NCBI RefSeq assembly: GCF_016469035.1
Contig: NZ_JAEHJZ010000025.1
Location: 1-64,000 of the forward strand
Direction: 5' to 3'
Source: Gelidibacter salicanalis
GTDB lineage: Bacteria > Bacteroidota > Bacteroidia > Flavobacteriales > Flavobacteriaceae
DNA: 64,000 nucleotides
This document shows, piece by piece, positions 1-64,000 of this stretch; positions within the stretch are counted from its first letter, which is position 1, and every line of letters starts with the position of its first letter. The notes beneath the pieces are model-generated. The model ran no database searches, was not told the origin of the DNA, and saw only the letters and a program-made list of their open reading frames with translations. The position numbers were made by a program, and so were the translations under genes.

Positions 1-15
1 TTGGGTTTTATTCCC

Positions 16-79
16 CGACGCTCTGCGTCGAAATAAAAAAGGAACTTCTACTTGATACCTCGTACCCTTGGGTCGAGGT
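16..79. repeat. Two small intergenic palindromes
   Basis: Two inverted repeats lie side by side. CGACGC-tct-GCGTCG occupies 16-30. ACCTCG at 57-62 pairs with CGAGGT at 74-79, and its centre TACCCTTGGG is itself nearly symmetric. Both are short hairpin-type palindromes in non-coding DNA downstream of the leftward cysteine desulfurase gene. No run of T follows either on the minus strand, so they are not convincing intrinsic terminators. They sit next to a dispersed repeat copy, and palindromes of this kind also occur inside other copies of that element. Confidence 0.5.
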
Positions 80-149
80 TGTTCATTTAAACTTATCTTT
101 TTCCAAAAAATGTTATGGAGAAGGAGCAGACGCTTCACTTCTAAATCAC

Positions 150-240
150 ACCTGATTATCAGTCAGTTATTTTCATTGTTTTGTTCCCTGCCAGCCGTTT
201 CTTTAGGCACGGTCTTGACTCTTTACCGGACAACAATGAG
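150..240 (-). repeat. Dispersed intergenic repeat, copy C (partial)
   Basis: Read on the minus strand, this stretch begins TTGTCCGGTAAAGAGTCAAG near 235 and ends with AACTGACTGATAATCAG near 155. Both blocks, in the same order and similar spacing, recur at 4257-4432 and 25747-25938. Past the second block the similarity fades, so this copy looks truncated. No coding frame here is credible. It may be the remnant of an insertion-sequence end or a miniature element; I infer mobility only from its dispersed, diverged copies. Confidence 0.55.
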
Positions 241-270
241 TTTTAATTATATTTTACCTCTGTTTCAGTC

Positions 271-319
271 TTTTCTCTATTCTCTTCTCTCTTCTCTCTT
301 CTCTCTGTTCTCTTAATTC
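271..319. repeat. Heptad-period array, TTCTCTC core (7 units)
   Basis: Seven consecutive 7-base units can be laid out from 271: TTTTCTC, TATTCTC, then TTCTCTC three times, TGTTCTC and TTAATTC. The period is exactly seven. Read on the other strand the unit is GAGAGAA, close to the GAGAGTA unit at 12823-12871. The array ends six bases before the stop of the leftward cysteine desulfurase gene, so it lies immediately 3' of that gene. Confidence 0.75.
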
Positions 320-324
320 TACTT

Positions 325-1464
325 TCAAATAAAATCTTTCAGCACACCAATCACATAATCAACTTCCTCCTTCGTATTAAAGCTTGAGAACGAGAACCTG
401 ACAGAAGGTTTTAATAAGTAATCTGGGCTCAAAATTTCAGACAGAACGTGTGAGTTTTGATTGCTTCCACTTTGGCACGCTGATCCTTTAGAACAGGCAA
501 TGCCTTTCAAATCCAATTGAAAATGAAGCATCCCTCCTTTTTCTGGCGCAATTGGTAAACACACATTAATTAATGTATAGGTGCTGTTTTCTGAATCTTC
601 ACAATTGCCATTAAAAGTGATGTCAGGAGACAAACGTTTCAATTGGTCAATAAAATATGTTTTAAGTTCTGAGATCTGTTTTCGCTCAGCTTCAAGATTG
701 GCATAACTCAGTTTCAATGCCGTTTCCATCCCTACAATGTTGTGGATAGCTTCAGTACCTGCGCGATACCCACGCTCCTGTTCGCCTCCAAGCAAGGAAG
801 CTTTAATACCGGATCCTTTTCTGATAAACGCAAAACCTACCCCTTTGGGCCCATGGAATTTATGGGCGCTTGCCGCTAGAAAATCGATAGGAATCGTTTG
901 TAAATCCAAATTGTAATGCCCTATAGATTGTACGGTATCACTGTGGAATAAGGCATGATGTGCTTTACAAAGGGCTGCTACTTTTGCAAGATCGAGTTTG
1001 TTTCCAATTTCATTATTGATGTGCATCAAACTGACCAAACTCTTATTTGAAGATTGTAATAATCGCTCTAGATCATTTATGTCAACCACCCCATTGTCCG
1101 ATAACTTCACATAACTCACGGTAATGCCATATTCTTTTTGAAGCTGTTCAACCGTATGCAACACGGCATGGTGCTCCAGTTTGCTGGTGATGATTTCTGT
1201 TACCCCCAAATCTCTTACAGCACTGCGCAACACTAAATTATCAGCCTCCGTACCTCCCGCGGTAAAAACAATTTCTGACGCATAGACATTTAAAAATGAA
1301 GCAATCGTTTTTCTAGAGGTTTCCATCAATGATTTTGCTGAACGTCCCATTCCGTGGGTAGAAGAGGCGTTGCCATACTGTAGGCGCATCACTTCAGTCA
1401 TCCGTTCTATGACCGCGTCTCGTATTGGGGTTGTTGCTGCATTGTCAAAATAAACTTGTTTCAT
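325..1464 (-). CDS. Cysteine desulfurase (IscS/NifS family)
   Basis: This 379-residue PLP enzyme takes sulfur from L-cysteine as a persulfide for Fe-S cluster assembly and thiolated cofactors. The N-terminus FDNAATT, the GTEADNL motif near residue 71 and the PLP-lysine motif SAHKFHGPKG (Lys202) are all present. The catalytic cysteine lies in GSACQSGS (Cys330) on the long mobile loop, and there is a further Cys324. The length is normal for the family. No isc or suf partner lies next to it, so it may be a stand-alone general desulfurase. The start at 1464 leads directly into the conserved YFDNAATTP segment. Function is confident; assignment to IscS rather than another housekeeping paralogue is not. 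Confidence 0.93.
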   Translation of the reverse strand: MKQVYFDNAATTPIRDAVIERMTEVMRLQYGNASSTHGMGRSAKSLMETSRKTIASFLNVYASEIVFTAGGTEADNLVLRSAVRDLGVTEIITSKLEHHAVLHTVEQLQKEYGITVSYVKLSDNGVVDINDLERLLQSSNKSLVSLMHINNEIGNKLDLAKVAALCKAHHALFHSDTVQSIGHYNLDLQTIPIDFLAASAHKFHGPKGVGFAFIRKGSGIKASLLGGEQERGYRAGTEAIHNIVGMETALKLSYANLEAERKQISELKTYFIDQLKRLSPDITFNGNCEDSENSTYTLINVCLPIAPEKGGMLHFQLDLKGIACSKGSACQSGSNQNSHVLSEILSPDYLLKPSVRFSFSSFNTKEEVDYVIGVLKDFI

Positions 1465-1688
1465 AGCTGTGTTTTATAAATTATAATGACTTAGGAGTCA
1501 AAATAGAATTGATAACATGTCGGAATTTTTATGGAATTTGGAATCTACTGTAATAGTCACCTCAATAAAGTCATCATTCAATTGCTCAGAACTTCGGAAT
1601 AAATTTTAAAGAAAAGCACTTCCTGAAAGCAAAAATACTCCAAATAAAATTATTTGAGAGATGGGGCGTTATAAATTAGAGAATGCCT

Positions 1689-1696
1689 TATTTTTG
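1689..1696 (+). promoter_or_regulatory. TANNTTTG -7 box candidate before the Asp-rich lipoprotein
   Basis: TATTTTTG matches the Bacteroidota -7 consensus TANNTTTG, 11 bases before the ATG at 1708. I do not see a TTG at the usual -33 distance. The match is short and the region AT-rich, so this is only a candidate. Confidence 0.35.
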
Positions 1697-1707
1697 TTGC
1701 TTAATCA

Positions 1708-2637
1708 ATGGAAATGCAAAAAATAGTTTACCTCTTAAGTTTATGCGTAGCACTTACCGCTTGTGACGATGGCGATATTATGGAAGTAGAATTGGCGTTT
1801 GACAAGCAGCTGTTTAGATGCGAACTAAATCCTGAATCTTATTTTTTATACGATATCAAAACTGATCCCTCTGAATCGTTGAGTTTAATTTTTCCAAACA
1901 ACACCACGACAAAGCTGATATTCAATCCGGAGACCAACAATTATACAAGTACTTTTGAGATTAACGGCTCCGGTACTAAGTTCAATTATAGGACGTATGA
2001 TGGCGATCCAAAAAAGGTAATCTGTAATTTATTACCTGATGCCAATACTAACATTCTCAAAGATTATGCTGCAACATCTGGTACGGTTACAACATTGACC
2101 ACTTTTATTGATGATGATGATGATGGCATTCCTTCTGATTTTGAAGATGATAATTTAGATGGCGATAACGATCCAGCAACCAATCCTACAGATTCTGATG
2201 GCGATGGCATCCCAGATTATCTTGACGATGATGATGATAATGATAATGTGTTGACTAAAAATGAAGGTCACAACTATACAGAAGTTGATGGTTTGTCTAA
2301 GGCGCAAGATACTGACGGAGACGGGACACCTGATTATTTAGACAATGACGACGACGGTGATGATGTTTTAACGCGTTTTGAGGATGAAAACCAGGATGGA
2401 AATCCGATGAACGATCGTGATGAGGCTACCCTGACACCAGCAGTTCCGAGGTATTTAAACAAAGTGGCCACAGATGTTTATGATTATCAGTTGTTCAACA
2501 AAAACACCTACCAACGGATTACTACCGTCAAATTCCAAATTAAAAATGTCAACTTAGATATTATTAGTTTAACGGATATTGATTTTGGGACTTATACTAA
2601 CACTACTACCATTGAAATAGCTAATGAAAATGAATAA
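1708..2637 (+). CDS. Lipoprotein with Asp-rich thrombospondin-3-like repeats
   Basis: A 309-residue predicted lipoprotein. A short hydrophobic signal ends in the lipobox LTAC, after which the protein is acidic. Residues about 130-225 hold repeated Asp-rich loops such as DSDGDGIPDYLDDDDD and DTDGDGTPDYLDNDDD, typical of calcium-binding thrombospondin type 3 repeats in surface proteins of this phylum. The N- and C-terminal parts match nothing I recognise. An ATG at 1714 gives a more typical lipoprotein start and is equally possible. It is a single gene, convergent with the Smr-domain gene. Likely exported and anchored in a membrane; its binding partner is unknown. Confidence 0.8.
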   Translation: MEMQKIVYLLSLCVALTACDDGDIMEVELAFDKQLFRCELNPESYFLYDIKTDPSESLSLIFPNNTTTKLIFNPETNNYTSTFEINGSGTKFNYRTYDGDPKKVICNLLPDANTNILKDYAATSGTVTTLTTFIDDDDDGIPSDFEDDNLDGDNDPATNPTDSDGDGIPDYLDDDDDNDNVLTKNEGHNYTEVDGLSKAQDTDGDGTPDYLDNDDDGDDVLTRFEDENQDGNPMNDRDEATLTPAVPRYLNKVATDVYDYQLFNKNTYQRITTVKFQIKNVNLDIISLTDIDFGTYTNTTTIEIANENE

Positions 2638-2714
2638 TGTTTTTCATCTATAAGCTATTTATAACTAAAAGCAGTATGTTTTTTGCTGACAAATAAATTG
2701 CAACCTGGTGCTAT

Positions 2715-3269
2715 TTAACTATTCTGATAAATATAAACTTCAGTGGCTCCCAAACCGTATTTTTGAAAATCGGCCTCGTAAAACTTAACATTGTCATAGC
2801 GTCTAAAAAGCGTTTCCAACTCCATTTTTAGCACACCTTCTCCTACACCATGAATAAAGACTATTTTTTGAATGCGTTTACCAATGGCGAATTCTAGCTT
2901 TCGTTGTGCGGTATCCAACTGCAAGGTCAACATGTCGTAATTGGATAAATGACGTTGGTTTTCCGTCAGATTGTGGATGTGTAAATCCACTTCCATGGTA
3001 GGTTGGTTGCGTTCTTTCGGTTTTACCCTTATAGACTTTCGCTTTACATTTTGTTCTTTTTCCGACAGCACTTCCTGAAATGAGTGTTCAGAAAAAATGC
3101 TGGATTTCAAGGTATCCTTGTCTTCCATTTTAAGCAATTCAGATTCTTTAAAATCCATAAGAAAACCATCCTCCGTCTCCATAAAAACGGTCTGCCCCTC
3201 AATTTTTGAAACCCTTCCAGAAATGGCCTCATCCAATACCGTTACCTTATCGCCTACTTTTAAGTTCAT
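2715..3269 (-). CDS. Smr-domain protein (MutS2 C-terminal-like)
   Basis: A 184-residue protein. An N-terminal beta-rich segment (about 1-60, with VGDKVTVLDEAISGRVSKI) resembles a small SH3/KOW-like barrel, and a C-terminal Smr domain covers about 95-184. The Smr signature is visible as VDLHIHNL followed by IHGVGEGVLK, the counterpart of the HGxGxG loop. Smr domains are nucleic-acid endonuclease or binding modules, known from MutS2. The MutS2 ATPase is absent here, so this is a stand-alone Smr protein. Its start codon overlaps the stop of the upstream small membrane protein gene (ATGA), so the two are probably translated together. Confidence 0.85.
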   Translation of the reverse strand: MNLKVGDKVTVLDEAISGRVSKIEGQTVFMETEDGFLMDFKESELLKMEDKDTLKSSIFSEHSFQEVLSEKEQNVKRKSIRVKPKERNQPTMEVDLHIHNLTENQRHLSNYDMLTLQLDTAQRKLEFAIGKRIQKIVFIHGVGEGVLKMELETLFRRYDNVKFYEADFQKYGLGATEVYIYQNS

Positions 3270-3463
3270 GGCTTGTCAGTATTATCAGAAGGTGTTTCTG
3301 GATCGTTTTTGCTGGGAATGTTTTTTGAAATGCGATACACACCAATCATCAAAATCACAATGCCACCAATAAGGACATATTCATTTTGGTCCACTCCAGC
3401 CCTGGCGTAAATGGCAACAAATCCGCCAATAATGATGAGTAAAATATTTATAATCCGTGACAT
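3266..3463 (-). CDS. Small membrane protein, 65 residues
   Basis: It starts with a transmembrane helix (about 5-20) and continues with a second hydrophobic segment (about 28-44), then a polar tail rich in Asn, Asp and Pro. The stop overlaps the start of the Smr-domain gene by four bases, which supports it as a real upstream partner rather than a chance frame. I do not recognise a family. Probably an inner-membrane protein of unknown role. Confidence 0.7.
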   Translation of the reverse strand: MSRIINILLIIIGGFVAIYARAGVDQNEYVLIGGIVILMIGVYRISKNIPSKNDPETPSDNTDKP

Positions 3464-3581
3464 AGTATACGTAGGTTAATTATTTAAAGAACGACGAAAT
3501 TACAAATTTAGAACTAAAAAAAACAGCAGTTATAGACAAATCTAAGCTGAAAAAATCAGCGCATCACTTGGTATCTTTTTA

Positions 3582-3589
3582 TACATTTG
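3582..3589 (+). promoter_or_regulatory. TANNTTTG -7 box candidate abutting the DUF2752 gene
   Basis: TACATTTG matches the Bacteroidota -7 consensus and ends three bases before the ATG at 3593. If used, the transcript would begin at about the start codon, giving a leaderless or nearly leaderless message. No matching -33 TTG is seen at the normal distance. Confidence 0.35.
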
Positions 3590-3592
3590 CGT

Positions 3593-3892
3593 ATGACTTT
3601 GATCAACCTTATCAAGCCTGAAGATTTTATGCTCCCTTGTTTAAACAAGCAGTTGTTTGGCTTGGAGTGCTTGGGCTGTGGCATTCAACGCGCTACGCTT
3701 TTAATGTTTAGGGGCGACTTTGTGTTGGCGTTTAAAACCTATCCTGCTATATATACGCTTATTTTATTGGCACTTTTTCTTATATTTAACCTGATCATCA
3801 AATTTAAATATGATTACGGAATCAAAATCGGCTTAATCAGTCTTAACGTCATCATCATTGTAGTCAGTTTTCTAATTAAAATAATCAACTAA
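3593..3892 (+). CDS. DUF2752 family membrane protein
   Basis: About 99 residues from the ATG at 3593; a TTG two codons earlier (3587) is possible but lies within the -7-like box. The motif LECLGCGIQRA is the hallmark cysteine-pair segment of DUF2752 proteins. Two hydrophobic helices follow (about 45-65 and 75-95). The family is widespread in Bacteroidota, without a settled function. The next gene starts ten bases after the stop and encodes a CCC-motif membrane protein; the two are a recurrent pair, so an operon is likely. Confidence 0.8.
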   Translation: MTLINLIKPEDFMLPCLNKQLFGLECLGCGIQRATLLMFRGDFVLAFKTYPAIYTLILLALFLIFNLIIKFKYDYGIKIGLISLNVIIIVVSFLIKIIN

Positions 3893-3902
3893 AACCAATC
3901 GC

Positions 3903-4238
3903 ATGGAAAGACAACAATTACCAAATTCAACACTCATTTTAGTATTCGGCATCATTTCTATTATTACCTGCTGCTGTTACGGGGTTATCGGGCTGCCATT
4001 AGGTATTATCGCCTTGGTCATGGCCAATAAAGCAACCACTGTGTATGCAGCAGACCCGGAACTGTATACAGGATTTCAAAATGTAAAAACAGGTAAAATA
4101 CTTGCTATTATTGGAATTGTCTTAAATGCTATTTTCTTAATTTATGTGATATGGATGTTTGCAACCCTTGGCAGCGATGGCATTCAACAGATGTCTGAAG
4201 ACTTGATGAGAGGCATGAATGATGGTATGGAACAATAA
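3903..4238 (+). CDS. CCC-motif membrane protein
   Basis: A 111-residue protein with two membrane helices. The first (about 10-40) carries three successive cysteines in ITCCCYGVIGLPLGI, the feature that names this flavobacterial family. The second lies at about 66-88, and a polar, Met-rich tail ends the protein. It follows the DUF2752 gene by ten bases and is probably co-transcribed. No enzymatic motif is visible. Function unknown. Confidence 0.8.
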   Translation: MERQQLPNSTLILVFGIISIITCCCYGVIGLPLGIIALVMANKATTVYAADPELYTGFQNVKTGKILAIIGIVLNAIFLIYVIWMFATLGSDGIQQMSEDLMRGMNDGMEQ

Positions 4239-4256
4239 TAATTTCTATTTTAAAAC

Positions 4257-4432
4257 AGTATTATCCAATAAAGAATTTAGACCGCTGCGCTTATAGAATA
4301 AACCTGCCCTTGCCGTCAGGCGGGGAACCAACATTTGATTATAACTGACTGAGAAACTACGTTATTCCAAATTAAATTTGTTCAATCACTCTAAGCAATA
4401 GTGGTTTCAAAAAGCAAGGTGCCTTTTTAAAA
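4257..4432 (+). repeat. Dispersed intergenic repeat, copy A
   Basis: This non-coding stretch aligns with 25747-25938 along nearly its whole length. Shared blocks are TTATCCAATAAAGAATTTAG at the left, CGCTGCGCTT, AACTGACTGA near 4344, ATTAAATTTG, CAATCACTCTAAG, GGTTTCAAAAA and AAGGTGCC. The middle holds a GC-rich imperfect palindrome (about 4310-4332) where copy B has two perfect ones. A partial third copy lies inverted at 150-240. No credible reading frame is present. Confidence 0.75.
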
Positions 4433-4510
4433 TCGCGTACCACATCTCGTTTTAATGGAATTGGCAACCCTTCTATCTTTTTTATTGGACACTCATATTT
4501 TTAAACACTC

Positions 4511-4537
4511 AAAAAGCGGCTTAAAAGGCCGCTTTTT
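4511..4537. terminator. Bidirectional intrinsic terminator
   Basis: A 10-bp perfect stem (AAAAAGCGGC paired with GCCGCTTTTT) with a 7-base loop has A/T-rich flanks that give a U-tract in both directions. It lies between the rightward DUF2752/CCC pair and the leftward rocD-DUF5362 pair, and so can end both transcripts. The remainder of 4239-4581 holds repeat copy A and nothing else I can identify. Confidence 0.85.
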
Positions 4538-4581
4538 TATATCATAACATTCCGAGATAGCTTTACCTCTGGGGGTTTGGG

Positions 4582-5037
4582 TTACATTAACCCTGTAAAT
4601 AACGCGCCCACAAAAATCAATATATATAGACTCATAATGGCAATTGTAAAGATGCCTAAAAACTTATAATGCGATTTTAAGTTTGAAAATGCTGCCGTTA
4701 AATCGTCATTATTTTTAGCACTTAGTGCACTTTTCATTTTTCGGGAAAAATTAAAAAGATAAAGCACCGGGAAAAAGTAGAATAATGCCATAACCACATA
4801 AACAATTCCAAAATAAGACATATTCATATCCATGCCCATAGCTTCATAAGGGTTGCCACCCGGCATAAAGCCCATGGCCACACTAAAGAACACACCAAAA
4901 AGAAGCATGAGTCCGATACCTATAAATCCTAAAATGGAAAGAAAATAAGTCCAACTGGAAGTTTCTTTTAAAAAGCCTACTATTGCTGGTGACAGATTCA
5001 GTTCAAACGTGTCGAAAGCAGATTTTTCTTCTGTCAT
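4582..5037 (-). CDS. DUF5362-type membrane protein
   Basis: A 151-residue protein with a short cytosolic N-terminus and four hydrophobic segments at about 25-52, 72-97, and two closely spaced near 118-150. The overall pattern fits DUF5362-like integral membrane proteins of Bacteroidota, whose role is unknown. Its ATG overlaps the rocD stop by one base (TAATG), so translation is probably coupled to rocD. The family call rests on general resemblance and is moderate. Confidence 0.7.
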   Translation of the reverse strand: MTEEKSAFDTFELNLSPAIVGFLKETSSWTYFLSILGFIGIGLMLLFGVFFSVAMGFMPGGNPYEAMGMDMNMSYFGIVYVVMALFYFFPVLYLFNFSRKMKSALSAKNNDDLTAAFSNLKSHYKFLGIFTIAIMSLYILIFVGALFTGLM

Positions 5038-6287
5038 TATAATTTGGGTTCAAATTGTTTTAATGTTTTAACAATAATACCCACACAATCTAACAATTGT
5101 TCTTCATTGATGACTAAAGGCGGCGCAAAACGGATAATGTTGCCATGGGTTGGCTTTGCTAACAGTCCGTTGTCTCGCAATGCCAAGCAAATGTTCCAAG
5201 CTGTCTCACTGTCTTCACTATCATTTATAACAATAGCGTTAAGCAACCCTTTTCCTCTTACCAGTTTTGTAATCGAACTCGTTTCGATAAATGTATTTAG
5301 CTCACTTCTAAAAAGTTGCCCTAACTTCTCAGCGTTTTTAGCCAAGTGTTCATCTTTAACAACTTCTAAAGCAGCCATAGCTACAGCCGCAGCAACAGGA
5401 TTTCCGCCAAATGTACTGCCGTGATTTCCTGGTTGGATGACATTCATTATAGGATCATTTGCTAATACCGCACTTACTGGGTAAGCGCCACCACTTAAGG
5501 CTTTTCCTAAAATTAAAATATCTGGTTTCACATTTTCATGATCTACCGCCAATAGTTTTCCTGTTCTTGCAATCCCCGTCTGAACTTCATCTGCCATAAA
5601 CAATACATTATACTGTTCACATAAGGCTTTGGCTTTAGAAAGATAGTTTTCGCTTGGCACATAAACGCCAGCTTCCCCTTGTATAGGTTCTACCAAAAAT
5701 CCTGCAACGTTTGGATTACTTTTTAGAGTGGCTTCCAATTCGGCTAGATTATCGTATTCAATCTTTATAAATCCGTCCGTAAAAGGTCCAAAATGTTCAC
5801 GCGCCACAGGATCATTGGAAAATGATATGATAGTGGTGGTACGGCCATGGAAATTGTTTTTACAAACCACAATTTCTGCTTTGTGGTTTTCAATACCTTT
5901 GACCTCATAGGCCCATTTTCTACAAATCTTAAGCGCAGTTTCTACGGCTTCTGCACCTGTATTCATTGGTAAAATCTTGTCAAAGCCAAAATATTGAGCC
6001 GCATAGGCTTCAAATTTGCCTAACATATCATTGTGAAACGCACGAGACGTTAAGGTTAATGTTCTGGCTTGATCCACCATAGCATCGATAATTTTTGGAT
6101 GACAATGGCCTTGGTTAACGGCGGAATAGGCAGAAAGAAAATCATAATATTTTTTTCCTTCAACATCCCAAACATACACCCCTTCTCCTTTACTCAGTAC
6201 TACAGGTAACGGATGGTAATTGTGTGCACCATACTTGTTTTCTAAATTGATCGCTTGTTGCGAAGTTAATTGGTCTAAAACAGCCAT
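5037..6287 (-). CDS. rocD: Ornithine--oxo-acid aminotransferase
   Basis: A class III PLP aminotransferase of 416 residues from the ATG at 6287. It converts ornithine and 2-oxoglutarate to glutamate semialdehyde and glutamate in arginine/ornithine catabolism and proline synthesis. The N-terminus [16 protein letters not shown] is characteristic of ornithine aminotransferases. [14 protein letters not shown] and the PLP-lysine segment [15 protein letters not shown] are present. The frame stays open to 6389, but those 34 extra residues are not conserved in character and contain the palindrome at 6364-6378, so I reject the longer start. It shares a TAATG junction with the downstream DUF5362-type gene. 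Confidence 0.93.
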
Positions 6288-6417
6288 ATTATAAGAATTT
6301 AAGGTTTTATGTCTAAAAGACATAGTTTGACCACTTTTGAGGCGGCAAACATTAATAATTACATCTCGCTTAGCGAGAAAAATAACCATTCCTACTGTAC
6401 CTTTATTCTTTCGATAT

Positions 6418-6433
6418 CCCGATAGCTATCGGG
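6418..6433. repeat. Perfect 16-bp palindrome CCCGATAGCTATCGGG
   Basis: The sequence is self-complementary over all sixteen bases and recurs identically at 25809-25824. Both sit in non-coding DNA; the second is inside dispersed repeat copy B. It could be a protein-binding site or the core of a small palindromic repeat family. Nothing in the sequence decides between these. Confidence 0.7.
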
Positions 6434-6727
6434 GACGAAAAAGCAGCGTGGGAGAGAAATCACCCCTAGGGCCTGCAAATTATGAAATAATTAAGCCTCT
6501 AAAAAATTTTAGGGTTGTTTTAGGTCTACATATTTAGCAAAGTTAGTATTAAAAGATGATTTCTATTTTTGAATATAACTTTCTTAATAGGACATCTTCC
6601 CTAATTCTCATAATATTAAGCGCTCTTAAAGTCACTGAATCACTCAAAAAAGCCCTAATAATTCAAGTATCCAGAACAACAGCCAATGGCCCTTCACATG
6701 TAAATCAGAATTTCACTAATAAAATGA

Positions 6728-6755
6728 CAATTTGTAATTCGCAAATCGCAATTGG
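6728..6755. repeat. Short heptad-period array (4 units)
   Basis: CAATTTG, TAATTCG, CAAATCG and CAATTGG follow one another without gaps. On the minus strand these read as CAATTG/GATTTG-type heptads, like the GATTNNN arrays at 8187 and 40444. Only four degenerate units are present, so this is the weakest member of the set. Confidence 0.45.
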
Positions 6756-6761
6756 TTTCAC

Positions 6762-6769
6762 TATTTTTG
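6762..6769 (+). promoter_or_regulatory. TANNTTTG -7 box candidate before rlmD
   Basis: TATTTTTG ends four bases before the rlmD ATG. A transcript from it would begin at about the start codon. There is no clear -33 TTG at 17-23 bases upstream; the nearest TTTG is 27 bases away. Confidence 0.35.
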
Positions 6770-6773
6770 CGGC

Positions 6774-8183
6774 ATGGGAAGAAGAAATAAAAAACAAATC
6801 TTTGAGAATGTCCTAGTTGTTGATGCTGGTGCAAAAGGAAAATCTGTTGCAAAATCGCCAGATGGCGCGGTCATTTTTATGCAAAATGTGGTTCCAGGTG
6901 ATGTGGTGGATGTAGAAACCTTTAAGAAGCGCAAATCATACTACGAAGGAAAAGCTATAAAATTTCACGAATATTCTGATAAACGGACAGAACCAAGATG
7001 TCAGCATTTTGGGGTTTGTGGCGGTTGCAAGTGGCAGGATATGGCCTATGAATACCAATTATTCTACAAGCAAAAGGAAGTGGAAGAAAATTTAAAGCGC
7101 ATTGGTCATTTAGAACTTCCTCCTATTACACCAATTTTAGGATCGGCCAAAGATTATTTTTACAGAAACAAAATGGAGTTTTCTTTTAGCGATAGCCGAT
7201 GGTTAACCTTGGAAGAAATTAAATCTGATGAGAATTTTGGAGATAAAAACGCGCTCGGCTTCCATATTCCTGGAATGTGGGATAAAATTTTAGATATTGA
7301 AAAGTGTTGGCTACAAGACGATCCTTCTAACGCCATTAGAAATTCTGTAAAAGAATTTACTGTAAAGCACGACATGGAATTCTTTAATGCGCGCAACCAA
7401 ACCGGATTTTTAAGAACCATGATGCTGCGCACCTCCTCTACGGGTGATATTATGGTGCTTTTTCAGTTCTATAAAGAAGACGAGGCCAACCGTGTATTAC
7501 TATTGGATTATATAGGCGATAAATTCCCAGAAATTACCTCTTTACAATATGTCATCAATGGTAAAGCGAATGACACCATTTATGATCAGGAAGTCATATG
7601 TTACAAAGGTGAAGATCATATTTTTGAGGAAATGGAGGGCTTAAAATTTAAGATCAACGCTAAATCCTTTTATCAGACCAATTCTGATCAGGCCTATGAA
7701 CTTTATAAAATTACACGTAATTTTGCCGATTTAAAAGGTGATGAACTTGTTTACGATTTGTACACAGGTACTGGAACCATTGCGCAATTTGTGGCTAAAA
7801 ACGCAAAAAAAGTAATCGGTGTTGAAGCTGTTGCTGATGCCATTACCGCTGCCAAAGAAAACGCACAATTAAACGGAATTGACAACGTTGCTTTTTATGT
7901 GGGCGATATGAAAAATGTGTTTAATACTGATTTCATTAATCAACATGGTCATCCAGATGTGATTATTACGGACCCTCCAAGAGATGGGATGCATAAGGAT
8001 GTCGTGCAACAAATATTGAACATTGCACCATCAAAAGTAGTGTATGTTAGTTGTAACAGTGCAACACAGGCCCGAGATCTGGAACTTATGGATGCCATGT
8101 ACAAAGTCACAAAAGTGCAACCAGTTGATATGTTTCCACAAACCCATCACGTAGAAAATGTTGTACTTTTGGAAAAAAGATAA
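6774..8183 (+). CDS. rlmD: 23S rRNA (uracil-C5) methyltransferase RlmD
   Basis: A 469-residue SAM-dependent methyltransferase of the RumA/TrmA family, which makes 5-methyluridine in 23S rRNA (U1939 in E. coli). An N-terminal TRAM-like barrel (about 10-65) is followed by the Fe-S cluster cysteines Cys76, Cys82 and Cys85 (CQHFGVCGGC) and a plausible fourth ligand, Cys178. The SAM site LYTGTGTIAQF, the DPPRDGMH motif and the catalytic-cysteine loop YVSCNSATQARD lie in the C-terminal half. Length and domain order are normal. A DUF6452-DUF6048 pair follows on the same strand, an arrangement common in Flavobacteriaceae. Assignment to RlmD rather than a paralogue in the same family is the main uncertainty. 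Confidence 0.93.
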   Translation: MGRRNKKQIFENVLVVDAGAKGKSVAKSPDGAVIFMQNVVPGDVVDVETFKKRKSYYEGKAIKFHEYSDKRTEPRCQHFGVCGGCKWQDMAYEYQLFYKQKEVEENLKRIGHLELPPITPILGSAKDYFYRNKMEFSFSDSRWLTLEEIKSDENFGDKNALGFHIPGMWDKILDIEKCWLQDDPSNAIRNSVKEFTVKHDMEFFNARNQTGFLRTMMLRTSSTGDIMVLFQFYKEDEANRVLLLDYIGDKFPEITSLQYVINGKANDTIYDQEVICYKGEDHIFEEMEGLKFKINAKSFYQTNSDQAYELYKITRNFADLKGDELVYDLYTGTGTIAQFVAKNAKKVIGVEAVADAITAAKENAQLNGIDNVAFYVGDMKNVFNTDFINQHGHPDVIITDPPRDGMHKDVVQQILNIAPSKVVYVSCNSATQARDLELMDAMYKVTKVQPVDMFPQTHHVENVVLLEKR

Positions 8184-8186
8184 CGG

Positions 8187-8249
8187 GATTGACGATTGTT
8201 GATTGCTGATTCTCGATTGACGATTAACGATTAACGATTGACAATTAAT
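8187..8249 (+). repeat. Heptad-period array, GATTNNN core (9 units)
   Basis: Directly after the rlmD stop come GATTGAC, GATTGTT, GATTGCT, GATTCTC, GATTGAC, GATTAAC, GATTAAC, GATTGAC and AATTAAT with no gap or phase slip. The first four bases are nearly invariant while the last three vary. The same core and period recur at 40444-40492. Confidence 0.8.
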
Positions 8250-8287
8250 TAGACTAACACAAATTTTAAATCAGAAACAACAGAAAC

Positions 8288-8824
8288 TTGAAACAGAACA
8301 CCTTCCATAAGTACACAAAGATCATACTTTCGTTCATCTTGATTGCAAGTCTTTGGAGCTGCGAACGTGATGATATTTGCGCATCCGCAACGCCTACAAC
8401 ACCTCACTTAATAATTCGTTTTTATAATATTAATGAGAGATCGGAGACTAAAACGGTAAGACGGATGAATGTATTTGAAGAAAATAGTTCAAAATATATT
8501 CTCTTAGATAAAACTTTAGATTCTATTATATTACCATTAAGAATTGATGCTTTAGACACCACCAATACGACACGCTTTATTATAGAAAGAGATGGTGATT
8601 ACGATACAGACGAAGATGACAACACAGTTTCCAACATCGATACCCTTGAAGTGAGCTACACACCTGAACTAATTTATGTGTCGCGTGCCTGCGGCTATAA
8701 AAGTATATTCAACAATCTTGTAGCGAGTCGAGCTTCAGACGAGAACAACTGGATTCTTGATGTTCAAGTTATAAACAACACCATAAACAATGAAGATGCA
8801 GCGCATATCAACATTTATCACTAG
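8288..8824 (+). CDS. DUF6452 family lipoprotein
   Basis: A 178-residue protein starting at TTG 8288. No ATG lies between it and the lipobox, and the TTG gives a good signal peptide, with a charged N-terminus, a hydrophobic core and lipobox SLWSC. The mature part begins with ERDDIC, and the conserved segments PHLIIRFYN and YVSRACGYKS match my recollection of DUF6452. The function of the family is unknown. The gene overlaps the following DUF6048 gene by 35 bases in another frame, and both travel with rlmD, so an envelope role shared with the DUF6048 barrel-like protein is plausible. Confidence 0.8.
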   Translation: MKQNTFHKYTKIILSFILIASLWSCERDDICASATPTTPHLIIRFYNINERSETKTVRRMNVFEENSSKYILLDKTLDSIILPLRIDALDTTNTTRFIIERDGDYDTDEDDNTVSNIDTLEVSYTPELIYVSRACGYKSIFNNLVASRASDENNWILDVQVINNTINNEDAAHINIYH

Positions 8825-9527
8825 TCTGATTATTTTGATGGTGTTGCCACTAACATCATTTGCTCAGGAAGAACAAAACACTAACGATACCATTGTTGTG
8901 AAACAGAAATATGGTTTGCGTTTAGGTGGCGATATTGGAAAATTGGCAAGGTCTTTTATTGATGAGGATTATACTGGATTTGAAATCAGTGGCGATTACA
9001 GACTTACGCAAAACCTATATCTCGCTGGAGAATTGGGGTCAGAAGAGAATACTATAAAAAATGAGTATTTAAATGTGACTGGTAAAGGAAGCTACTTTAA
9101 AGCCGGAATAGATTACAATCTCTACCGAAATTGGTTGGATATGGAAAACCTAATCTATACAGGATTAAGAGTTGGTGCCAGCACCTTTAGTCAAAGTTTA
9201 AACAGCTACACTGTTTATACAACGGACCAATATTATGACACTCCATTTACGTCGTCAGATTTACAGGAATACAAGGGTCTGTCCGCAATTTGGGTGGAAG
9301 CAGTCATAGGCGTAAAAGCTGAATTGTTGACCAATCTTTTTGTAGGTGTCAATGCACAAGTTAAAGGAATGGTGACACAGGATCAGCCTACCAATTTTGA
9401 GAACTTATATGTACCAGGATTCAATAGAACGTTTGATAGTGGCCGATTTGGCTTCGGATTTGGGTATAACGTATCGTATTTGATTCCTATTTATAAGAAA
9501 AATAAAAAGATCGCTATTGAGGATTAA
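8790..9527 (+). CDS. DUF6048 family outer-membrane-like protein
   Basis: A 245-residue exported protein. The signal peptide ends near FAQ (about residue 25). The rest alternates short hydrophobic and polar stretches (YGLRLGGDIG, FEISGDYRLTQNLYLAGELG, YFKAGIDYNL, FGFGFGYNVSYLIP), as expected for a beta-barrel. It overlaps the DUF6452 gene by 35 bases; ATG 8796 is an alternative start. The pair is a recurrent flavobacterial neighbourhood downstream of rlmD. Function unknown. Confidence 0.8.
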   Translation: MKMQRISTFITSLIILMVLPLTSFAQEEQNTNDTIVVKQKYGLRLGGDIGKLARSFIDEDYTGFEISGDYRLTQNLYLAGELGSEENTIKNEYLNVTGKGSYFKAGIDYNLYRNWLDMENLIYTGLRVGASTFSQSLNSYTVYTTDQYYDTPFTSSDLQEYKGLSAIWVEAVIGVKAELLTNLFVGVNAQVKGMVTQDQPTNFENLYVPGFNRTFDSGRFGFGFGYNVSYLIPIYKKNKKIAIED

Positions 9528-9603
9528 GGTCTTGTAAATACTTTAAATTTTTACTCCATTTATTTAGAGATTTTGTTTAACTTCTGCATACAAACCCCAA
9601 CGT

Positions 9604-10128
9604 ATGCATAAAGATGAGATTGCCGATTTATTGGAGGAGAAATATCACAATCTTCTTAATTGGCTGGAAGTTCAAGATGAAGACAAATGGCTCCAAGGAC
9701 CGGAAGGAAAATGGACTACGGGTCAGCAGGCCTTGCACTTACTACAAAGTATAAAGCCATTAAATGATGTTTTAAGCATGCCCAGATTTTGGTTTAAATA
9801 CGCTTTTGGGATAAACAATCGCGACTTACGGGATTATGATATGATTGTTCAACGTTATCTCGAACGATTGGAAGAATTTAAAAAAAACCCCGCGAAAGCA
9901 TCCAAAAAATTAAAAGTTCCGAAAATTAAGGACAAGAAATATATCTTAACGCGACTGCAGGTTGAGAGTAAAAAGTTGCAATATAAGACCCGACGGATAT
10001 CTGATAAAAATTTAGACACCTTGGTCCTTCCCCACCCGATAATGGGAAAAATGCCAATACGGGAACTTTTAATGTGGACAGCCTACCATGCAGAGCATCA
10101 CACCAAACAGCTTCAAAAGATGTATTAA
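9604..10128 (+). CDS. DinB-like four-helix protein
   Basis: A 174-residue, all-helical protein. Histidines at the expected places for a DinB metal site are seen in the ALHLL segment near residue 46 and in the C-terminal MWTAYHAEHHTKQL. DinB-like proteins are metal-binding four-helix bundles, including bacillithiol or mycothiol transferases and damage-induced proteins; the substrate here is unknown. It is a single gene in a small gap between the DUF6048 gene and the leftward THUMP methyltransferase. Confidence 0.78.
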   Translation: MHKDEIADLLEEKYHNLLNWLEVQDEDKWLQGPEGKWTTGQQALHLLQSIKPLNDVLSMPRFWFKYAFGINNRDLRDYDMIVQRYLERLEEFKKNPAKASKKLKVPKIKDKKYILTRLQVESKKLQYKTRRISDKNLDTLVLPHPIMGKMPIRELLMWTAYHAEHHTKQLQKMY

Positions 10129-10190
10129 CGTTGTTAATAAATGTATTTAAGATTTCAATATTGAAAACAGAACCTGTTTCAAATTGAATT

Positions 10191-11348
10191 CTAGTCCATA
10201 TACTTTCCTTTTTTACTGCCTTCGTACATCACATATTTTACCAACCTCGCTTCCAATTTAGCATTTACCAAATGAATTTTTCTAGAAGGTCTTAATCCTA
10301 CATGTTTCAAGGCATCAAGATTTGAGGTGATAAACCATGCATCCGTACCCGGATAGTTCTGTTTCAAGGTATCTCCAATACTCTTGTAAAAAGATTCCAT
10401 ATCAATATCCAACCGCTCGCCATATGGTGGATTGAATACCATATGAAGTTTTTCGTTTCCTGCCTTTTGAGTCTTGAAGAAATCTTCGTGACGCACTTCT
10501 ACAAAGTCTTCCAACTTTGCATTTTTAATATTTTCTATCGCTTTGGTAACAGCACTGGGCGATTTGTCATAACCAATAATTTTATGATGAAAATCTCTAG
10601 TCTTGCTCAAAAGCGATTCTTCTATTTTCTCAAATAAATCTACATCCCAATCTTGCCAGCGCTCAAAAGCGAATTCCTTACGCATTAAATTTGGAGGAAT
10701 ATTACAGGCTATCATAGCAGCTTCAGCTAAAATAGTACCACTGCCACACATAGGATCCATAAAATCAGTCTGTCCGTCCCAGCCTGATAACATAATCAAG
10801 CCCGCAGCCAATACTTCGTTAATTGGTGCAATATTCGTTGCGGTTTTATACCCACGTTTGTGAAGAGAATCTCCAGAAGAGTCCAAAGAAATATTGCACA
10901 TGTTACGATCAATATGCACGTTTATTTTAAGATCAGGAAATTTTAGATCGACGTTCGGGCGTTCGCCAACGGTATCTCTAAATTTATCCACAATGGCATC
11001 TTTCGTTTTTTGTGCTATATATAAGGAATGGGTAAACAAATGCGAATGTACGGTAGCATCAACCGCAATTGTCCCCGTAGGCTTCACATATTGAGACCAA
11101 TCCATTTTATAGATTTGATCATACAAATCCTTTTCATTATTTACTCTAAAACTATTTATGGGCTTCAGGATCTTAATGGCAGTTCTCAGTGCCAAATTAG
11201 CTTTATACATAAACCCTTGGTCGCCCACAAAACCCACGTTTCGAACCCCTACCTTTACCTCTCGGGCACCTAACTGGGTCAATTCTTTTGCAAGTAATTC
11301 TTCAAAACCAAATAAGGTTTTGGCAACCATACTAAAATTATTATCCAT
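10191..11348 (-). CDS. THUMP-domain class I RNA methyltransferase (RlmL N-terminal-like)
   Basis: About 385 residues. The N-terminal ferredoxin-like and THUMP region (about 1-155) precedes a Rossmann methyltransferase domain with DPMCGSGTILAEAA as the SAM motif and NPPYGERL as the catalytic N6/N2-type motif. Proteins of this build methylate guanine N2 in 23S rRNA (G2445, as the N-terminal half of E. coli RlmL). The C-terminal RlmK half is absent, as is usual outside gammaproteobacteria. The start at 11348 is chosen over 11357 because it leads straight into the conserved fold; both are possible. It is divergent from the next methyltransferase gene. Confidence 0.87.
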   Translation of the reverse strand: MDNNFSMVAKTLFGFEELLAKELTQLGAREVKVGVRNVGFVGDQGFMYKANLALRTAIKILKPINSFRVNNEKDLYDQIYKMDWSQYVKPTGTIAVDATVHSHLFTHSLYIAQKTKDAIVDKFRDTVGERPNVDLKFPDLKINVHIDRNMCNISLDSSGDSLHKRGYKTATNIAPINEVLAAGLIMLSGWDGQTDFMDPMCGSGTILAEAAMIACNIPPNLMRKEFAFERWQDWDVDLFEKIEESLLSKTRDFHHKIIGYDKSPSAVTKAIENIKNAKLEDFVEVRHEDFFKTQKAGNEKLHMVFNPPYGERLDIDMESFYKSIGDTLKQNYPGTDAWFITSNLDALKHVGLRPSRKIHLVNAKLEARLVKYVMYEGSKKGKYMD

Positions 11349-11379
11349 TATTCTCATCCTATAGATTACAAAAATAAAG

Positions 11380-11387
11380 TATTTTTG
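11380..11387 (+). promoter_or_regulatory. TANNTTTG -7 box candidate before the SAM methyltransferase
   Basis: TATTTTTG lies 18 bases before the ATG at 11406, leaving a leader of roughly a dozen bases. It also overlaps the TTG that would otherwise be read as an upstream start for this gene, and so supports the shorter start. No -33 element is evident. Confidence 0.4.
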
Positions 11388-11405
11388 CAGTCAGACGAAT
11401 TTATA

Positions 11406-12137
11406 ATGACAAAAGACACAACACAGTGGTACGCTTCTTGGTTTGACACACCATATTATCACATTCTTTATGAAGGTAGAGATTACGCCGAGGCACACCA
11501 CTTTATGGATAATTTGACCAAGTATTTGAATTTGCCAGAAGATGGAAAAATACTCGATCTTGCTTGCGGTAAAGGTCGTCATTCCATATATCTCAGCTCT
11601 TTAGGTTATGATGTTACCGGGGTTGACCTTTCAGTAAATAGCATTGCCTATGCCAAAACTCACGAAAACGATAAACTTCATTTTGAGGTGCACGATATGT
11701 GCAGACCCTTCAATGATAAATTTGACGCCGTGTTTAATTTGTTTACTAGTTTTGGATATTTTGACAGAACAGAAGACAATCTGAACACAATTAAAGCTAT
11801 CAGAGACGATCTCAACGAATCAGGATTTGGAGTAATTGATTTTATGAACAGTGATTTTGTGATAGATAATTTGGTAGCTGAAGATGTAAAATCGGCAGGA
11901 GGTATTGATTTTTATCAGAAAAGATATGTGAAAGACGGTTATATCATTAAAGACATTAGTTTTACAGATAAGGGTGAGGATTATCACTACCAAGAACGTG
12001 TAAAAGCAAAGACTTTAGCTGACTTTGAAGCTCTTTTTGAAGAAGCAGGTGTGTATTTATTGGATATTTTTGGCGATTATAAATTGCGTAAATTCCATAA
12101 AGATACCTCAGAGCGTTTAATAATGATCTTTAAATGA
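11406..12137 (+). CDS. Class I SAM-dependent methyltransferase
   Basis: A 243-residue methyltransferase. The SAM-binding motif ILDLACGKGRHSIYLSSLGYDVTG spans about residues 46-69, and the second acidic position is GVDLS. The fold ends with the expected beta-strand motifs. The substrate cannot be told from the sequence. The stop overlaps the start of the ZIP transporter gene (ATGA), so the two are co-translated. I chose ATG 11406 because the upstream TTG lies in a promoter-like box. Confidence 0.85.
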   Translation: MTKDTTQWYASWFDTPYYHILYEGRDYAEAHHFMDNLTKYLNLPEDGKILDLACGKGRHSIYLSSLGYDVTGVDLSVNSIAYAKTHENDKLHFEVHDMCRPFNDKFDAVFNLFTSFGYFDRTEDNLNTIKAIRDDLNESGFGVIDFMNSDFVIDNLVAEDVKSAGGIDFYQKRYVKDGYIIKDISFTDKGEDYHYQERVKAKTLADFEALFEEAGVYLLDIFGDYKLRKFHKDTSERLIMIFK

Positions 12138-12808
12138 TGCACTATTTATTACCAATTTTGGCTGTTGTTTTAGGTGTTTTGTTAGTCTTTATTTTCAAGC
12201 ATAAGAAGTCTAATTACACAAAGTTGCTGTTATCATTCAGCGGCGCTTTTTTATTAGCCCTGACACTTTTTGAATTACTCCCTGAAGTTTATGACCATTT
12301 AGATGCCAAAACAACCGGATTGTTTATCATGTTTGGAATTCTCATCCAAATTCTATTGGAATTTTTCTCCAAAGGTGCAGAACACGGACATGTGCATGTA
12401 CATGAGGGGGACACGAACTTCCCATGGGTATTGTTTATCAGTTTAAGTATCCATAGTTTTCTGGAAGGATTTCCTATACATCAGCATAATGACATGGTAT
12501 ATGGCGTACTTATTCATAAAATCCCCATTGCAGCATTGATTACAACGTATTTGGTGCAATCTAATTTTACAAAACTTCAGGTTGTAGGGTTTTTGGTGGT
12601 TTTTGCAGCAATGACGCCTATTGGAACACTCATTTCCAACACGGTCAGTTTAGTTGAAGACTATGTGTTTTATATTAATGCCATTGTAATTGGTATTTTC
12701 TTCCATATCTCAACCGTCATCTTGTTTGAAAGCAGTGAAGGGCATAAATTCAACCTTTCTAAATTGGTAGTGATTGTACTCGGGATTTTGGTAGCTTATG
12801 TAATTTGA
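12134..12808 (+). CDS. ZIP family divalent metal transporter
   Basis: A 224-residue integral membrane protein with about seven or eight helices. The metal-site motifs are HSFLEGFPIHQHND (membrane helix with the HxxxE pattern) and HKIPIA in the next helix, as in ZIP zinc/iron importers. A His-rich loop HGHVHVHEGD lies between helices 3 and 4. It overlaps the preceding methyltransferase gene by four bases. Metal choice (Zn, Fe or Mn) is not decidable. Confidence 0.87.
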   Translation: MMHYLLPILAVVLGVLLVFIFKHKKSNYTKLLLSFSGAFLLALTLFELLPEVYDHLDAKTTGLFIMFGILIQILLEFFSKGAEHGHVHVHEGDTNFPWVLFISLSIHSFLEGFPIHQHNDMVYGVLIHKIPIAALITTYLVQSNFTKLQVVGFLVVFAAMTPIGTLISNTVSLVEDYVFYINAIVIGIFFHISTVILFESSEGHKFNLSKLVVIVLGILVAYVI

Positions 12809-12822
12809 AGGGATTGAGGTTT

Positions 12823-12871
12823 GAGAATAGAGAGTAGAGAGTAGAGAGTAGAGAGTAGAGAGTAGAGAAAT
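12823..12871 (+). repeat. Heptad-period array, GAGAGTA core (7 units)
   Basis: GAGAATA, five perfect GAGAGTA units and GAGAAAT run without a break starting 14 bases after the ZIP stop. It is the most regular of the arrays here and is nearly the reverse complement of the TTCTCTC array at 271-319. Confidence 0.85.
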
Positions 12872-12914
12872 GTAAATTTTATTTAAAAAGATTCCCGCTT
12901 TCGAGGGACATAGT

Positions 12915-13343
12915 ATGTTTAGCAAAGAAGAATCAAGAAAATTAAGAGAAGAATTCTGGATCAGTTTCGGGAAATCATTCCCAAGAAAATGGATTCTTTA
13001 TGATACCAAATTGAAAGGTTTCTCTTTTAAATTTCATTTTGACACCAAATCCGCATTTGTAAGTCTAGACCTTGAAGACGATCTGGAAAATCGAATCAAG
13101 TATTGGGATAAACTACAATCTCTAAAAGCCATTTTAACAGAGGATTTTCTACCCCAAGCGATTTTTGAAGAAACCTATTTTTTAGAAAATGGCAAGGAAA
13201 TTTCCAGAATTTATGTTCCTTTAAATCAGAAAGTATCCATTCACAACAAAAACACTTGGAGAGCCGTCATGGAGTTTTTTATTGAAAAAATGAGTTTATT
13301 TGAAACTTTCTTTGAAGATTATAAGGATTTTATTGACGCTTGA
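12915..13343 (+). CDS. DUF4268 family protein
   Basis: A 142-residue soluble, acidic and aromatic-rich protein. The N-terminus REEFWISFGKSFPRKWILY and the core FSFKFHFDTKSAFVSLDLED match the DUF4268 pattern, a small domain sometimes fused to restriction-like proteins but here alone. No catalytic residues are evident to me. Just upstream (12891-12908) lies an imperfect copy of the ATTCCCGCTTTCG palindrome seen at 22584. A CAGT heptad array begins directly at its stop codon. Confidence 0.75.
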   Translation: MFSKEESRKLREEFWISFGKSFPRKWILYDTKLKGFSFKFHFDTKSAFVSLDLEDDLENRIKYWDKLQSLKAILTEDFLPQAIFEETYFLENGKEISRIYVPLNQKVSIHNKNTWRAVMEFFIEKMSLFETFFEDYKDFIDA

Positions 13344-13392
13344 TAGTTGGCAGTTGGCAGTAATCAGTATGCAGTTGGCAGTAGGCAGTCTT
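13344..13392 (+). repeat. Heptad-period array, CAGTNNN core (7 units)
   Basis: TAGTTGG, CAGTTGG, CAGTAAT, CAGTATG, CAGTTGG, CAGTAGG and CAGTCTT start at the first base after the DUF4268 stop codon. CAGT is the reverse complement of ACTG, the core of the following array at 13427-13524, so the two face each other across 34 bases. Confidence 0.8.
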
Positions 13393-13426
13393 ATTCAATA
13401 TTTTACTATTCGAAGGAAGGGGGACT

Positions 13427-13524
13427 ACTGAATACTGAACACTGAACACTGAACACTGAACACTGAGGACTGAAGACTGAGGACTGAGGACTGAGGATTG
13501 AGGACTGAATACTGAAAACTGAAG
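13427..13524 (+). repeat. Heptad-period array, ACTGANN core (14 units)
   Basis: Fourteen gapless 7-base units, nearly all ACTGA followed by two variable bases (AT, AC, GG, AG, AA); one unit has ATTGA. This is the longest array in the window. The same unit occurs at 40505-40574. Open frames through it encode only repetitive Ser/Val/Gln-type peptides and are not genes. Confidence 0.85.
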
Positions 13525-13587
13525 AAACCTTGGCGCTTTCATCAAATAGTTCGATATTGTTAGCTTAGCAAAAAACAAAAAAATATT

Positions 13588-14400
13588 ATGATCATAGACG
13601 TACACACCCACATTAACAATTACCATGAAGACCGAGTCGTATCTCTAGAAGACAGCCTTAACAAGCTGACAGATACCATGGCGGAAAATAACGTGGATTA
13701 TTCGCTGGTGTTGTCGTCCTATAAAGTTAATGAACACCGCCCAAGTACTAAAAAAGTTGTTGAAGCCATTAGTCATAGAGATAATCTTGGCGTTGTGGCA
13801 GGCGTGAGCTACTTAAATTATGACTATAAAGATTTACGTGAGCTCAGCGAATTTCTAGACGCCGGACTCATAAAAGGCCTCAAGTTTTACCCAGGTTATG
13901 AACCGTTTTATCCTAACGATATTCGGTTTAAGATCATGTATGATATGGCCATTGAATTTGATGTTCCGGTCATGTTCCATTCCGGTGATACTTACGCTCC
14001 TACTGGAAAAATAAAATTTTCCCACCCTATTCATATTGATGATTTGGCGGTAGATTATCCCGACTTAAAAATTGTAATTTGCCATGTCGGTAATCCGTGG
14101 ATTAAGGATTGCATGGAGGTGGTTTATAAAAATCAGAATGTGCATGCTGATATTTCCGGCTTGGTTTTAGGCGATTTTAACGAGAAGTTTGAGCGTTATA
14201 TGAAAAAGGAAATCGAAGAAATGATAACCTACGCGGGAGATCCTAAGTATTTATTATACGGCACCGATTGGCCTATCAGTAATATGAAGTCCTATCTTAA
14301 ATTTATGGACCAATTGGATTTGGCGGATGACAAAAAGGAATTGATTCTGTGGAAAAATGCTGCGGATCTCTTTAAGATTGATGTGAGCAAGCTTAAATAA
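13588..14400 (+). CDS. Amidohydrolase family protein
   Basis: A 270-residue TIM-barrel hydrolase of the amidohydrolase-2 type. The first metal ligands are in DVHTHINN (HxH at the end of strand 1), followed by VMFHSGDTY, KIVICHVGNPW and the strand-8 aspartate in LLYGTDWPIS. All metal-site positions look intact. The substrate is unknown; this group includes decarboxylases and hydrolases of aromatic or lactone compounds. It is a single gene, convergent with the TrhA gene five bases away. Confidence 0.83.
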   Translation: MIIDVHTHINNYHEDRVVSLEDSLNKLTDTMAENNVDYSLVLSSYKVNEHRPSTKKVVEAISHRDNLGVVAGVSYLNYDYKDLRELSEFLDAGLIKGLKFYPGYEPFYPNDIRFKIMYDMAIEFDVPVMFHSGDTYAPTGKIKFSHPIHIDDLAVDYPDLKIVICHVGNPWIKDCMEVVYKNQNVHADISGLVLGDFNEKFERYMKKEIEEMITYAGDPKYLLYGTDWPISNMKSYLKFMDQLDLADDKKELILWKNAADLFKIDVSKLK

Positions 14401-14405
14401 CAGGA

Positions 14406-15032
14406 TTACAACACATATAGAAAGATCATAAGGTAGTGGCAAATCGCGCCTCCTAGTACAAACAAATGCCAAATAACATGATTATACGGTATTTTGTGTA
14501 CAGCATAAAAAATAATACCAATGGTATAGAAGGCACCCCCAGCAATAAACAGACTGACACCGTTAGGACCAATCAATCCCGATAAATTGCTATAATCAAA
14601 AATAATCAACCATCCCATAACTAAATAGAGTAAGGTGGACACAATTTCAAATCTTCCGGTAAAAAACAATTTTAGAATCAGTCCAAAACCTGCTATGGCC
14701 CAGACACTCCAAAATAACGGCCAGCCTAAACTATTGTTCAACGCAATTAAAGTTACCGGCGTATACGTTCCGGCAATTAATAGATAAATGCTGATGTGGT
14801 CAATAATCCTGAAATAGTGTTTGCGTCTTTCGTCAGAAACTGAATGATAAATAGCAGAAGCTGAAAAGAGAACAATAATGGAAATGCCATAAATTATGAC
14901 ACTAAATAAGCTCCAGTCCGTATTGTGCTCTTTAAAACTAACAAGCAAAACTAAGCCTGCAATGCCTAGAAGTGCTCCAAAGCCATGCGTCCAAGCGTTT
15001 AGTTTTTCTTCAAAATTAGATTGTATCCGCAT
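14406..15032 (-). CDS. Hemolysin III/TrhA-type (PAQR) membrane protein
   Basis: About 208 residues with seven hydrophobic helices. The family residues are present: N-terminal EEKLNAWTHGFGALLG, SAIYHSVSDERRKHYFRIIDHISIYLLIAGTYTP, and the C-terminal HNVIW-type histidine in YNHVIWHLFVLGG. These His, Ser and Asp residues form the metal site of PAQR proteins. Members are proposed to maintain membrane fluidity; toxicity is not implied. The start at 15032 overlaps the DUF4294 stop by one base (TGATG). An upstream start at 15059 would add nine Cys/Lys-rich residues and overlap further, so it is less likely. Confidence 0.88.
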   Translation of the reverse strand: MRIQSNFEEKLNAWTHGFGALLGIAGLVLLVSFKEHNTDWSLFSVIIYGISIIVLFSASAIYHSVSDERRKHYFRIIDHISIYLLIAGTYTPVTLIALNNSLGWPLFWSVWAIAGFGLILKLFFTGRFEIVSTLLYLVMGWLIIFDYSNLSGLIGPNGVSLFIAGGAFYTIGIIFYAVHKIPYNHVIWHLFVLGGAICHYLMIFLYVL

Positions 15033-15709
15033 CAATTTTTTACAGTTTTGGCAGCCCATTTAGCTTTAAGCTCAAAATAATCAATAGGAAATGCCGATTT
15101 TTGACGTTCTAATTGCCCATTTTGAAAAGCGCGCTCCAAAATATCTTCTATCAAATAATCTTCACTGACCGCTAATGGATTAAATTCTTCCTTTAACGAT
15201 ATGTCAAACATTTTAGCTGTACTATTAAACCAAAAAGCACGCCAGCCACTGCGTAGCTCCTTAATTAATTGAAAGGTTGTTTTTCCTGTTTGTCGATGGA
15301 TCAATTTCACCAAAATCTGCCCTTCAGTACGGGTCAATTTTTTCAATTCAGCCGAAAACTCTTCTTCAATATATTTTTGGATAATTTTCGCATATTTACG
15401 CTTCTGACTGTTGCGTTCTAAAGTTTCCAACCGATTGGTCAGCTCTACCAGGCGTTCTGCTGCCAATTTAGCATATGGATATACTTTGATGGTCTTTCGC
15501 TTTAAAATCAGATAGCGTATTCTGGCTGCCTTATCATCAAATTTCAATCGGTTCAATACCACTACCGCGTCCAAGTCAATGGTGGCCACGGGTATCGAAT
15601 CGCCATCAATATAATAATACTCTACTGCGGTAGAATCTTGCTCAACAGGATTTGATTGAGCAAAGAGCAGGACTGGAAAAAATATAAAAATGTAGGTCAA
15701 TAACTTCAT
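15032..15709 (-). CDS. DUF4294 family exported protein
   Basis: About 225 residues from the ATG at 15709, which gives a clean signal peptide ending LLFAQ. A basic helical region follows (KTIKVYPYAKLAAERL, RKYAKIIQKYIEEEF) and then RTEGQILVKLIHRQTGKTTF, the conserved part of DUF4294. Function unknown; probably periplasmic. An in-frame ATG at 15733 adds eight hydrophobic residues and is less typical. Translation is coupled to the TrhA gene. Confidence 0.82.
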   Translation of the reverse strand: MKLLTYIFIFFPVLLFAQSNPVEQDSTAVEYYYIDGDSIPVATIDLDAVVVLNRLKFDDKAARIRYLILKRKTIKVYPYAKLAAERLVELTNRLETLERNSQKRKYAKIIQKYIEEEFSAELKKLTRTEGQILVKLIHRQTGKTTFQLIKELRSGWRAFWFNSTAKMFDISLKEEFNPLAVSEDYLIEDILERAFQNGQLERQKSAFPIDYFELKAKWAAKTVKN

Positions 15710-15810
15710 CAGGTACAATAGCGCTAAAATCATTCCAAAATTAAGAATTTACACCTGCAATAACCTTAAAATACTATTAATATTACTAATTTTATAAAAA
15801 ATAATAACTC

Positions 15811-16902
15811 ATGCCCAATAAGAACATTTTAGACAACAAATCATTAGAATTTTTAGAGAATTATTTAAACAATGCCTCACCGACAGGTTATGAATGGAGC
15901 GGCCAAAAATTATGGATGGATTACCTGAAACCTTATGTTGATGAATTTATTACTGACACCTACGGAACCGCTGTGGGCGTTATCAATCCTAAAGCAAAAT
16001 ACAAAGTAGTTATTGAAGGCCACGCTGATGAAATCTCATGGTATGTCAATTATATATCAGACAACGGGCTTATTTATGTGATCAGAAATGGTGGTAGTGA
16101 CCATCAAATTGCACCAAGTAAGATTGTAAACATCCATACCAAAAACGGCATTGTTAAAGGTGTTTTTGGATGGCCGGCAATACACACCAGAGATAAAACC
16201 AAGGAAGAAGCACCTAAACCAGACAATATTACGATAGATGTTGGTGCAAAAAACAAGGAAGAAGTTGAAAAAATGGGTGTCCATGTAGGATGTGTTATTA
16301 CCTACCCAGACACCTTCCATATTTTGAACAACGATAAATTTGTTTGTCGCGCTATTGATAATCGTATTGGCGGATTTATGATTGCGCAAGTGGCACGTTT
16401 ACTGCACGAAAATAAAAAGACCTTGCCGTTTGGACTTTACATCACCAACTCCGTTCAGGAAGAAATTGGATTGCGCGGTGCTGAGATGATTGCAGAACGT
16501 ATCAAACCTAACGTTGCTATTATTACGGACGTGACACATGACACCACCACGCCAATGATCGACAAGAAAAAAGAAGGCCATTTGGAGCTCGGTTTAGGCC
16601 CTGTAGTAGCTTACGCGCCTGCCGTTCAACAAAAATTGCGTGACTTAATTACAGAAACGGCAGAACACAAGAAGATCCCATTCCAACGTTCCGCATGTTC
16701 AAGAGCTACTGGTACAGATACGGATGCGTTTGCCTATAGCGGCATGGGCGTTGCCAGTGCCTTGATTTCACTACCATTGCGCTATATGCACACTACGGTA
16801 GAAATGGTGCATAGAGAGGATGTGGAAAACGTGATTAAACTAATTTACGAAACGTTATTGAATATTAAAGAAAACGATACGTTCAGTTATTTTGAAGACT
16901 AA
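15811..16902 (+). CDS. M42 family metallopeptidase (glutamyl aminopeptidase-like)
   Basis: A 363-residue peptidase of the M42/M20 group that trims peptides from the N-terminus with two metal ions. The metal and catalytic positions appear as IEGHADEI (about 70), RAIDNRIGGF (Asp ligand), NSVQEEIGLRGA (general base Glu and ligand), TDVTHDT and a late histidine in MHTTVEMVH. The length fits the family. It begins a compact + strand run, and its stop overlaps the next start by one base (TAATG). Confidence 0.9.
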   Translation: MPNKNILDNKSLEFLENYLNNASPTGYEWSGQKLWMDYLKPYVDEFITDTYGTAVGVINPKAKYKVVIEGHADEISWYVNYISDNGLIYVIRNGGSDHQIAPSKIVNIHTKNGIVKGVFGWPAIHTRDKTKEEAPKPDNITIDVGAKNKEEVEKMGVHVGCVITYPDTFHILNNDKFVCRAIDNRIGGFMIAQVARLLHENKKTLPFGLYITNSVQEEIGLRGAEMIAERIKPNVAIITDVTHDTTTPMIDKKKEGHLELGLGPVVAYAPAVQQKLRDLITETAEHKKIPFQRSACSRATGTDTDAFAYSGMGVASALISLPLRYMHTTVEMVHREDVENVIKLIYETLLNIKENDTFSYFED

Positions 16903-18062
16903 TGGACATTTCAAAACAAAAAGATTTATTTGATATCCCTGAGGAAATCTGTTACTTAAACACGGCGAGTTTATCCCCGTCGTTTAGAGCAGTAGAAAAA
17001 GCAGGAATTGATGCAGTATTGCAAAAAAGCAGACCATATCTGATACCATCATCTGATTTTTTCGACCCCGTTATAGAGTTAAAGAAAAGGTTCGCTAAAC
17101 TTATTGAACTAGATGAATATGAACGTATTGCTACAATACCGTCAGCATCTTACGGTATTGCTACGGTAGCCAATAATATCAAATTAAATCCCGGAGATAC
17201 CATAGTGCTCATGCAGGAGCAATTCCCAAGTAATTATTATTCCTGGAAGAAATTAACCGACACCCATCAAGCCCATTTAAAAATAGTTCAGGCTCCAAAA
17301 ACCAGAACAAATCGTTGTCGATTATGGAACGAAGCCATTTTGGACGCTATTGATGATAGCACTGCTGTTGTGGCCATGGGTCACATTCATTGGTCTAGTG
17401 GCGCTTTATTCGATCTGAAAGCGATTCGAAAAAAAACCCGTCAACACAATGCGCTGTTGATTATTGACGGGAGCCAATCTGTTGGAGCACTCCCCTTCTC
17501 AGTTAAGGATATTCAGCCAGATGCCTTGATTTGCGCCGGTTATAAATGGCTTTTTGGACCCTATGGTTGCGCTTATGCCTATTATGGACCGTATTTTGAT
17601 AACGGTGAACCCTTGGAAGAAAATTGGACCAACCGGTTGGACAGTCATAAATTACCGGACTTAACCCAATACCAAGACACATACAAGCCTTTTGCCAACC
17701 GATATGTTATGGGCGAAAGCGGCAGTTTTATTCACGTAAAAATGCAGCTGGAAGCCTTAAAGCAAGTACTATTGTGGACGCCTGAAGCCGTCCAAGCCCA
17801 CTGTAGGGAACTTTCAGTTAAAGCTGTATTGGAATTAAGAAATTTGGGCTGTTATATTGAAGACGATGCCTATAGAAGTCATCATCTTTTCGGACTCGAA
17901 TTGCCAGATTCGGTAGACCTCAAAGCGTTTAAAAAAGCATTATCTGATCAGAATATTTTTGTGTCTTTTAGAGGTGCTTATGTACGGTTGTCGTGTCATA
18001 TATTCAATACAGAGCGTGATTTCCAAAGATTTATAACCTGTTTAAAATCTGTTCTGACTTAA
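16902..18062 (+). CDS. Class V aminotransferase-fold PLP enzyme
   Basis: A 386-residue fold-type I enzyme. It shows YLNTASLSPS at the N-terminus, the aspartate in LLIIDGSQSVGALPF and the PLP-lysine motif CAGYKWLFGPYG. This pattern is shared by selenocysteine lyase/cysteine desulfurase-like and kynureninase-like proteins; no catalytic cysteine loop like that of desulfurases is visible, so I do not call it a desulfurase. It is fused by a TAATG overlap to the peptidase before it and abuts the NUDIX gene after it. Confidence 0.83.
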   Translation: MDISKQKDLFDIPEEICYLNTASLSPSFRAVEKAGIDAVLQKSRPYLIPSSDFFDPVIELKKRFAKLIELDEYERIATIPSASYGIATVANNIKLNPGDTIVLMQEQFPSNYYSWKKLTDTHQAHLKIVQAPKTRTNRCRLWNEAILDAIDDSTAVVAMGHIHWSSGALFDLKAIRKKTRQHNALLIIDGSQSVGALPFSVKDIQPDALICAGYKWLFGPYGCAYAYYGPYFDNGEPLEENWTNRLDSHKLPDLTQYQDTYKPFANRYVMGESGSFIHVKMQLEALKQVLLWTPEAVQAHCRELSVKAVLELRNLGCYIEDDAYRSHHLFGLELPDSVDLKAFKKALSDQNIFVSFRGAYVRLSCHIFNTERDFQRFITCLKSVLT

Positions 18063-18632
18063 ATGGAACCTGAAGAATATATCGCTATCTTAAATATAGA
18101 CGGCTCTCTTACCGGCAGAACCTGCCTTAAATCTGAAATTCACCAAAAAGGATATTACCACAACACAGCACATGTATGGTACTACAATGCCAATGCTGAA
18201 ATTCTATTGGCACAACGCGCCGCTTCCAAAATGATTTACCCTTTGCTATGGGATATTTCTGTAGCTGGTCATGTTGATGCAGGCGAAACCATTGCTCAAG
18301 CGGCTATCAGGGAAACTCGAGAAGAAATAGGTCTTGAAATTGCAGAACATCAACTTGAAAAAATTGGTGTGTACCCTTGTTTTCAAAGTTATCCTAACGG
18401 CATAGTTGATAATGAATTCCACCATACATTTATTGCTAAAATTGAGCGCACTTTAGAGGATCTTACTTTAGATCTTGAAGAAGTAGGACAAGTAAAATTT
18501 GTAACGATTCCTGAATTTTTAAATCTTTTGCGAAACACCAAAAACAACAACCATTTTGTGGCGAGCAACACGTCCTATTACCTTGATGTTATCAAAGCCA
18601 TTGAACACAAAATCGCAAATAAAAAAGCATGA
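18063..18632 (+). CDS. NUDIX hydrolase (isopentenyl-isomerase-like NUDIX)
   Basis: A 189-residue protein. The Nudix box GHVDAGETIAQAAIRETREEIGLEI (about 70-94) has all the acidic metal ligands. The preceding WYYNANAEILLAQRAASKMIYPLLWD is typical of the IPP-isomerase-like subgroup, which also contains unrelated phosphatases. The substrate is unknown. It starts immediately after the aminotransferase stop and overlaps the PrsW-like gene by four bases (ATGA). Confidence 0.87.
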   Translation: MEPEEYIAILNIDGSLTGRTCLKSEIHQKGYYHNTAHVWYYNANAEILLAQRAASKMIYPLLWDISVAGHVDAGETIAQAAIRETREEIGLEIAEHQLEKIGVYPCFQSYPNGIVDNEFHHTFIAKIERTLEDLTLDLEEVGQVKFVTIPEFLNLLRNTKNNNHFVASNTSYYLDVIKAIEHKIANKKA

Positions 18633-19315
18633 CCCTATTACTGCTAGCTATCTCTCCTGTACTCATCATTATCATTTATATATTTATAAAGGACAAATAC
18701 GAAAAAGAGCCTGCCCGTTTATTGGTATATAATTTCATATTAGGAGCCATTGTAAGCATCATTATTACCACGATGTTATACATGATTATCGACATTCCCT
18801 TTAAATTACAAAACCATTCCAGCGTTTTTGAACAATTCATCAAGGCCTTCTTTGTGGTGGGTCTGACAGAAGAATTTAGCAAATATGTGATTGTCCGTTA
18901 CTACGCTCAACCCCTTAAGGAATACAATGAACCGTTTGATGGTATTGTTTATGCCGTCATGGTTTCCATGGGTTTTGCAGCTACAGAAAATGTGATGTAT
19001 GTATTGCAAGGTGGCATGGAAGTGGCCATCATCAGAGCATTTACAGCTGTTCCTGCTCATGCTACATTTGCCATATTGATGGGGTATTTTATGGGGAAAG
19101 CGAAATTTTCGAAAAATAGGAAGATTTTAAATCTGACAGGCCTCTTTATGGCTACCTTGTTTCACGGCGCTTATGATTTTTTTCTTTTTATAGATTTTAT
19201 ACCAGGCATCTGGATTGGCGCTTTTATCTCCCTATGTATTGGAATTGTCCTAGCCCATAAAGCAATAAAGAATCATCAATTCAATTCTCAATTCAATACT
19301 CATAAAAAACGATGA
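18629..19315 (+). CDS. PrsW family intramembrane protease
   Basis: A 228-residue protein with about seven helices. The conserved motifs of the PrsW family are intact: TEEFSKYVIVRYY (EExxK), FDGIVYAVMVSMGFAATENVMYV with the second Glu, PAHATFAILMGYFMG, and the late His in LFHGAYDFFLF. PrsW cleaves an anti-sigma factor in Bacillus; no anti-sigma gene lies nearby, so the target here is unknown. The C-terminal HQFNSQFNTHKKR tail is encoded by CAATT-rich DNA. It closes the tightly overlapping four-gene run. Confidence 0.87.
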   Translation: MTLLLLAISPVLIIIIYIFIKDKYEKEPARLLVYNFILGAIVSIIITTMLYMIIDIPFKLQNHSSVFEQFIKAFFVVGLTEEFSKYVIVRYYAQPLKEYNEPFDGIVYAVMVSMGFAATENVMYVLQGGMEVAIIRAFTAVPAHATFAILMGYFMGKAKFSKNRKILNLTGLFMATLFHGAYDFFLFIDFIPGIWIGAFISLCIGIVLAHKAIKNHQFNSQFNTHKKR

Positions 19316-19368
19316 AACAATAAACTTTGATTGGTGTTGGCGATTTTTTTTTGATTAATTTTATCGGA

Positions 19369-21288
19369 ATGAAAAACACTATAGCCGAAAGAATTGCCGA
19401 TTTCATCAAAAACTTCCCTCCTTTTGACCAACTTTCAAAAGAGGATTTATACGCTGTCGCAAAAGTAGTAACGATTACCTATCTCGAAAAGGATAAAATG
19501 GTTTATGCTGTAGGCGACGCGCTGCACGATAAATTCTACATGATCCATAAAGGTGCCATTGCACTCACTAAAGAAATTAACGCTAAGCTGGAAACGGTCG
19601 ATCGTTTTGATGAAGGTGATGTTTTTGGACTCAGACCACTTTTTGCTAAAGAAAATTATGCCACCAATGCAGTTACTGAAGAAGAAAGCATCCTTTACGG
19701 AATTCCCCTAGCCACTTTCAAACCATTAATAACCCATAACAGAGCTGTTGTTGACTTCCTTATAGAAAGCTTCGCTTCCAATACTGAAAACCCCTTTTCA
19801 AAAGAAATACATGGCTCTCTATATGACAACCGCTTGGAAGTTTTAGCAAATGATAAAGAACTTTTTGAACTGCAACCAGTCCGCTATATAAAAAAAGTGA
19901 TTACTGCCAAGGCGAACGCTAAAATCAAGGACATCGCACTACTCATGCAGAAACACCAAATTGGCTCTATAATTTTAGAAGCTGATAATCTTCCTATTGG
20001 GATTGTCACTAATGTGGATTTGCGCAACAAGGTTATCACTGGCGAATACACTATTGAAGCTGAAGTAAACCAGATAATGAGTGCTCCGGTTTTGTGCTAC
20101 CCAAAAGGTGTATCCATTAGCCAGGCACAACTCACAATGATGAAGCACAATATCAGTCATTTATGTGTCACTGCAGATGGTACTCCAAATACAAAAATCA
20201 TAGGTGTCATTTCACAAAACGACATCAATGTGATGCGGGGCAGCAATCCGACAGTTTTGATGAAAGCCATCAAACGCTCCCAATCTACCAAACAATTGAA
20301 GCATATCCGCAAAAAAATAATGGTGCTTCTAAAGGGTTTTGTGCAACAAGATATCCCTTTGACCCAAACTAGTAAAATAATATTCGAACTGAATGATGCC
20401 ACCATTAAGCGCATTATTGAGCGTTGTATAGTGAAAATGGAAAAACAGCCTCCTGTAAAGTTTGCCTGGATGTCCATGGGAAGTCAAGGACGAAAGGAGC
20501 AATTATTGCATACAGATCAAGACAATGCCATCGTATTTGAAAATGTAGAAGCAGATGAGTTGGAAAATGTAAGAGCGTATTTCCTGCTACTTGCAAAAAA
20601 AGTTAATAAACGGTTGAACGAAGTGGGCTTTGACTTTTGCCCCGCCGACATCATGGCAAAGAACCCAAAATGGTGCTTAAGTTTGGATGAATGGAAGAAT
20701 CAGTTTATCCAATGGACATCAAATACGGGCGATGATGAGATCTTACTGTCCTCTATTTTTTTCGACTTCGATGTTACTTTTGGTGATGCCAATCTTACAA
20801 ATCAACTCTCGGATCACATATTCGAAATCACAAAAAGCAACCACATGTTCTTGTCCAAGCTTGCAGCAAGTGCGCTAAGAAGTGCTTCACCGCTTGGCTT
20901 TTTTAGGCGGTTTTTGGTAGAACAAGACGGTGAGTATAAAGATTTTTTCGACATTAAAAAACGTGCCATCATGCCAATTGTTGATGCCGGCAGACTATTT
21001 GCGCTTTCCAATCAAATTAAAAACATTAATAACACGGCAGAAAGGTTTGAAAAAATGGCTGAATTATTTCCCGAGAACAAAGAATTGTACCTATCCTGTT
21101 CTTACACCTCAAAAGCGCTACTCAAATTCCGCACAAAACATGGCTTGCTCCATAATGATAACGGCCGATTTATTGAATTAGCAGCATTGAATAAAGAAGA
21201 GAAAATGAAACTGAAACGGTGCTTTAACACCATAGCACAGATTCAGGAATCCATCAAGCTGAAGTACAATCTAAGTAATTTTAAATGA
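19369..21288 (+). CDS. cNMP-binding / CBS-pair / DUF294 nucleotidyltransferase-like protein
   Basis: About 639 residues from ATG 19369; an in-frame TTG at 19327 would add 14 poorly charged residues. Order: a cyclic-nucleotide-binding domain (about 15-115), two CBS motifs (about 165-285) with IGSIILEADNLPIGIVTNVDL, a DUF294 nucleotidyltransferase domain (about 305-440) with MGSQGRKEQLLHTDQDNAI, and a helical DUF294 C-terminal domain. The GS, acidic and DQD residues of a polymerase-beta-like active site look intact. Such proteins are thought to be ligand-sensing protein nucleotidylyltransferases; the target is unknown. The stop overlaps the start of a DnaQ-like exonuclease gene by four bases, a frequent partner of this family. 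Confidence 0.87.
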   Translation: MKNTIAERIADFIKNFPPFDQLSKEDLYAVAKVVTITYLEKDKMVYAVGDALHDKFYMIHKGAIALTKEINAKLETVDRFDEGDVFGLRPLFAKENYATNAVTEEESILYGIPLATFKPLITHNRAVVDFLIESFASNTENPFSKEIHGSLYDNRLEVLANDKELFELQPVRYIKKVITAKANAKIKDIALLMQKHQIGSIILEADNLPIGIVTNVDLRNKVITGEYTIEAEVNQIMSAPVLCYPKGVSISQAQLTMMKHNISHLCVTADGTPNTKIIGVISQNDINVMRGSNPTVLMKAIKRSQSTKQLKHIRKKIMVLLKGFVQQDIPLTQTSKIIFELNDATIKRIIERCIVKMEKQPPVKFAWMSMGSQGRKEQLLHTDQDNAIVFENVEADELENVRAYFLLLAKKVNKRLNEVGFDFCPADIMAKNPKWCLSLDEWKNQFIQWTSNTGDDEILLSSIFFDFDVTFGDANLTNQLSDHIFEITKSNHMFLSKLAASALRSASPLGFFRRFLVEQDGEYKDFFDIKKRAIMPIVDAGRLFALSNQIKNINNTAERFEKMAELFPENKELYLSCSYTSKALLKFRTKHGLLHNDNGRFIELAALNKEEKMKLKRCFNTIAQIQESIKLKYNLSNFK

Positions 21289-21956
21289 TGGGCTGGAACT
21301 TCAATAAAAAGACCTATCCCGAATATTGGGAAGCGTATCTGCATCACTTTGAGAAAAAGGAAAAAAAGACCTTAGATTCTTCGCGGTTTGTCGCTTTGGA
21401 TTGTGAAACCACTGGGTTTAATTTCTATATTGACAGAATATTATCTATCGGTGCAGTATCTATTTCTAAAAATGAAATTGCAGTTGCTGAATCCTTTGAA
21501 ATCTATTTGAAACAATCACATTTTAATCCAGATAGCGTGCATATCCACGGTATACTCCAACATGGGATGATAGCGAAATTTTCTGAGGAGGATGCCTTGA
21601 AGCAATTTCTGATTTATATTGAAGATGCCGTATTGATTGCCCACCATGCTAGCTTTGACATTAAAATGATCAATGCGGCGTTGAACCGAATGGGCTTACC
21701 AAATTTAAAAAATAAAGTTATCGATACGATGAACCTCTATGCCAACACGCGAATCAAATCAAATTTTATTGATAAGAGCGCCCACTACTCACTTGACGAC
21801 ATTGCAGAGGCTTATGCCATCAATTTGATGGATCGGCATACCGCACCCGGTGATGCGCTGATTGCCGCACTCATATTCTTGAAGACGACAGCACTCCTCA
21901 AAAAATCAAAATCCTTTAAATTGGAACACTATTTTCTTAAATCAACTAGGTTTTAA
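21285..21956 (+). CDS. DnaQ-like 3'-5' exonuclease
   Basis: A 223-residue DEDDh exonuclease. Exo I is ALDCETTGF, Exo II is IAHHASFDIKMI, and Exo III is HTAPGDALIAAL with His and Asp. All four metal-binding acids are present. It resembles stand-alone epsilon-like exonucleases rather than the replicative subunit. It overlaps the DUF294 gene (ATGATG), so the proteins are probably made together and may act together on a nucleic acid or nucleotide. Confidence 0.87.
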   Translation: MMGWNFNKKTYPEYWEAYLHHFEKKEKKTLDSSRFVALDCETTGFNFYIDRILSIGAVSISKNEIAVAESFEIYLKQSHFNPDSVHIHGILQHGMIAKFSEEDALKQFLIYIEDAVLIAHHASFDIKMINAALNRMGLPNLKNKVIDTMNLYANTRIKSNFIDKSAHYSLDDIAEAYAINLMDRHTAPGDALIAALIFLKTTALLKKSKSFKLEHYFLKSTRF

Positions 21957-22001
21957 TATCCCTCATAAAATTCGTAACTTTTCAACCATTAATGACACCC
22001 T

Positions 22002-22487
22002 ATGAATAAAGCATACCAAGTGAAGGTTAACGGAGCACTGGAAATATCAGTATCCGATAAGGATATTACATTGTTAGACGCCATCCAAACATCTGATTTA
22101 AAATACCATATTCTACATGGTGGAAAATCATACAGTGCTGAAATAATAGACAGCAATTTCGATGAAAAAACATATAAAGTAAAAATTAACAATAACACTT
22201 ATAACATCAACATAAACAACAGTCTACATCAACTTATTAAAGACTTAGGTTTTGAGATTGGCAGTACTAAAAAAGTAGATAAAATTACCGCCCCTATGCC
22301 TGGATTAATTTTGGAGATCAATGTAAACATTGGTGACATAGTTAAAGAAAGCGACCCCTTGTTAATCCTAGAAGCCATGAAAATGGAGAATGTCCTCACC
22401 TCTCCGAGAGAAGGCATTATCAAATCTATTGCTGTTGAGAAAGGCGCTGCGGTTGATAAAAACCAATTGTTGGTTGAGTTTGAATAG
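22002..22487 (+). CDS. Biotin carboxyl carrier protein of an acyl-CoA carboxylase
   Basis: A 161-residue protein. The C-terminal biotinyl domain (about 93-161) carries EAMKMEN with the biotin-accepting Lys127 and the ITAPMPGLI entry strand. The N-terminal half (HILHGGKSYSAEIID) is the linker type seen in split propionyl-CoA carboxylases of Bacteroidota. It is followed 132 bases later by the biotin carboxylase and then by the carboxyltransferase gene, giving a complete three-gene enzyme. Confidence 0.9.
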   Translation: MNKAYQVKVNGALEISVSDKDITLLDAIQTSDLKYHILHGGKSYSAEIIDSNFDEKTYKVKINNNTYNININNSLHQLIKDLGFEIGSTKKVDKITAPMPGLILEINVNIGDIVKESDPLLILEAMKMENVLTSPREGIIKSIAVEKGAAVDKNQLLVEFE

Positions 22488-22539
22488 CAACTTACAACAT
22501 TGAATACGCAAGAAGTTTTGCCTACTAAAAATAACCTGC

Positions 22540-22603
22540 AAATGCTCTCATAAATCAAGAGCATTTCAGTTAATTAAAATGAGATTCCCGCTTTCGCGGG
22601 AAT
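22540..22603. repeat. Two hairpins between carrier protein and carboxylase genes
   Basis: AAATGCTCT (22540-22548) pairs with AGAGCATTT (22558-22566). Then ATTCCCGC (22584-22591) pairs with GCGGGAAT (22596-22603) across TTTC. Neither is followed by a T-run on the + strand, so they need not terminate transcription, but they could attenuate or stabilise the mRNA between two genes whose products act together. An imperfect form of the second hairpin recurs at 12891-12908. Confidence 0.5.
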
Positions 22604-22619
22604 ATAAATACATTTTTAA

Positions 22620-24065
22620 ATGAAAAAAATATTAATTGCAAATCGAGGGGAAATCGCCATTCGTGTGATGAAAACTGCCAAACGCATGGGTATTAAGACG
22701 GTTGCGGTTTATTCTACTGCTGATCGGAATTCGCCCCACGTCAGATTTGCAGATGAAGCCGTATTAATCGGCGAAGCGCCTTCCAATCAATCGTATTTGC
22801 GAGGTGATAAAATTATAGACGTAGCAAAAAGTTTAAATGTCGATGCGATTCACCCGGGATACGGCTTTTTAAGTGAAAACGCCGATTTTGCTGAGGCTTG
22901 TGAAGCCAATAATATCATTTTTATCGGACCAAAATCGAAGGCAATTAGAATTATGGGAAGCAAATTAGCGGCTAAGGACGCTGTTAAGCATTATGACATC
23001 CCTATGGTTCCTGGTATTGACCAGGCCATTACGGATGTTGAAAAAGCCAAGGCGATAGCCGATGATATTGGGTATCCTATTTTAATAAAGGCCTCTGCAG
23101 GTGGTGGTGGTAAAGGTATGCGTGTGGTGGAAAAAGCCTCAGAACTGGAATCACAAATGAAACGCGCCATTAGTGAAGCAACATCAGCCTTTGGTGACGG
23201 TTCCGTATTTATTGAAAAATATGTCAGTTCTCCAAGACATATTGAAATTCAAATTATGGCCGACACACACGGGAATACCATTCACCTCTTTGAACGGGAA
23301 TGTAGCATTCAGCGTCGTCACCAAAAGGTAGTTGAAGAAGCTCCCTCATCTGTTTTGACGCTTGAATTACGTCATAAAATGGGAGAAGCGGCTATAAAAG
23401 TTGCCCAAGCTTGTGACTATGTGGGTGCGGGAACGGTGGAATTTTTGCTGGACGAACGTCTCAACTTCTATTTTTTAGAAATGAACACCCGACTTCAAGT
23501 GGAACATCCCGTGACGGAGCTTATAACTAACACCGATTTGGTTGAACTACAAATTCGTGTTGCCAGAGGTGAAGTACTACCGCTGAAACAGGAGGATTTA
23601 AAAATTAAGGGTCACGCCATGGAGCTGCGGGTTTATGCTGAAGATCCGCTCAACGATTTCCTTCCTAGTGTTGGTAATCTAGAAGTGTACCGCTTACCGA
23701 TAGGCGACAATATCCGGGTAGATAACGGCTTTGAGGAAGGTATGGACATTCCTATTTATTATGATCCCATGCTCGCCAAGTTGATTACTTATGGCGCCAC
23801 CAGAGCTGAAGCCATTGAGGAAATGTTGAATGCTATTAGCAACTATCATATTGAAGGCATTGAAACAACGCTTCCGTTCGGAACTTTTGTTTTTGAACAT
23901 GAGGCCTTCCGTTCTGGCGATTTTAACACGCATTTTGTAAAAAAATACTTTTCTCCTGAAAATATTAAAGCGCATCGTCAGGAAGAAGCGCATTTGGCGG
24001 CATTAATCGCTGTAAGGCAGTATTTGGAAGATCAAAAAGTATTGCGCATCCCGGAAGATAATTAA
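22620..24065 (+). CDS. accC: Acyl-CoA carboxylase, biotin carboxylase subunit
   Basis: A 481-residue ATP-grasp enzyme that carboxylates biotin with bicarbonate and ATP. It begins KKILIANRGEIAIRVM, has the glycine-rich ATP loop KASAGGGGKGMRVV, the segment FERECSIQRRHQKVVEEAPS and the active-site MNTRLQVEHPVTE. The length is usual for the stand-alone subunit. Position between a biotin carrier and a carboxyltransferase suggests it serves propionyl-CoA (or another short acyl-CoA) rather than acetyl-CoA alone. Confidence 0.93.
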   Translation: MKKILIANRGEIAIRVMKTAKRMGIKTVAVYSTADRNSPHVRFADEAVLIGEAPSNQSYLRGDKIIDVAKSLNVDAIHPGYGFLSENADFAEACEANNIIFIGPKSKAIRIMGSKLAAKDAVKHYDIPMVPGIDQAITDVEKAKAIADDIGYPILIKASAGGGGKGMRVVEKASELESQMKRAISEATSAFGDGSVFIEKYVSSPRHIEIQIMADTHGNTIHLFERECSIQRRHQKVVEEAPSSVLTLELRHKMGEAAIKVAQACDYVGAGTVEFLLDERLNFYFLEMNTRLQVEHPVTELITNTDLVELQIRVARGEVLPLKQEDLKIKGHAMELRVYAEDPLNDFLPSVGNLEVYRLPIGDNIRVDNGFEEGMDIPIYYDPMLAKLITYGATRAEAIEEMLNAISNYHIEGIETTLPFGTFVFEHEAFRSGDFNTHFVKKYFSPENIKAHRQEEAHLAALIAVRQYLEDQKVLRIPEDN

Positions 24066-24191
24066 GATGAGTTCATACTTAGAGTATCAATAAATCAACT
24101 AGAAATGTCGTTCTGAGAAACCCAACTAACAATTACAAATAATGAAATGCAGTCCTATTTATAGTGCATTTTTAAGTGAAACTAAAATCAT

Positions 24192-25733
24192 ATGGAATCG
24201 AAAATAAAAGACCTTAACGAAAAACTTTCCCTCGCTTACCTAGGTGGCGGCCAAGATCGTATTGACAAACAACATGAAAAGAAGAAACTTACGGCAAGGG
24301 AGCGTGTGCTTTATTTAATGGACGAAGGTTCTTTTGAGGAGATTGGCGCTTTGGTAACCCATCGTTCCCAGGATTTCGGCATGGCAGAACAGCAATTTTA
24401 TGGCGATGGGGTGGTCACAGGCTATGGCACTGTACATGGGAAGCTGATCTATGTGTTTGCGCAGGATTTTACGGTTTTTGGCGGATCTTTATCCGAAACT
24501 CATGCTGAAAAAATATGCAAGGTGATGGATTTGGCCGTTAAAGTGGGCGCACCCATTATCGGACTGAATGATTCTGGCGGTGCACGGATTCAAGAAGGCG
24601 TCAGAAGTTTAGGGGGTTATGCGGACATATTTTACCGTAATGTCCAAGCCTCAGGGGTAATTCCTCAAATTTCCGCCATCATGGGGCCATGTGCCGGTGG
24701 TGCGGTTTACAGTCCGGCAATGACTGATTTTACGATCATGGTACAAGACACCAGTTATATGTTTGTTACGGGTCCAAATGTAGTCAAAACAGTAACCAAT
24801 GAGACTGTGACATCAGAAGCGTTGGGAGGCGCCAGTACGCACTCCACAAAATCAGGAGTTGCCCATATCACCTCTTCAAATGATATTGAATGTTTGGAAG
24901 ATATTAAAAAACTCATCAGCTACTTGCCTCAAAACAATACCCAAACCACTCCTCTTTTACCTTATGAATTAAAGGATGAAGTTCGAGACGTGCTTTCAGA
25001 CATCATTCCTGACAATGCCAACAAGCCCTATGATATGCATAGCGTGATCAATGGCATTATTGATACAGATTCTTTTTACGAGATTCATAAAGACTACGCA
25101 GAAAACATTATTGTAGGATTTGCGAGATTGGGTGGCAGAAGCATCGGCATTGTTGCCAATCAGCCGATGTATCTAGCGGGTGTGTTGGATGTCAACAGTT
25201 CCAAAAAGGCAGCACGCTTCGTGCGTTTCTGTGATTGTTTCAACATTCCATTACTCGTTTTAGAAGATGTTCCGGGCTTTTTACCAGGTACAGACCAAGA
25301 GTGGCGCGGGATTATTGTTCATGGTGCTAAGTTGCTCTATGCCTTAAGTGAAGCTACGGTTCCTAGGGTGACTGTCATTACAAGAAAAGCGTATGGCGGT
25401 GCTTATGATGTTATGAATTCGAAACACATTGGTGCTGATATGAATTTTGCTTGGCCAAGTGCAGAGATTGCCGTAATGGGCGCTAAAGGTGCGGCAGAAA
25501 TCATCTTTAAAAAGGAAATCAACCGAGCCGAAGATAAGGACGCAAAATTAAAAGAAAAAGAAGCGGAATACGCGCGTCTTTTTGCCAATCCGTATAGTGC
25601 TGCAGAACGCGGCTTTATTGATGAAGTCATAATCCCTAAAGATACACGGCGCAAATTGATAAAAGCCTTTGCAATGTTGAAAGACAAGAAGGTAGAAGTT
25701 CCAAAACGTAAACATGGAAATATTCCATTATAA
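24192..25733 (+). CDS. Acyl-CoA carboxylase beta subunit (propionyl-CoA carboxylase-like carboxyltransferase)
   Basis: A 513-residue crotonase-fold carboxyltransferase that moves CO2 from biotin to an acyl-Co[16 protein letters not shown] and [12 protein letters not shown] form the N-terminal acyl-CoA/oxyanion site, and [23 protein letters not shown] with [13 protein letters not shown] forms the C-terminal one. It matches PccB-type subunits in length and order. The 126-base gap before it holds an imperfect hairpin around 24146-24172 (AAATGCA ... TGCATTT). Propionyl-CoA is the most likely substrate by family and gene order; methylcrotonyl-CoA is less likely because its partners differ. Confidence 0.92.
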
Positions 25734-25746
25734 TCTTTAACTAAAC

Positions 25747-25938
25747 ATTATTGTCCGATAAAGAATTAAGATCCTGCCTCGCCGGCAGGCAGGCGCTGCG
25801 CTTCTAGTCCCGATAGCTATCGGGAAAAGAACAAAGACTTGATTGTAACTGACTGATAAACAGTAGTTATTCTAAATTAAATTTGACCAATCACTCTAAG
25901 TCAAATTGGTTTCAAAAACAAGGTGTCATTTTTTAAAT
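25747..25938 (+). repeat. Dispersed intergenic repeat, copy B
   Basis: The fullest copy. It starts TTGTCCGATAAAGAATTAAG and carries a GC palindrome (CCTGCCT at 25773-25779 with AGGCAGG at 25787-25793, centre GCCGGC), then CGCTGCGCTT and the perfect palindrome CCCGATAGCTATCGGG (25809-25824). AACTGACTGATAAACAG, ATTAAATTTG, CAATCACTCTAAG and GGTTTCAAAAACAAGGTG follow. Copy A at 4257 matches it block by block without the second palindrome. No coding potential. It separates convergent genes. Confidence 0.78.
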
Positions 25939-25955
25939 TTCACTCAACTCTATAT

Positions 25956-26750
25956 TTAGGTTTTTGAGATCAATTTCTTTTTATTGCGGGGCTGTTTCTT
26001 GGGTTTCGCTTGTGCTTCTTTAATGCGCACATAAATCAGCTTGAAGTGCCCTTTGGAGTCCTCACGGCGATCAATCTCAAATTCTTTTAGGGACTTGATT
26101 AAAGGTGTTAATTTTTGGAACCCGTAATTACGAGAGTCAAAGTTAGGCTGTTTTTTTTGCATCAATCCGCCAACATCTCCCAAAAACGCCCATCCATCTT
26201 CATCAGCCACATCATCAATTGTAGCGGCAATAAACTTTATCTCTTTTTGAGTGATTTTATCGACATTACTTTTTGAGGTCTTTGATTCTTCAGTAGAAAC
26301 AACTTCTTCATCTATACTCTGATTTTTTAGAATTTCAATATAGATAAATTTATCGCAGGCCACGATAAAAGGATTTGGTGTTTTCTTTTCACCAATACCG
26401 TATACTTTCATCCCAGCTTCGCGCAACCGCGTTGCCAATCTCGTAAAATCACTATCACTGGATACAATACAAAAACCATCTACTTTTGCTGTATAAAGAA
26501 TGTCCATCGCATCAATAATCATGGCAGAATCTGTCGCGTTTTTACCCACCGTATACCCATATTGTTGAATTGGCGTAATGGCATTTTCCAAAAGCAAGTT
26601 CTTCCATTTTGAAAGGTGCGGCTTGGTCCAATCTCCGTAAATACGCTTGATGGTAGGATTACCGTATTTGGCAATTTCCTCCATCATTTCTTTTACATAG
26701 GCTGAAGGGATGTTATCCCCATCAATTAGTACTGCAAGTTTGATATCCAT
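25956..26750 (-). CDS. NYN domain / OST-HTH (LOTUS)-type protein
   Basis: A 264-residue protein. Residues about 5-145 form a NYN (PIN-like) nuclease domain with VLIDGDNIP, YGDWTKPH, NATDSAMIIDAMDIL and IVSSDSDFTRLATRL, so the acidic metal ligands are conserved. Residues about 165-250 look like an OST-HTH/LOTUS RNA-binding domain (FLGDVGGLMQKKQPNF, YGFQKLTPLIKSL). The C-terminus is Lys-rich. LabA-like proteins of this build are inferred RNA-binding nucleases; the target is unknown. It is cut off from the upstream operon by the terminator at 26858-26886. Confidence 0.87.
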   Translation of the reverse strand: MDIKLAVLIDGDNIPSAYVKEMMEEIAKYGNPTIKRIYGDWTKPHLSKWKNLLLENAITPIQQYGYTVGKNATDSAMIIDAMDILYTAKVDGFCIVSSDSDFTRLATRLREAGMKVYGIGEKKTPNPFIVACDKFIYIEILKNQSIDEEVVSTEESKTSKSNVDKITQKEIKFIAATIDDVADEDGWAFLGDVGGLMQKKQPNFDSRNYGFQKLTPLIKSLKEFEIDRREDSKGHFKLIYVRIKEAQAKPKKQPRNKKKLISKT

Positions 26751-26857
26751 TTGGTGATGTTGTAATTGTTTAAAAAAAGTTGTTTTAAAAAGTTAAAGAT
26801 ACTATTTAAATAGGAAATTCGGCATGCAACTTGATTTTAAGAGGGTATTAAAAAAAT

Positions 26858-26886
26858 GAAACCATAGCCAACTTGACTATGGTTTC
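26858..26886 (-). terminator. Intrinsic terminator after the gdh operon
   Basis: A 10-bp perfect stem (GAAACCATAG with CTATGGTTTC) and a 9-base loop. On the minus strand it is followed by ATTTTTTTAA, a good U-tract. It stands 42 bases after the stop of the 126-residue protein and so ends the leftward operon. Confidence 0.85.
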
Positions 26887-26927
26887 TTGCTCAACCAAAT
26901 ATTATAGCATTCAACTAATAAGAAAAA

Positions 26928-27308
26928 CTAAACGAGCAATTTTTGATAAACGCTATCTTTTATAGCTTGGTTTTGGGTTACACACGCCACATATTTTTCA
27001 AATATATAGTCATGTTTTTGCAAGTAAAATAGATCACACTCCATTTCATCGCACTCCCTCACATTATTATTGAACAAGTTTCTATAGGTGTAAAATTCAT
27101 TCAACAGATTAATATTCTCATTAATATCGTCCAACAAGGCATCACGCAACTCTTTATCTCCAATTCTGTGGGACACTATTTTTGCCAGTTGGTCCGCTTC
27201 AGTATTCATAGCGTCCAAATGGGATATCCAGGTATGAAGCTCCCGATGCATATGTCTTTTTACGATTTCATCATCTGTTTCATGACCGTAATTAACTAAA
27301 GGTTCCAT
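26928..27308 (-). CDS. Hypothetical helical protein, last gene of the gdh operon
   Basis: A 126-residue, His/Asp/Asn-rich protein that looks wholly helical. It has two cysteines in RECDEMECDLFYL, one later in YVACVTQ, and several histidines (RHMHRELHTWISHL). I recognise no family. The start overlaps the stop of the Gre/Rnk-like gene by one base (TAATG), and it ends the operon that contains glutamate dehydrogenase. The His/Cys/Asp content would suit metal binding, but that is a guess from composition. Confidence 0.6.
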   Translation of the reverse strand: MEPLVNYGHETDDEIVKRHMHRELHTWISHLDAMNTEADQLAKIVSHRIGDKELRDALLDDINENINLLNEFYTYRNLFNNNVRECDEMECDLFYLQKHDYIFEKYVACVTQNQAIKDSVYQKLLV

Positions 27309-27721
27309 TACGCAATATTTAATTTTTTTATATTATTTTGTTTGACATCCAAAATAGTTATGTCTTTGTCTCCTCCTGGAAAGGTCCAGCTAATACTATC
27401 ATTTTTGGCATATCCCATAACCGCTGCTCCCATTGGCAATAACAACGAAATTTTCTTTTGAGCATTGTTGCTTTCAGCGGGCAACACGACTTGGAATGTA
27501 TATGACCAGCCATCATTGGTAGCTATTGTAATTTCTGAATTGATTCTTACAACATCATCAGGCATTTTATCATCATCCAAAATTTCAGCACTTTCCATTT
27601 CTTTAGCGAACTTGGTCAGTGAGACCTTTTGGGTGGAGTCTTTATAATCATTAGTGAGCGTCAACAATCGTTTTATCATCACATACTCTTTCTTTTCTAA
27701 TATCAAATTACCGTACTTCAT
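27308..27721 (-). CDS. GreA/GreB C-terminal-domain protein (Rnk-like)
   Basis: A 137-residue protein. The C-terminal part (about 58-130) has the Gre FKBP-like domain pattern: VRINSEITIATNDG, QVVLPAESNNAQKKISLLLPMGAAVMGYAKNDSISWTFPGG. The first 50 residues are a short helical segment, much shorter than the GreA coiled coil that reaches the polymerase active site. This matches Rnk-like regulators that bind RNA polymerase without cleavage activity. It starts 20 bases after the gdhA stop and is coupled to the following gene, which points to co-regulation with nitrogen metabolism. Confidence 0.82.
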   Translation of the reverse strand: MKYGNLILEKKEYVMIKRLLTLTNDYKDSTQKVSLTKFAKEMESAEILDDDKMPDDVVRINSEITIATNDGWSYTFQVVLPAESNNAQKKISLLLPMGAAVMGYAKNDSISWTFPGGDKDITILDVKQNNIKKLNIA

Positions 27722-27741
27722 ATTTACATATTTATTAATAA

Positions 27742-29037
27742 TTAAGGAAAAATACCACGTTGTATATACGCTCTTTCAATACGCTCTATCGCAATTATAT
27801 ACGCCGTTGAGCGCATATCAAGATTTTTTATTTGAGAGGTTTCGTATACTTTTTTAAACACCTCTTTTATTCTTTTGTCTAGTTTAACCATGATCTCATC
27901 AAGACCCCATAATTCGCCATTACGGTTTTGTAGCCATTCAAAATAACTACCTACCACGCCGCCTGAATTACAAAGAATATCAGGAATGACCTCAATGCCT
28001 CGTTCTTTCAAAATCTTTTCGGCTTCTACTGTGGTTGGGCCGTTGGCTCCCTCAGCAATTAAAAACGCCTTTATTTGATACGCTCGATCTTCTGTTATTT
28101 GGTTGCCCAATGCTGCCGGAATACAGATATCACAATCTAAGGCAAAAAACCTGTCATTATCGATAATATCCGACTCTGGAAACCCTACAATACTGCCGTC
28201 GTTGGCCTCTGTATAGTTAAATAGAGACTCCACTTCCAACCCCTTAGGATTGACTATGGTTCCAAAAGCATCTTGGACGCCTACCAATTTTGCGCCTACT
28301 TCCTGCAAAAAGTGAGATGTCCAATACCCAACATTTCCAAACCCCTGTACAATAAAAGTTTTATCCTTCAGGTCAATATGTTTATATTCCGCCCAATATT
28401 TAATGGTCAAAAACACGCCAAACCCTGTTGCTCTATCTCTTCCTTCAAGACCTCCAGATCCTACTGGTTTTCCCGTAACCACATGCTGATTTTTAGAGCG
28501 CTCAGATGGTGTTTTCGTTGACATATAAGTGTCAGCAATCCATGCCATGGTTTGCGCATTGGTATTAACATCTGGTGCCGGAATATCGTGTTCCGGACCA
28601 ATATTGTCTCCTAAAGCATAGGCAAAACGTCTTGTAATACGCTCCAACTCTGACAGGGAATATTTTTGTGGATCCATTTGAATGCCTCCTTTAGCACCGC
28701 CATAAGGCAATCCTGCTAAAGATGTTTTCCAAGTCATCCACATAGCCAATGCTTTTACAGCATCAATGTCAATAGTGGGATGGTAACGCAACCCGCCTTT
28801 GTACGGACCAAGTGCGTTATTATGTTGCACACGATAGCCTTTGAAAATTTCAATTTCACCGTTGTCCATACGTACCGGAAAATGAATGATAAGTTCATTA
28901 TTGGTAACGGACAAGATTTTCTTGATGTTGGGATTTAAATTCATTAGTTCAGAGGCCGTGTTGAATTGCTTCATCACATTCTCAAGCATACCTTGCTTTG
29001 GAACTTGTTTCTGTTTTGTTTCTTTTGTTAAAGCCAT
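27742..29037 (-). CDS. gdhA: Glutamate dehydrogenase (Glu/Leu/Phe/Val dehydrogenase family)
   Basis: A 431-residue hexameric-type dehydrogenase interconverting glutamate and 2-oxoglutarate plus ammonia. The substrate-site motif LPYGGAKGGIQMDP holds the catalytic lysine. The NAD(P) motif is VQGFGNVGYWTSHFL. The proton-donor segment DIPAPDVNT and the late LCNSGGVVGSYFEW are intact. Cofactor preference is not decided by eye. It is the second gene of an operon led by a Cys-rich small protein that has a sigma-54-type promoter match. The substrate call (glutamate rather than leucine) follows overall similarity and context. Confidence 0.9.
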   Translation of the reverse strand: MALTKETKQKQVPKQGMLENVMKQFNTASELMNLNPNIKKILSVTNNELIIHFPVRMDNGEIEIFKGYRVQHNNALGPYKGGLRYHPTIDIDAVKALAMWMTWKTSLAGLPYGGAKGGIQMDPQKYSLSELERITRRFAYALGDNIGPEHDIPAPDVNTNAQTMAWIADTYMSTKTPSERSKNQHVVTGKPVGSGGLEGRDRATGFGVFLTIKYWAEYKHIDLKDKTFIVQGFGNVGYWTSHFLQEVGAKLVGVQDAFGTIVNPKGLEVESLFNYTEANDGSIVGFPESDIIDNDRFFALDCDICIPAALGNQITEDRAYQIKAFLIAEGANGPTTVEAEKILKERGIEVIPDILCNSGGVVGSYFEWLQNRNGELWGLDEIMVKLDKRIKEVFKKVYETSQIKNLDMRSTAYIIAIERIERAYIQRGIFP

Positions 29038-29047
29038 TTATTTATAT

Positions 29048-29245
29048 TTATATGAAAACCTCCTCTTTACCGCCAGAGGCAGATAAATTGTTGGCCTGTT
29101 TCATTATATTCTCTTGAAAAGATTGATCATGATCACCCGATACCTCATACTCACTGCAAGACCAGATAAAACCTTTATCACTTGTTAAACAGCAATAGGC
29201 AAGATGCTCACACGATGCACATAAACTATTTTCCGGACCATCCAT
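29048..29245 (-). CDS. Cys-rich small protein, first gene of the gdh operon
   Basis: A 65-residue protein from the ATG at 29245. It carries LCASCEHLAYCCLTSDKG and WSCSEYE, that is CxxC, CC and a final Cys, the spacing of a small metal (Zn or Fe-S) site. The C-terminal half is polar. An ATG at 29269 would add eight residues but lies at or upstream of the transcription start predicted from the sigma-54 site at 29275-29290, so I prefer 29245. gdhA starts ten bases after its stop. No family recognised. A redox- or metal-sensing partner of the operon is an inference only. Confidence 0.65.
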   Translation of the reverse strand: MDGPENSLCASCEHLAYCCLTSDKGFIWSCSEYEVSGDHDQSFQENIMKQANNLSASGGKEEVFI

Positions 29246-29274
29246 AACGTCATATTTAAAGCATAGCATACAAA

Positions 29275-29290
29275 AGCAATAGCTATGCCG
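29275..29290 (-). promoter_or_regulatory. Sigma-54 (RpoN) promoter match for the gdh operon
   Basis: On the minus strand the sequence is CGGCATAGCTATTGCT. It has GG and GC separated by exactly ten bases and agrees with the consensus TGGCACN5TTGC at GGCA and TTGC. The -12 C is at 29276, so transcription would start near 29264, 19 bases before the ATG at 29245. The gene for an NtrC-type activator with an intact GAFTGA loop ends about 130 bases upstream. A chance GG-N10-GC is possible, but the extra matches and the position are favourable. Confidence 0.6.
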
Positions 29291-29422
29291 TTAAATCATA
29301 AACCTATGTAATTTACGTTAATTAATTGAAATTCAGTAATTTAGGATAAAATTTACTAAAATTAAAAAAACAAGAGCGGTTCAATTTTACCCACTGGGGA
29401 ATTGTTACTCACATAAAAATGT

Positions 29423-30748
29423 TTATTTGATTTTATCGCGTAAGGTTTTACGATCAATTTGAAGAATTTGTGCAGCTTTGGTTTTATTATTGTCTACCGC
29501 TTCTAACACCTTAAGAATGTGTTGTTTTTCTACTTCTTTCAGTGATAATAAAACATCTTCTTTGGGGAAGTCGATCTGGAATTTTAGATATTTAGGTAAA
29601 TTTTCAATCTCCACTTGTTTGTCGCACATAATTACAGCGCGCTGAATACTATTTTCCAGCTCTCTAATATTTCCTGGCCAATCATAGCGTTCTAACGCTA
29701 ATAGTGCCTCTTCAGATATGTTAACAATGCGGTCCTTATACTCTACCCCATATTTAAACAGAAATTTATTTACTAAGAGTGGAATATCTGATTTTCGATC
29801 TCTTAAAGGTGGCACATCAATTTGGACAACCGTAAGACGGTAATACAAATCTTCCCTGAAATGACCATTTTTAATTAGCTCTTTTAAATCAACATTAGTC
29901 GCTGCAATAACTCTGACATCAATCTTTTCCACTTTTTGGGAGCCGACTCTCATAATCTCCTTTTCTTGCAGCACTCTCAGCAAACTCAATTGTGTACCCA
30001 TGGAAGCGTTTCCTATTTCATCTAAAAAAAGGGTCCCTTTATTGGCCGCCTGAAAAAACCCACTCCGATTGTCGTTGGCACCAGTAAAAGCACCTTTGGT
30101 GTAGCCAAACAATTCCGCTTCCAAAAGATTTTCCGGTATTGCACCGCAGTTGACTGCTACAAATGGCGCTGCCGCAAATTTACCCTTATAATGGATGGCA
30201 CGGGCCACCAATTCCTTTCCGGTGCCACTTTCTCCTTTTATAAATACTGTTGCTTTATTGTCCTTTACCCTGTCAATAATATTCGACACATTTTTAAAAG
30301 CTTCTGATTGCCCTATAAGCTCGCCAAAAACAGGATTCCGCAGCGTTGATTTGCGGGTTTCAGAATGAGCCCTAGGCCGCAATGCTATGGACTTTTCCAC
30401 AGCATTCTTAAGTTCTTCTTTGGTAAATGGTTTGGTCAAATAATCCATAACCCCAGACTTCATTGCTCTTAAGGCACCATCTATGGAAGGAAACCCCGTT
30501 ACCGCCAATTTTGGAATTTCAGGAAAATGCTCAGACACATATTTAACCAACTGTAGCCCATCCACACCTGGCATCTGAAGATCCGTTATTAAAAGATCAA
30601 TAGTTTGATCCTGTAAAATAACAATGGCTTCTTTTACGGAAATCGCTTTATAGGTATGATAATTTAAGGACTTGAGGTGTCTTTGGATGAGTTCCAAAAT
30701 ATGGACATCATCATCCACAATCAATATATTCTCCTTTTCCAACAGCAT
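29423..30748 (-). CDS. NtrC-family sigma-54-dependent response regulator
   Basis: A 441-residue regulator in three parts. Receiver (about 1-120): phospho-acceptor Asp56 in LLITDLQMPG, with acidic VDDD near residue 12 and Lys in LTKPF. AAA+ domain (about 142-375): Walker A GESGTGKE (172-179), the sigma-54 contact loop GAFTGA (219-224) and FLDEIGNAS as Walker B. A Fis-type helix-turn-helix ends the protein (KTKAAQILQIDRKTLRDKI). It lies three bases after the kinase gene, in the operon acs-kinase-regulator. A candidate target promoter lies directly downstream. Upstream enhancer sites were not identified. Confidence 0.93.
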   Translation of the reverse strand: MLLEKENILIVDDDVHILELIQRHLKSLNYHTYKAISVKEAIVILQDQTIDLLITDLQMPGVDGLQLVKYVSEHFPEIPKLAVTGFPSIDGALRAMKSGVMDYLTKPFTKEELKNAVEKSIALRPRAHSETRKSTLRNPVFGELIGQSEAFKNVSNIIDRVKDNKATVFIKGESGTGKELVARAIHYKGKFAAAPFVAVNCGAIPENLLEAELFGYTKGAFTGANDNRSGFFQAANKGTLFLDEIGNASMGTQLSLLRVLQEKEIMRVGSQKVEKIDVRVIAATNVDLKELIKNGHFREDLYYRLTVVQIDVPPLRDRKSDIPLLVNKFLFKYGVEYKDRIVNISEEALLALERYDWPGNIRELENSIQRAVIMCDKQVEIENLPKYLKFQIDFPKEDVLLSLKEVEKQHILKVLEAVDNNKTKAAQILQIDRKTLRDKIK

Positions 30749-30751
30749 CAG

Positions 30752-31852
30752 TTATATTTTTGGAAATGTCAGTGTAAACAGTGCTCCTTTTGGTTTATTA
30801 AAACTGTGTTTTATAGTTCCTCTATGGCTTTTCATAATACCATGAACCACACTCAATCCTAAGCCGGAACCTTCACCCACTGGTTTTGTAGTATAAAATG
30901 GGTTAAAAATAAATTCAGAAATTTCTCTTGGAATGCCCTTACCTTCATCACTGATATTCAGGACAAGTTCTTTTGGCTGATTGCTGACGTCCACTATAAT
31001 ATGGCCGTTTTTGGGCGAAAAATAAATGGCATTGATGACCAAATTAAAAACAACCTGAGTCAATTGGATGGCATCAACTCTTAAGGTAATGTCCTCTTCA
31101 CTAAACTGCAAGTGACATTCAATGCTTTTTTTACTAAAGTTAGGTTTTAAAAGATTAATAGCCTCTGTGATGATGGGGTTAATGTTGACAAGTTCCATGT
31201 GGTGCGGCATTTCGCACGAAAAAAACATCAGCTTTTTGACTACTTCCCTCGAAAAAATTGCACTGTTCATAATTTTATCCAAATCCTGTAGCGCGTCTTT
31301 ATCTTTAGCAAACCGCTCTTTTAATAATTCAGAAAATCCTAAAATATTCGCTAATGGCGTATTTAGTTCGTGTGCAATTCCTGCGGTAATTTCGCCTAAA
31401 ATCGCCAATCTATCGGAGCGGGCCATTTGGCGCTTGGTCAGTTCTTCTTTATCGATAATTTGCTTGCGTTCAATGAGATTTCCAATTTCTGAGGCCAATG
31501 TTTTTAGTAGTTGCTTCTCTTCTTCCAAGAAAACATTCTCATTAAACTTAGATTTCGGGTATCCTATTTTGATGGAACCATAAGGCAAATTAAACACTTT
31601 TATGGCCGATAAAATAAATACTTGGTCTTGCAACCGCTGACCGGCATGCACGAGCTCATTGCCCAATTTCATTTCTACAAAAGCTTCTTCCGTATAAAGA
31701 ATGGCCGCCTTCAGACTGGCGGCAATCGCTTTAAATGTAGGTTCTAGATCGTACAGGTTACAATTGGCAATATAGGAACTGACATTGTAAAGACAGGTCA
31801 GTTCCTTAATGCGTTCTTTTAGTTGATCTTCGGTTGTAACAAGCGCTCCCAT
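30752..31852 (-). CDS. Soluble sensor histidine kinase, partner of the NtrC-type regulator
   Basis: A 366-residue kinase without membrane segments or signal peptide, so the signal is cytosolic. The N-terminal about 125 residues look like a GAF-type sensor domain. The H-box is AGIAHELNTPLANILGF with phospho-His161. The N-box NLVINAIYFSP, G1 DEGKGIP and G2 GEGSGLGLSVVHGI complete an intact ATPase. It starts eight bases after the acs stop and ends three bases before the regulator gene. Co-transcription with acs suggests it reports on acetate, acetyl-CoA or energy state; the ligand is not known. Confidence 0.92.
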   Translation of the reverse strand: MGALVTTEDQLKERIKELTCLYNVSSYIANCNLYDLEPTFKAIAASLKAAILYTEEAFVEMKLGNELVHAGQRLQDQVFILSAIKVFNLPYGSIKIGYPKSKFNENVFLEEEKQLLKTLASEIGNLIERKQIIDKEELTKRQMARSDRLAILGEITAGIAHELNTPLANILGFSELLKERFAKDKDALQDLDKIMNSAIFSREVVKKLMFFSCEMPHHMELVNINPIITEAINLLKPNFSKKSIECHLQFSEEDITLRVDAIQLTQVVFNLVINAIYFSPKNGHIIVDVSNQPKELVLNISDEGKGIPREISEFIFNPFYTTKPVGEGSGLGLSVVHGIMKSHRGTIKHSFNKPKGALFTLTFPKI

Positions 31853-31860
31853 TTTGACGT

Positions 31861-33765
31861 TTAAATCCTATGATCTATAATTTCTTGTACAACTTCCGGG
31901 TTCAACAAAGTACTTGTATCCCCCAAGTTGGTCATGTCATTTTCTGCAATTTTTCTCAAAATACGGCGCATAATTTTTCCACTTCTGGTTTTTGGCAGAG
32001 CTTCCGTAAACTGTATTTTATCGAGTTTAGCAATCGGTCCAATACGTTCTGATATCAACTGATTAATTTCCTTACGTAAATTATCATGAACTCTGCTTTC
32101 TCCTGTTTCTTTTAAAGACACATACCCATAAAGCGCGTTCCCTTTAATCTCATGAGGGAACCCCACAATGGCGCTCTCAGCTACTGCTGGATGCTCATTG
32201 ATCGCATCTTCCAAAGGTCCTGTTCCTAAGTTATGTCCTGAGACAATCACCACATCATCTACCCTTCCTGTAATCCGATAATACCCAACTTCATCCCTCA
32301 AAGCACCATCACCTGTAAAGTACATATTATCATAAGTGGAGAAATACGTTTCTTTATAACGTTGGTGGTTATTCCAAATAGTACGTGCCATCCCTGGCCA
32401 CGGAAATTTGATACACAAGCTACCTTCTACTTGGTTTCCAATCAGTTCATCACCAGTTTCACCTACCAAAGCGGGTTGCACACCCAAAAATGGCAAGGTT
32501 GCATAAGTTGGTTTTGTTGGTGTTACATAGGGTAAAGGCGTAATCATGATGCCTCCTGTTTCTGTTTGCCACCACGTGTCAACAATTGGGTTTTTACCTT
32601 TGCCGATAATGTCATTATACCAATGCCAGGCTTCCTCATTAATAGGTTCTCCTACGGAGCCCAATACTTTAATTGAGGACAAATCTACATTCTCAGCAAA
32701 GGAAAGGTTTTGTTTTGCTAAGGCGCGAATTGCTGTAGGCGCCGTATAGAATTGATTGACTTTATGTTTTTCCACAATTTTCCAAAATCGTCCAAAATCT
32801 GGATAATGCGGCACACCCTCAAACATTAACGTGGTTGCTCCATTTGCCAAAGGCCCATAAACAATATAACTATGACCGGTAATCCAACCAATATCTGCAG
32901 TACACCAATACACATCCTTTTCTTTATATTGGAACACATTTTTAAAGGTGTAGGCGGTATACACCATATAGCCAGCAGTAGTATGTACCATCCCTTTTGG
33001 TTTGCCTGTAGAACCTGAAGTATATAAAATAAATAACGGATCTTCCGCATCCATAACTTCTGCTTCAAAAACAGCAGATGCTTCATCCATTAAGGGTTGC
33101 AACCAAATATCGCGATTTTCAACCATGGTAATCTCAGAATCCGTACGTTTTACCACCAATACTTTATCGACCTCACACTCTTGAAGTGCCTCATCTACAA
33201 TGCCTTTTAAATCGATGCTTTTGTTGCCTCTGTAAGATCCATCTGCGGTGATGACCAGTTTACAATCACTATCAATGATACGGGTTGAAAGTGCTTTAGA
33301 TGAAAATCCTGCAAACACAACGTTGTGTATGGCACCAATCCTGGCACAAGCCAATAAGGTTACGGCCAGTTCAGGAATCATAGGCAAATACACGCATATC
33401 CGATCTCCTTTTTTTACGCCTTGATCTTTTAGAACATTCGCCATTTTACAAACACGCTCATAAAGCTGTTTATAGGTGATGTGCTGCGCTTCTTCATCAG
33501 GGTTATTCGCTTCAAAAATAATGGCTGTTTTATTGCCACGATTGAGCAAATGTCTGTCCAAACAGTTTTCCGTAATATTCAGCTTGGCACCTTCAAACCA
33601 TTTAATTTCTGGCGTATTAAAATTCCAGCTGAGCACCTTGTCCCATTTTTTTCGCCACAAGAAATGTTCTTCCGCTATTTCTTCCCAAAAATTTTCAGGC
33701 TCGCGTACTGACTTTCTATAGACTTGGTAATACTCTTCGAGGTTTTTAATGCTGTAATTACTCAT
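31861..33765 (-). CDS. acs: Acetyl-CoA synthetase (acetate--CoA ligase)
   Basis: A 634-residue AMP-forming ligase that activates acetate to acetyl-CoA. The adenylate-forming core YTSGSTGKPKGMVHT, the WWQTETGGIMITPLP motif, the hinge around YRITGRVDDVVIVSGHNLGT and the acetylatable lysine in KTRSGKIMRRILRK (Lys597) are all present. The N-terminal domain is that of true acetyl-CoA synthetases, with the CxGxxGVxxGDR-like VKKGDRICVYLPMIPE. It leads an operon with a histidine kinase and an NtrC-type regulator. The 270-base gap upstream of it, to the symporter gene, shows no clear sigma-54 site in my reading. Confidence 0.95.
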   Translation of the reverse strand: MSNYSIKNLEEYYQVYRKSVREPENFWEEIAEEHFLWRKKWDKVLSWNFNTPEIKWFEGAKLNITENCLDRHLLNRGNKTAIIFEANNPDEEAQHITYKQLYERVCKMANVLKDQGVKKGDRICVYLPMIPELAVTLLACARIGAIHNVVFAGFSSKALSTRIIDSDCKLVITADGSYRGNKSIDLKGIVDEALQECEVDKVLVVKRTDSEITMVENRDIWLQPLMDEASAVFEAEVMDAEDPLFILYTSGSTGKPKGMVHTTAGYMVYTAYTFKNVFQYKEKDVYWCTADIGWITGHSYIVYGPLANGATTLMFEGVPHYPDFGRFWKIVEKHKVNQFYTAPTAIRALAKQNLSFAENVDLSSIKVLGSVGEPINEEAWHWYNDIIGKGKNPIVDTWWQTETGGIMITPLPYVTPTKPTYATLPFLGVQPALVGETGDELIGNQVEGSLCIKFPWPGMARTIWNNHQRYKETYFSTYDNMYFTGDGALRDEVGYYRITGRVDDVVIVSGHNLGTGPLEDAINEHPAVAESAIVGFPHEIKGNALYGYVSLKETGESRVHDNLRKEINQLISERIGPIAKLDKIQFTEALPKTRSGKIMRRILRKIAENDMTNLGDTSTLLNPEVVQEIIDHRI

Positions 33766-34035
33766 ATATAAATGTTCTTTTTGTTAGTGTTTCTAATTAA
33801 TTGTTGCTGCTGTTGTCTGTTAATGAACAACAGATCGTTCTTTCAAAAATATCAATTAATTTTTAAAATAGTATAAAGCTGTCCATTACTTGAGTAAATT
33901 CCTATGTTAAACCAAATAAACCCAATTTAAAATGTTCCCAATCTGAAAAAATAGACGATGCCACAATCCATATAAGGATTACAACACTAATTTTGATATA
34001 TTGCTTTTGGTTGAATTTAGTTTTTAATCCTGTTT

Positions 34036-35406
34036 TTATAAATTCATCCTTTTGGCATAAGCCTTCATTTCTTTGATCACCTTTGGCGCCAAAATAATTG
34101 TAGCAGTCATGGTTGGAATCGCCATCAATGCAAAAGTGCCATCAATTAGGTTAAGCATCATACTCAACGGTGTTATTGCCCCCAAAATGATACTGGCAAT
34201 ATAGAAATAATTGTAATAATGCTTGTTGTGTGCTCCAAATAAAAAGGACATGCATTTTGTACCATAATACGAATAGGTAAATAAGGACGAAATACTAAAT
34301 GTTGCAATACATATCAATAGCAAATAATTACCATACTCAGGAATGGCATCATTAAATGCAGCCGCAGTTAAACTCACGCCGTTGGCCTCACTAGTTTGCC
34401 ACACCCCAGTAACTAATATTGCAAGTGCAGTTAATGTACACACTACCAACGTATCAATGGCGGGTCCTAACATGGCTACTAAGCCCTCACGAACCGGCTC
34501 ATTTGTTTTTGAAGCTCCGTGGGCCATTGGTGCCGTACCAATCCCGGCTTCGTTAGAAAATGCGCCACGCCTTACGCCCAATAATATCAAGCCGCCCACA
34601 ACTCCGCCTAAAAACGAGTCGCCGTTAAAGTAATTTCCAGCAAATGCATCTGTAAACATCAAGACTAAATAACGAGGCACTTCTTCAATATAAACCCCCA
34701 AAATGATTAAGACCAAAACGAAATAAAGCAATACCATACTTGGCACCAACTTTGAAGCAGTTTTACTGATTCGGTCCAATCCTCCTAAAATGACCACTGC
34801 GGTGATGGCCACAAGAATCACTCCTATTATAATATTGGAGGTGGTGCTTACTTCGACGCCATTCGGTTCTAATAAAATAAAATTGATAGCCTGTTTTAAT
34901 TGATTGACGTTAAATACTGGCAACGCGCCTATAAGTCCGCAAATACTAAAAAATACCGCCAAAGGCTTCCAAGATTTGCCCAAGCCTTCCATAATAAAAT
35001 ACATAGGTCCCCCTTGGATATCACCGTTGCTGTCTTTACCTCTATACATAATAGCCAACGTACACGTAAAGAATTTTGTAGACATGCCAATTATTGCGCT
35101 CATCCACATCCAAAACATAGCTCCAGGACCACCAATGTGTATGGCTACAGCCACACCGGCAATATTCCCCATGCCAATAGTAGATGCCAATGCTGTTGAA
35201 AGTGCCTGAAAATGTGTGATTTCTCCAGGCGCATTAGGATCATCATACTTGCCCCTTAGGACATTTAATGCGTGAAAAAAATAACGGAAAGGCAAAAATT
35301 GAGAGCGTACCAATAAGTACAATCCGCCGCCAATTAATAATATCAATAAGGGTAAACCCCACGCGTAATCAGCATAGGTTTGAAAGATTGAATCTAAAGT
35401 CTTCAT
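34036..35406 (-). CDS. Alanine/glycine:cation symporter (AGCS family)
   Basis: A 456-residue membrane transporter with about eleven helices. The family motif region ALASTIGMGNIAGVAVAIHIGGPGAMFWMW spans two helices, and the second signature appears as FSNEAGIGTAPMAHG. AGCS proteins import alanine or glycine with sodium or protons. It is read in the same direction as acs but lies 270 bases upstream of it, so co-transcription is uncertain. Supply of amino-acid nitrogen would fit the nearby gdh/acs control genes. Confidence 0.9.
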   Translation of the reverse strand: MKTLDSIFQTYADYAWGLPLLILLIGGGLYLLVRSQFLPFRYFFHALNVLRGKYDDPNAPGEITHFQALSTALASTIGMGNIAGVAVAIHIGGPGAMFWMWMSAIIGMSTKFFTCTLAIMYRGKDSNGDIQGGPMYFIMEGLGKSWKPLAVFFSICGLIGALPVFNVNQLKQAINFILLEPNGVEVSTTSNIIIGVILVAITAVVILGGLDRISKTASKLVPSMVLLYFVLVLIILGVYIEEVPRYLVLMFTDAFAGNYFNGDSFLGGVVGGLILLGVRRGAFSNEAGIGTAPMAHGASKTNEPVREGLVAMLGPAIDTLVVCTLTALAILVTGVWQTSEANGVSLTAAAFNDAIPEYGNYLLLICIATFSISSLFTYSYYGTKCMSFLFGAHNKHYYNYFYIASIILGAITPLSMMLNLIDGTFALMAIPTMTATIILAPKVIKEMKAYAKRMNL

Positions 35407-35520
35407 TTGTGAAATTTGGTTAGCGATTTTAAAGATATAGTTTTCGGTTTAGAAATTTTAAGAATGTCTTAGAAATAATCTCGATTACACTGAAAAGTTA
35501 CTAATTTTGGATTTTAACAT

Positions 35521-35528
35521 TATATTTG
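35521..35528 (+). promoter_or_regulatory. TANNTTTG -7 box candidate before the DUF1624 gene
   Basis: TATATTTG matches the Bacteroidota -7 consensus. It would start transcription near 35535 and leave about 15 bases before TTG 35550. It overlaps an earlier in-frame TTG at 35526 and so argues against that start. Confidence 0.4.
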
Positions 35529-35549
35529 CATTTACTAGCCAAAACCTCA

Positions 35550-36674
35550 TTGAAAGCAAACCGACTTTATTTTATTGACGCTGTCAGGGCGTTTGCCATT
35601 TTAATGATGCTTCAAGGCCACTTTGTGGACACGCTATTAAACCCGATTTATAGAGATGATTCTTATACGGCCTATACAGTTTGGTCTTATTTTAGAGGGA
35701 TTACGGCGCCTACATTTTTCACCATTTCAGGATTAGTATTTCTTTATTTACTACTAAAAGCCCACGCAAAGGGGAGTGATAAGCAGCGTTTGCGAAAGGG
35801 CGCTACACGAGGGTTGATGTTAATTGGGATAGGATATGCGCTCAGAATTCCATTTTTTTCTTGGTTAAAGGGTGATTTTGACTCCTATTTTTTGGTGATT
35901 GACGTCCTGCAGTGCATTGGTCTGTCTTTACTTCTATTGATTGGATTTTATTTATTGTGCAGAAGAAACAGCACGATACTTTCTGTAGTATTACTGAGTA
36001 TAGGCTGCGTTATTTTTGTTACGGAGCCCCTGTACCGGAGTTCGACTTTAGAGAACGTACCTGTAGTTTTGGCCAACTATCTGAGCAAGTCCAACGGAAG
36101 CGTGTTTACCATATTGCCATGGTTTGGCTATGTGGCCTTTGGCGGATTTTTTGCGACCCTATTTTTTAAATATTCCCATAAGCAATACTTTAGACAGATT
36201 ACACTATCCGCTTTTTTTGCATTAAGTTTTATTCTGCTGTTCTATTCAACACAAATATTACAACAGTTGTTTGTTTTTACTAATGTTGAATTGTTTGAAA
36301 GAGCCGCCAACTATAATTATCTATTCTTAAGATTGGGGAATGTGATGTTGTATTTCGGGTTCTTTTACCTGCTAGAACGGTTTATGAAACAGTCCATTGT
36401 CACCCGAATTGGCGAGACCACACTGAATATTTATGTGGTCCATTTTATCATCATCTACGGAAGTTTTACGGGTATTGGGTTAAAACACTTTTACTACAAA
36501 TCATTAGAACCTTGGGAAGCTGTTTTTGGTGCGTTGACGTTTATAGTGGTGGTGTGCATCATAGTTTTCCATATCGGAAAAACCAATGCATTTATCTACA
36601 AATACCTCAGGAAACTTTTGCATTTAATTAAACCCTCAGAAACCACCGTTAAAGAGAACAACGAAGAGCTCTAG
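35550..36674 (+). CDS. DUF1624 / heparan-alpha-glucosaminide acetyltransferase-like membrane protein
   Basis: About 374 residues with ten or so hydrophobic helices. The N-terminal [24 protein letters not shown] and [16 protein letters not shown], followed by a [13 protein letters not shown] helix, are typical of DUF1624 and related membrane acyltransferases. The likely catalytic His is in MLQGHF. Substrate unknown; a glycan or envelope acetyl transfer is the family's usual role. I place the start at TTG 35550 because no ATG precedes the conserved N-terminus. Its stop shares the bases CTAG with the purC stop on the opposite strand. Confidence 0.8.
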
Positions 36675-37624
36675 ACATGTTCAGCTAAAAAATGCTCCAC
36701 ATTTGTTTTGATACGCTCTTGTATTTGATTCACATCAGCCTTTACGAATGGTTCTCCCATTATATTTTCGTAAAGTTCAATGTAGCGATCAGAAACGGTT
36801 TCAATATAGGCATCACTCATTTCAGGTACAGATTGGCCTTCGAGACCTTGAAAGCCATTAGAAATTAACCACTGACGCACAAATTCTTTCGATAATTGTT
36901 TCTGATGTTCTCCGTTATCTTGACGATCTTCATACCCATCTGCATAAAAATATCTAGAGGAATCAGGCGTATGGATTTCATCAATCAATACAATTTTTCC
37001 GTCTTTTGTTTTTCCAAATTCATATTTGGTATCCACTAAAATCAGGCCTCTGCTTGCTGCAATTTCAGAACCTCTTTGAAAAAGTTTTCCGGTGTAATCT
37101 TCTAAAACTACATAATCAGCTTCACTAACAATGCCGCGTTTTAAAATCTCTTCTCGTGAAATATCTTCATCATGATCGCCCATTTCAGCTTTTGTAGCCG
37201 GTGTAATAATAGGCGCCGGAAACTTGTCATTTTCTTTCATGCCTTCTGGAAGCGCCACACCACATAACATCCGCTTACCCGCCTTATATTCGCGTGCTGC
37301 ATGACCGGCCATATAACCCCGAATCACCATTTCAACTTTAAAAGGATCGCACAAATGACCTACCGCAACATTTGGATCTGGTGTAGCAATCAACCAATTT
37401 GGCACCAAATCTTGCGTCTGCGCCATAAACTTGGTCGCAATTTGATTAAGAATTTGACCTTTATACGGAATACCCTTAGGCATGACCACATCAAAGGCAC
37501 TTAATCTATCTGTTGCAATCATGACCAATAAATTGTCATTGATATTGTAAACCTCTCTGACCTTGCCTTTGTAAAGTCCTTTTTGTCCTGGAAAATTAAA
37601 GTTGGTGTCTGTAATGGTATTCAT
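36671..37624 (-). CDS. purC: Phosphoribosylaminoimidazole-succinocarboxamide synthase
   Basis: A 317-residue SAICAR synthase joining aspartate to CAIR in purine synthesis. It has [13 protein letters not shown] at the start, [19 protein letters not shown], the [25 protein letters not shown] segment and the late [19 protein letters not shown] motif. It is the longer variant common in this phylum. It is a stand-alone gene: the upstream beta-barrel gene is separated by a strong terminator. A TACTTTTG that resembles a -7 box is visible on the minus strand about 30 bases before its start. Confidence 0.95.
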
Positions 37625-37690
37625 TTTGGCAAATGTTTTAGCTATGTTATGTCCTACAAAAGTAAGTGTATTGAATAGTACATTGCAAAA

Positions 37691-37718
37691 AAAAAGAGCA
37701 GTAAAAACTGCTCTTTTT
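37691..37718 (-). terminator. Intrinsic terminator after the beta-barrel gene
   Basis: A 12-bp perfect stem (AAAAAGAGCAGT with ACTGCTCTTTTT), a 4-base loop, and a further run of T on the minus strand. It sits 22 bases past the stop of the leftward beta-barrel gene and ahead of purC. Confidence 0.9.
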
Positions 37719-37739
37719 AAAATATTTAGTGTTTTCTAC

Positions 37740-38243
37740 TTAAAACCTCAGGTTATATGTCGCACCAATGCCAAGGACTCTAATATCCAAATCATTTTCA
37801 GCAAATGTGTTTTGGTAATACGCGAAGAAATTCCAATCGTCATTATGATACCCAATTTGAGGGTTTACATAAAGTCCACCTTGGTTGTTATCACCGTTCA
37901 TTAAGAAGCCGTAACCAAAATCAGTCCCAAGAAACAATCCTGTTTTTTGAAAATAATATCTCGCAAAACCTGCTGCTGGAATAATACCAAAATCGTCTAC
38001 ACCATCTTTACCAAATAAATGTGTGTATCCGGTTGCGATACCAATACCAAAATTAGGGGTGACCAAGAATTGACCTTTTAAATCCAGTCCAAGCGAAAAA
38101 GTAGATAGGTCATCAGCATCACCCATTGGTAATCCTGTGTTCAATCCAACCTTCAACCATGAATTTTTTGATGTAATGTCATCATTTTGTGCAAATGTTG
38201 ATCCTACTACCAACAATGCAAATACTAAAATAAGTTTTTTCAT
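37740..38243 (-). CDS. Outer-membrane beta-barrel protein
   Basis: A 167-residue exported protein with a clear signal peptide (LILVFALLVVGSTFAQ). The mature part has strands typical of small OmpA-like barrels, such as LGLDLKGQFLVTPNFGIGIATGYTHLFG and ARYYFQKTGLFLGTDFGYGF, and ends in VLGIGATYNLRF with a terminal Phe, the usual recognition end for outer-membrane assembly. No OmpA peptidoglycan domain. Role unknown, possibly structural or porin-like. Confidence 0.83.
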   Translation of the reverse strand: MKKLILVFALLVVGSTFAQNDDITSKNSWLKVGLNTGLPMGDADDLSTFSLGLDLKGQFLVTPNFGIGIATGYTHLFGKDGVDDFGIIPAAGFARYYFQKTGLFLGTDFGYGFLMNGDNNQGGLYVNPQIGYHNDDWNFFAYYQNTFAENDLDIRVLGIGATYNLRF

Positions 38244-38368
38244 ATTTTTAAATAATTTTTAAGTTAATCCATCTGCACAGTCAAAACCTGTACCAATATT
38301 GCGTTTTAAAACGCCAATTACCTAAAAAATATTTAAAGGGTTGATATTGATATTATTAAAAAAACAAA

Positions 38369-38390
38369 AACCCGACATGTCAGTCAGGTT
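38369..38390 (-). terminator. Intrinsic terminator after the PhoH gene
   Basis: On the minus strand AACCTGAC pairs with GTCGGGTT (one G-T pair) across a 6-base loop, followed by TTTGTTTTTTTT. It lies 45 bases downstream of the PhoH-family stop codon. Confidence 0.75.
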
Positions 38391-38434
38391 CTATGTTATA
38401 ACACTATACCAATTATCTAAACGCTATTAAAAAC

Positions 38435-39391
38435 TTATGATTCGTGATGCTCAATACTTTTATAGGCTTCAATGATTTTTCTGACCAATTTGTGACGTAT
38501 GACATCCGTTTCATCTAAAAACACCATCCCTACACCATCCACATTTTTCAGAATCAAAAGCGCTTCCTTTAAACCAGAAGTAGTACGTCTTGGCAAATCA
38601 ATTTGTCCAGGATCTCCCGTCAGCAAGAATTTGGCGTTTTTCCCCATTCGAGTCAAGAACATCTTCATTTGATTGTGGGTGGTGTTCTGACCTTCATCCA
38701 AAATTACAAATGCATTATCTAGGGTACGTCCTCGCATAAACGCCAATGGTGCTATTTGAATCGTACCGTTTTCAATAAATTGCGCCAATTTTTCTGCAGG
38801 AATCATATCTCTTAAGGCATCATATAGTGGCTGCATATAGGGGTCTAATTTCTCTTTTAAATCCCCAGGAAGAAACCCTAAATTCTCACCTGCCTCCACG
38901 GCTGGTCTCGTTAAAATAATCCGTTTGACTTCCTTATTTTTCAACGCCTTAACTGCTAAGGCAACACCTGTATAAGTTTTTCCCGTTCCGGCAGGGCCAA
39001 TAGCAAACACCATATCATGTTTGCGCATACTTTCAACTAATTTGCGTTGATTGACGGTTTGTGCCTTAATAATTTTGCCACCCACTCCGTGAACTATAAC
39101 TTCATTGCTCTTTTCTGTTGTTGTATAGTCTTCACTGCTGGCGCTCGTTAAGACCTGCTCTATCGCATTCTCATCAATTTTGTTATACTTGGTATAATGC
39201 TCAGTTAACATGGTCATTCGCTTGTCAAATTCTTCCAGCACATCTTCTTCGCCGTAGGCTTTTATTTTGTTGCCTCTAGCCACGATTTTTATTTTTGGAA
39301 AATATTTTTTAAGTAGTTCAATATTAACGTTATGTGGTCCAAAAAATTCTTTCGGAGCAATTTCTTCTAATTCTAATATAAGTTCATTCAA
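38435..39391 (-). CDS. PhoH family ATPase
   Basis: A 318-residue protein. A small N-terminal KH-like region (about 1-90) is followed by the PhoH P-loop domain with Walker A GPAGTGKTYTG, the RPAVEAGENLGFLPGDLKEK segment, Walker B FVILDEGQNTT and LTGDPGQID. Family members are inferred RNA helicase/ATPase proteins linked to ribosome or RNA maturation, often next to ybeY; no ybeY is nearby. Length and motifs are normal. Confidence 0.92.
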   Translation of the reverse strand: MNELILELEEIAPKEFFGPHNVNIELLKKYFPKIKIVARGNKIKAYGEEDVLEEFDKRMTMLTEHYTKYNKIDENAIEQVLTSASSEDYTTTEKSNEVIVHGVGGKIIKAQTVNQRKLVESMRKHDMVFAIGPAGTGKTYTGVALAVKALKNKEVKRIILTRPAVEAGENLGFLPGDLKEKLDPYMQPLYDALRDMIPAEKLAQFIENGTIQIAPLAFMRGRTLDNAFVILDEGQNTTHNQMKMFLTRMGKNAKFLLTGDPGQIDLPRRTTSGLKEALLILKNVDGVGMVFLDETDVIRHKLVRKIIEAYKSIEHHES

Positions 39392-39601
39392 AAGCTGTGG
39401 GATTTAATAAATTAATCTCTTAAGTTTTATTAGTTTTGTGTGGACAAAAAATGTCTCATAAAATTCACGCTACTATACAAATCTAACTGAAAATTTTTAC
39501 AAAATTTTATCAAAACTTATAATATATAGTTTTTTTTTCAATAGTTATAAGAACATAACAACAACGTGAAAAACAACGTATAGAAGAATAATTAAAAGTA
39601 C

Positions 39602-40435
39602 ATGGCAATCATTACATTAACTACTGATTTTGGAGAAAAGGACCACTTTGTTGGCGCCATAAAAGGATCTATTTATAGTGAACTTGAAGATATCAAGATT
39701 GTGGATATCTCTCATGCCATTTCGCCTTTTAATGTTTTGGAAGCGGCTTACATCATACAAAACGCCTACAGCAGTTTCCCAAAGGGTTCGATCCATCTGA
39801 TAGGAATTGATTCTGAATTAAACCCTGAAAACAAACATATTGCCGTAAAATTGAACGATCATTATTTTATTTGTGCCAACAATGGCATTATGAGCATGAT
39901 TTGTAATGAAATTACCCCAGAAAAAATCGTTGAAATCAACATACATGATAAGATAGAGACTAATTTCCCCGTGTTGGACGTGTTTGTCAGAGTGGCCTGT
40001 CATATTGCCCGTGGAGGCACCTTAGAAGTTGTAGGGAAGGTGATTTCGGAAATTAAGCCCATTAAAAATTTGAATCCGTTTGTTAATGAAGACAAATCTC
40101 AAATTATAGGTAGCGTTATATATATAGACAATTATGGAAACGTGGTGACCAACATACGTCGTAAGTTTTTTGAACAGACACAAAAAGGACGTCTTTTTGA
40201 AGTGTCAGCGCGGAGTTATAAATTTAAGGAAATTCATAACAAATACAGTGATATTGTGAATTATGACATGCCGGAAGAAGACCGTCAAGATGAAGGCCGC
40301 GGATTGGTCGTATTCAATTCGTCCGATTATTTAGAAATTGCCATCTATAAAAGTGATTTGGCCACCGTGGGAAGTGCGTCAAGTTTAATGGGCTTACAGA
40401 TGCGGGATACGGTGACGGTGAATTTTTTGAAGTGA
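39602..40435 (+). CDS. SAM hydroxide adenosyltransferase (DUF62 family)
   Basis: A 277-residue protein of the SAM-dependent chlorinase/fluorinase fold. The N-terminus ITLTTDFGEKDHFVGAIKG, DISHAISPFNVLEAAYI, ICANNGIMSMI and the C-terminal VIYIDNYGNVVTNI are the usual motifs. Non-halogenating family members hydrolyse SAM to adenosine and methionine, which is the likely reaction here; I see nothing specific for halide use. A GATTG heptad array begins eight bases after its stop. Confidence 0.88.
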   Translation: MAIITLTTDFGEKDHFVGAIKGSIYSELEDIKIVDISHAISPFNVLEAAYIIQNAYSSFPKGSIHLIGIDSELNPENKHIAVKLNDHYFICANNGIMSMICNEITPEKIVEINIHDKIETNFPVLDVFVRVACHIARGGTLEVVGKVISEIKPIKNLNPFVNEDKSQIIGSVIYIDNYGNVVTNIRRKFFEQTQKGRLFEVSARSYKFKEIHNKYSDIVNYDMPEEDRQDEGRGLVVFNSSDYLEIAIYKSDLATVGSASSLMGLQMRDTVTVNFLK

Positions 40436-40443
40436 GCGGTTTT

Positions 40444-40492
40444 GATTGAAGATTGCTGATTGATGATTGTTGATTGAAGATTGTTGATTTTT
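40444..40492 (+). repeat. Heptad-period array, GATTGNN core (7 units)
   Basis: GATTGAA, GATTGCT, GATTGAT, GATTGTT, GATTGAA, GATTGTT and GATTTTT follow one another in perfect 7-base phase. The unit is the same as at 8187-8249. An ACTGA array follows 12 bases later. Confidence 0.85.
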
Positions 40493-40504
40493 GGAGCAAT
40501 GAAT

Positions 40505-40574
40505 ACTGAACACTGAACACTGAACACTGAATACTGAACACTGAGTACTGCCAACTGAAGACTGAAGACTGAAG
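40505..40574 (+). repeat. Heptad-period array, ACTGANN core (10 units)
   Basis: Ten gapless units: ACTGAAC three times, ACTGAAT, ACTGAAC, ACTGAGT, ACTGCCA, then ACTGAAG three times. It uses the same core as 13427-13524. It ends 20 bases before the start of the monooxygenase-like gene. Confidence 0.85.
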
Positions 40575-40593
40575 ACTAACTAAAACTAAATAA

Positions 40594-40890
40594 ATGTTTG
40601 TACGAATTGTAAAAATGAGTTTTGAACCTTCAAAAGTTGAGGCGTTTTTAGACTATTTTGAAACTAAAAAGGAATTGATCAGAGGTTTTGAGGGCTGTAC
40701 CTTTTTAGAGCTTTACAGAGACACCAACAATACAAATATATTTTTTACCTATAGTTATTGGAACGCTGAATCCGATTTGGAAAATTATAGAAACTCTGAT
40801 CTCTTTAAAAATGTTTGGGCAACTACTAAGCAATTTTTTAATGATAAACCAGAAGCATGGAGCGTAGATAAAGTGGTATCACTTAAATAA
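40594..40890 (+). CDS. ABM-domain protein (putative quinol monooxygenase-like)
   Basis: A 98-residue ferredoxin-like dimeric alpha/beta-barrel protein. The pattern MFVRIVKMSFEP, then KELIRGFEGCTFLELYRDTNN and FFTYSYWNAESDLENYRNSDLFKNVW is that of the antibiotic-biosynthesis monooxygenase (ABM) domain. Such proteins include quinol oxygenases and heme-degrading enzymes, but many have no known activity. It starts right after the heptad array and 16 bases ahead of gldF; joint transcription is plausible but a functional link is not evident. Confidence 0.82.
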   Translation: MFVRIVKMSFEPSKVEAFLDYFETKKELIRGFEGCTFLELYRDTNNTNIFFTYSYWNAESDLENYRNSDLFKNVWATTKQFFNDKPEAWSVDKVVSLK

Positions 40891-40906
40891 TTTACAACTT
40901 ATATAA

Positions 40907-41617
40907 ATGTTTGCAATACTTAAAAAAGAAATCAATTCCTTCTTTGCATCTCCAATAGGCTATTTGGTAATCGCGTTGTTTTTGGTGTGCAACGGACTTT
41001 TTCTTTGGTTATTTAAAGGCGATTTTAATATTTTGGAAAGTGGTTTTGCGGAGTTAACGCCTTTTTTCCTTTTAGCACCCTGGATTCTTATTTTTTTAGT
41101 GCCTGCCGTAACCATGCGTAGTTTTTCCGATGAGAAAAAACAAGGCACTTTAGAACTTTTAGTGACCAAACCGCTATCCCATTTACAAATTGTATTGGGT
41201 AAATATTTCGGCACCCTAATATTGATTGTATTAGCTTTACTGCCTACCTTACTCTATATCATTGCTCTTGACAATTTAAAAATGAGTACGAATATTTTGG
41301 ACTATGGCAGTATTATTGGATCCTATCTTGGACTGTTCTTTTTAGTGGGGGCATATACCGCTATCGGACTTTTTGCCTCTACCCTATCTGACAACCAAAT
41401 TGTAGCGTTTTTAAGTGCGGTCTTTCTCTGCTTTTTCTTTTACTTTGGTTTTGAAGGCCTTTCAAATTTGAGTGCTTGGCCCTTAGAATCATTGGGGATG
41501 GAAGCCCATTATAACAGTATAAGCAGAGGGGTTTTAGATACCAGAGATCTGCTCTATTTTGTTAGTATTTCAATCTTTTTTATTGCTTTGACCCAATTCA
41601 ACATTCAAAAAACATAA
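40907..41617 (+). CDS. gldF: Gliding-motility ABC transporter permease GldF
   Basis: A 236-residue ABC-2 type permease with six hydrophobic helices. The N-terminal LKKEINSFFASPIGYLVIALFLVCNGLFLWLF and RSFSDEKKQGTLELLVTKPLS with the following helices match GldF. With GldA (ATPase, not in the window) and GldG it forms the transporter linked to gliding in Flavobacterium. A gene for an unrecognised membrane protein is inserted between it and gldG, separated from gldF by a single base. Confidence 0.9.
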   Translation: MFAILKKEINSFFASPIGYLVIALFLVCNGLFLWLFKGDFNILESGFAELTPFFLLAPWILIFLVPAVTMRSFSDEKKQGTLELLVTKPLSHLQIVLGKYFGTLILIVLALLPTLLYIIALDNLKMSTNILDYGSIIGSYLGLFFLVGAYTAIGLFASTLSDNQIVAFLSAVFLCFFFYFGFEGLSNLSAWPLESLGMEAHYNSISRGVLDTRDLLYFVSISIFFIALTQFNIQKT

Positions 41618-41618
41618 T

Positions 41619-42113
41619 ATGATCATCACGCCATTCCTTGTTGTCCTTTTAATTATTGTATTTGTATTGACCTATCTGTTTGTAAATACAATCGATAAGC
41701 GGCTTTGGATTACCATTCCATTGAGCCTTATTTTAACGCCCTTCATTTATTTTTATGCGTTTTACCCGTTGATCAACATCTTTAGCAGCTATCACCACGA
41801 AAAATATTTTGATTCCGAAGTGTGGCACAAGAATCCTTCATTCCGTTACGAAATGTATGATAATATCATTGCAACAGATACCTTAGTGGGAATCTCCAAG
41901 CCAAAGATCAAAGAACTTTTGGGCACCTATGAATGGTTGAGCTGGGATGATGAAAAAGATGGTCACGATGCCAACCGTTGGAATTACGGTCTGGGTATTT
42001 TACCAGGCGCTTTTAACAGCAAATCTGAAGCGATGGAAGTTGTATTTGATAATGATACGGTCAGAGCGATAAACACCTATAAAATTACCCTTAAAGTAGA
42101 TGCTAAAAAATAA
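41619..42113 (+). CDS. Unrecognised membrane protein between gldF and gldG
   Basis: A 164-residue protein. Two closely spaced membrane helices (about 4-25 and 32-55) are followed by a soluble region of about 110 residues. The segment TLVGISKPKIKELLGTYEWLSWDDEKD, then LGILPGAFNSKSEAMEVVFDNDTVRAI, resembles the small SmpA/OmlA/BamE-type fold (a G-x3-xxLG turn followed by strands), but I cannot assert homology. It starts one base after gldF ends and overlaps gldG by 14 bases, so it is translated in the same operon. Probably inner-membrane with the domain outside; role unknown. Confidence 0.75.
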   Translation: MIITPFLVVLLIIVFVLTYLFVNTIDKRLWITIPLSLILTPFIYFYAFYPLINIFSSYHHEKYFDSEVWHKNPSFRYEMYDNIIATDTLVGISKPKIKELLGTYEWLSWDDEKDGHDANRWNYGLGILPGAFNSKSEAMEVVFDNDTVRAINTYKITLKVDAKK

Positions 42114-43770
42114 ATCCATTCTTATTAAAATTATGATGCTGTTTGTTGCACTGCTCGCTCTCAATTGGGGAGGCACAATGGTTTATAAACGGTTTGACCT
42201 GACCCAGAATAAGAGGTATACACTTTCTCAATCGGCTTTGGCAACGGTTAAGCATGTTAAATCGCCCTTAATTGTAGATGTGTTTTTGGAAGGCAACTTC
42301 CCGTCAGAATTTAGACGCTTAAGAAATGAAACTGAGCAATTGCTGGAGGAGTTTGCCTTAGACAATGATCAGATTATAGTTAATTTTATCAATCCGCAAG
42401 AAGATCAAAAGTTACGCGACAACAATATTGAACAGTTGGTACAACGCGGTTTAGAACCTTTGCAATTGAGTGTCAATAACAATGGTAAGACCTCTCAAGA
42501 ATTGATATTTCCGTGGGCATTGGCTAGTTATAATGATCAAACGGTTAAAATCCCTCTGATCAAAAATAAAATTGGGGCTTCACAACAAGAGTTGGTCACA
42601 AATTCCATTCAACATTTAGAATATGCCTTTGCGGAAGGATTTCAGAAACTCGTCACCCCAAAGAGTAAAAAAATTGCCATTTTAAAAGGGAATGGTCAAT
42701 TGGGCGACGCTTATGTGGCAGATTTCCTTCAGGCCATTAAAGAGCATTATTTTCTGGCGCCATTCACTCTAGATAGTGTGGCTACAAATGCAGAAGGCAC
42801 TTTAAACAAACTAAATACATTTGATTTGGTTATTTCTGCAAAACCTACCCAAGCATTTTCAGAAGCAGAAAAACTGGTATTGGACCAATACACCATGAAT
42901 GGCGGAAAAAGTTTGTGGCTTACCGAAAGTATTTTGATGGATAAAGACAGCCTTTATAATGATGAAGGTCGCGGAATAGCCATGAGAAATGAACTCAATT
43001 TAAATGATTTCTTTTTTTCTTACGGTGTACGTATCAACCCCGTTATTGTAAATGATATGTTCTCTGCCCCTATCACCCTAGCAATGGGCGAAGGTAGTAA
43101 TGCACAGTTTCAGCCTATAAAATGGCCATATTCGCCATTGGCAGCAGGTAATCCTGAACATCCAATAACCAGTAACTTAAATTTGGTGAAATTTGATTTC
43201 GCCAGCCAATTGGACACCTTGAAGAGTAGTACCAAAAAAACAATCCTTTTACAGAGTTCCAAACTCACAAAATTGGAAGGGGTTCCCAAAGAAATCTCTT
43301 TGGCAATCGTGACGCAAGATCAAGATCCTGCCACCTTTACTCAAGGACCACAAACCTTGGCAGTGTTAATGGAAGGCGAATTTACGTCGGCTTACAAAAA
43401 TCGAATTAAACCCTTCACAATGGCGTCTTATAAAGACAGTAGTCCTAACACCAAAATGATTGTGATTGCGGATGGTGATGTGATTAAAAATGACGTTATC
43501 AAAAACAAACCTCAAGAATTGGGTTTTGACCGTTGGACAGGACAAAATTTTGGCAATAAAGAGTTTTTGACCAATGCCGTAAATTATCTTTTAAACGACG
43601 ATGGTTTGTTGAATGTCAGAACCAAAGATATCAATATTGCATTTTTAGATGCTGAAGCTACGGCTGAGAATAAAACCCTGTGGCAAGTACTCACCATTGC
43701 GCTACCACTTTTACTTCTGGCCATTTTTGGTGTGGTCTTTACTTATATCAGACGTAAAAAATACGCTTAG
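42100..43770 (+). CDS. gldG: Gliding-motility protein GldG
   Basis: A 556-residue protein. One helix at the N-terminus (about 8-25) and one at the C-terminus (about 525-548) flank a large periplasmic ABC-associated domain. The early RFDLTQNKRYTLSQSALATVKHVKSPLIVDVFLEGNFPSEFRRLRNE is typical of GldG/ABC-type uncharacterised auxiliary proteins. It works with GldF and GldA in the gliding machinery. Its start overlaps the preceding 164-residue gene by 14 bases. Confidence 0.9.
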   Translation: MLKNKSILIKIMMLFVALLALNWGGTMVYKRFDLTQNKRYTLSQSALATVKHVKSPLIVDVFLEGNFPSEFRRLRNETEQLLEEFALDNDQIIVNFINPQEDQKLRDNNIEQLVQRGLEPLQLSVNNNGKTSQELIFPWALASYNDQTVKIPLIKNKIGASQQELVTNSIQHLEYAFAEGFQKLVTPKSKKIAILKGNGQLGDAYVADFLQAIKEHYFLAPFTLDSVATNAEGTLNKLNTFDLVISAKPTQAFSEAEKLVLDQYTMNGGKSLWLTESILMDKDSLYNDEGRGIAMRNELNLNDFFFSYGVRINPVIVNDMFSAPITLAMGEGSNAQFQPIKWPYSPLAAGNPEHPITSNLNLVKFDFASQLDTLKSSTKKTILLQSSKLTKLEGVPKEISLAIVTQDQDPATFTQGPQTLAVLMEGEFTSAYKNRIKPFTMASYKDSSPNTKMIVIADGDVIKNDVIKNKPQELGFDRWTGQNFGNKEFLTNAVNYLLNDDGLLNVRTKDINIAFLDAEATAENKTLWQVLTIALPLLLLAIFGVVFTYIRRKKYA

Positions 43771-43887
43771 AAAATTACCGTACTTTTTGTAAATTTGAAT
43801 AAAATGACAAGGGAAGACTGAGTTTCATAGCGCATAAAAAAAGTGCAATTCCCCTAATTTTAACCACTGCGGAAATAATTTATGAAA

Positions 43888-43902
43888 AGCTTCAATGAAG
43901 CT
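43888..43902. repeat. Small palindrome AGCTTCA-a-TGAAGCT
   Basis: Seven-base arms around one base, in the 242-base gap before dnaN. It has no adjacent T-run. It may be a binding site or a chance dyad. The rest of the gap shows only the promoter-like box at 43968. Confidence 0.35.
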
Positions 43903-43967
43903 CAACATATGCACAAACTGTTAATAAAATTGTATAAGTTAGGCCTACGAGTATCAGTTTAAACAAA

Positions 43968-43975
43968 TATATTTG
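43968..43975 (+). promoter_or_regulatory. TANNTTTG -7 box candidate for dnaN
   Basis: TATATTTG matches the -7 consensus 37 bases ahead of the dnaN ATG, leaving a leader of about 30 bases. No -33 TTG is evident at the standard spacing. Confidence 0.4.
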
Positions 43976-44012
43976 CTTTGTCTAATATCTAACATACAAA
44001 ATAAACACATAC

Positions 44013-45131
44013 ATGAAGTTTATCGTATCAAGTACCTATTTACTCAAACAATTGCAAGTATTGGGAGGGGTCATAAACAACTCAAACACCTTACCTATTC
44101 TGGATAACTTTTTGTTTGAACTTAATGATTCAAAGCTCACTGTCTCCGCTAGTGACTTAGAGACCACCATGTCTTCTATTATCGATGTTGAGAGCACAAG
44201 TGTTGGGAGTATAGCGTTGCCGGCACGTTTGCTATTGGACACTCTTAAAACGTTTCCTGAGCAACCCCTTACCTTTGTGGCAGAAGCTAATAATACGGTT
44301 GAAATCAGTTCCAATCATGGTAAATACGCTTTGGCGTATGTTGATGGCAATGAGTTCCCTAAAGCAGTAGCGCTAGAAAACCCTAGTACTACAACGATTA
44401 TGGGCGATATTTTGGCAACAGCAATCAGCAAAACAATTTTTGCTGCAGGAAATGACGATCTACGCCCCGTAATGAGCGGCGTGTTTTTTCAGTTCTCTAC
44501 TGAAGGACTGACGTTTGTTGCCACTGACGCGCATAAATTAGTAAAATATACTCGGGAAGATGTGACTGCAAATCAGGTAGCCGAATTTATAATGCCCAAG
44601 AAACCGTTAAATCTGTTAAAAGGGATTTTAGCCGGTAATGATGATGCGGTTACCATTGAATATAACGACTCCAACGCAAAATTTACTTTTGAAAATTCCG
44701 TGTTGGTATGTCGCTTGATTGACGGGAAATATCCTAATTACGAGGCGGTGATTCCTAAGGAAAATCCGAATAAATTGACCATTGACAGAAACCAATTCTT
44801 GAATTCTGTTAAGCGTGTTAGTATTTTCTCTAACAAAACCACCCATCAAATTCGATTAAAAATTGCGGGAGCTGAATTGAATATTTCTGCAGAAGATATT
44901 GACTACAGCAATAAAGCAGAAGAGCGCCTAACATGTGATTACCAAGGTGATGATATGCAAATAGGATTCAACTCGCGTTTCTTAACAGAAATGTTGAACA
45001 ATCTTGGTGCCAGTGAAGTACAACTGGAAATGAGTTTGCCAAATCGCGCAGGAATCTTAACACCTATTGATGGCTTAGATGAAGGTGAACGCGTTACCAT
45101 GTTAGTAATGCCAGTGATGTTAAATAATTAG
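44013..45131 (+). CDS. dnaN: DNA polymerase III sliding clamp, beta subunit
   Basis: A 372-residue clamp with three repeated domains of about 120 residues. The N-terminus FIVSSTYLLKQLQVLGGVINNSNTLPILDNFLFEL, the VDGNEFPK segment, FVATDAHKLVKY in domain 2 and the C-terminal hydrophobic-pocket end RVTMLVMPVMLNN are standard. The ring tethers replicative polymerase to DNA. No dnaA or recF is adjacent, which is normal in this phylum. It ends at a strong terminator. Confidence 0.95.
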   Translation: MKFIVSSTYLLKQLQVLGGVINNSNTLPILDNFLFELNDSKLTVSASDLETTMSSIIDVESTSVGSIALPARLLLDTLKTFPEQPLTFVAEANNTVEISSNHGKYALAYVDGNEFPKAVALENPSTTTIMGDILATAISKTIFAAGNDDLRPVMSGVFFQFSTEGLTFVATDAHKLVKYTREDVTANQVAEFIMPKKPLNLLKGILAGNDDAVTIEYNDSNAKFTFENSVLVCRLIDGKYPNYEAVIPKENPNKLTIDRNQFLNSVKRVSIFSNKTTHQIRLKIAGAELNISAEDIDYSNKAEERLTCDYQGDDMQIGFNSRFLTEMLNNLGASEVQLEMSLPNRAGILTPIDGLDEGERVTMLVMPVMLNN

Positions 45132-45150
45132 AACGACATAATTGAATATA

Positions 45151-45183
45151 AAAAACGCCTACTCTAAAAAAGTAGGCGTTTTT
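45151..45183 (+). terminator. Intrinsic terminator after dnaN
   Basis: A 13-bp perfect stem (AAAAACGCCTACT with AGTAGGCGTTTTT) and a 7-base loop, ending in a T-run. It lies 20 bases past the dnaN stop and, being symmetric with A/T ends, can also stop the leftward DUF4870 transcript. Confidence 0.92.
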
Positions 45184-45201
45184 GCTTTATCTAATGATTG
45201 T

Positions 45202-45540
45202 TTAACTAATAAAATTAAAAGATAAAGGGTATGTAGGTGTTTCCCCATTGCTGGCTTTAATAGCATTTATAATAGGAAGCACTATGGCCATAATTCCCAA
45301 CACTATAAATCCTAAAAGCCCAAGTCCGAATAATAAAATTAGGGGTACACAAATAATACAATAAACGATCAAACTCAATTGAAAGTTGATAATGTTTTTT
45401 CCGTGTTCCTCCATTTCATAGACTTTTTCCTTTTGTGTAACCCAAATGATCAAGGGCAGAATTAAACTTCCAAAACCTGTTACTAAGGTTACTAATTGAC
45501 TTAAATGGGTAATGACGATTAATTGTCTGTCTTCTCTCAT
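45202..45540 (-). CDS. DUF4870 family membrane protein
   Basis: A 112-residue protein from ATG 45540. The pattern HLSQLVTLVTGFGSLILPLIIWVTQKEK, then EMEEHGKNIINFQLSLIVY and a final glycine-rich helix GIMAIVLPIINAIKASNGE, is that of DUF4870 (Tic20-like) proteins. Three hydrophobic segments are seen. An in-frame ATG at 45591 adds 17 residues but lacks family likeness. Function unknown. Confidence 0.83.
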   Translation of the reverse strand: MREDRQLIVITHLSQLVTLVTGFGSLILPLIIWVTQKEKVYEMEEHGKNIINFQLSLIVYCIICVPLILLFGLGLLGFIVLGIMAIVLPIINAIKASNGETPTYPLSFNFIS

Positions 45541-45607
45541 GATGATTTGTTTTTTGATGATTGATGTATCTATATGACGTTCAACAATCAAAAATGTTAC
45601 ACAAATC

Positions 45608-47896
45608 TTAAAAGTGGTAGTTTAATGAAACGCCGCCATAATAATTCCGTGGATTTCCTGGGTAATAATATCGCGGTTCAGAATTATTAAAACCTGTAGC
45701 ATTTATCAAAATAGATGATGCGTATGTCGTGTCTGTCACATTATTCACTCCAAAATTCACTTTATATCCCAGCTTTTTAAATAGTTGACCGGAATATTTC
45801 AGTTTCAAATTTAAAAGGTTGTAACCATCACTGTACAAACTGTTGGCATCGTTCATAGGCATTTCTCCAACATATAAATGATTTAAAAATAAAGAGAGTT
45901 GCTTCCTATTGAAGGCAATTCCCGAGGCCACTGTTACCTTTGGAATGCCCGTAAGATCCTTTCCAGAATAATCAATATCCTCGTTTACAAAGTCTTTAAA
46001 CTCATGCCAGTTAAAGGAGGCATTGACATAAGGCGATATATTAAAATCATCAGTGACTAGAAACTTAAAATTGGTTGAAACTTCCAAGCCTTGGTGTACG
46101 GTACGCCCTGCATTTCTGCCAATATATTGATCGTCTCCTACGCGTTGGGCCACCAATAAATCTTTGATGTCTAAAATATAGTACGATGTTAATATATGCC
46201 AGCGTCGTTCAAAAAAGTAAGCTTCCGTTCCTAGTTCATAATTATAGCCCTTTTCTGGACTAATTTCAGGATTAACCATACCTTCCGGCGTTAAGGTCTC
46301 TTCCAAACTCGGATAATTGAACCCATAACTCACATTGGCAAAAAGTTGTTGCTGAGGATTGACTTGATAGGACAGGTTGACATTGGGCGCGATGATAGGG
46401 TCAAAATTCCTTGAAGCACTTTTATTTGCCTCTCCAAAGTTATACTTGTCTTGAAAACCGTAGGTTGCCTTGTTATAATTCACCCCAAATTGAAGGGTTA
46501 ATTTTTCTGCTATAGGAAGGGTCAAACTAGAAAATAGATTCATCTTTTTTCTGATTTCTTCGTTTTCACTCAGTAATTCACCTTCCAAACTTCCCTGATC
46601 GTTGTTAGTTGCATAAAGGTTCTCGATGGTTTTCCACTGATAGTCATCTTTAAACAGTTCTGTGCCAAAATCCCATGTGGCCTGTTGACCTAAAACGACA
46701 AACGTGGTGGTAAAAACGGATCGCAAGCCGAGGCCCTCAGTATATTCATCCAGAATATTAAATGGTCTGGGTTCATAATGGTCCGTATAGGTATAAAATA
46801 GGCTTGTGGTATTCTGAAAGGTTTCAGAGAAATTATGGTTCAGACTCACGCCTGCCAAATTTTGTTTATCCGCTTCATATCCTTGGGCTTTAGACCAGGT
46901 GAAGGCTGCCTTTGATGGATTTTCCAAATAATCGGTCCTTCCAATGGAACTCGGAATTTGTGCCTGATAATTGGTGTGATTGAGCACGATTGACATTTGG
47001 GTTTTGTCGTTTAATTTATAACTCGAATTTACAAAATAGGAGTTTTTATTATACCGACTGTTATCGCGATACCCATTCTGTTCCAAATGGTCATAGGCCA
47101 CATGCAGAGTAATGTTTTTATCAGAATAGTCAGATGACATGCTGCTTTTAAACAATCCGTAAGAACCTACAGTGCTACTGTTTTTAACAGAAAGTCCTTG
47201 CGATTTGGCATTTTTGGAATTTAACAATATCGTTCCGCCTAAATTGGTGCCGTATAATGTGGCTTTAGGACCTTTAATAACTTCTATGGATTGTAAATCT
47301 TCCGGATCGTAAACATCCAATGCTGTTTCGCCAACCCCATTGGTAATTGGGATTCCATTAAAATAGGCTTTAATTTTATTGGTACCATACAGCGTGCGTG
47401 AGCCCACACCCCTGATGGTGATTCGGTTGGTATTGATAGCGCCACTTTGAATGTAGACTCCTGCGGTTTGGTTTATAGCATTTACCAGCGCTACTGGACT
47501 TTGCTGATCTATGGCCTCACTCCTAATAAAGTTGGTAGGAATAATCACTTCACTTTTTATTTCTGAAGGCGCCATGAGTACTATGGTTTTTAGCTCTTCA
47601 ATAGTGACGGAATCCTTTAGATGAAATACTTGATTGGCATCACGGAAGCGAAACGTTTCCGTTTGATAATGAGGATGCTCCAATTGAATCTCTAATGGAA
47701 GCTTCAACTGTTCGGGCAGTATAAATATACCTTCGTTATCTGTTTTTGAAATGACCCGATTCTCGTAAATTACAGCCACATTTTGAACCGGGCGTTGGAG
47801 TTCAGATTTAACGATGCCTTTTGTGTGTTGTGCGTACAATACATTAAAAAAAACGGTTATGAACATCATAACCGCTTGTATCTTAAAAAATTTCAT
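45608..47896 (-). CDS. TonB-dependent receptor
   Basis: A 762-residue outer-membrane receptor. A signal peptide (to about 22) is followed by a carboxypeptidase-regulatory-like domain (TKGIVKSELQRPVQNVAVIYENRVISKTD), a plug domain with INQTAGVYIQSGAINTNRITIRGVGSRTLYG and a long beta-barrel ending RNYYGGVSLNYHF with terminal Phe. It resembles siderophore/vitamin-type receptors more than SusC. It lies five bases after the sugar-dehydrogenase-like gene, so an operon is likely; the ligand is unknown. Confidence 0.9.
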   Translation of the reverse strand: MKFFKIQAVMMFITVFFNVLYAQHTKGIVKSELQRPVQNVAVIYENRVISKTDNEGIFILPEQLKLPLEIQLEHPHYQTETFRFRDANQVFHLKDSVTIEELKTIVLMAPSEIKSEVIIPTNFIRSEAIDQQSPVALVNAINQTAGVYIQSGAINTNRITIRGVGSRTLYGTNKIKAYFNGIPITNGVGETALDVYDPEDLQSIEVIKGPKATLYGTNLGGTILLNSKNAKSQGLSVKNSSTVGSYGLFKSSMSSDYSDKNITLHVAYDHLEQNGYRDNSRYNKNSYFVNSSYKLNDKTQMSIVLNHTNYQAQIPSSIGRTDYLENPSKAAFTWSKAQGYEADKQNLAGVSLNHNFSETFQNTTSLFYTYTDHYEPRPFNILDEYTEGLGLRSVFTTTFVVLGQQATWDFGTELFKDDYQWKTIENLYATNNDQGSLEGELLSENEEIRKKMNLFSSLTLPIAEKLTLQFGVNYNKATYGFQDKYNFGEANKSASRNFDPIIAPNVNLSYQVNPQQQLFANVSYGFNYPSLEETLTPEGMVNPEISPEKGYNYELGTEAYFFERRWHILTSYYILDIKDLLVAQRVGDDQYIGRNAGRTVHQGLEVSTNFKFLVTDDFNISPYVNASFNWHEFKDFVNEDIDYSGKDLTGIPKVTVASGIAFNRKQLSLFLNHLYVGEMPMNDANSLYSDGYNLLNLKLKYSGQLFKKLGYKVNFGVNNVTDTTYASSILINATGFNNSEPRYYYPGNPRNYYGGVSLNYHF

Positions 47897-47901
47897 ATTC
47901 T

Positions 47902-49194
47902 CTATTGGGTCTTATAACTTACTTTCCAAATGGCGTTTCCAGAATCATCATTAACTAATAAATCGCCCTGTGGCGTTACAGTTACTGCTACTGGACGTCC
48001 GTATACATCAGTTCCTTCTTTATCGGCAATAAATCCTGTTAGGAAATCTTCAGGCTGTTTTGGTGTTCCATTTTCAAAAGGAATAAACACCACTTTATAT
48101 CCTGACAATACGGAACGATTCCAAGAGCCATGTTGGCCAACAAAAGCACCATTTCTATACTTTTCCGGGAAGGCTTTAGCATCGTAAAAGGTGAATCCTA
48201 ACGAAGCGGTGTGTGGGCCTAGAGGTACATCAGGAACAATTGATTTTGCCACCATTTCAGGGGCTTTGCCTTCTAAGCGTGGGTCTTCAATCTGGCCAAA
48301 ATAAGAATATGGCCATCCATAAAATCCACCTTCCTTAACACTTGTTGCATAATCAGGAACCAATTCGTCCCCAAGTTCATCACGTTCGTTGATTGCGGAC
48401 CACAATTCGCCATTGACAGGATTCCAATCCATACCAACCGGATTTCTCAATCCGCTTGCATATATCTTTTCATCAGAACCATCTAAATTAACCACCAAAA
48501 TATTGGCGCGTCTTATTTCTTCCTCCATCCCGTGCTCGCCCACATTACTCGCCGAACCTACGGAAATATAGATTTTATCTTGAGCAGCATTGGTAATGAT
48601 ATTTCGGGTCCAATGGTTGTTATACCCACCAGCTGGTAGCGACAGAATTTTCTCGCCTTTTACATCTTTTAATGACGTCTGATTGGTTTTATAGGGATAT
48701 TTATACAGTCCGTCCGTATTGGCTACGTAGAAAAAGTTATCAATGATCAACATGCCAAAAGGCTGATTAAGACCCTCAAGAAAGGTTTCCCGAACCTCAA
48801 ATTTACCGTCATTATTTTTATCTCGGAGTACGGAAATTTTACCGGATGATTTTCCTGTAGAAGCTTCACTCACAAATAAATCGCCATTGGGACCAAAATA
48901 AGACCAACGCGGATTATCAAAACCGTCCGCATATTTAGTTACGGTAAATCCTTCGGGTGCGGTTGGCAGGGTGTTTTCAGGCCAATCAACCAGAGTGTTT
49001 TGTTTTGCTACGGATTCGGTTGCGTAGGGCGCGGCCAAAATTAATTCGCCAACAGCAGTCCTTACAGTATCGCCCGTGTGCACTTTTTGTTGTTGAACCT
49101 CATTGGTTTTTTCCATCTTCTTTTCTGTGTCCGATTTACAGGACGCCAGAAGGAACAGGCCAATAATACTAAATGTTTGAATGTATATTCTCAT
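47902..49194 (-). CDS. PQQ-type sugar (sorbosone) dehydrogenase-like lipoprotein
   Basis: A 430-residue protein. The lipobox is LLASC (near residue 19). The rest is a six-bladed propeller of the glucose/sorbosone dehydrogenase family: FTVTKYADGFDNPRWSYFGPNGDLFVSE, GYNNHWTRNIITNAAQDKIYISVGSASNVGEHG, SGLRNPVGMDWNP, GGFYGWPYSYFG and HGSWNRSVLSGYKV. These enzymes oxidise sugars with pyrroloquinoline quinone, but many homologues have no proven activity. It precedes a TonB receptor in the same operon. PQQ synthesis genes are not in the window. Confidence 0.87.
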   Translation of the reverse strand: MRIYIQTFSIIGLFLLASCKSDTEKKMEKTNEVQQQKVHTGDTVRTAVGELILAAPYATESVAKQNTLVDWPENTLPTAPEGFTVTKYADGFDNPRWSYFGPNGDLFVSEASTGKSSGKISVLRDKNNDGKFEVRETFLEGLNQPFGMLIIDNFFYVANTDGLYKYPYKTNQTSLKDVKGEKILSLPAGGYNNHWTRNIITNAAQDKIYISVGSASNVGEHGMEEEIRRANILVVNLDGSDEKIYASGLRNPVGMDWNPVNGELWSAINERDELGDELVPDYATSVKEGGFYGWPYSYFGQIEDPRLEGKAPEMVAKSIVPDVPLGPHTASLGFTFYDAKAFPEKYRNGAFVGQHGSWNRSVLSGYKVVFIPFENGTPKQPEDFLTGFIADKEGTDVYGRPVAVTVTPQGDLLVNDDSGNAIWKVSYKTQ

Positions 49195-49321
49195 AAAATT
49201 AGTTTTTCATAAAGTTAGGAATACTGGTATAAGTTCTGAACTCCATTAGATAAAATTGTAGCAGAGATGATCTTTTTTTTATTTGAAGTTTTTTAAACTT
49301 CATTACATAAGTCGTTGAAGA

Positions 49322-50326
49322 TTATTTTGTCGTCCCCCTTAAAATCAAATTTGTTTTAATGGTTTTGGTAACGTGTGTAGTGGTGTTTTTTTTATTTAAT
49401 CGATCAATCAAGAGCTCGACGGTAGCCTTCCCAATATCCATGGTATGCTGAGATATTGTAGACAGTTTGGGATCCGTAAAGACAAGCACATTCTCATCAG
49501 AAAAACCAATAATCGATAGGTCTTCTGGAACCTTAAAGCCTTTTTTTAAAGCTTTATGTAAGGCGACTACCCCAGAAGTATTGTCGATGGATAGGATGCC
49601 ATCAACTTTTGGATTTGACATAAAAAGGTTTTCAATGCTTGCTTCCACATCATTATCTTTATTAACGTGGATGACGATTGGCGGTTGCTTATAATCGATA
49701 TTTTCTTCCAAAGCTTTAAGATAGCCATTGGTTCTAAGTTTACCAACACTCAACTCCTCAATATCGCTTATAAGAACAATATGTTTACGCCCTTCACTTA
49801 ACAAATGTTTGGTGGCTTCATAAGAAGCGCCAAAATCATCTATAATAACTTTATCGCAACTGAGATCAGCAACTCTGTCAAACAAAACAATAGGAATGTC
49901 CTGATCCAAAATAAGTGAAATATGATCCGTAGAATTTTTTACTTGTGTCTCTTCTGCTATCGACATGATAAATCCGTCAACGCTACCATTAGACAATACC
50001 TGCAGACTCTGTTCTTCTTTTTCAAGTAATTCATTGGAAACACAGGTGATAATACTAAAACCTTGTCTCGAAGCTTCCTTTTCAATTGCATAGAGCGCTT
50101 TCGCAAAAAAATGATTGAGCACATTTGGAATGATCACCCCAAACGTTTTTGTTTTGTTGCTTTTCAAACTCAAGGCCATTCGATTGGGCTGATAATTTAG
50201 ATGTTTTGCCAATTCCTTAACCCGCTGAATGGTATCCTTACTGATTTCTTCACTGTTATTTAAGGCTTTAGAAACCGTAGACACTGACACATTTAATTGT
50301 TCAGCTAATTGTTTGAGCGTTACCAT
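49322..50326 (-). CDS. LacI family transcriptional regulator
   Basis: About 334 residues from ATG 50326; an upstream ATG at 50338 adds four residues. The N-terminal helix-turn-helix VTLKQLAEQLNVSVSTVSKALNNSEEISKDT and the hinge helix NYQPNRMALSLKS are textbook LacI. A periplasmic-binding-protein-like sugar domain follows (FGVIIPNVLNHFFAKAL, DGFIMSIAEE, VDGILSIDNTSGVVAL). It lies at the end of the glucan locus and may sense a sugar released by the GH enzymes or control the dehydrogenase/receptor pair; the targets are not shown. Confidence 0.9.
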   Translation of the reverse strand: MVTLKQLAEQLNVSVSTVSKALNNSEEISKDTIQRVKELAKHLNYQPNRMALSLKSNKTKTFGVIIPNVLNHFFAKALYAIEKEASRQGFSIITCVSNELLEKEEQSLQVLSNGSVDGFIMSIAEETQVKNSTDHISLILDQDIPIVLFDRVADLSCDKVIIDDFGASYEATKHLLSEGRKHIVLISDIEELSVGKLRTNGYLKALEENIDYKQPPIVIHVNKDNDVEASIENLFMSNPKVDGILSIDNTSGVVALHKALKKGFKVPEDLSIIGFSDENVLVFTDPKLSTISQHTMDIGKATVELLIDRLNKKNTTTHVTKTIKTNLILRGTTK

Positions 50327-50340
50327 GGATGTTTGCAATT

Positions 50341-50375
50341 AAAAAGAGTACAAGGGATAAAAATACACTCTTTTT
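50341..50375 (-). terminator. Probable terminator after the glucan locus
   Basis: AAAAAGAGT (50341-50349) pairs with ACTCTTTTT (50367-50375) across a 17-base loop. On the minus strand the second arm ends in a T-run. It lies 40 bases after the stop of the small GH16 gene and before the LacI gene. The long loop lowers certainty. Confidence 0.6.
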
Positions 50376-50414
50376 ATATAATAAGCTATGTTAGCACATG
50401 TATTAGTGTTTCAA

Positions 50415-51173
50415 TTATTTATAAATTTTAACATAGTCTATTAAAAATTGTTGCGGGAAGATCGTATCGTCTACTTCTGGACCACCAAAATTGCCACCAA
50501 TAGCCAAATTTAAAATGAGATAATAAGGGTGATCAAAAGGCCACGTATTTTCGTCTTTTACTTCTGGTGAAAACGTATATACCAGTGCGTCATCAATATA
50601 AAACTTAATAAAATCTTTGGTCCAATGTGCCTTATACAGATGGAAGCCCTCTTCAATGTTTTCTGAGGTGGTTATCTTTGTATTTATGGATTGTCCATGG
50701 CTGTCAGGCGTGTGCAGCGTGGTATGAATTTCATGTGGATGTTTACCAACATATTCCATAATATCGATTTCACCAGACCTTGGCCAACCCACTTCTGAAA
50801 TATTGCTCCCCAACATCCAAATGGCAGGCCAAATTCCTTTCCCTACGGCCAATTTGGCGCGAACCTCAACGGTCCCATATTGAAATTCAATGTTATCTTT
50901 TGTATTTATTTTTCCTGATGTGTAAGTCGCACCATCATATGCGGCAGTAATAACGAGATATCCATTTTGTATTTTCACATTGTCTTGCGTGTATATTTGA
51001 CGCTCATTATTTCCCCATCCACATAAATTTGGACAGCCATCTCCCAATTCATAATTCCAAACGGTAGCATCTAAAGCATCTCCATTAAAGTGCTCTTCAA
51101 AAATGAGTTCTTGAGATTGGACAGTCAACGTGATAAGAAAGAGAACACAAAGTATCCTTAAAGTATTCATCAT
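50415..51173 (-). CDS. Glycoside hydrolase family 16 (endo-beta-1,3-glucanase-like), short form
   Basis: A 252-residue enzyme with an N-terminal signal peptide (ending near QSQ, about 21) and a single GH16 jelly-roll domain. The catalytic acids are in EIDIME (135-140), with GEIDIMEYVG and the upstream GIWPAIWMLGSN typical of laminarinases. It is expected to cut beta-1,3 linkages in laminarin-type glucan. Its start overlaps the GH3 stop by four bases, so it is translated with the GH3. Unlike the longer GH16 in this locus it has no lipobox, so it is probably soluble or secreted. Confidence 0.92.
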   Translation of the reverse strand: MMNTLRILCVLFLITLTVQSQELIFEEHFNGDALDATVWNYELGDGCPNLCGWGNNERQIYTQDNVKIQNGYLVITAAYDGATYTSGKINTKDNIEFQYGTVEVRAKLAVGKGIWPAIWMLGSNISEVGWPRSGEIDIMEYVGKHPHEIHTTLHTPDSHGQSINTKITTSENIEEGFHLYKAHWTKDFIKFYIDDALVYTFSPEVKDENTWPFDHPYYLILNLAIGGNFGGPEVDDTIFPQQFLIDYVKIYK

Positions 51174-53467
51174 AATTCGAATTGAGAGGTTAAGGTGGCG
51201 TCAGAACTACCTCCAACAAAAATGCTAAAGGTTCCTGGTTCAACACTAAATTTTCCGTTGTTATTATAAAATCCTAATTCCTGATCTGTTAAGTTAAAGG
51301 TTATAGTTTTAGTTTCATTTGGTTGTAATTCTACTAATTCAAATCCTTTCAACTCTCTTACTGGTCGTGTCACGCTAGCAAATTCATCTCTTATATATAA
51401 TTGCGCCACTTCTTTACCTTTAACGTTACCCGTATTGGTCAGATTGACAGAAACGGTAACAGTAGTATTTGAAGTTACATTTACTTTAAGATCACTGTAT
51501 TCAAATGTGGTGTAGCTCAATCCATATCCAAAAGGGTACAATGGTGCATTACTTACATCTGTATAATGTGACCAAAACACTTCACCTGGTGCAGGTATTG
51601 TAGGTCTACCTGTACTTTTATGATTGTAATAAATGGGCACTTGACCCACATTTTTAGGAAAGGTCATCGGTAATTTACCGCTCGGATTATAATCGCCATA
51701 AAGTACTTGAGCTATGGCGTGGCCACTTTGAGTTCCTAAATGCCAGGCTTCAACTATAGCTGGAATATGTGCATCTGCCCAATTTATCGTTAAAGGTCTG
51801 CCATTATTGAGTACCAATACAATATTCTTATTGGCTTTATAAACCGTTTCCAATAATTCTTGCTGAACACCTGTAAGACCAATTTCAGAACGACTTCTAC
51901 CCTCACCAGAATGCAAACCATGTTCTCCCAAAACCATGATGACCACATCTGCGCTTTTTGCAGCAGAAACCGCCGCAGCAAATCCGCTTTTCTCAGACAC
52001 ATTGATGGTCAATTCTTTAGGAAAGAGGGTTTCGCCCGTGACCACATCTGCGCCTTTTTCATAAGTTATGGTATTGCCCTTATACGCTTTTAATCCTTCC
52101 AATACAGATACGGCAGTACCGTCATCAGCAGCAATGCGCCAGCTTCCTAACGGACTCGTAGTGTCATCAGCTAAAGCACCAATCACGGCAATTTTTTGTC
52201 CATTCTTCTTTAGTGGTAGAAGGTTGTTCTCATTTTTAAGAAGGACTATAGATTTTTTAGCCATATCTAGAACGGCATCCATAATTCTTTTACTTCCGAT
52301 GACTTCTTTTTCAACCGCTTCGTTACAATATTTATAAGGGTCCTCAAAAAGTCCCAATTCATATTTCACTCTTAAAATTCGCTTAACGGCATCATCTATC
52401 AAAGCCTCGTCAACCTTACCTTCTTTTACAAGTGTTGCAAGCTCATTAACGTAAGCGTAAGATTCCATATCCATATCAGCACCAGCTTTGATAGCTATCT
52501 CAGCAGCCATATTCCGATTTTCAGCATAGCGGTGGGCAATCATTTCATTTATAGAACCCCAGTCTGTCACTACAAAACCATCAAAATTCCATTCACCTTT
52601 TAAAATATCTCGTTGCAGAAAAGCATTACCCGTTGCAGGAATACCATTAAGCTCATTAAAAGCATTCATAAAAGTTCTTGCTCCAGCTTCTTTGGCGGCT
52701 TTAAATGGTGGTAAGATGATATTGTACAATGTTGATGTACCCACATCAACAGTATTATAATCTTTCCCATCTTCGGGAAATCCGTAGCCTACAAAATGTT
52801 TTGCGCAAGCGGCAATAGTATTGGCCAAAGCTAAGTCATCACCTTGGAAACCTTGAACCCTCGCTTTAGCGATTAAGGAACCTAAATAGGGATCTTCTCC
52901 TGCACCTTCCATGACACGCCCCCAGCGTGCATCTCGAGAAATATCAACCATAGGCGCGAAAGTCCAATTGATTCCTGATGCAGCAGCCTCTTCTGCGGCT
53001 ACTTGTGCCGATAACTTTATGGCTTCCAAATCCCAACTTGCAGCTTCAGCAAGCGGAATTGGACTAATTGTTTTATAACCATGAATGACATCAAAACCGA
53101 TAATCAACGGAATTCCTAGTCGGGTTTCTTCAACCGCTATTTTTTGAACTTTTCGTACATCCGTAACACCTTTAACGTTGAGCATTGAGCCCACCCAACC
53201 TTTTTTTAAATGTTCATACTTTTGAGCGGCGTCACCATTTTGAGGTACTGGTCCTGTAACATCCCAAAAGCCATTATATTGGTTCATTTGTCCAATTTTT
53301 TCTTCTATGGTCATTTTTGCCAATAGTGCATCTACCTTAATGGCGATAGAATCTTTTACCTCTGAAAAAACTGAATTTTGCTTCGTACTACGAGCCTTTG
53401 CTTCGCCACATGAAATCATGCTACTTATAATAACGGAAAAGGCTAAATATGTTACTAAATTTTTCAT
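51170..53467 (-). CDS. bglX: Glycoside hydrolase family 3 beta-glucosidase (BglX-like)
   Basis: A 765-residue enzyme. The lipobox is SMISC (Cys20). The (beta/alpha)8 domain carries RDARWGRVMEGAGEDPYLG, KHFVGYG and the nucleophile Asp302 in VVTDWGS. The second domain has IALGHSGEGRSRS-type residues (LGEHGLHSGEGRSRSEIGL) with the acid/base Glu, and a fibronectin-like domain ends the protein. It should release glucose from beta-glucan oligosaccharides made by the GH16 enzymes. It abuts the upstream GH16 gene (TAGATG) and overlaps the downstream one. Confidence 0.93.
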   Translation of the reverse strand: MKNLVTYLAFSVIISSMISCGEAKARSTKQNSVFSEVKDSIAIKVDALLAKMTIEEKIGQMNQYNGFWDVTGPVPQNGDAAQKYEHLKKGWVGSMLNVKGVTDVRKVQKIAVEETRLGIPLIIGFDVIHGYKTISPIPLAEAASWDLEAIKLSAQVAAEEAAASGINWTFAPMVDISRDARWGRVMEGAGEDPYLGSLIAKARVQGFQGDDLALANTIAACAKHFVGYGFPEDGKDYNTVDVGTSTLYNIILPPFKAAKEAGARTFMNAFNELNGIPATGNAFLQRDILKGEWNFDGFVVTDWGSINEMIAHRYAENRNMAAEIAIKAGADMDMESYAYVNELATLVKEGKVDEALIDDAVKRILRVKYELGLFEDPYKYCNEAVEKEVIGSKRIMDAVLDMAKKSIVLLKNENNLLPLKKNGQKIAVIGALADDTTSPLGSWRIAADDGTAVSVLEGLKAYKGNTITYEKGADVVTGETLFPKELTINVSEKSGFAAAVSAAKSADVVIMVLGEHGLHSGEGRSRSEIGLTGVQQELLETVYKANKNIVLVLNNGRPLTINWADAHIPAIVEAWHLGTQSGHAIAQVLYGDYNPSGKLPMTFPKNVGQVPIYYNHKSTGRPTIPAPGEVFWSHYTDVSNAPLYPFGYGLSYTTFEYSDLKVNVTSNTTVTVSVNLTNTGNVKGKEVAQLYIRDEFASVTRPVRELKGFELVELQPNETKTITFNLTDQELGFYNNNGKFSVEPGTFSIFVGGSSDATLTSQFEL

Positions 53468-55114
53468 CTATTGGAATACTTTTACATAATCGATTTCTAA
53501 TGTTGATGCCGTAAAGGCTGGGTCAATCGTACCTCCAAAATTTCCGCCCATAGCCACATTCAAGATTAAAAAGAAATCAGCATTGAAAGGCTTTGCTGCG
53601 GTATTTGGGAAGGTGTGATAAACGGTATCATCCACTAAAAATTTAATAAAATCCGCAGTCCATTCCACACTGTAAATATGAAACTCCGTTGATGCTGTAG
53701 CAACAGTAGTGCTTTCTGTTACGCCGTTACCTCCTGAATTTCCAGGAAAATGCAAGGTAGAATGAATCGTATTTTGATCATTACCTACATGTTCCATAAT
53801 ATCAATTTCACCACTAGCAGGCCAGGCATTAGTATCATAATTTGCACCTAACATCCAAATTGCTGGCCAAGTACCAGCACCTTTCGGGAGTTTGGCTCTC
53901 ACCTCGACTCTACCATAAGTAAATTCAAATAAGTTTTCGGTTTTAATTCTTGAGGATGTATAATTTCCATTCTCAGCTTTTGCCGTAATCTTTAAGCTAC
54001 CATCCTCCACTATTATATTACTAGGGCTATCTGTGTAACTTTGTGATTCGTTATTTCCCCAACCGTTGCTGCCTGTTCCTAAATCATAAGTCCAATTGGC
54101 AGGATTTGGAGCACCATTGGTGTTGAAGTTATCTTCCCAAATTAGTGTATTAAATATTGTAGTAAATTCATCCATAGCTGTCGCTGGCTCTTCGGAAGTT
54201 ATGATAAACCACCAATTAAAACTGCCATTACCATCTGCTGTAGTCAAAATCAATTCATTTGGAACAGATCTATCAAAAATTCTATATTGATGTGAACCTC
54301 CTGTATAATAACCTATAAAACCAGTTCCAGATAATGTGATAGTCTCTGCTCCACCTGGTGCACTAATTTGATAATTATTAGTATAATCGTTATATGGATA
54401 ATTAAATATATCATCACCGTCAGCTGTGCCACCAGGACCGTTTAATTCATCAATTAAACCTTTACGGCCAAAGACGGTGCCGCTTGCATCAGTTGTTGGA
54501 TCATCATTGTTATTATTCGTTATATGTGTAAAAGTGCCATCACTATTAAAAATATAGCGATCATCATACATGCCTACACCAGCTTTTTCCTCAGGACCAG
54601 CGCCATACCATTCAGCAGGAATATTTCCACCAACAGGACCAAGTCCAAAATGACCAGCTTTTTCCGACTTAATACGCCAAGTCTTGCTACCATCTCCAAA
54701 TAATTTTTGTAGTAAATCCGCTGGAGGTGTATAGTCAACAAAAACCTCCACGTCTATTGTGGTTGACGTTGAAATACCGCCAGTTCCATAGGCAACTACT
54801 GCAACTTGATACGTGAAAATTCCAGAATTTGCACTGGTAAAAGGTATTGAAGCGACACCATTGGGTGCTAATTGCTGACTTTCAGGAGTGACAAACTTAA
54901 AGGTTAATGCATTTTTAGCGCTGGCAGAAAACTTAACAACACCACTTCCATCACCAAAAGGGTTATCGGTATCCTTTCCAACAATTTCTGCCTGTACTTG
55001 TAAATCTGATGGTGCTATAATATCTCCTATGGAAACATCGTCTTCTTGACAACTTACAACTGCGAACGCAGTGAGTGCCATAAAATAGAAGCATATAGTT
55101 TTAAAATTTTTCAT
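53468..55114 (-). CDS. Lipoprotein GH16 with PKD-like and accessory modules
   Basis: A 548-residue multi-domain enzyme. The lipobox is VVSC (near residue 22). A PKD/immunoglobulin-like domain (about 35-128) is followed by a 180-residue accessory region (about 130-310: LFGDGSKTWRIKSEKAGHFG and YDDRYIFNSDGTFTHI), and a GH16 domain (about 320-548) with catalytic EIDIME (436-441). The GH16 part resembles the short GH16 of the locus. As a lipoprotein it is probably anchored on the cell surface and makes the first cuts in laminarin. It lies between the glycan-binding lipoprotein gene (33-base gap) and bglX (no gap). Confidence 0.9.
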   Translation of the reverse strand: MKNFKTICFYFMALTAFAVVSCQEDDVSIGDIIAPSDLQVQAEIVGKDTDNPFGDGSGVVKFSASAKNALTFKFVTPESQQLAPNGVASIPFTSANSGIFTYQVAVVAYGTGGISTSTTIDVEVFVDYTPPADLLQKLFGDGSKTWRIKSEKAGHFGLGPVGGNIPAEWYGAGPEEKAGVGMYDDRYIFNSDGTFTHITNNNNDDPTTDASGTVFGRKGLIDELNGPGGTADGDDIFNYPYNDYTNNYQISAPGGAETITLSGTGFIGYYTGGSHQYRIFDRSVPNELILTTADGNGSFNWWFIITSEEPATAMDEFTTIFNTLIWEDNFNTNGAPNPANWTYDLGTGSNGWGNNESQSYTDSPSNIIVEDGSLKITAKAENGNYTSSRIKTENLFEFTYGRVEVRAKLPKGAGTWPAIWMLGANYDTNAWPASGEIDIMEHVGNDQNTIHSTLHFPGNSGGNGVTESTTVATASTEFHIYSVEWTADFIKFLVDDTVYHTFPNTAAKPFNADFFLILNVAMGGNFGGTIDPAFTASTLEIDYVKVFQ

Positions 55115-55146
55115 TATCTCTTTATTTAAAATGCTGTTATATTATC

Positions 55147-57174
55147 TTAATTAATTAAAGCGAAATCATCATAATAATATGTTGAACCATCTCCTACATT
55201 TCCAAAATCGAAAAAGATGACCACTTTTACATAATCTGCCACAGGAGCCTCACTAAAATCATAGCGTAGTTCTTCCCATGCATTTGCGACTGTTGTGTTT
55301 AAATCGACCTCATGAACAATGCTGGCATCTACATTTTCCAATTTTAACTTCACAACAGCACCTCGTTTTGGCGACCAGGTTTTAACTCTAATTTGGCTGT
55401 AATTTGTCAAATCCACAGTGCTTGTTTCAAAAAAAGATCCTGCCCAAACTTCAGATCCTGAAGTTTTTGTCAATTGCGCTACTTTATTAGACATATTAAT
55501 GCCTGAAGCATCAGGATTTGCTATAATTTCTACATCAGCAATATTGCCAAATGTTGTAAATGCTGGCGCATCTCCCTCAAAGTTTTGTAATGTTACAGGA
55601 ACTGAAGCTCCTGAATTATTTACCAATTGTATTTGATCATAGTAGTAATCTGCTCCAGTGCCTGCGTTGCCAAAATCGAAGAAAATAACGATTCTAACGT
55701 AATCTGCAGTTGGGGCCGCACTAAAATCATATATAAGTTCCTCCCAATTGTTTGCCACAGCCGTATTTAAATCGACTTCGTGAACAATGCTTGCATCTTG
55801 ATTTTCAAGTTTTAGTTTCACTACAGCACCAACTTTTGGTGACCATGTTTTAACACTAATTTTATTAAAGGATACTAAGTCCAAAGGGCTTGCAATTTCA
55901 AAGAAAGTCCCTGCCCAAACTTCAGACCCGCTTGTTTTGGATAATTTTGCAACCTTGCTGGTCGTATTAATCCCTGACGCATCCGGATTGGCAACAACTT
56001 GCGTATCGGCAATATTTCCAAAGGTTGTAAATGTTGGTGTAGCGCCTTCAAAATTTTGAATCATAGCACTAGTAGTCCCCGAAGCGGCTTTATAAAAATA
56101 TAGGTTGTCAATAAAAACAGTACCACCTGAAGGCGTTCCAACAAACTTAAATTGATGTATATCAGCCATGGAAAGACCTTGACTGGTAAAATCAGATAAT
56201 GGAATGTTATAACTGTTCCATTGTCCTGCCACAGGATTTTTTTGAACAAATTTTTCTCCGGTTGCAATACTTATTGGAAAAATATCAAGGGCCATGTTTT
56301 CATCAGCAGTCCATACATCAATATGTAAAAACTCCATTTGAGAAGCGTCTGCCGTAGCGCCAAACTGAATTCCTTGATAGTTTAAATTGCCATATTGAAT
56401 GCTGTTATTTCCATTGATTGCAATTTCATTATAGGTAGTTGTTTGACCCCAATTTGGGTAAAAATCAGTACCAGCAATATTTTGATAACTATCACTGTAA
56501 ATTGAAATAACATCAGTTGCAGCTCTATTAGGTTGCGCTGGCGCAGCTTTTAAAGGCTGTAAAATCTCGGTGACCTCAAATTCTTCAGTATATGATGCTG
56601 TTTCAATAGCAGCACTAAACGCAGTAACTGTAATGGTGTAAGTTCCTCCATCTTGATAGGTATAAGATGTTGTCTCATTTATATTTGACATAAGAAGATC
56701 ACTTCCGTCACCAAAATCGACATTATAACTTAAGGCGAAATCAGCGGATGCCAAAATATTAACGGTTTTGGATAGTGTTCCATCATTTTCAATGGTTACC
56801 ATCAAATTTTGAGGCGCTTTAAAGGATACCACTATGTCTTGATTAACGGTGGTTGTAAGTCCATTAAGTCCATTGGCAGTTATAATTGCTGTATAGGTAC
56901 CTTCTTCATAAATGTGTTTCAAACTTTTACCAGTAACTATCGTCCCTGATGGATCTGAATTATCTCCAAAAGCGACATTAAAACTAACAGCACCTTCTCC
57001 AGTTGGTGTAATGGTAACCAAACCAGTGTTATCTTGTGTTACAGTTACCGATGCTGAGACGTTTGATGGCGCTGCAATGGCCTCAACAAAATCTGCATTA
57101 TCATCATCCTGTGAGCAACTGTAAATTGCTAACACTATAAAACATAAACTAAATATGTATTTTACTGTTTTCAT
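55147..57174 (-). CDS. PKD-domain surface glycan-binding lipoprotein (SusE-position)
   Basis: A 675-residue lipoprotein with lipobox IYSC. Two PKD-like domains (about 35-120 and 120-200: FNVAFGDNSDPSG, YNVDFGDGSD) are followed by a binding-module-like segment (about 205-365: INGNNSIQYGNLNYQGIQF, FKFVGTPSGGTVFIDNLYFYK). Two tandem near-copies of about 150 residues follow (about 371-520 and 528-675), each starting QNFEG and containing FTTFGNIAD, PDASGIN, TSGSEVWAG, VKTWSPK and VKLKLEN. It occupies the SusE position, directly after SusD, and should bind glucan at the cell surface. No catalytic residues are evident. Confidence 0.85.
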   Translation of the reverse strand: MKTVKYIFSLCFIVLAIYSCSQDDDNADFVEAIAAPSNVSASVTVTQDNTGLVTITPTGEGAVSFNVAFGDNSDPSGTIVTGKSLKHIYEEGTYTAIITANGLNGLTTTVNQDIVVSFKAPQNLMVTIENDGTLSKTVNILASADFALSYNVDFGDGSDLLMSNINETTSYTYQDGGTYTITVTAFSAAIETASYTEEFEVTEILQPLKAAPAQPNRAATDVISIYSDSYQNIAGTDFYPNWGQTTTYNEIAINGNNSIQYGNLNYQGIQFGATADASQMEFLHIDVWTADENMALDIFPISIATGEKFVQKNPVAGQWNSYNIPLSDFTSQGLSMADIHQFKFVGTPSGGTVFIDNLYFYKAASGTTSAMIQNFEGATPTFTTFGNIADTQVVANPDASGINTTSKVAKLSKTSGSEVWAGTFFEIASPLDLVSFNKISVKTWSPKVGAVVKLKLENQDASIVHEVDLNTAVANNWEELIYDFSAAPTADYVRIVIFFDFGNAGTGADYYYDQIQLVNNSGASVPVTLQNFEGDAPAFTTFGNIADVEIIANPDASGINMSNKVAQLTKTSGSEVWAGSFFETSTVDLTNYSQIRVKTWSPKRGAVVKLKLENVDASIVHEVDLNTTVANAWEELRYDFSEAPVADYVKVVIFFDFGNVGDGSTYYYDDFALIN

Positions 57175-57185
57175 ATATCTATTTT

Positions 57186-58685
57186 TTAATACCCTTCATT
57201 TTGAGACAACCTAGAGATATCTATTTCTCTTTGAGGAATTGGAAAAAGTCCTAATGTTGCCGAATTATATCCTAAACCTCCTAATACGTTAGTAGCTTGT
57301 CCGGTTCTTACCAAATCGAAAAAACGATCACCTTCCATACCCAATTCTAATCGTCTTTCATCCCAAACTGTTTGAACTGTAGCTGTAACTCTATTATTTT
57401 GGTTTCTGAATGCTCTATCACGTACTCTGTCTAAATAGGATTGTGCTAAAGCTTGGTTTGCAGTTGATGCTCTTAAGTTTGCCTCTGCTGCCATTAACAA
57501 CACTTCAGAATAACGGATGGTACGCTGGTTGTTCTCGTAATTCAATTCTACTTGTCCACTAGTTTGCCCTTTTCTTGGCAAATACTTTTTATTATATAAT
57601 CCTGTATTTTTAAAAGGTGCAACTTGATAAGACACATTTAAACTAGGATTATTATTAGCATAAGCCTCAACATCAAAAGTTGTAGCGGCTTTTCTTTGAT
57701 CTCCTTCTGCGTAAGCATTGGCTAAATCTTGAGTAGGTAGGTTTGTACTCCATCCTGAATTGAATGGCATGTTTGCTGAACCATTAAAGCCCCTAACACC
57801 ATTCTGCTGCACGGCATAATTTCCTTGACCTCTTGTAGCACCTCCCCAATTATAGTAAGGCTGACCGTTAGAATACTGAACTTCGTAAACAGATTCTGAA
57901 CCATTTTCACCTTCCAATAAAAAGATGTTATCAAAATTGGACACTAAACTGAACGGCCCATCCACGACACTTTGAAGGACAGGAACTGCCTCATTGAATT
58001 TTTCTTGGTACAAATACACTTTACCAAGTAAAGCCTGAGCTGCATATTTTGTTATACGTCCTTGTTGTGATTGTACTGTTGGTAACACATTAATGGCTTG
58101 AATTAAATCCATTTCCATTTGAGCATAAACTTCAGCTTTTGGAGATCTCTGCAAAGTTCCAAAATCAGATAGGCCTAGTTTATGATCCGTAAACAGAACC
58201 ACATCACCAAACATTTTTACCAAATTGAAATAATAAAAAGCTCTTAAAAAATGAATCTCTCCATAAAGTGCTTCTTTACCTTCAAAATTTACAGTATTAC
58301 CTAAAAGGTTGACATCTTTATAACCTATTAAATAATTAGTTCTATTAACACCTTCATAGGCAGAAGTCCATAAATCCTGTAATATGCTATTGTTAGTCAA
58401 AATAGCATAATCATCCATTTGTTGATAGGCAATAACATCCGAAGCGTTTTCGCCACCAGCCACAGAATTGTCTGAAGAAACATCCCCAACAACAATTACC
58501 TGGTTTAACCATTGTGTTGGCGTATAACAACTAACTGCCATGGTTTGATAATCTGCCTCTGTTTGCAGATAATCTACTTCAGTAACCTGATACTCATCAT
58601 GAGGATCAAATTCAACCACATCTGAACAACCCAAAAAGATTGAAAGTATGATAATTAACCCGAAATTATTTTTTATATTTTTCAT
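57186..58685 (-). CDS. SusD/RagB family nutrient-binding lipoprotein
   Basis: A 499-residue protein with lipobox IFLGC. TPR-like helices follow in the order typical of SusD: VDYLQTEADYQTMAVSCY, SILQDLWTSAYEGVNRTNYLI, EGKEALYGEIHFLRAFYYFNLVKMFG, KVYLYQEKF and, near the end, RTIRYSEVLLMAAEANLRA and RRLELGMEGDRFFDLVRTG. It binds polysaccharide fragments and closes over the SusC pore. It is located between SusC (18-base gap) and the PKD lipoprotein. Confidence 0.95.
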   Translation of the reverse strand: MKNIKNNFGLIIILSIFLGCSDVVEFDPHDEYQVTEVDYLQTEADYQTMAVSCYTPTQWLNQVIVVGDVSSDNSVAGGENASDVIAYQQMDDYAILTNNSILQDLWTSAYEGVNRTNYLIGYKDVNLLGNTVNFEGKEALYGEIHFLRAFYYFNLVKMFGDVVLFTDHKLGLSDFGTLQRSPKAEVYAQMEMDLIQAINVLPTVQSQQGRITKYAAQALLGKVYLYQEKFNEAVPVLQSVVDGPFSLVSNFDNIFLLEGENGSESVYEVQYSNGQPYYNWGGATRGQGNYAVQQNGVRGFNGSANMPFNSGWSTNLPTQDLANAYAEGDQRKAATTFDVEAYANNNPSLNVSYQVAPFKNTGLYNKKYLPRKGQTSGQVELNYENNQRTIRYSEVLLMAAEANLRASTANQALAQSYLDRVRDRAFRNQNNRVTATVQTVWDERRLELGMEGDRFFDLVRTGQATNVLGGLGYNSATLGLFPIPQREIDISRLSQNEGY

Positions 58686-58703
58686 ACTAATTTATTTTAG
58701 ATG

Positions 58704-61700
58704 TTAAAATTTAAGGTCTAAACCAATTAAAAATGTTCTTGCTTGTGGATAAGCACCTCTATCGATACCTGTATCCAAAATACCACCAGAAATCTCTGGA
58801 TCAGAACCTGTATATTCAGTAAGAGTTAATAGATTTTTAGCTTGGGCATAGATGCGGACTTTACTAAAACCTGAGCTAAAACTTTTTGGTAATGAATAGC
58901 CTAAAATCAAACTTTTAATTTTTATAAAACTCCCATCTTCCACATATCTATCAGAGGGTCTGATATTACTATTTGTATCTGCAAAAGTATAACGTGGGTT
59001 TGCGGCATCATTAGTCGTATTTTCTCCAGTCCATCTATTTAAAATACTTCGATCTTTGTTAGTAAACTGTGCATTTCGTTCATAAGCTCTATAGATATCA
59101 TTATCTACTGATGCATACGTAAACATGCTAAAATCAATGTTTTTATAATCAAACCCCAAATTCCATCCTATAGTAAAAGTTGGAAACGGATCTCCAATTT
59201 TAGTTTTATCTTCATCGTTTATAACACCGTCATTGTTACCATCTACATAACGAATATCTCCTGGTTGTGCTCCTGTTTGTGTTGCATGAGCATCAATTTC
59301 AGCCTGGTTTTGAAATAAGCCATTAGTTTGGTACCCGTAAAAATAACCTGGCGTAAAGCCTTTTTCGAAACGTGTTGCAAATTGGCTTTGACCATTAAAA
59401 TAAGAGCCCCCAGCAACAAATGCAGTACCATCATTATTTGTTTCTGTTACTAGGTTTTTTGAAGTTGTAAAGGTGACTGAGGTATTAAATCTAAAATCCT
59501 TAGTGCTACTATTATTATACCCTAGAGTTAAGTCAATACCCTTACTTTCAGTGCTTCCAATATTAGATTGTACCGGTTCAGAAGTCCCAGCGTAAAGTGG
59601 CGGTGCTTCTGTAAATAATAAACCTTCTACAGATTTATTGAAATAATCAACAGTTAATGATAAATTGTTTAATACAGTAGCATCAAAACCGATGTTGTAC
59701 TGCGTCTGTTCTTCCCAACTAAGAAAAGGGTTATTGAATGAATTTACAGTTGCTCCAGAAACAAATTCAGTCCCAAAAGTATAGCCATTACTATTCGCTG
59801 TTTGATTATAACTCGGACCACCAACTGTAATACTCACATATTGTGGGTCAACAATTTCATTACCAACGGTACCATAACTCCCTCTAATTTTTAAGAAATT
59901 GATGGCATTAGATTTAAAGAAATCTTCATTAGTTAGTACCCAACCTAAAGACCCTGCGTAAAAATTTGCAAACTTATTATCTTTACCAAAAGCTATTGAA
60001 CCATCGCGTCGTGCAGAAAACGAAGCTAAATACTTACCTTCAAAATCATAGTTAACCCTGCTGAAGTAAGATAAATTTCTTCGTTCCAAATCTTGGCTAC
60101 TATATCCTGTGTATGCATTGGTATTTAATTTTGTATTGACACCCGTAGCAGAACTTATATCTGCCCATGCCCAAGAGTTGTCCCTAACATCTTGTCTTGT
60201 CGTACCAATCTCATCGCCGGTAGATTTACTACGAGATATCCCTAATACAATATCAAAATTATGTTGGTCATTTAAAACAAATCCATAACTCGCAAAAGTT
60301 TCAAACGTATAATTAAAATTGGATTCTTCCCTTTCAGTAACACTGTTATGAAACGAAGGTATTATACTTGTAGTTCCGTCACCATTATCAACCTCTTGTG
60401 TTTTAACTGTGCCATCAGTATTATAATCACTGGAAACATTATTAGGACCATAATACGCCAATGGCGAAAAGCTTTTGCTTACTTGATCCCATTTAGTGTA
60501 ACCAAAACGTGAAGTAATTTTAAGATTATCCAATAGGTCATATTGAAGCTCTAGTTTACCATACAACTTATCACCATTACTCTCATTATAAGTATCCTGC
60601 AATCTCTGAACTGGATTAAATATTTCAGACAACAATAAATTACTATAACCAAAAGTTGCAAAATCATTAGAATCTGAATTATATGGCGATACTGTTGGAT
60701 CAAAATTTATAGCATTACCAAGAATTGAATTAAATGAATTTTCTGCAATTGTTTTACCTTTAATGTTGGCGTAACTAGTGTTAATTATAAATTTTAATTT
60801 AGAAGATAATTGAAAATCTATATTCGCCGTGATATTCAATCTATTAAAATTAGATTTATCAACACCACCTACTATACCACCTTGACTTAAATATCCAGTA
60901 GATAAGAAATAACCAACTTTTTCTGAACCACCTCTAGCAGAAAGTGTGTAGGACGATATTTGGGCATCTTTAAAAATTTCATCTTGCCAATTAGTACCGA
61001 CTCCTAAAGTAGAAATATCTGGGAATATAAGGTTGCCTCCAGAGACCACACTACCTTCATTAATAATAGCAGCATATTCAGAAGCGTTTAAAAGACCAAT
61101 ATTTCTATCTACAGATTGAATACCGGTATATGTATTAAATGAAAATTCAGTTTTTTCATTGTTTCTACCGCTTTTAGTGGTCACCACAATGACACCATTA
61201 CCACCTTTAACACCATATATAGCCGTTGAAGCAGCATCTTTTAAGATGTTTAGCGATTGAATGTCTGCTGAGTTTATTGAATTTAAATCATCTAAACTCT
61301 GAGGTACACCATCTATAATCACTACAGGCTCTGTACCTGTAAATGATGGAATACCACGCACTAATACAGTTGGTTTGCTGCCTGGTGCACCACTTTGAAT
61401 AACCGCAACACCTGAGGCATTCCCTTGAAGAGCCTCTTCAATTCTTGTTGGTTTTAATCGTTCAATAGCTTCTGATTTTACTGTAGAAATAGCGCCAGAA
61501 ACATTGGTGACTTTTTGCGTACCATACCCAATCACGACAATTTCATCAAGAGCCTCAGCATCTTCAATTAAATTGATAATTAATGGTTGGCCATTTGTAA
61601 CTACAACTTCCTGATTTTTATATCCTACATAAGAAAAAACCAAAATTGAGTTGACGTTGATGTCCTGAATTGTAAAGTTGCCATCAAAGTCTGTAGAGAC

Positions 61701-61850
61701 CCCTTTAGATGTATTCTTTACAATCACATTTACTCCAGGAAGCGGTTGTCCGCTTCCCAAATCCTTAACTGTACCATTAACACTAATAGATTGTGCAAAG
61801 GATATTGTTGTAGATAGAAGTAATAAAAAAGAGAGAAATTTTGTTATCAT
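58704..61850 (-). CDS. SusC/RagA family TonB-linked outer-membrane transporter
   Basis: A 1048-residue glycan importer. The signal peptide ends near FAQ (20). A carboxypeptidase-D-regulatory-like domain (VNGTVKDLGSGQPLPGVNVIVKNTSKGV) is followed by a plug domain with the SusC signature EALQGNASGVAVIQSGAPGS and ILKDAASTAIYGVKGGNGVIVVTTKSGR. A 22-strand-type barrel ends in FLIGLDLKF. It imports oligosaccharides bound by the SusD partner, powered by TonB-ExbBD. It is the first structural gene of the locus; its promoter should lie within 61851-62086. Confidence 0.96.
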   Translation of the reverse strand: MITKFLSFLLLLSTTISFAQSISVNGTVKDLGSGQPLPGVNVIVKNTSKGVSTDFDGNFTIQDINVNSILVFSYVGYKNQEVVVTNGQPLIINLIEDAEALDEIVVIGYGTQKVTNVSGAISTVKSEAIERLKPTRIEEALQGNASGVAVIQSGAPGSKPTVLVRGIPSFTGTEPVVIIDGVPQSLDDLNSINSADIQSLNILKDAASTAIYGVKGGNGVIVVTTKSGRNNEKTEFSFNTYTGIQSVDRNIGLLNASEYAAIINEGSVVSGGNLIFPDISTLGVGTNWQDEIFKDAQISSYTLSARGGSEKVGYFLSTGYLSQGGIVGGVDKSNFNRLNITANIDFQLSSKLKFIINTSYANIKGKTIAENSFNSILGNAINFDPTVSPYNSDSNDFATFGYSNLLLSEIFNPVQRLQDTYNESNGDKLYGKLELQYDLLDNLKITSRFGYTKWDQVSKSFSPLAYYGPNNVSSDYNTDGTVKTQEVDNGDGTTSIIPSFHNSVTEREESNFNYTFETFASYGFVLNDQHNFDIVLGISRSKSTGDEIGTTRQDVRDNSWAWADISSATGVNTKLNTNAYTGYSSQDLERRNLSYFSRVNYDFEGKYLASFSARRDGSIAFGKDNKFANFYAGSLGWVLTNEDFFKSNAINFLKIRGSYGTVGNEIVDPQYVSITVGGPSYNQTANSNGYTFGTEFVSGATVNSFNNPFLSWEEQTQYNIGFDATVLNNLSLTVDYFNKSVEGLLFTEAPPLYAGTSEPVQSNIGSTESKGIDLTLGYNNSSTKDFRFNTSVTFTTSKNLVTETNNDGTAFVAGGSYFNGQSQFATRFEKGFTPGYFYGYQTNGLFQNQAEIDAHATQTGAQPGDIRYVDGNNDGVINDEDKTKIGDPFPTFTIGWNLGFDYKNIDFSMFTYASVDNDIYRAYERNAQFTNKDRSILNRWTGENTTNDAANPRYTFADTNSNIRPSDRYVEDGSFIKIKSLILGYSLPKSFSSGFSKVRIYAQAKNLLTLTEYTGSDPEISGGILDTGIDRGAYPQARTFLIGLDLKF

Positions 61851-61974
61851 AGTTTAAAACTTTATTTGATAAACTTAAACAAACAAGTTGCGAGATCAGG
61901 AAATATGACCACGACAATGAACATACAGCGCAGATTTTCAGGTTTTTTTTTAAGAAAATTTTAAGATTTGTCAA

Positions 61975-61988
61975 GTATACCCGTATAC
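61975..61988. promoter_or_regulatory. Dyad GTATACCCGTATAC between the regulator and susC
   Basis: Two GTATAC hexamers, each self-complementary, are separated by CC, giving a 14-base inverted repeat. It lies in the 236-base gap downstream of the regulator gene and upstream of susC, the natural place for an operator of the glucan locus. Only the symmetry and position support it; no protein is shown to bind. Confidence 0.4.
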
Positions 61989-62086
61989 ACCACTGTTTTT
62001 ATTTTCTGCAACTACAACGAGATAGTTGGGCTGAAAAGCACAATTGTTGTGGTAATGTATAGGTTACTTTAAAAGTTGTTGTGGCT

Positions 62087-64000
62087 TTACAAATCCAAGA
62101 TGTAATTTGTTAAGCTCGCTTCGTGAGGTAAATCCATCTTTTTACGCAATCTGTAACGTTTTACCTCTACACTTCTGTGGGAAATGTTCAATAAAGGTGC
62201 TATTTCTTTGGAGGACAGATTAAGTCGTAAATAAGCACAGAGTTTCAGATCATTGGGCGTTAGTTTGGGATGCTTACTTTTTATCTTTTTTAAGAAATCT
62301 TTGTCTGCATTGTCGAAAGCTTCCTGAAAAAACTTCCAATCATCTGTAGTATTTATGTTCTTGTCAATAATCTTGATCACTGGCTTCACACTGGCCTGAT
62401 CGTTTGTGTTTTTGAGTTCTTCCTTGATTTGATTCAGGAATTCATTCTTTTTAATCAGACTCATTGTGGAAATTGCCAATTCCCTGTTTTTGTTTTCTAT
62501 ATCCTGATGTAGCTTTTCATTTTTGAGCTGCATTAATTGTTGTTCGCTCTCCAGCTCCCTTAAATCTATGTCACGCTTATTTTTTAAGATCAATTTCTCC
62601 TTCTGTTTTTTATAATAACGTTTATAAATATAATGGACCAAAACACCTAAAACGATTAAGATTATGATATATAGAAAGATCATTAAATTAGAAATATACC
62701 ACGGCTTAGCGATTTCAAATTCATAGATTGCTTCGTTATTGGATAATTTATCACCTACTTTAGAACGCACCTTAAGAGTGTATTCACCATGTGGTAAGTT
62801 TTTAAACAATACCGAAGACTGTGAAGACCATGGACTCCATTCATCATAATAACCAATAAGTTTATACTGGTATTCTGCCTCTAAATACTTATAGTACTCC
62901 GCCACGCTATAATTAAACTGAAGGTTATTTTGATTAGTCTTAAAATGGGAAGGTTCTGTTACATCTACAGAAAATGCCTCTCCGTTAATGGCATAATTGG
63001 CTATGGAATTGATGGCAACGTCATAAGATTTAAGATCAATTTTATTGATATCAATTATAATATAACCTGAAGATGTGCCAAAAAGATAGGTGTCATCTGA
63101 CAAAAATGAAATCGTCTCATAGCCTACCATTTCCTTTCTGAGCGATTTTGGCAGCGGAATTCTCGTAATAATGGGCTGCTCACTAAATTTTCCTGGAGAT
63201 ACGTATGAAATATTTTTCTGTGAAAAACCCCATAGTTTATCATGTTGGATGTCTGAAATCAATTTACCTGAAGTATATTCTCCAGACGAGAACATTGTAC
63301 TCAACAAGCTATCCTTTTCAAATTTATTTTCTTGTTTATCATAGACAAATACTCCGTTTTCATAAGCATATAGGATTTTATCCAAATAGTTTACTAAACT
63401 TGAGCCAAAACCTTTTTCTACAGAAGTATCTTTTATAACCGATTGCACTTTGGTCCAATCATTATCAGTTGTAATTTCAAAAACACCTTTGTATTCGTGG
63501 CTCACTAATAATTTATTGGCATCAACACTAGCAAAGTATTTGGACGAAATATCAAATCCTTCTAATTTATTTCTAAATGACCATGCTCCATTTTGCCTGT
63601 GTAATACATGAAGTCCACCGTAATTACCCTGAATAACAAGATTTTCATTGTCGAGAAAAGGCTGAATGTCCCAAGTTCCCGGAATTGAGGCTACCAGTTG
63701 TACCTGATCATCCTTCACCACAAAAGTTCCTAAATTATGTCCACAAAAAAGAGTGTCTCCTATGGCCTTTAAACTCCACACCTGTCCTTTGGTGCCTTCA
63801 ATAAACTTAAAGCGATCATTTGACGCCATTACTTTATAAAAAAGACCTTGGTTAGTGCCTAAATACAGTTTACCATCATAAAGTATGGACGTGTACACTG
63901 TACCCAAATCGCCCTTTTTATCATTATAAATACTCAAGGCTGATGTCATGTTGATACAGTTGATCCCATTGTCTGAAGCAAGCCAAATATTGTTATTGCT
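62087..64000 (-). CDS. Two-component-type propeller/Y_Y_Y sensor with LuxR-type HTH (partial at window edge)
   Basis: At least 637 residues. The reading frame stays open past the ATG at 63949 to the edge, encoding NNNIWLASDNGINCINM, a regulator-propeller blade, so the N-terminus lies outside the window. Order: propeller repeats (up to about 300 of the visible part), a Y_Y_Y domain (FSVDVTEPSHFKTNQNNLQFNYS, with YKLIGYYDEWSPWSSQ), one membrane helix (about 420-442), a coiled coil and a LuxR-type helix-turn-helix near the C-terminus (NDLKLCAYLRLNLSSKEIAPLLN). There is no histidine kinase. It probably senses periplasmic glucan fragments and activates the adjacent susC operon. Confidence 0.9.
   Translation of the reverse strand, partial: SNNNIWLASDNGINCINMTSALSIYNDKKGDLGTVYTSILYDGKLYLGTNQGLFYKVMASNDRFKFIEGTKGQVWSLKAIGDTLFCGHNLGTFVVKDDQVQLVASIPGTWDIQPFLDNENLVIQGNYGGLHVLHRQNGAWSFRNKLEGFDISSKYFASVDANKLLVSHEYKGVFEITTDNDWTKVQSVIKDTSVEKGFGSSLVNYLDKILYAYENGVFVYDKQENKFEKDSLLSTMFSSGEYTSGKLISDIQHDKLWGFSQKNISYVSPGKFSEQPIITRIPLPKSLRKEMVGYETISFLSDDTYLFGTSSGYIIIDINKIDLKSYDVAINSIANYAINGEAFSVDVTEPSHFKTNQNNLQFNYSVAEYYKYLEAEYQYKLIGYYDEWSPWSSQSSVLFKNLPHGEYTLKVRSKVGDKLSNNEAIYEFEIAKPWYISNLMIFLYIIILIVLGVLVHYIYKRYYKKQKEKLILKNKRDIDLRELESEQQLMQLKNEKLHQDIENKNRELAISTMSLIKKNEFLNQIKEELKNTNDQASVKPVIKIIDKNINTTDDWKFFQEAFDNADKDFLKKIKSKHPKLTPNDLKLCAYLRLNLSSKEIAPLLNISHRSVEVKRYRLRKKMDLPHEASLTNYILDL

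Follow-up and report, generated by a model that had tools for sequence, protein, structure and literature searches.

Comparative evidence for a proposed enhancer-linked sigma-54 module beside an NtrC-type regulator gene in Gelidibacter salicanalis and other Flavobacteriaceae

The stretch of DNA considered here (the window, 64,000 nucleotides of Gelidibacter salicanalis) carries on its minus strand a series of genes that includes acs, encoding acetyl-CoA synthetase (31861..33765), and directly behind it the genes for a histidine kinase (HK, 30752..31852), recognized by profile and structure prediction, and an NtrC-type response regulator (RR, 29423..30748), the proposed activator of the genes that follow. 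These are the genes for a small protein with four cysteines, the Cys4 protein (29048..29245), a glutamate dehydrogenase of the ELFV family (gdhA, 27742..29037, profile match), a Gre/Rnk-like protein of 137 aa (27308..27721) and a helical protein of 126 aa (26928..27308), all of them on the minus strand as well.

The RR combines a receiver domain bearing the phospho-acceptor Asp56, an AAA+ domain with GAFTGA at residues 219-224 and a Fis-type helix-turn-helix, the features of an NtrC-type protein, and none of the 63 RRs that were aligned differs from it in GAFTGA, in Walker A or in the acidic residues of the receiver, the phospho-Asp included. Its best NCBIfam matches are NtrC, AtoC and ZraR; assignment to any of these equivalogs was rejected, since the scores of 394.6, 393.1 and 374.9 bits all lie below the respective equivalog cut-offs of 558.6, 714 and 760. 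The sensor region of the HK is predicted to adopt a GAF fold (pLDDT 92), with matches to GAF domains in both Foldseek and VIA, and Cys20 and Cys213 are found in 62 and 61, respectively, of 62 aligned HKs; the best NCBIfam matches, AtoS and ZraS, are again below the equivalog cut-offs. A single match to the RpoN DNA-binding domain (E 4.5e-51) indicates that the genome has one rpoN.

The open reading frame listed for the first operon gene encodes 73 aa and begins at ATG 29269, which is upstream of the transcription start predicted below. We reset the start to ATG 29245 and take the Cys4 protein to have 65 aa because the alignment of eight orthologues starts there. Its four cysteines (C-x2-C-x5-C-x11-C) are invariant in 62 of 62 aligned sequences, and no confident match to a Pfam or NCBIfam family was obtained. 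The operon glutamate dehydrogenase shares 32% identity with a further GDH-family copy of the same genome (L192). The 137-aa protein matches the GreA_GreB C-terminal domain of Pfam; its identification as Rnk, GreA or GreB was rejected on scores below the NCBIfam cut-offs (PRK05753, 87.2 against 109; greA, 55.9 against 139; greB, 32.9 against 171.05). The 126-aa protein is a predicted three-helix bundle with a near-invariant ECx4CD motif, and no informative relatives of it were found.

A GG-N10-GC match on the minus strand near ATG 29245, noted in a preliminary description of this DNA, is present as the sigma-54 (-24/-12) element CGGCATAGCTATTGCT at 29290-29275 of that strand, identified by pattern match and orthologue comparison. 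Its GG (29289-29288) and GC (29277-29276) have the GG-N10-GC spacing, the transcription start predicted from it is at about 29264, and 29 nt separate it from the ATG. The element differs from TGGCACN5TTGCW at two positions, and two-mismatch matches to this pattern number 25 in the window, compared with 31.8 +/- 5.5 in shuffles; across the whole genome (5.16 Mb in 682 contigs) YGGCAYN5TTGCW has 8 matches, compared with 11 for a reversed-pattern control. Such counts are what one would expect if the string were a functionless chance match. Taken alone, the element is indeed weak and at chance level, and the case for it is carried by its position and conservation. A perfect 7-bp inverted repeat (29261-29267 / 29282-29288) overlaps the -24/-12 region in the window and is not conserved in the other Gelidibacter loci.

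The loci used for comparison were drawn from 397 Flavobacteriaceae genomes by two routes. A profile search with the Cys4 protein was positive in 67 genomes and one with the HK sensor region in 93, both being counts that ignore relatedness. The first route gave 60 fetched loci besides the window's own, three of them from Gelidibacter; together with five named Gelidibacter loci and the window they form a set of 66 Cys-selected loci, 65 of which have an RR. The second gave 36 HK-selected stretches, 33 of them with a forward RR, and these loci are new, yet seven of their genomes were already Cys-positive. The 98-locus set referred to below joins the 65 and the 33 under one definition throughout. 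The HK and RR genes lie upstream of the Cys4 gene in 59 of the 60 fetched loci (the exception is the stretch of L112), the gdhA, Gre/Rnk-like and helical-protein genes lie downstream in most of the 60, and the order acs-HK-RR-Cys4 is found in all seven named Gelidibacter loci.

Within Gelidibacter (the window plus seven named loci) the gap between the RR and Cys4 genes has diverged, yet a block just behind the RR stop codon is conserved, and YGGYAYN5TTGC occurs 28-31 bp before the Cys4 ATG in all eight aligned loci. Among the 65 Cys-selected loci with an RR, the pattern YGGYAYN5TTGY, whose three Y positions and final Y were chosen after the loci had been viewed, occurs in 51 at no more than 260 bp from the RR stop, where first-order Markov shuffles expect 0.46. 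With GC at -12 the same range yields 42 of 65 loci against 0.16 expected from the same kind of shuffle, which is a cleaner figure than the counts for 98 loci.

The repeated upstream enhancer that the preliminary description had proposed to look for was found as two tandem dyads just after the RR stop codon. In the window this candidate enhancer, recognized by comparison of loci, occupies 29377..29411 of the minus strand (centre about 29394), 12 nt past the RR stop codon and 104 bp upstream of the -24 element, and consists of TGAGTA-N5-TCCCCA (29411-29395) and TGGGTA-N5-GAACCG (29393-29377), the second of which is imperfect in its GAACCG half. The general form is TGGGTA or TGGTAC, N5, and TACCCA or GTACCA, with the members of the tandem pair 1-3 bp apart behind the RR stop. 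The dyads are conserved among the loci and represent a candidate binding site of the regulator. Their score is at or above the 99th shuffle percentile (16) in 59 of 63 loci, and ranges from 13 to 23 behind RR as against a maximum of 15 in control regions upstream of HK; autoregulation through this element was not seen there, because those regions score no higher than 15.

The patterns for both site and dyads were relaxed after the loci had been viewed, so that the counts for 98 loci describe rather than test; on that footing, a -24/-12 site at the usual offset, accepted as 102-111 bp from the best dyad centre, is found in 84 of 98 loci on the expected strand, and the reverse strand has none in any of the 98. 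These 84 sites are at distances of 102-109 bp from the dyad centre (median 106, SD 1.4), across a spacer that is on average 36% identical (1500 random pairs). Separated by origin, a site at 102-111 bp is present in 61 of 65 Cys-selected and 23 of 33 HK-selected loci (0.08 and 0 expected from shuffles), a dyad score of at least 17 in 55 and 22 (0.6 and 0.2 expected), and both together in 55 and 21, or 76 of 98 overall, with 0 expected. The GG, A and TTG of the sites are imposed by the pattern itself, and at freely varying positions the 84 sites have T at position 1 in 57, C at position 4 in 72 and C at position 15 in 66; the -12 element reads GT instead of GC in 18 of them. That 84 of 98 loci keep a site at fixed spacing, with none on the reverse strand, contradicts the reading of the string as a chance match, to which we now give practically no weight. 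A functional sigma-54 promoter at 29290-29275 is very likely because the -24/-12 element is conserved; loss of the GG and GC pairs among orthologues would have told against the promoter claimed in the preliminary description, but all eight Gelidibacter loci retain them, and a site stands at the usual offset in the 84 of 98.

The 14 loci in which the site is missing at the usual offset depart from the pattern in several ways. Four (L079, L087, L091, L180) have a longer gap or an inserted gene, with the site or a near-site closer to the Cys4 gene, and one (L171) is partly masked. Weaker variants, read by eye, occur in six, five with TTGA at -12 and one with TTAGC: L183, L185 and L189 combine GGGCA or GGGTA with TTGA at a comparable position, L186 has GGGCA with TTAGC, L156 has TGGCACAACTGTTGAA and L069 a weak TTGA form. 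L176 and L187 match at other offsets (29 and 83), and L184 has no site match. Long-gap loci were assessed partly by eye: in eight loci with a longer gap or inserted genes (L077, L081, L082, L092, L099, L101, L103, L113) a site, in some of them degenerate, stands at the usual distance before the insert, and L079, L087, L091 and L114 have dyads and a promoter-like site once more immediately in front of the Cys4 gene, the site of L079 being without the usual -12. The loci L183, L185, L186 and L189 belong to more distant HK relatives, and their Cys4 protein is a variant (LCFNCD-x4-C-x10-11-CEHF) missed by the Cys4 profile; L188 has both versions joined in tandem within one 87-aa protein; the module is probably older than that profile detects.

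The reading that we favour, with considerable confidence, is that of a dedicated local sigma-54 module made up of GAF kinase, RR, enhancer, RpoN polymerase and operon. Comparison of the loci shows that its promoter and enhancer, the spacing between them, the order of the genes and the residues of the activator are conserved, and from these we infer binding, phosphorylation, the transcription start and physiology. The GAF-type kinase would sense a signal and phosphorylate the adjacent NtrC-type regulator, which would bind the pair of dyads that follows its own gene, loop across about ten turns of DNA and activate RpoN-RNA polymerase at 29290-29275; transcription from about 29264 would then yield the Cys4 protein, glutamate dehydrogenase, the Gre/Rnk-like factor and the helical protein. 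The sigma-54 promoter might instead be activated by some other enhancer-binding protein, in place of the adjacent regulator or together with it. Another activator could bind because the genome has seven strong Sigma54_activat matches, the adjacent RR being one of them, but the dyads stand immediately behind RR in most of the 98 loci, even where the downstream genes differ, and HK and the Cys4 gene occur together in 66 of 67 Cys-positive genomes, so that we consider this alternative unlikely. The one Cys-positive genome without HK (G385) has a Cys match that contains a stop, as is also the case in G245 and G250. The earlier proposal that the adjacent NtrC-type regulator drives the operon is supported by the dyads behind its gene and the conserved, spaced promoter.

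In the window's own genome the enhancer pattern is found only here and once on contig C325, where it is not accompanied by a sigma-54 site, and a stricter dyad pattern has no match in this genome or in 8 of the 25 others searched. Elsewhere, a near-perfect copy of the dyad pair occurs at another place in a relative's genome (L135, G261:C5:160526), with no recognizable sigma-54 site at the usual offset. In L133 and L138 dyads precede a gene for a four-helix, sensor-like and membrane-protein-like product of 206-209 aa, with a sigma-54 site at a different spacing or with no site matched. Genes of this sort lie near HK-RR in several genera and resemble 4HB_MCP_1 (over the Pfam cut-off in L105, below it in L164); they may represent a further target or input of the module.

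The position of acs bears on a further alternative, in which the operon is mainly expressed by read-through from acs-HK-RR, so that acetate metabolism and the downstream cargo would be co-expressed from a sigma-A promoter before acs. TAnnTTTG is the -7 box of sigma-A promoters in Flavobacterium (PMC9723704); a match to it, TATTTTTG, lies upstream of acs at 33844..33851 (minus strand) and is retained by all eight Gelidibacter loci. No such box is found in the window's RR-Cys4 gap. The genes are collinear, and acs-HK-RR are probably co-transcribed in Gelidibacter, as suggested by gaps of 8 nt (acs-HK) and 3 nt (HK-RR), from which it would follow that acs expression could set the amount of regulator. 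Read-through into the operon is conceivable because the window's RR-Cys4 gap yielded no terminator, nor does the window have an inverted repeat of at least 7 bp behind RR. In relatives, however, inverted repeats of at least 7 bp are found at +45 to +150 behind RR, in some of them as AAACCCTT..AAGGGTTT, and occur in 35 of 96 loci (the 98 minus L058 and L059) against 11.7 expected; it is possible that they form the terminator of the HK-RR transcript. Read-through would also leave a conserved enhancer and promoter at fixed spacing unexplained, and acs stands directly before HK in only 9 of 66 loci, all of them Gelidibacter (adjacency was judged on the Cys-selected loci, the HK-selected stretches beginning too near HK). 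We therefore regard this alternative as very improbable. The tie to acetate activation as a regulatory output, drawn in the preliminary description, finds no support either in this adjacency count or in the sequence before acs, where none of the eight Gelidibacter loci has a YGGYAYN5TTGY match. An acetate-responsive regulator of acs was likewise considered and rejected, on the lack of a sigma-54 site before acs in these loci and on the restriction of the dyad pattern in this genome to the present locus and C325.

Of the genes named in the preliminary description, gdhA is a frequent, not a constant, cargo, being absent from five of the seven named Gelidibacter loci. By tblastn with the window proteins, counting presence within the stretch rather than strict adjacency, 59 of the 66 Cys-selected loci contain gdhA, 63 contain gre and 58 the helical-protein gene. 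For the 36 HK-selected stretches the numbers of detections are 25 for gre, 19 for the helical protein, 16 for gdhA and 7 for the Cys4 gene. A cluster of universal-stress-like proteins is added in 16 loci (Pfam Usp matched in L070 and L172, not in L107), and L172 has an MscS channel among its downstream cargo. In L160, L161, L167, L169 and L174 the dyads and spaced sigma-54 site face the gene for an exported-looking protein of ~115 aa, for which no Pfam match was found in the one tested (L167), and in the last four of these loci an ApbE gene follows. A second gre-like paralogue lies behind RR, downstream of the enhancer/promoter cassette, in L077, L082, L092, L099, L101, L103 and L113, and the Pfam match of the extra copy was confirmed in L101. 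Because the downstream cargo varies among genera, its mix probably points to a response to stress or energy state rather than to acetate. More tentatively, and with rather more doubt than belief, one might picture an undescribed sigma-54 stress pathway in many Flavobacteriaceae, in which a cytosolic GAF kinase and the enhancer-linked regulator induce a Gre/Rnk-like factor, a metal- or redox-binding Cys4 protein and a second glutamate dehydrogenase and so reset transcription and the metabolism of glutamate together, the Cys4 protein acting as a feedback or redox element.

To our knowledge, binding sites or targets have been assigned to few sigma-54 activators in Bacteroidota. In the present case the activator, its proposed enhancer motif, a rule of spacing and the operon to be controlled form one conserved unit in dozens of genera, unusually well supported for a promoter claim made in silico and, because it is so widespread, directly testable in any tractable strain of Flavobacteriaceae. 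Further targets can be predicted from the enhancer motif, and the module provides a setting for the Cys4 protein and the helical ECx4CD protein, which represent two unnamed families.

Systems of the NtrBC, AtoSC and ZraSR type have an upstream dyad enhancer and a -24/-12 promoter. In common with them the present module has a predicted promoter and a candidate enhancer of these kinds, the HK and the receiver-AAA+-Fis regulator with GAFTGA; it differs in its GAF-fold sensor, enhancer motif, cargo, lineage and sub-equivalog scores. In Bacillus subtilis the sigma-54-controlled glutamate dehydrogenase gene is rocG. Sigma-54 control of such a gene, predicted for the module, is common to both; in B. 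subtilis the enhancer is downstream of the gene (PMC3162934), whereas the candidate enhancer of the module is upstream, next to the gene of its activator, and further genes belong to the operon. The corresponding orthologous group, COG0334, is among sigma-54 targets in Bacillota, according to the part used of a study of predicted cross-phylum regulons, which also gives enriched predicted targets in Flavobacteriia and in which part the gene set and enhancer found here are not described (PMC12316311). Flavobacterium psychrophilum, of the same bacterial family, has a sigma-54 regulon (motif SM4) with -24/-12 promoters at mapped 5' ends; the selected promoters in the main text, from which the term 'glutamate dehydrogenase' is absent, are those of chaperones, Lon, gliding-motility and exported proteins (PMC9723704). 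The preliminary description knew of no system with this gene set, and none was found among the matches listed in a search of the open-access literature (titles and abstract starts, with subscription papers mostly outside its range). The module is ordinary in kind, a two-component activator with its enhancer and sigma-54 promoter; its novelty, as far as that search extends, lies in the genes that it combines, in the motif and in the lineage.
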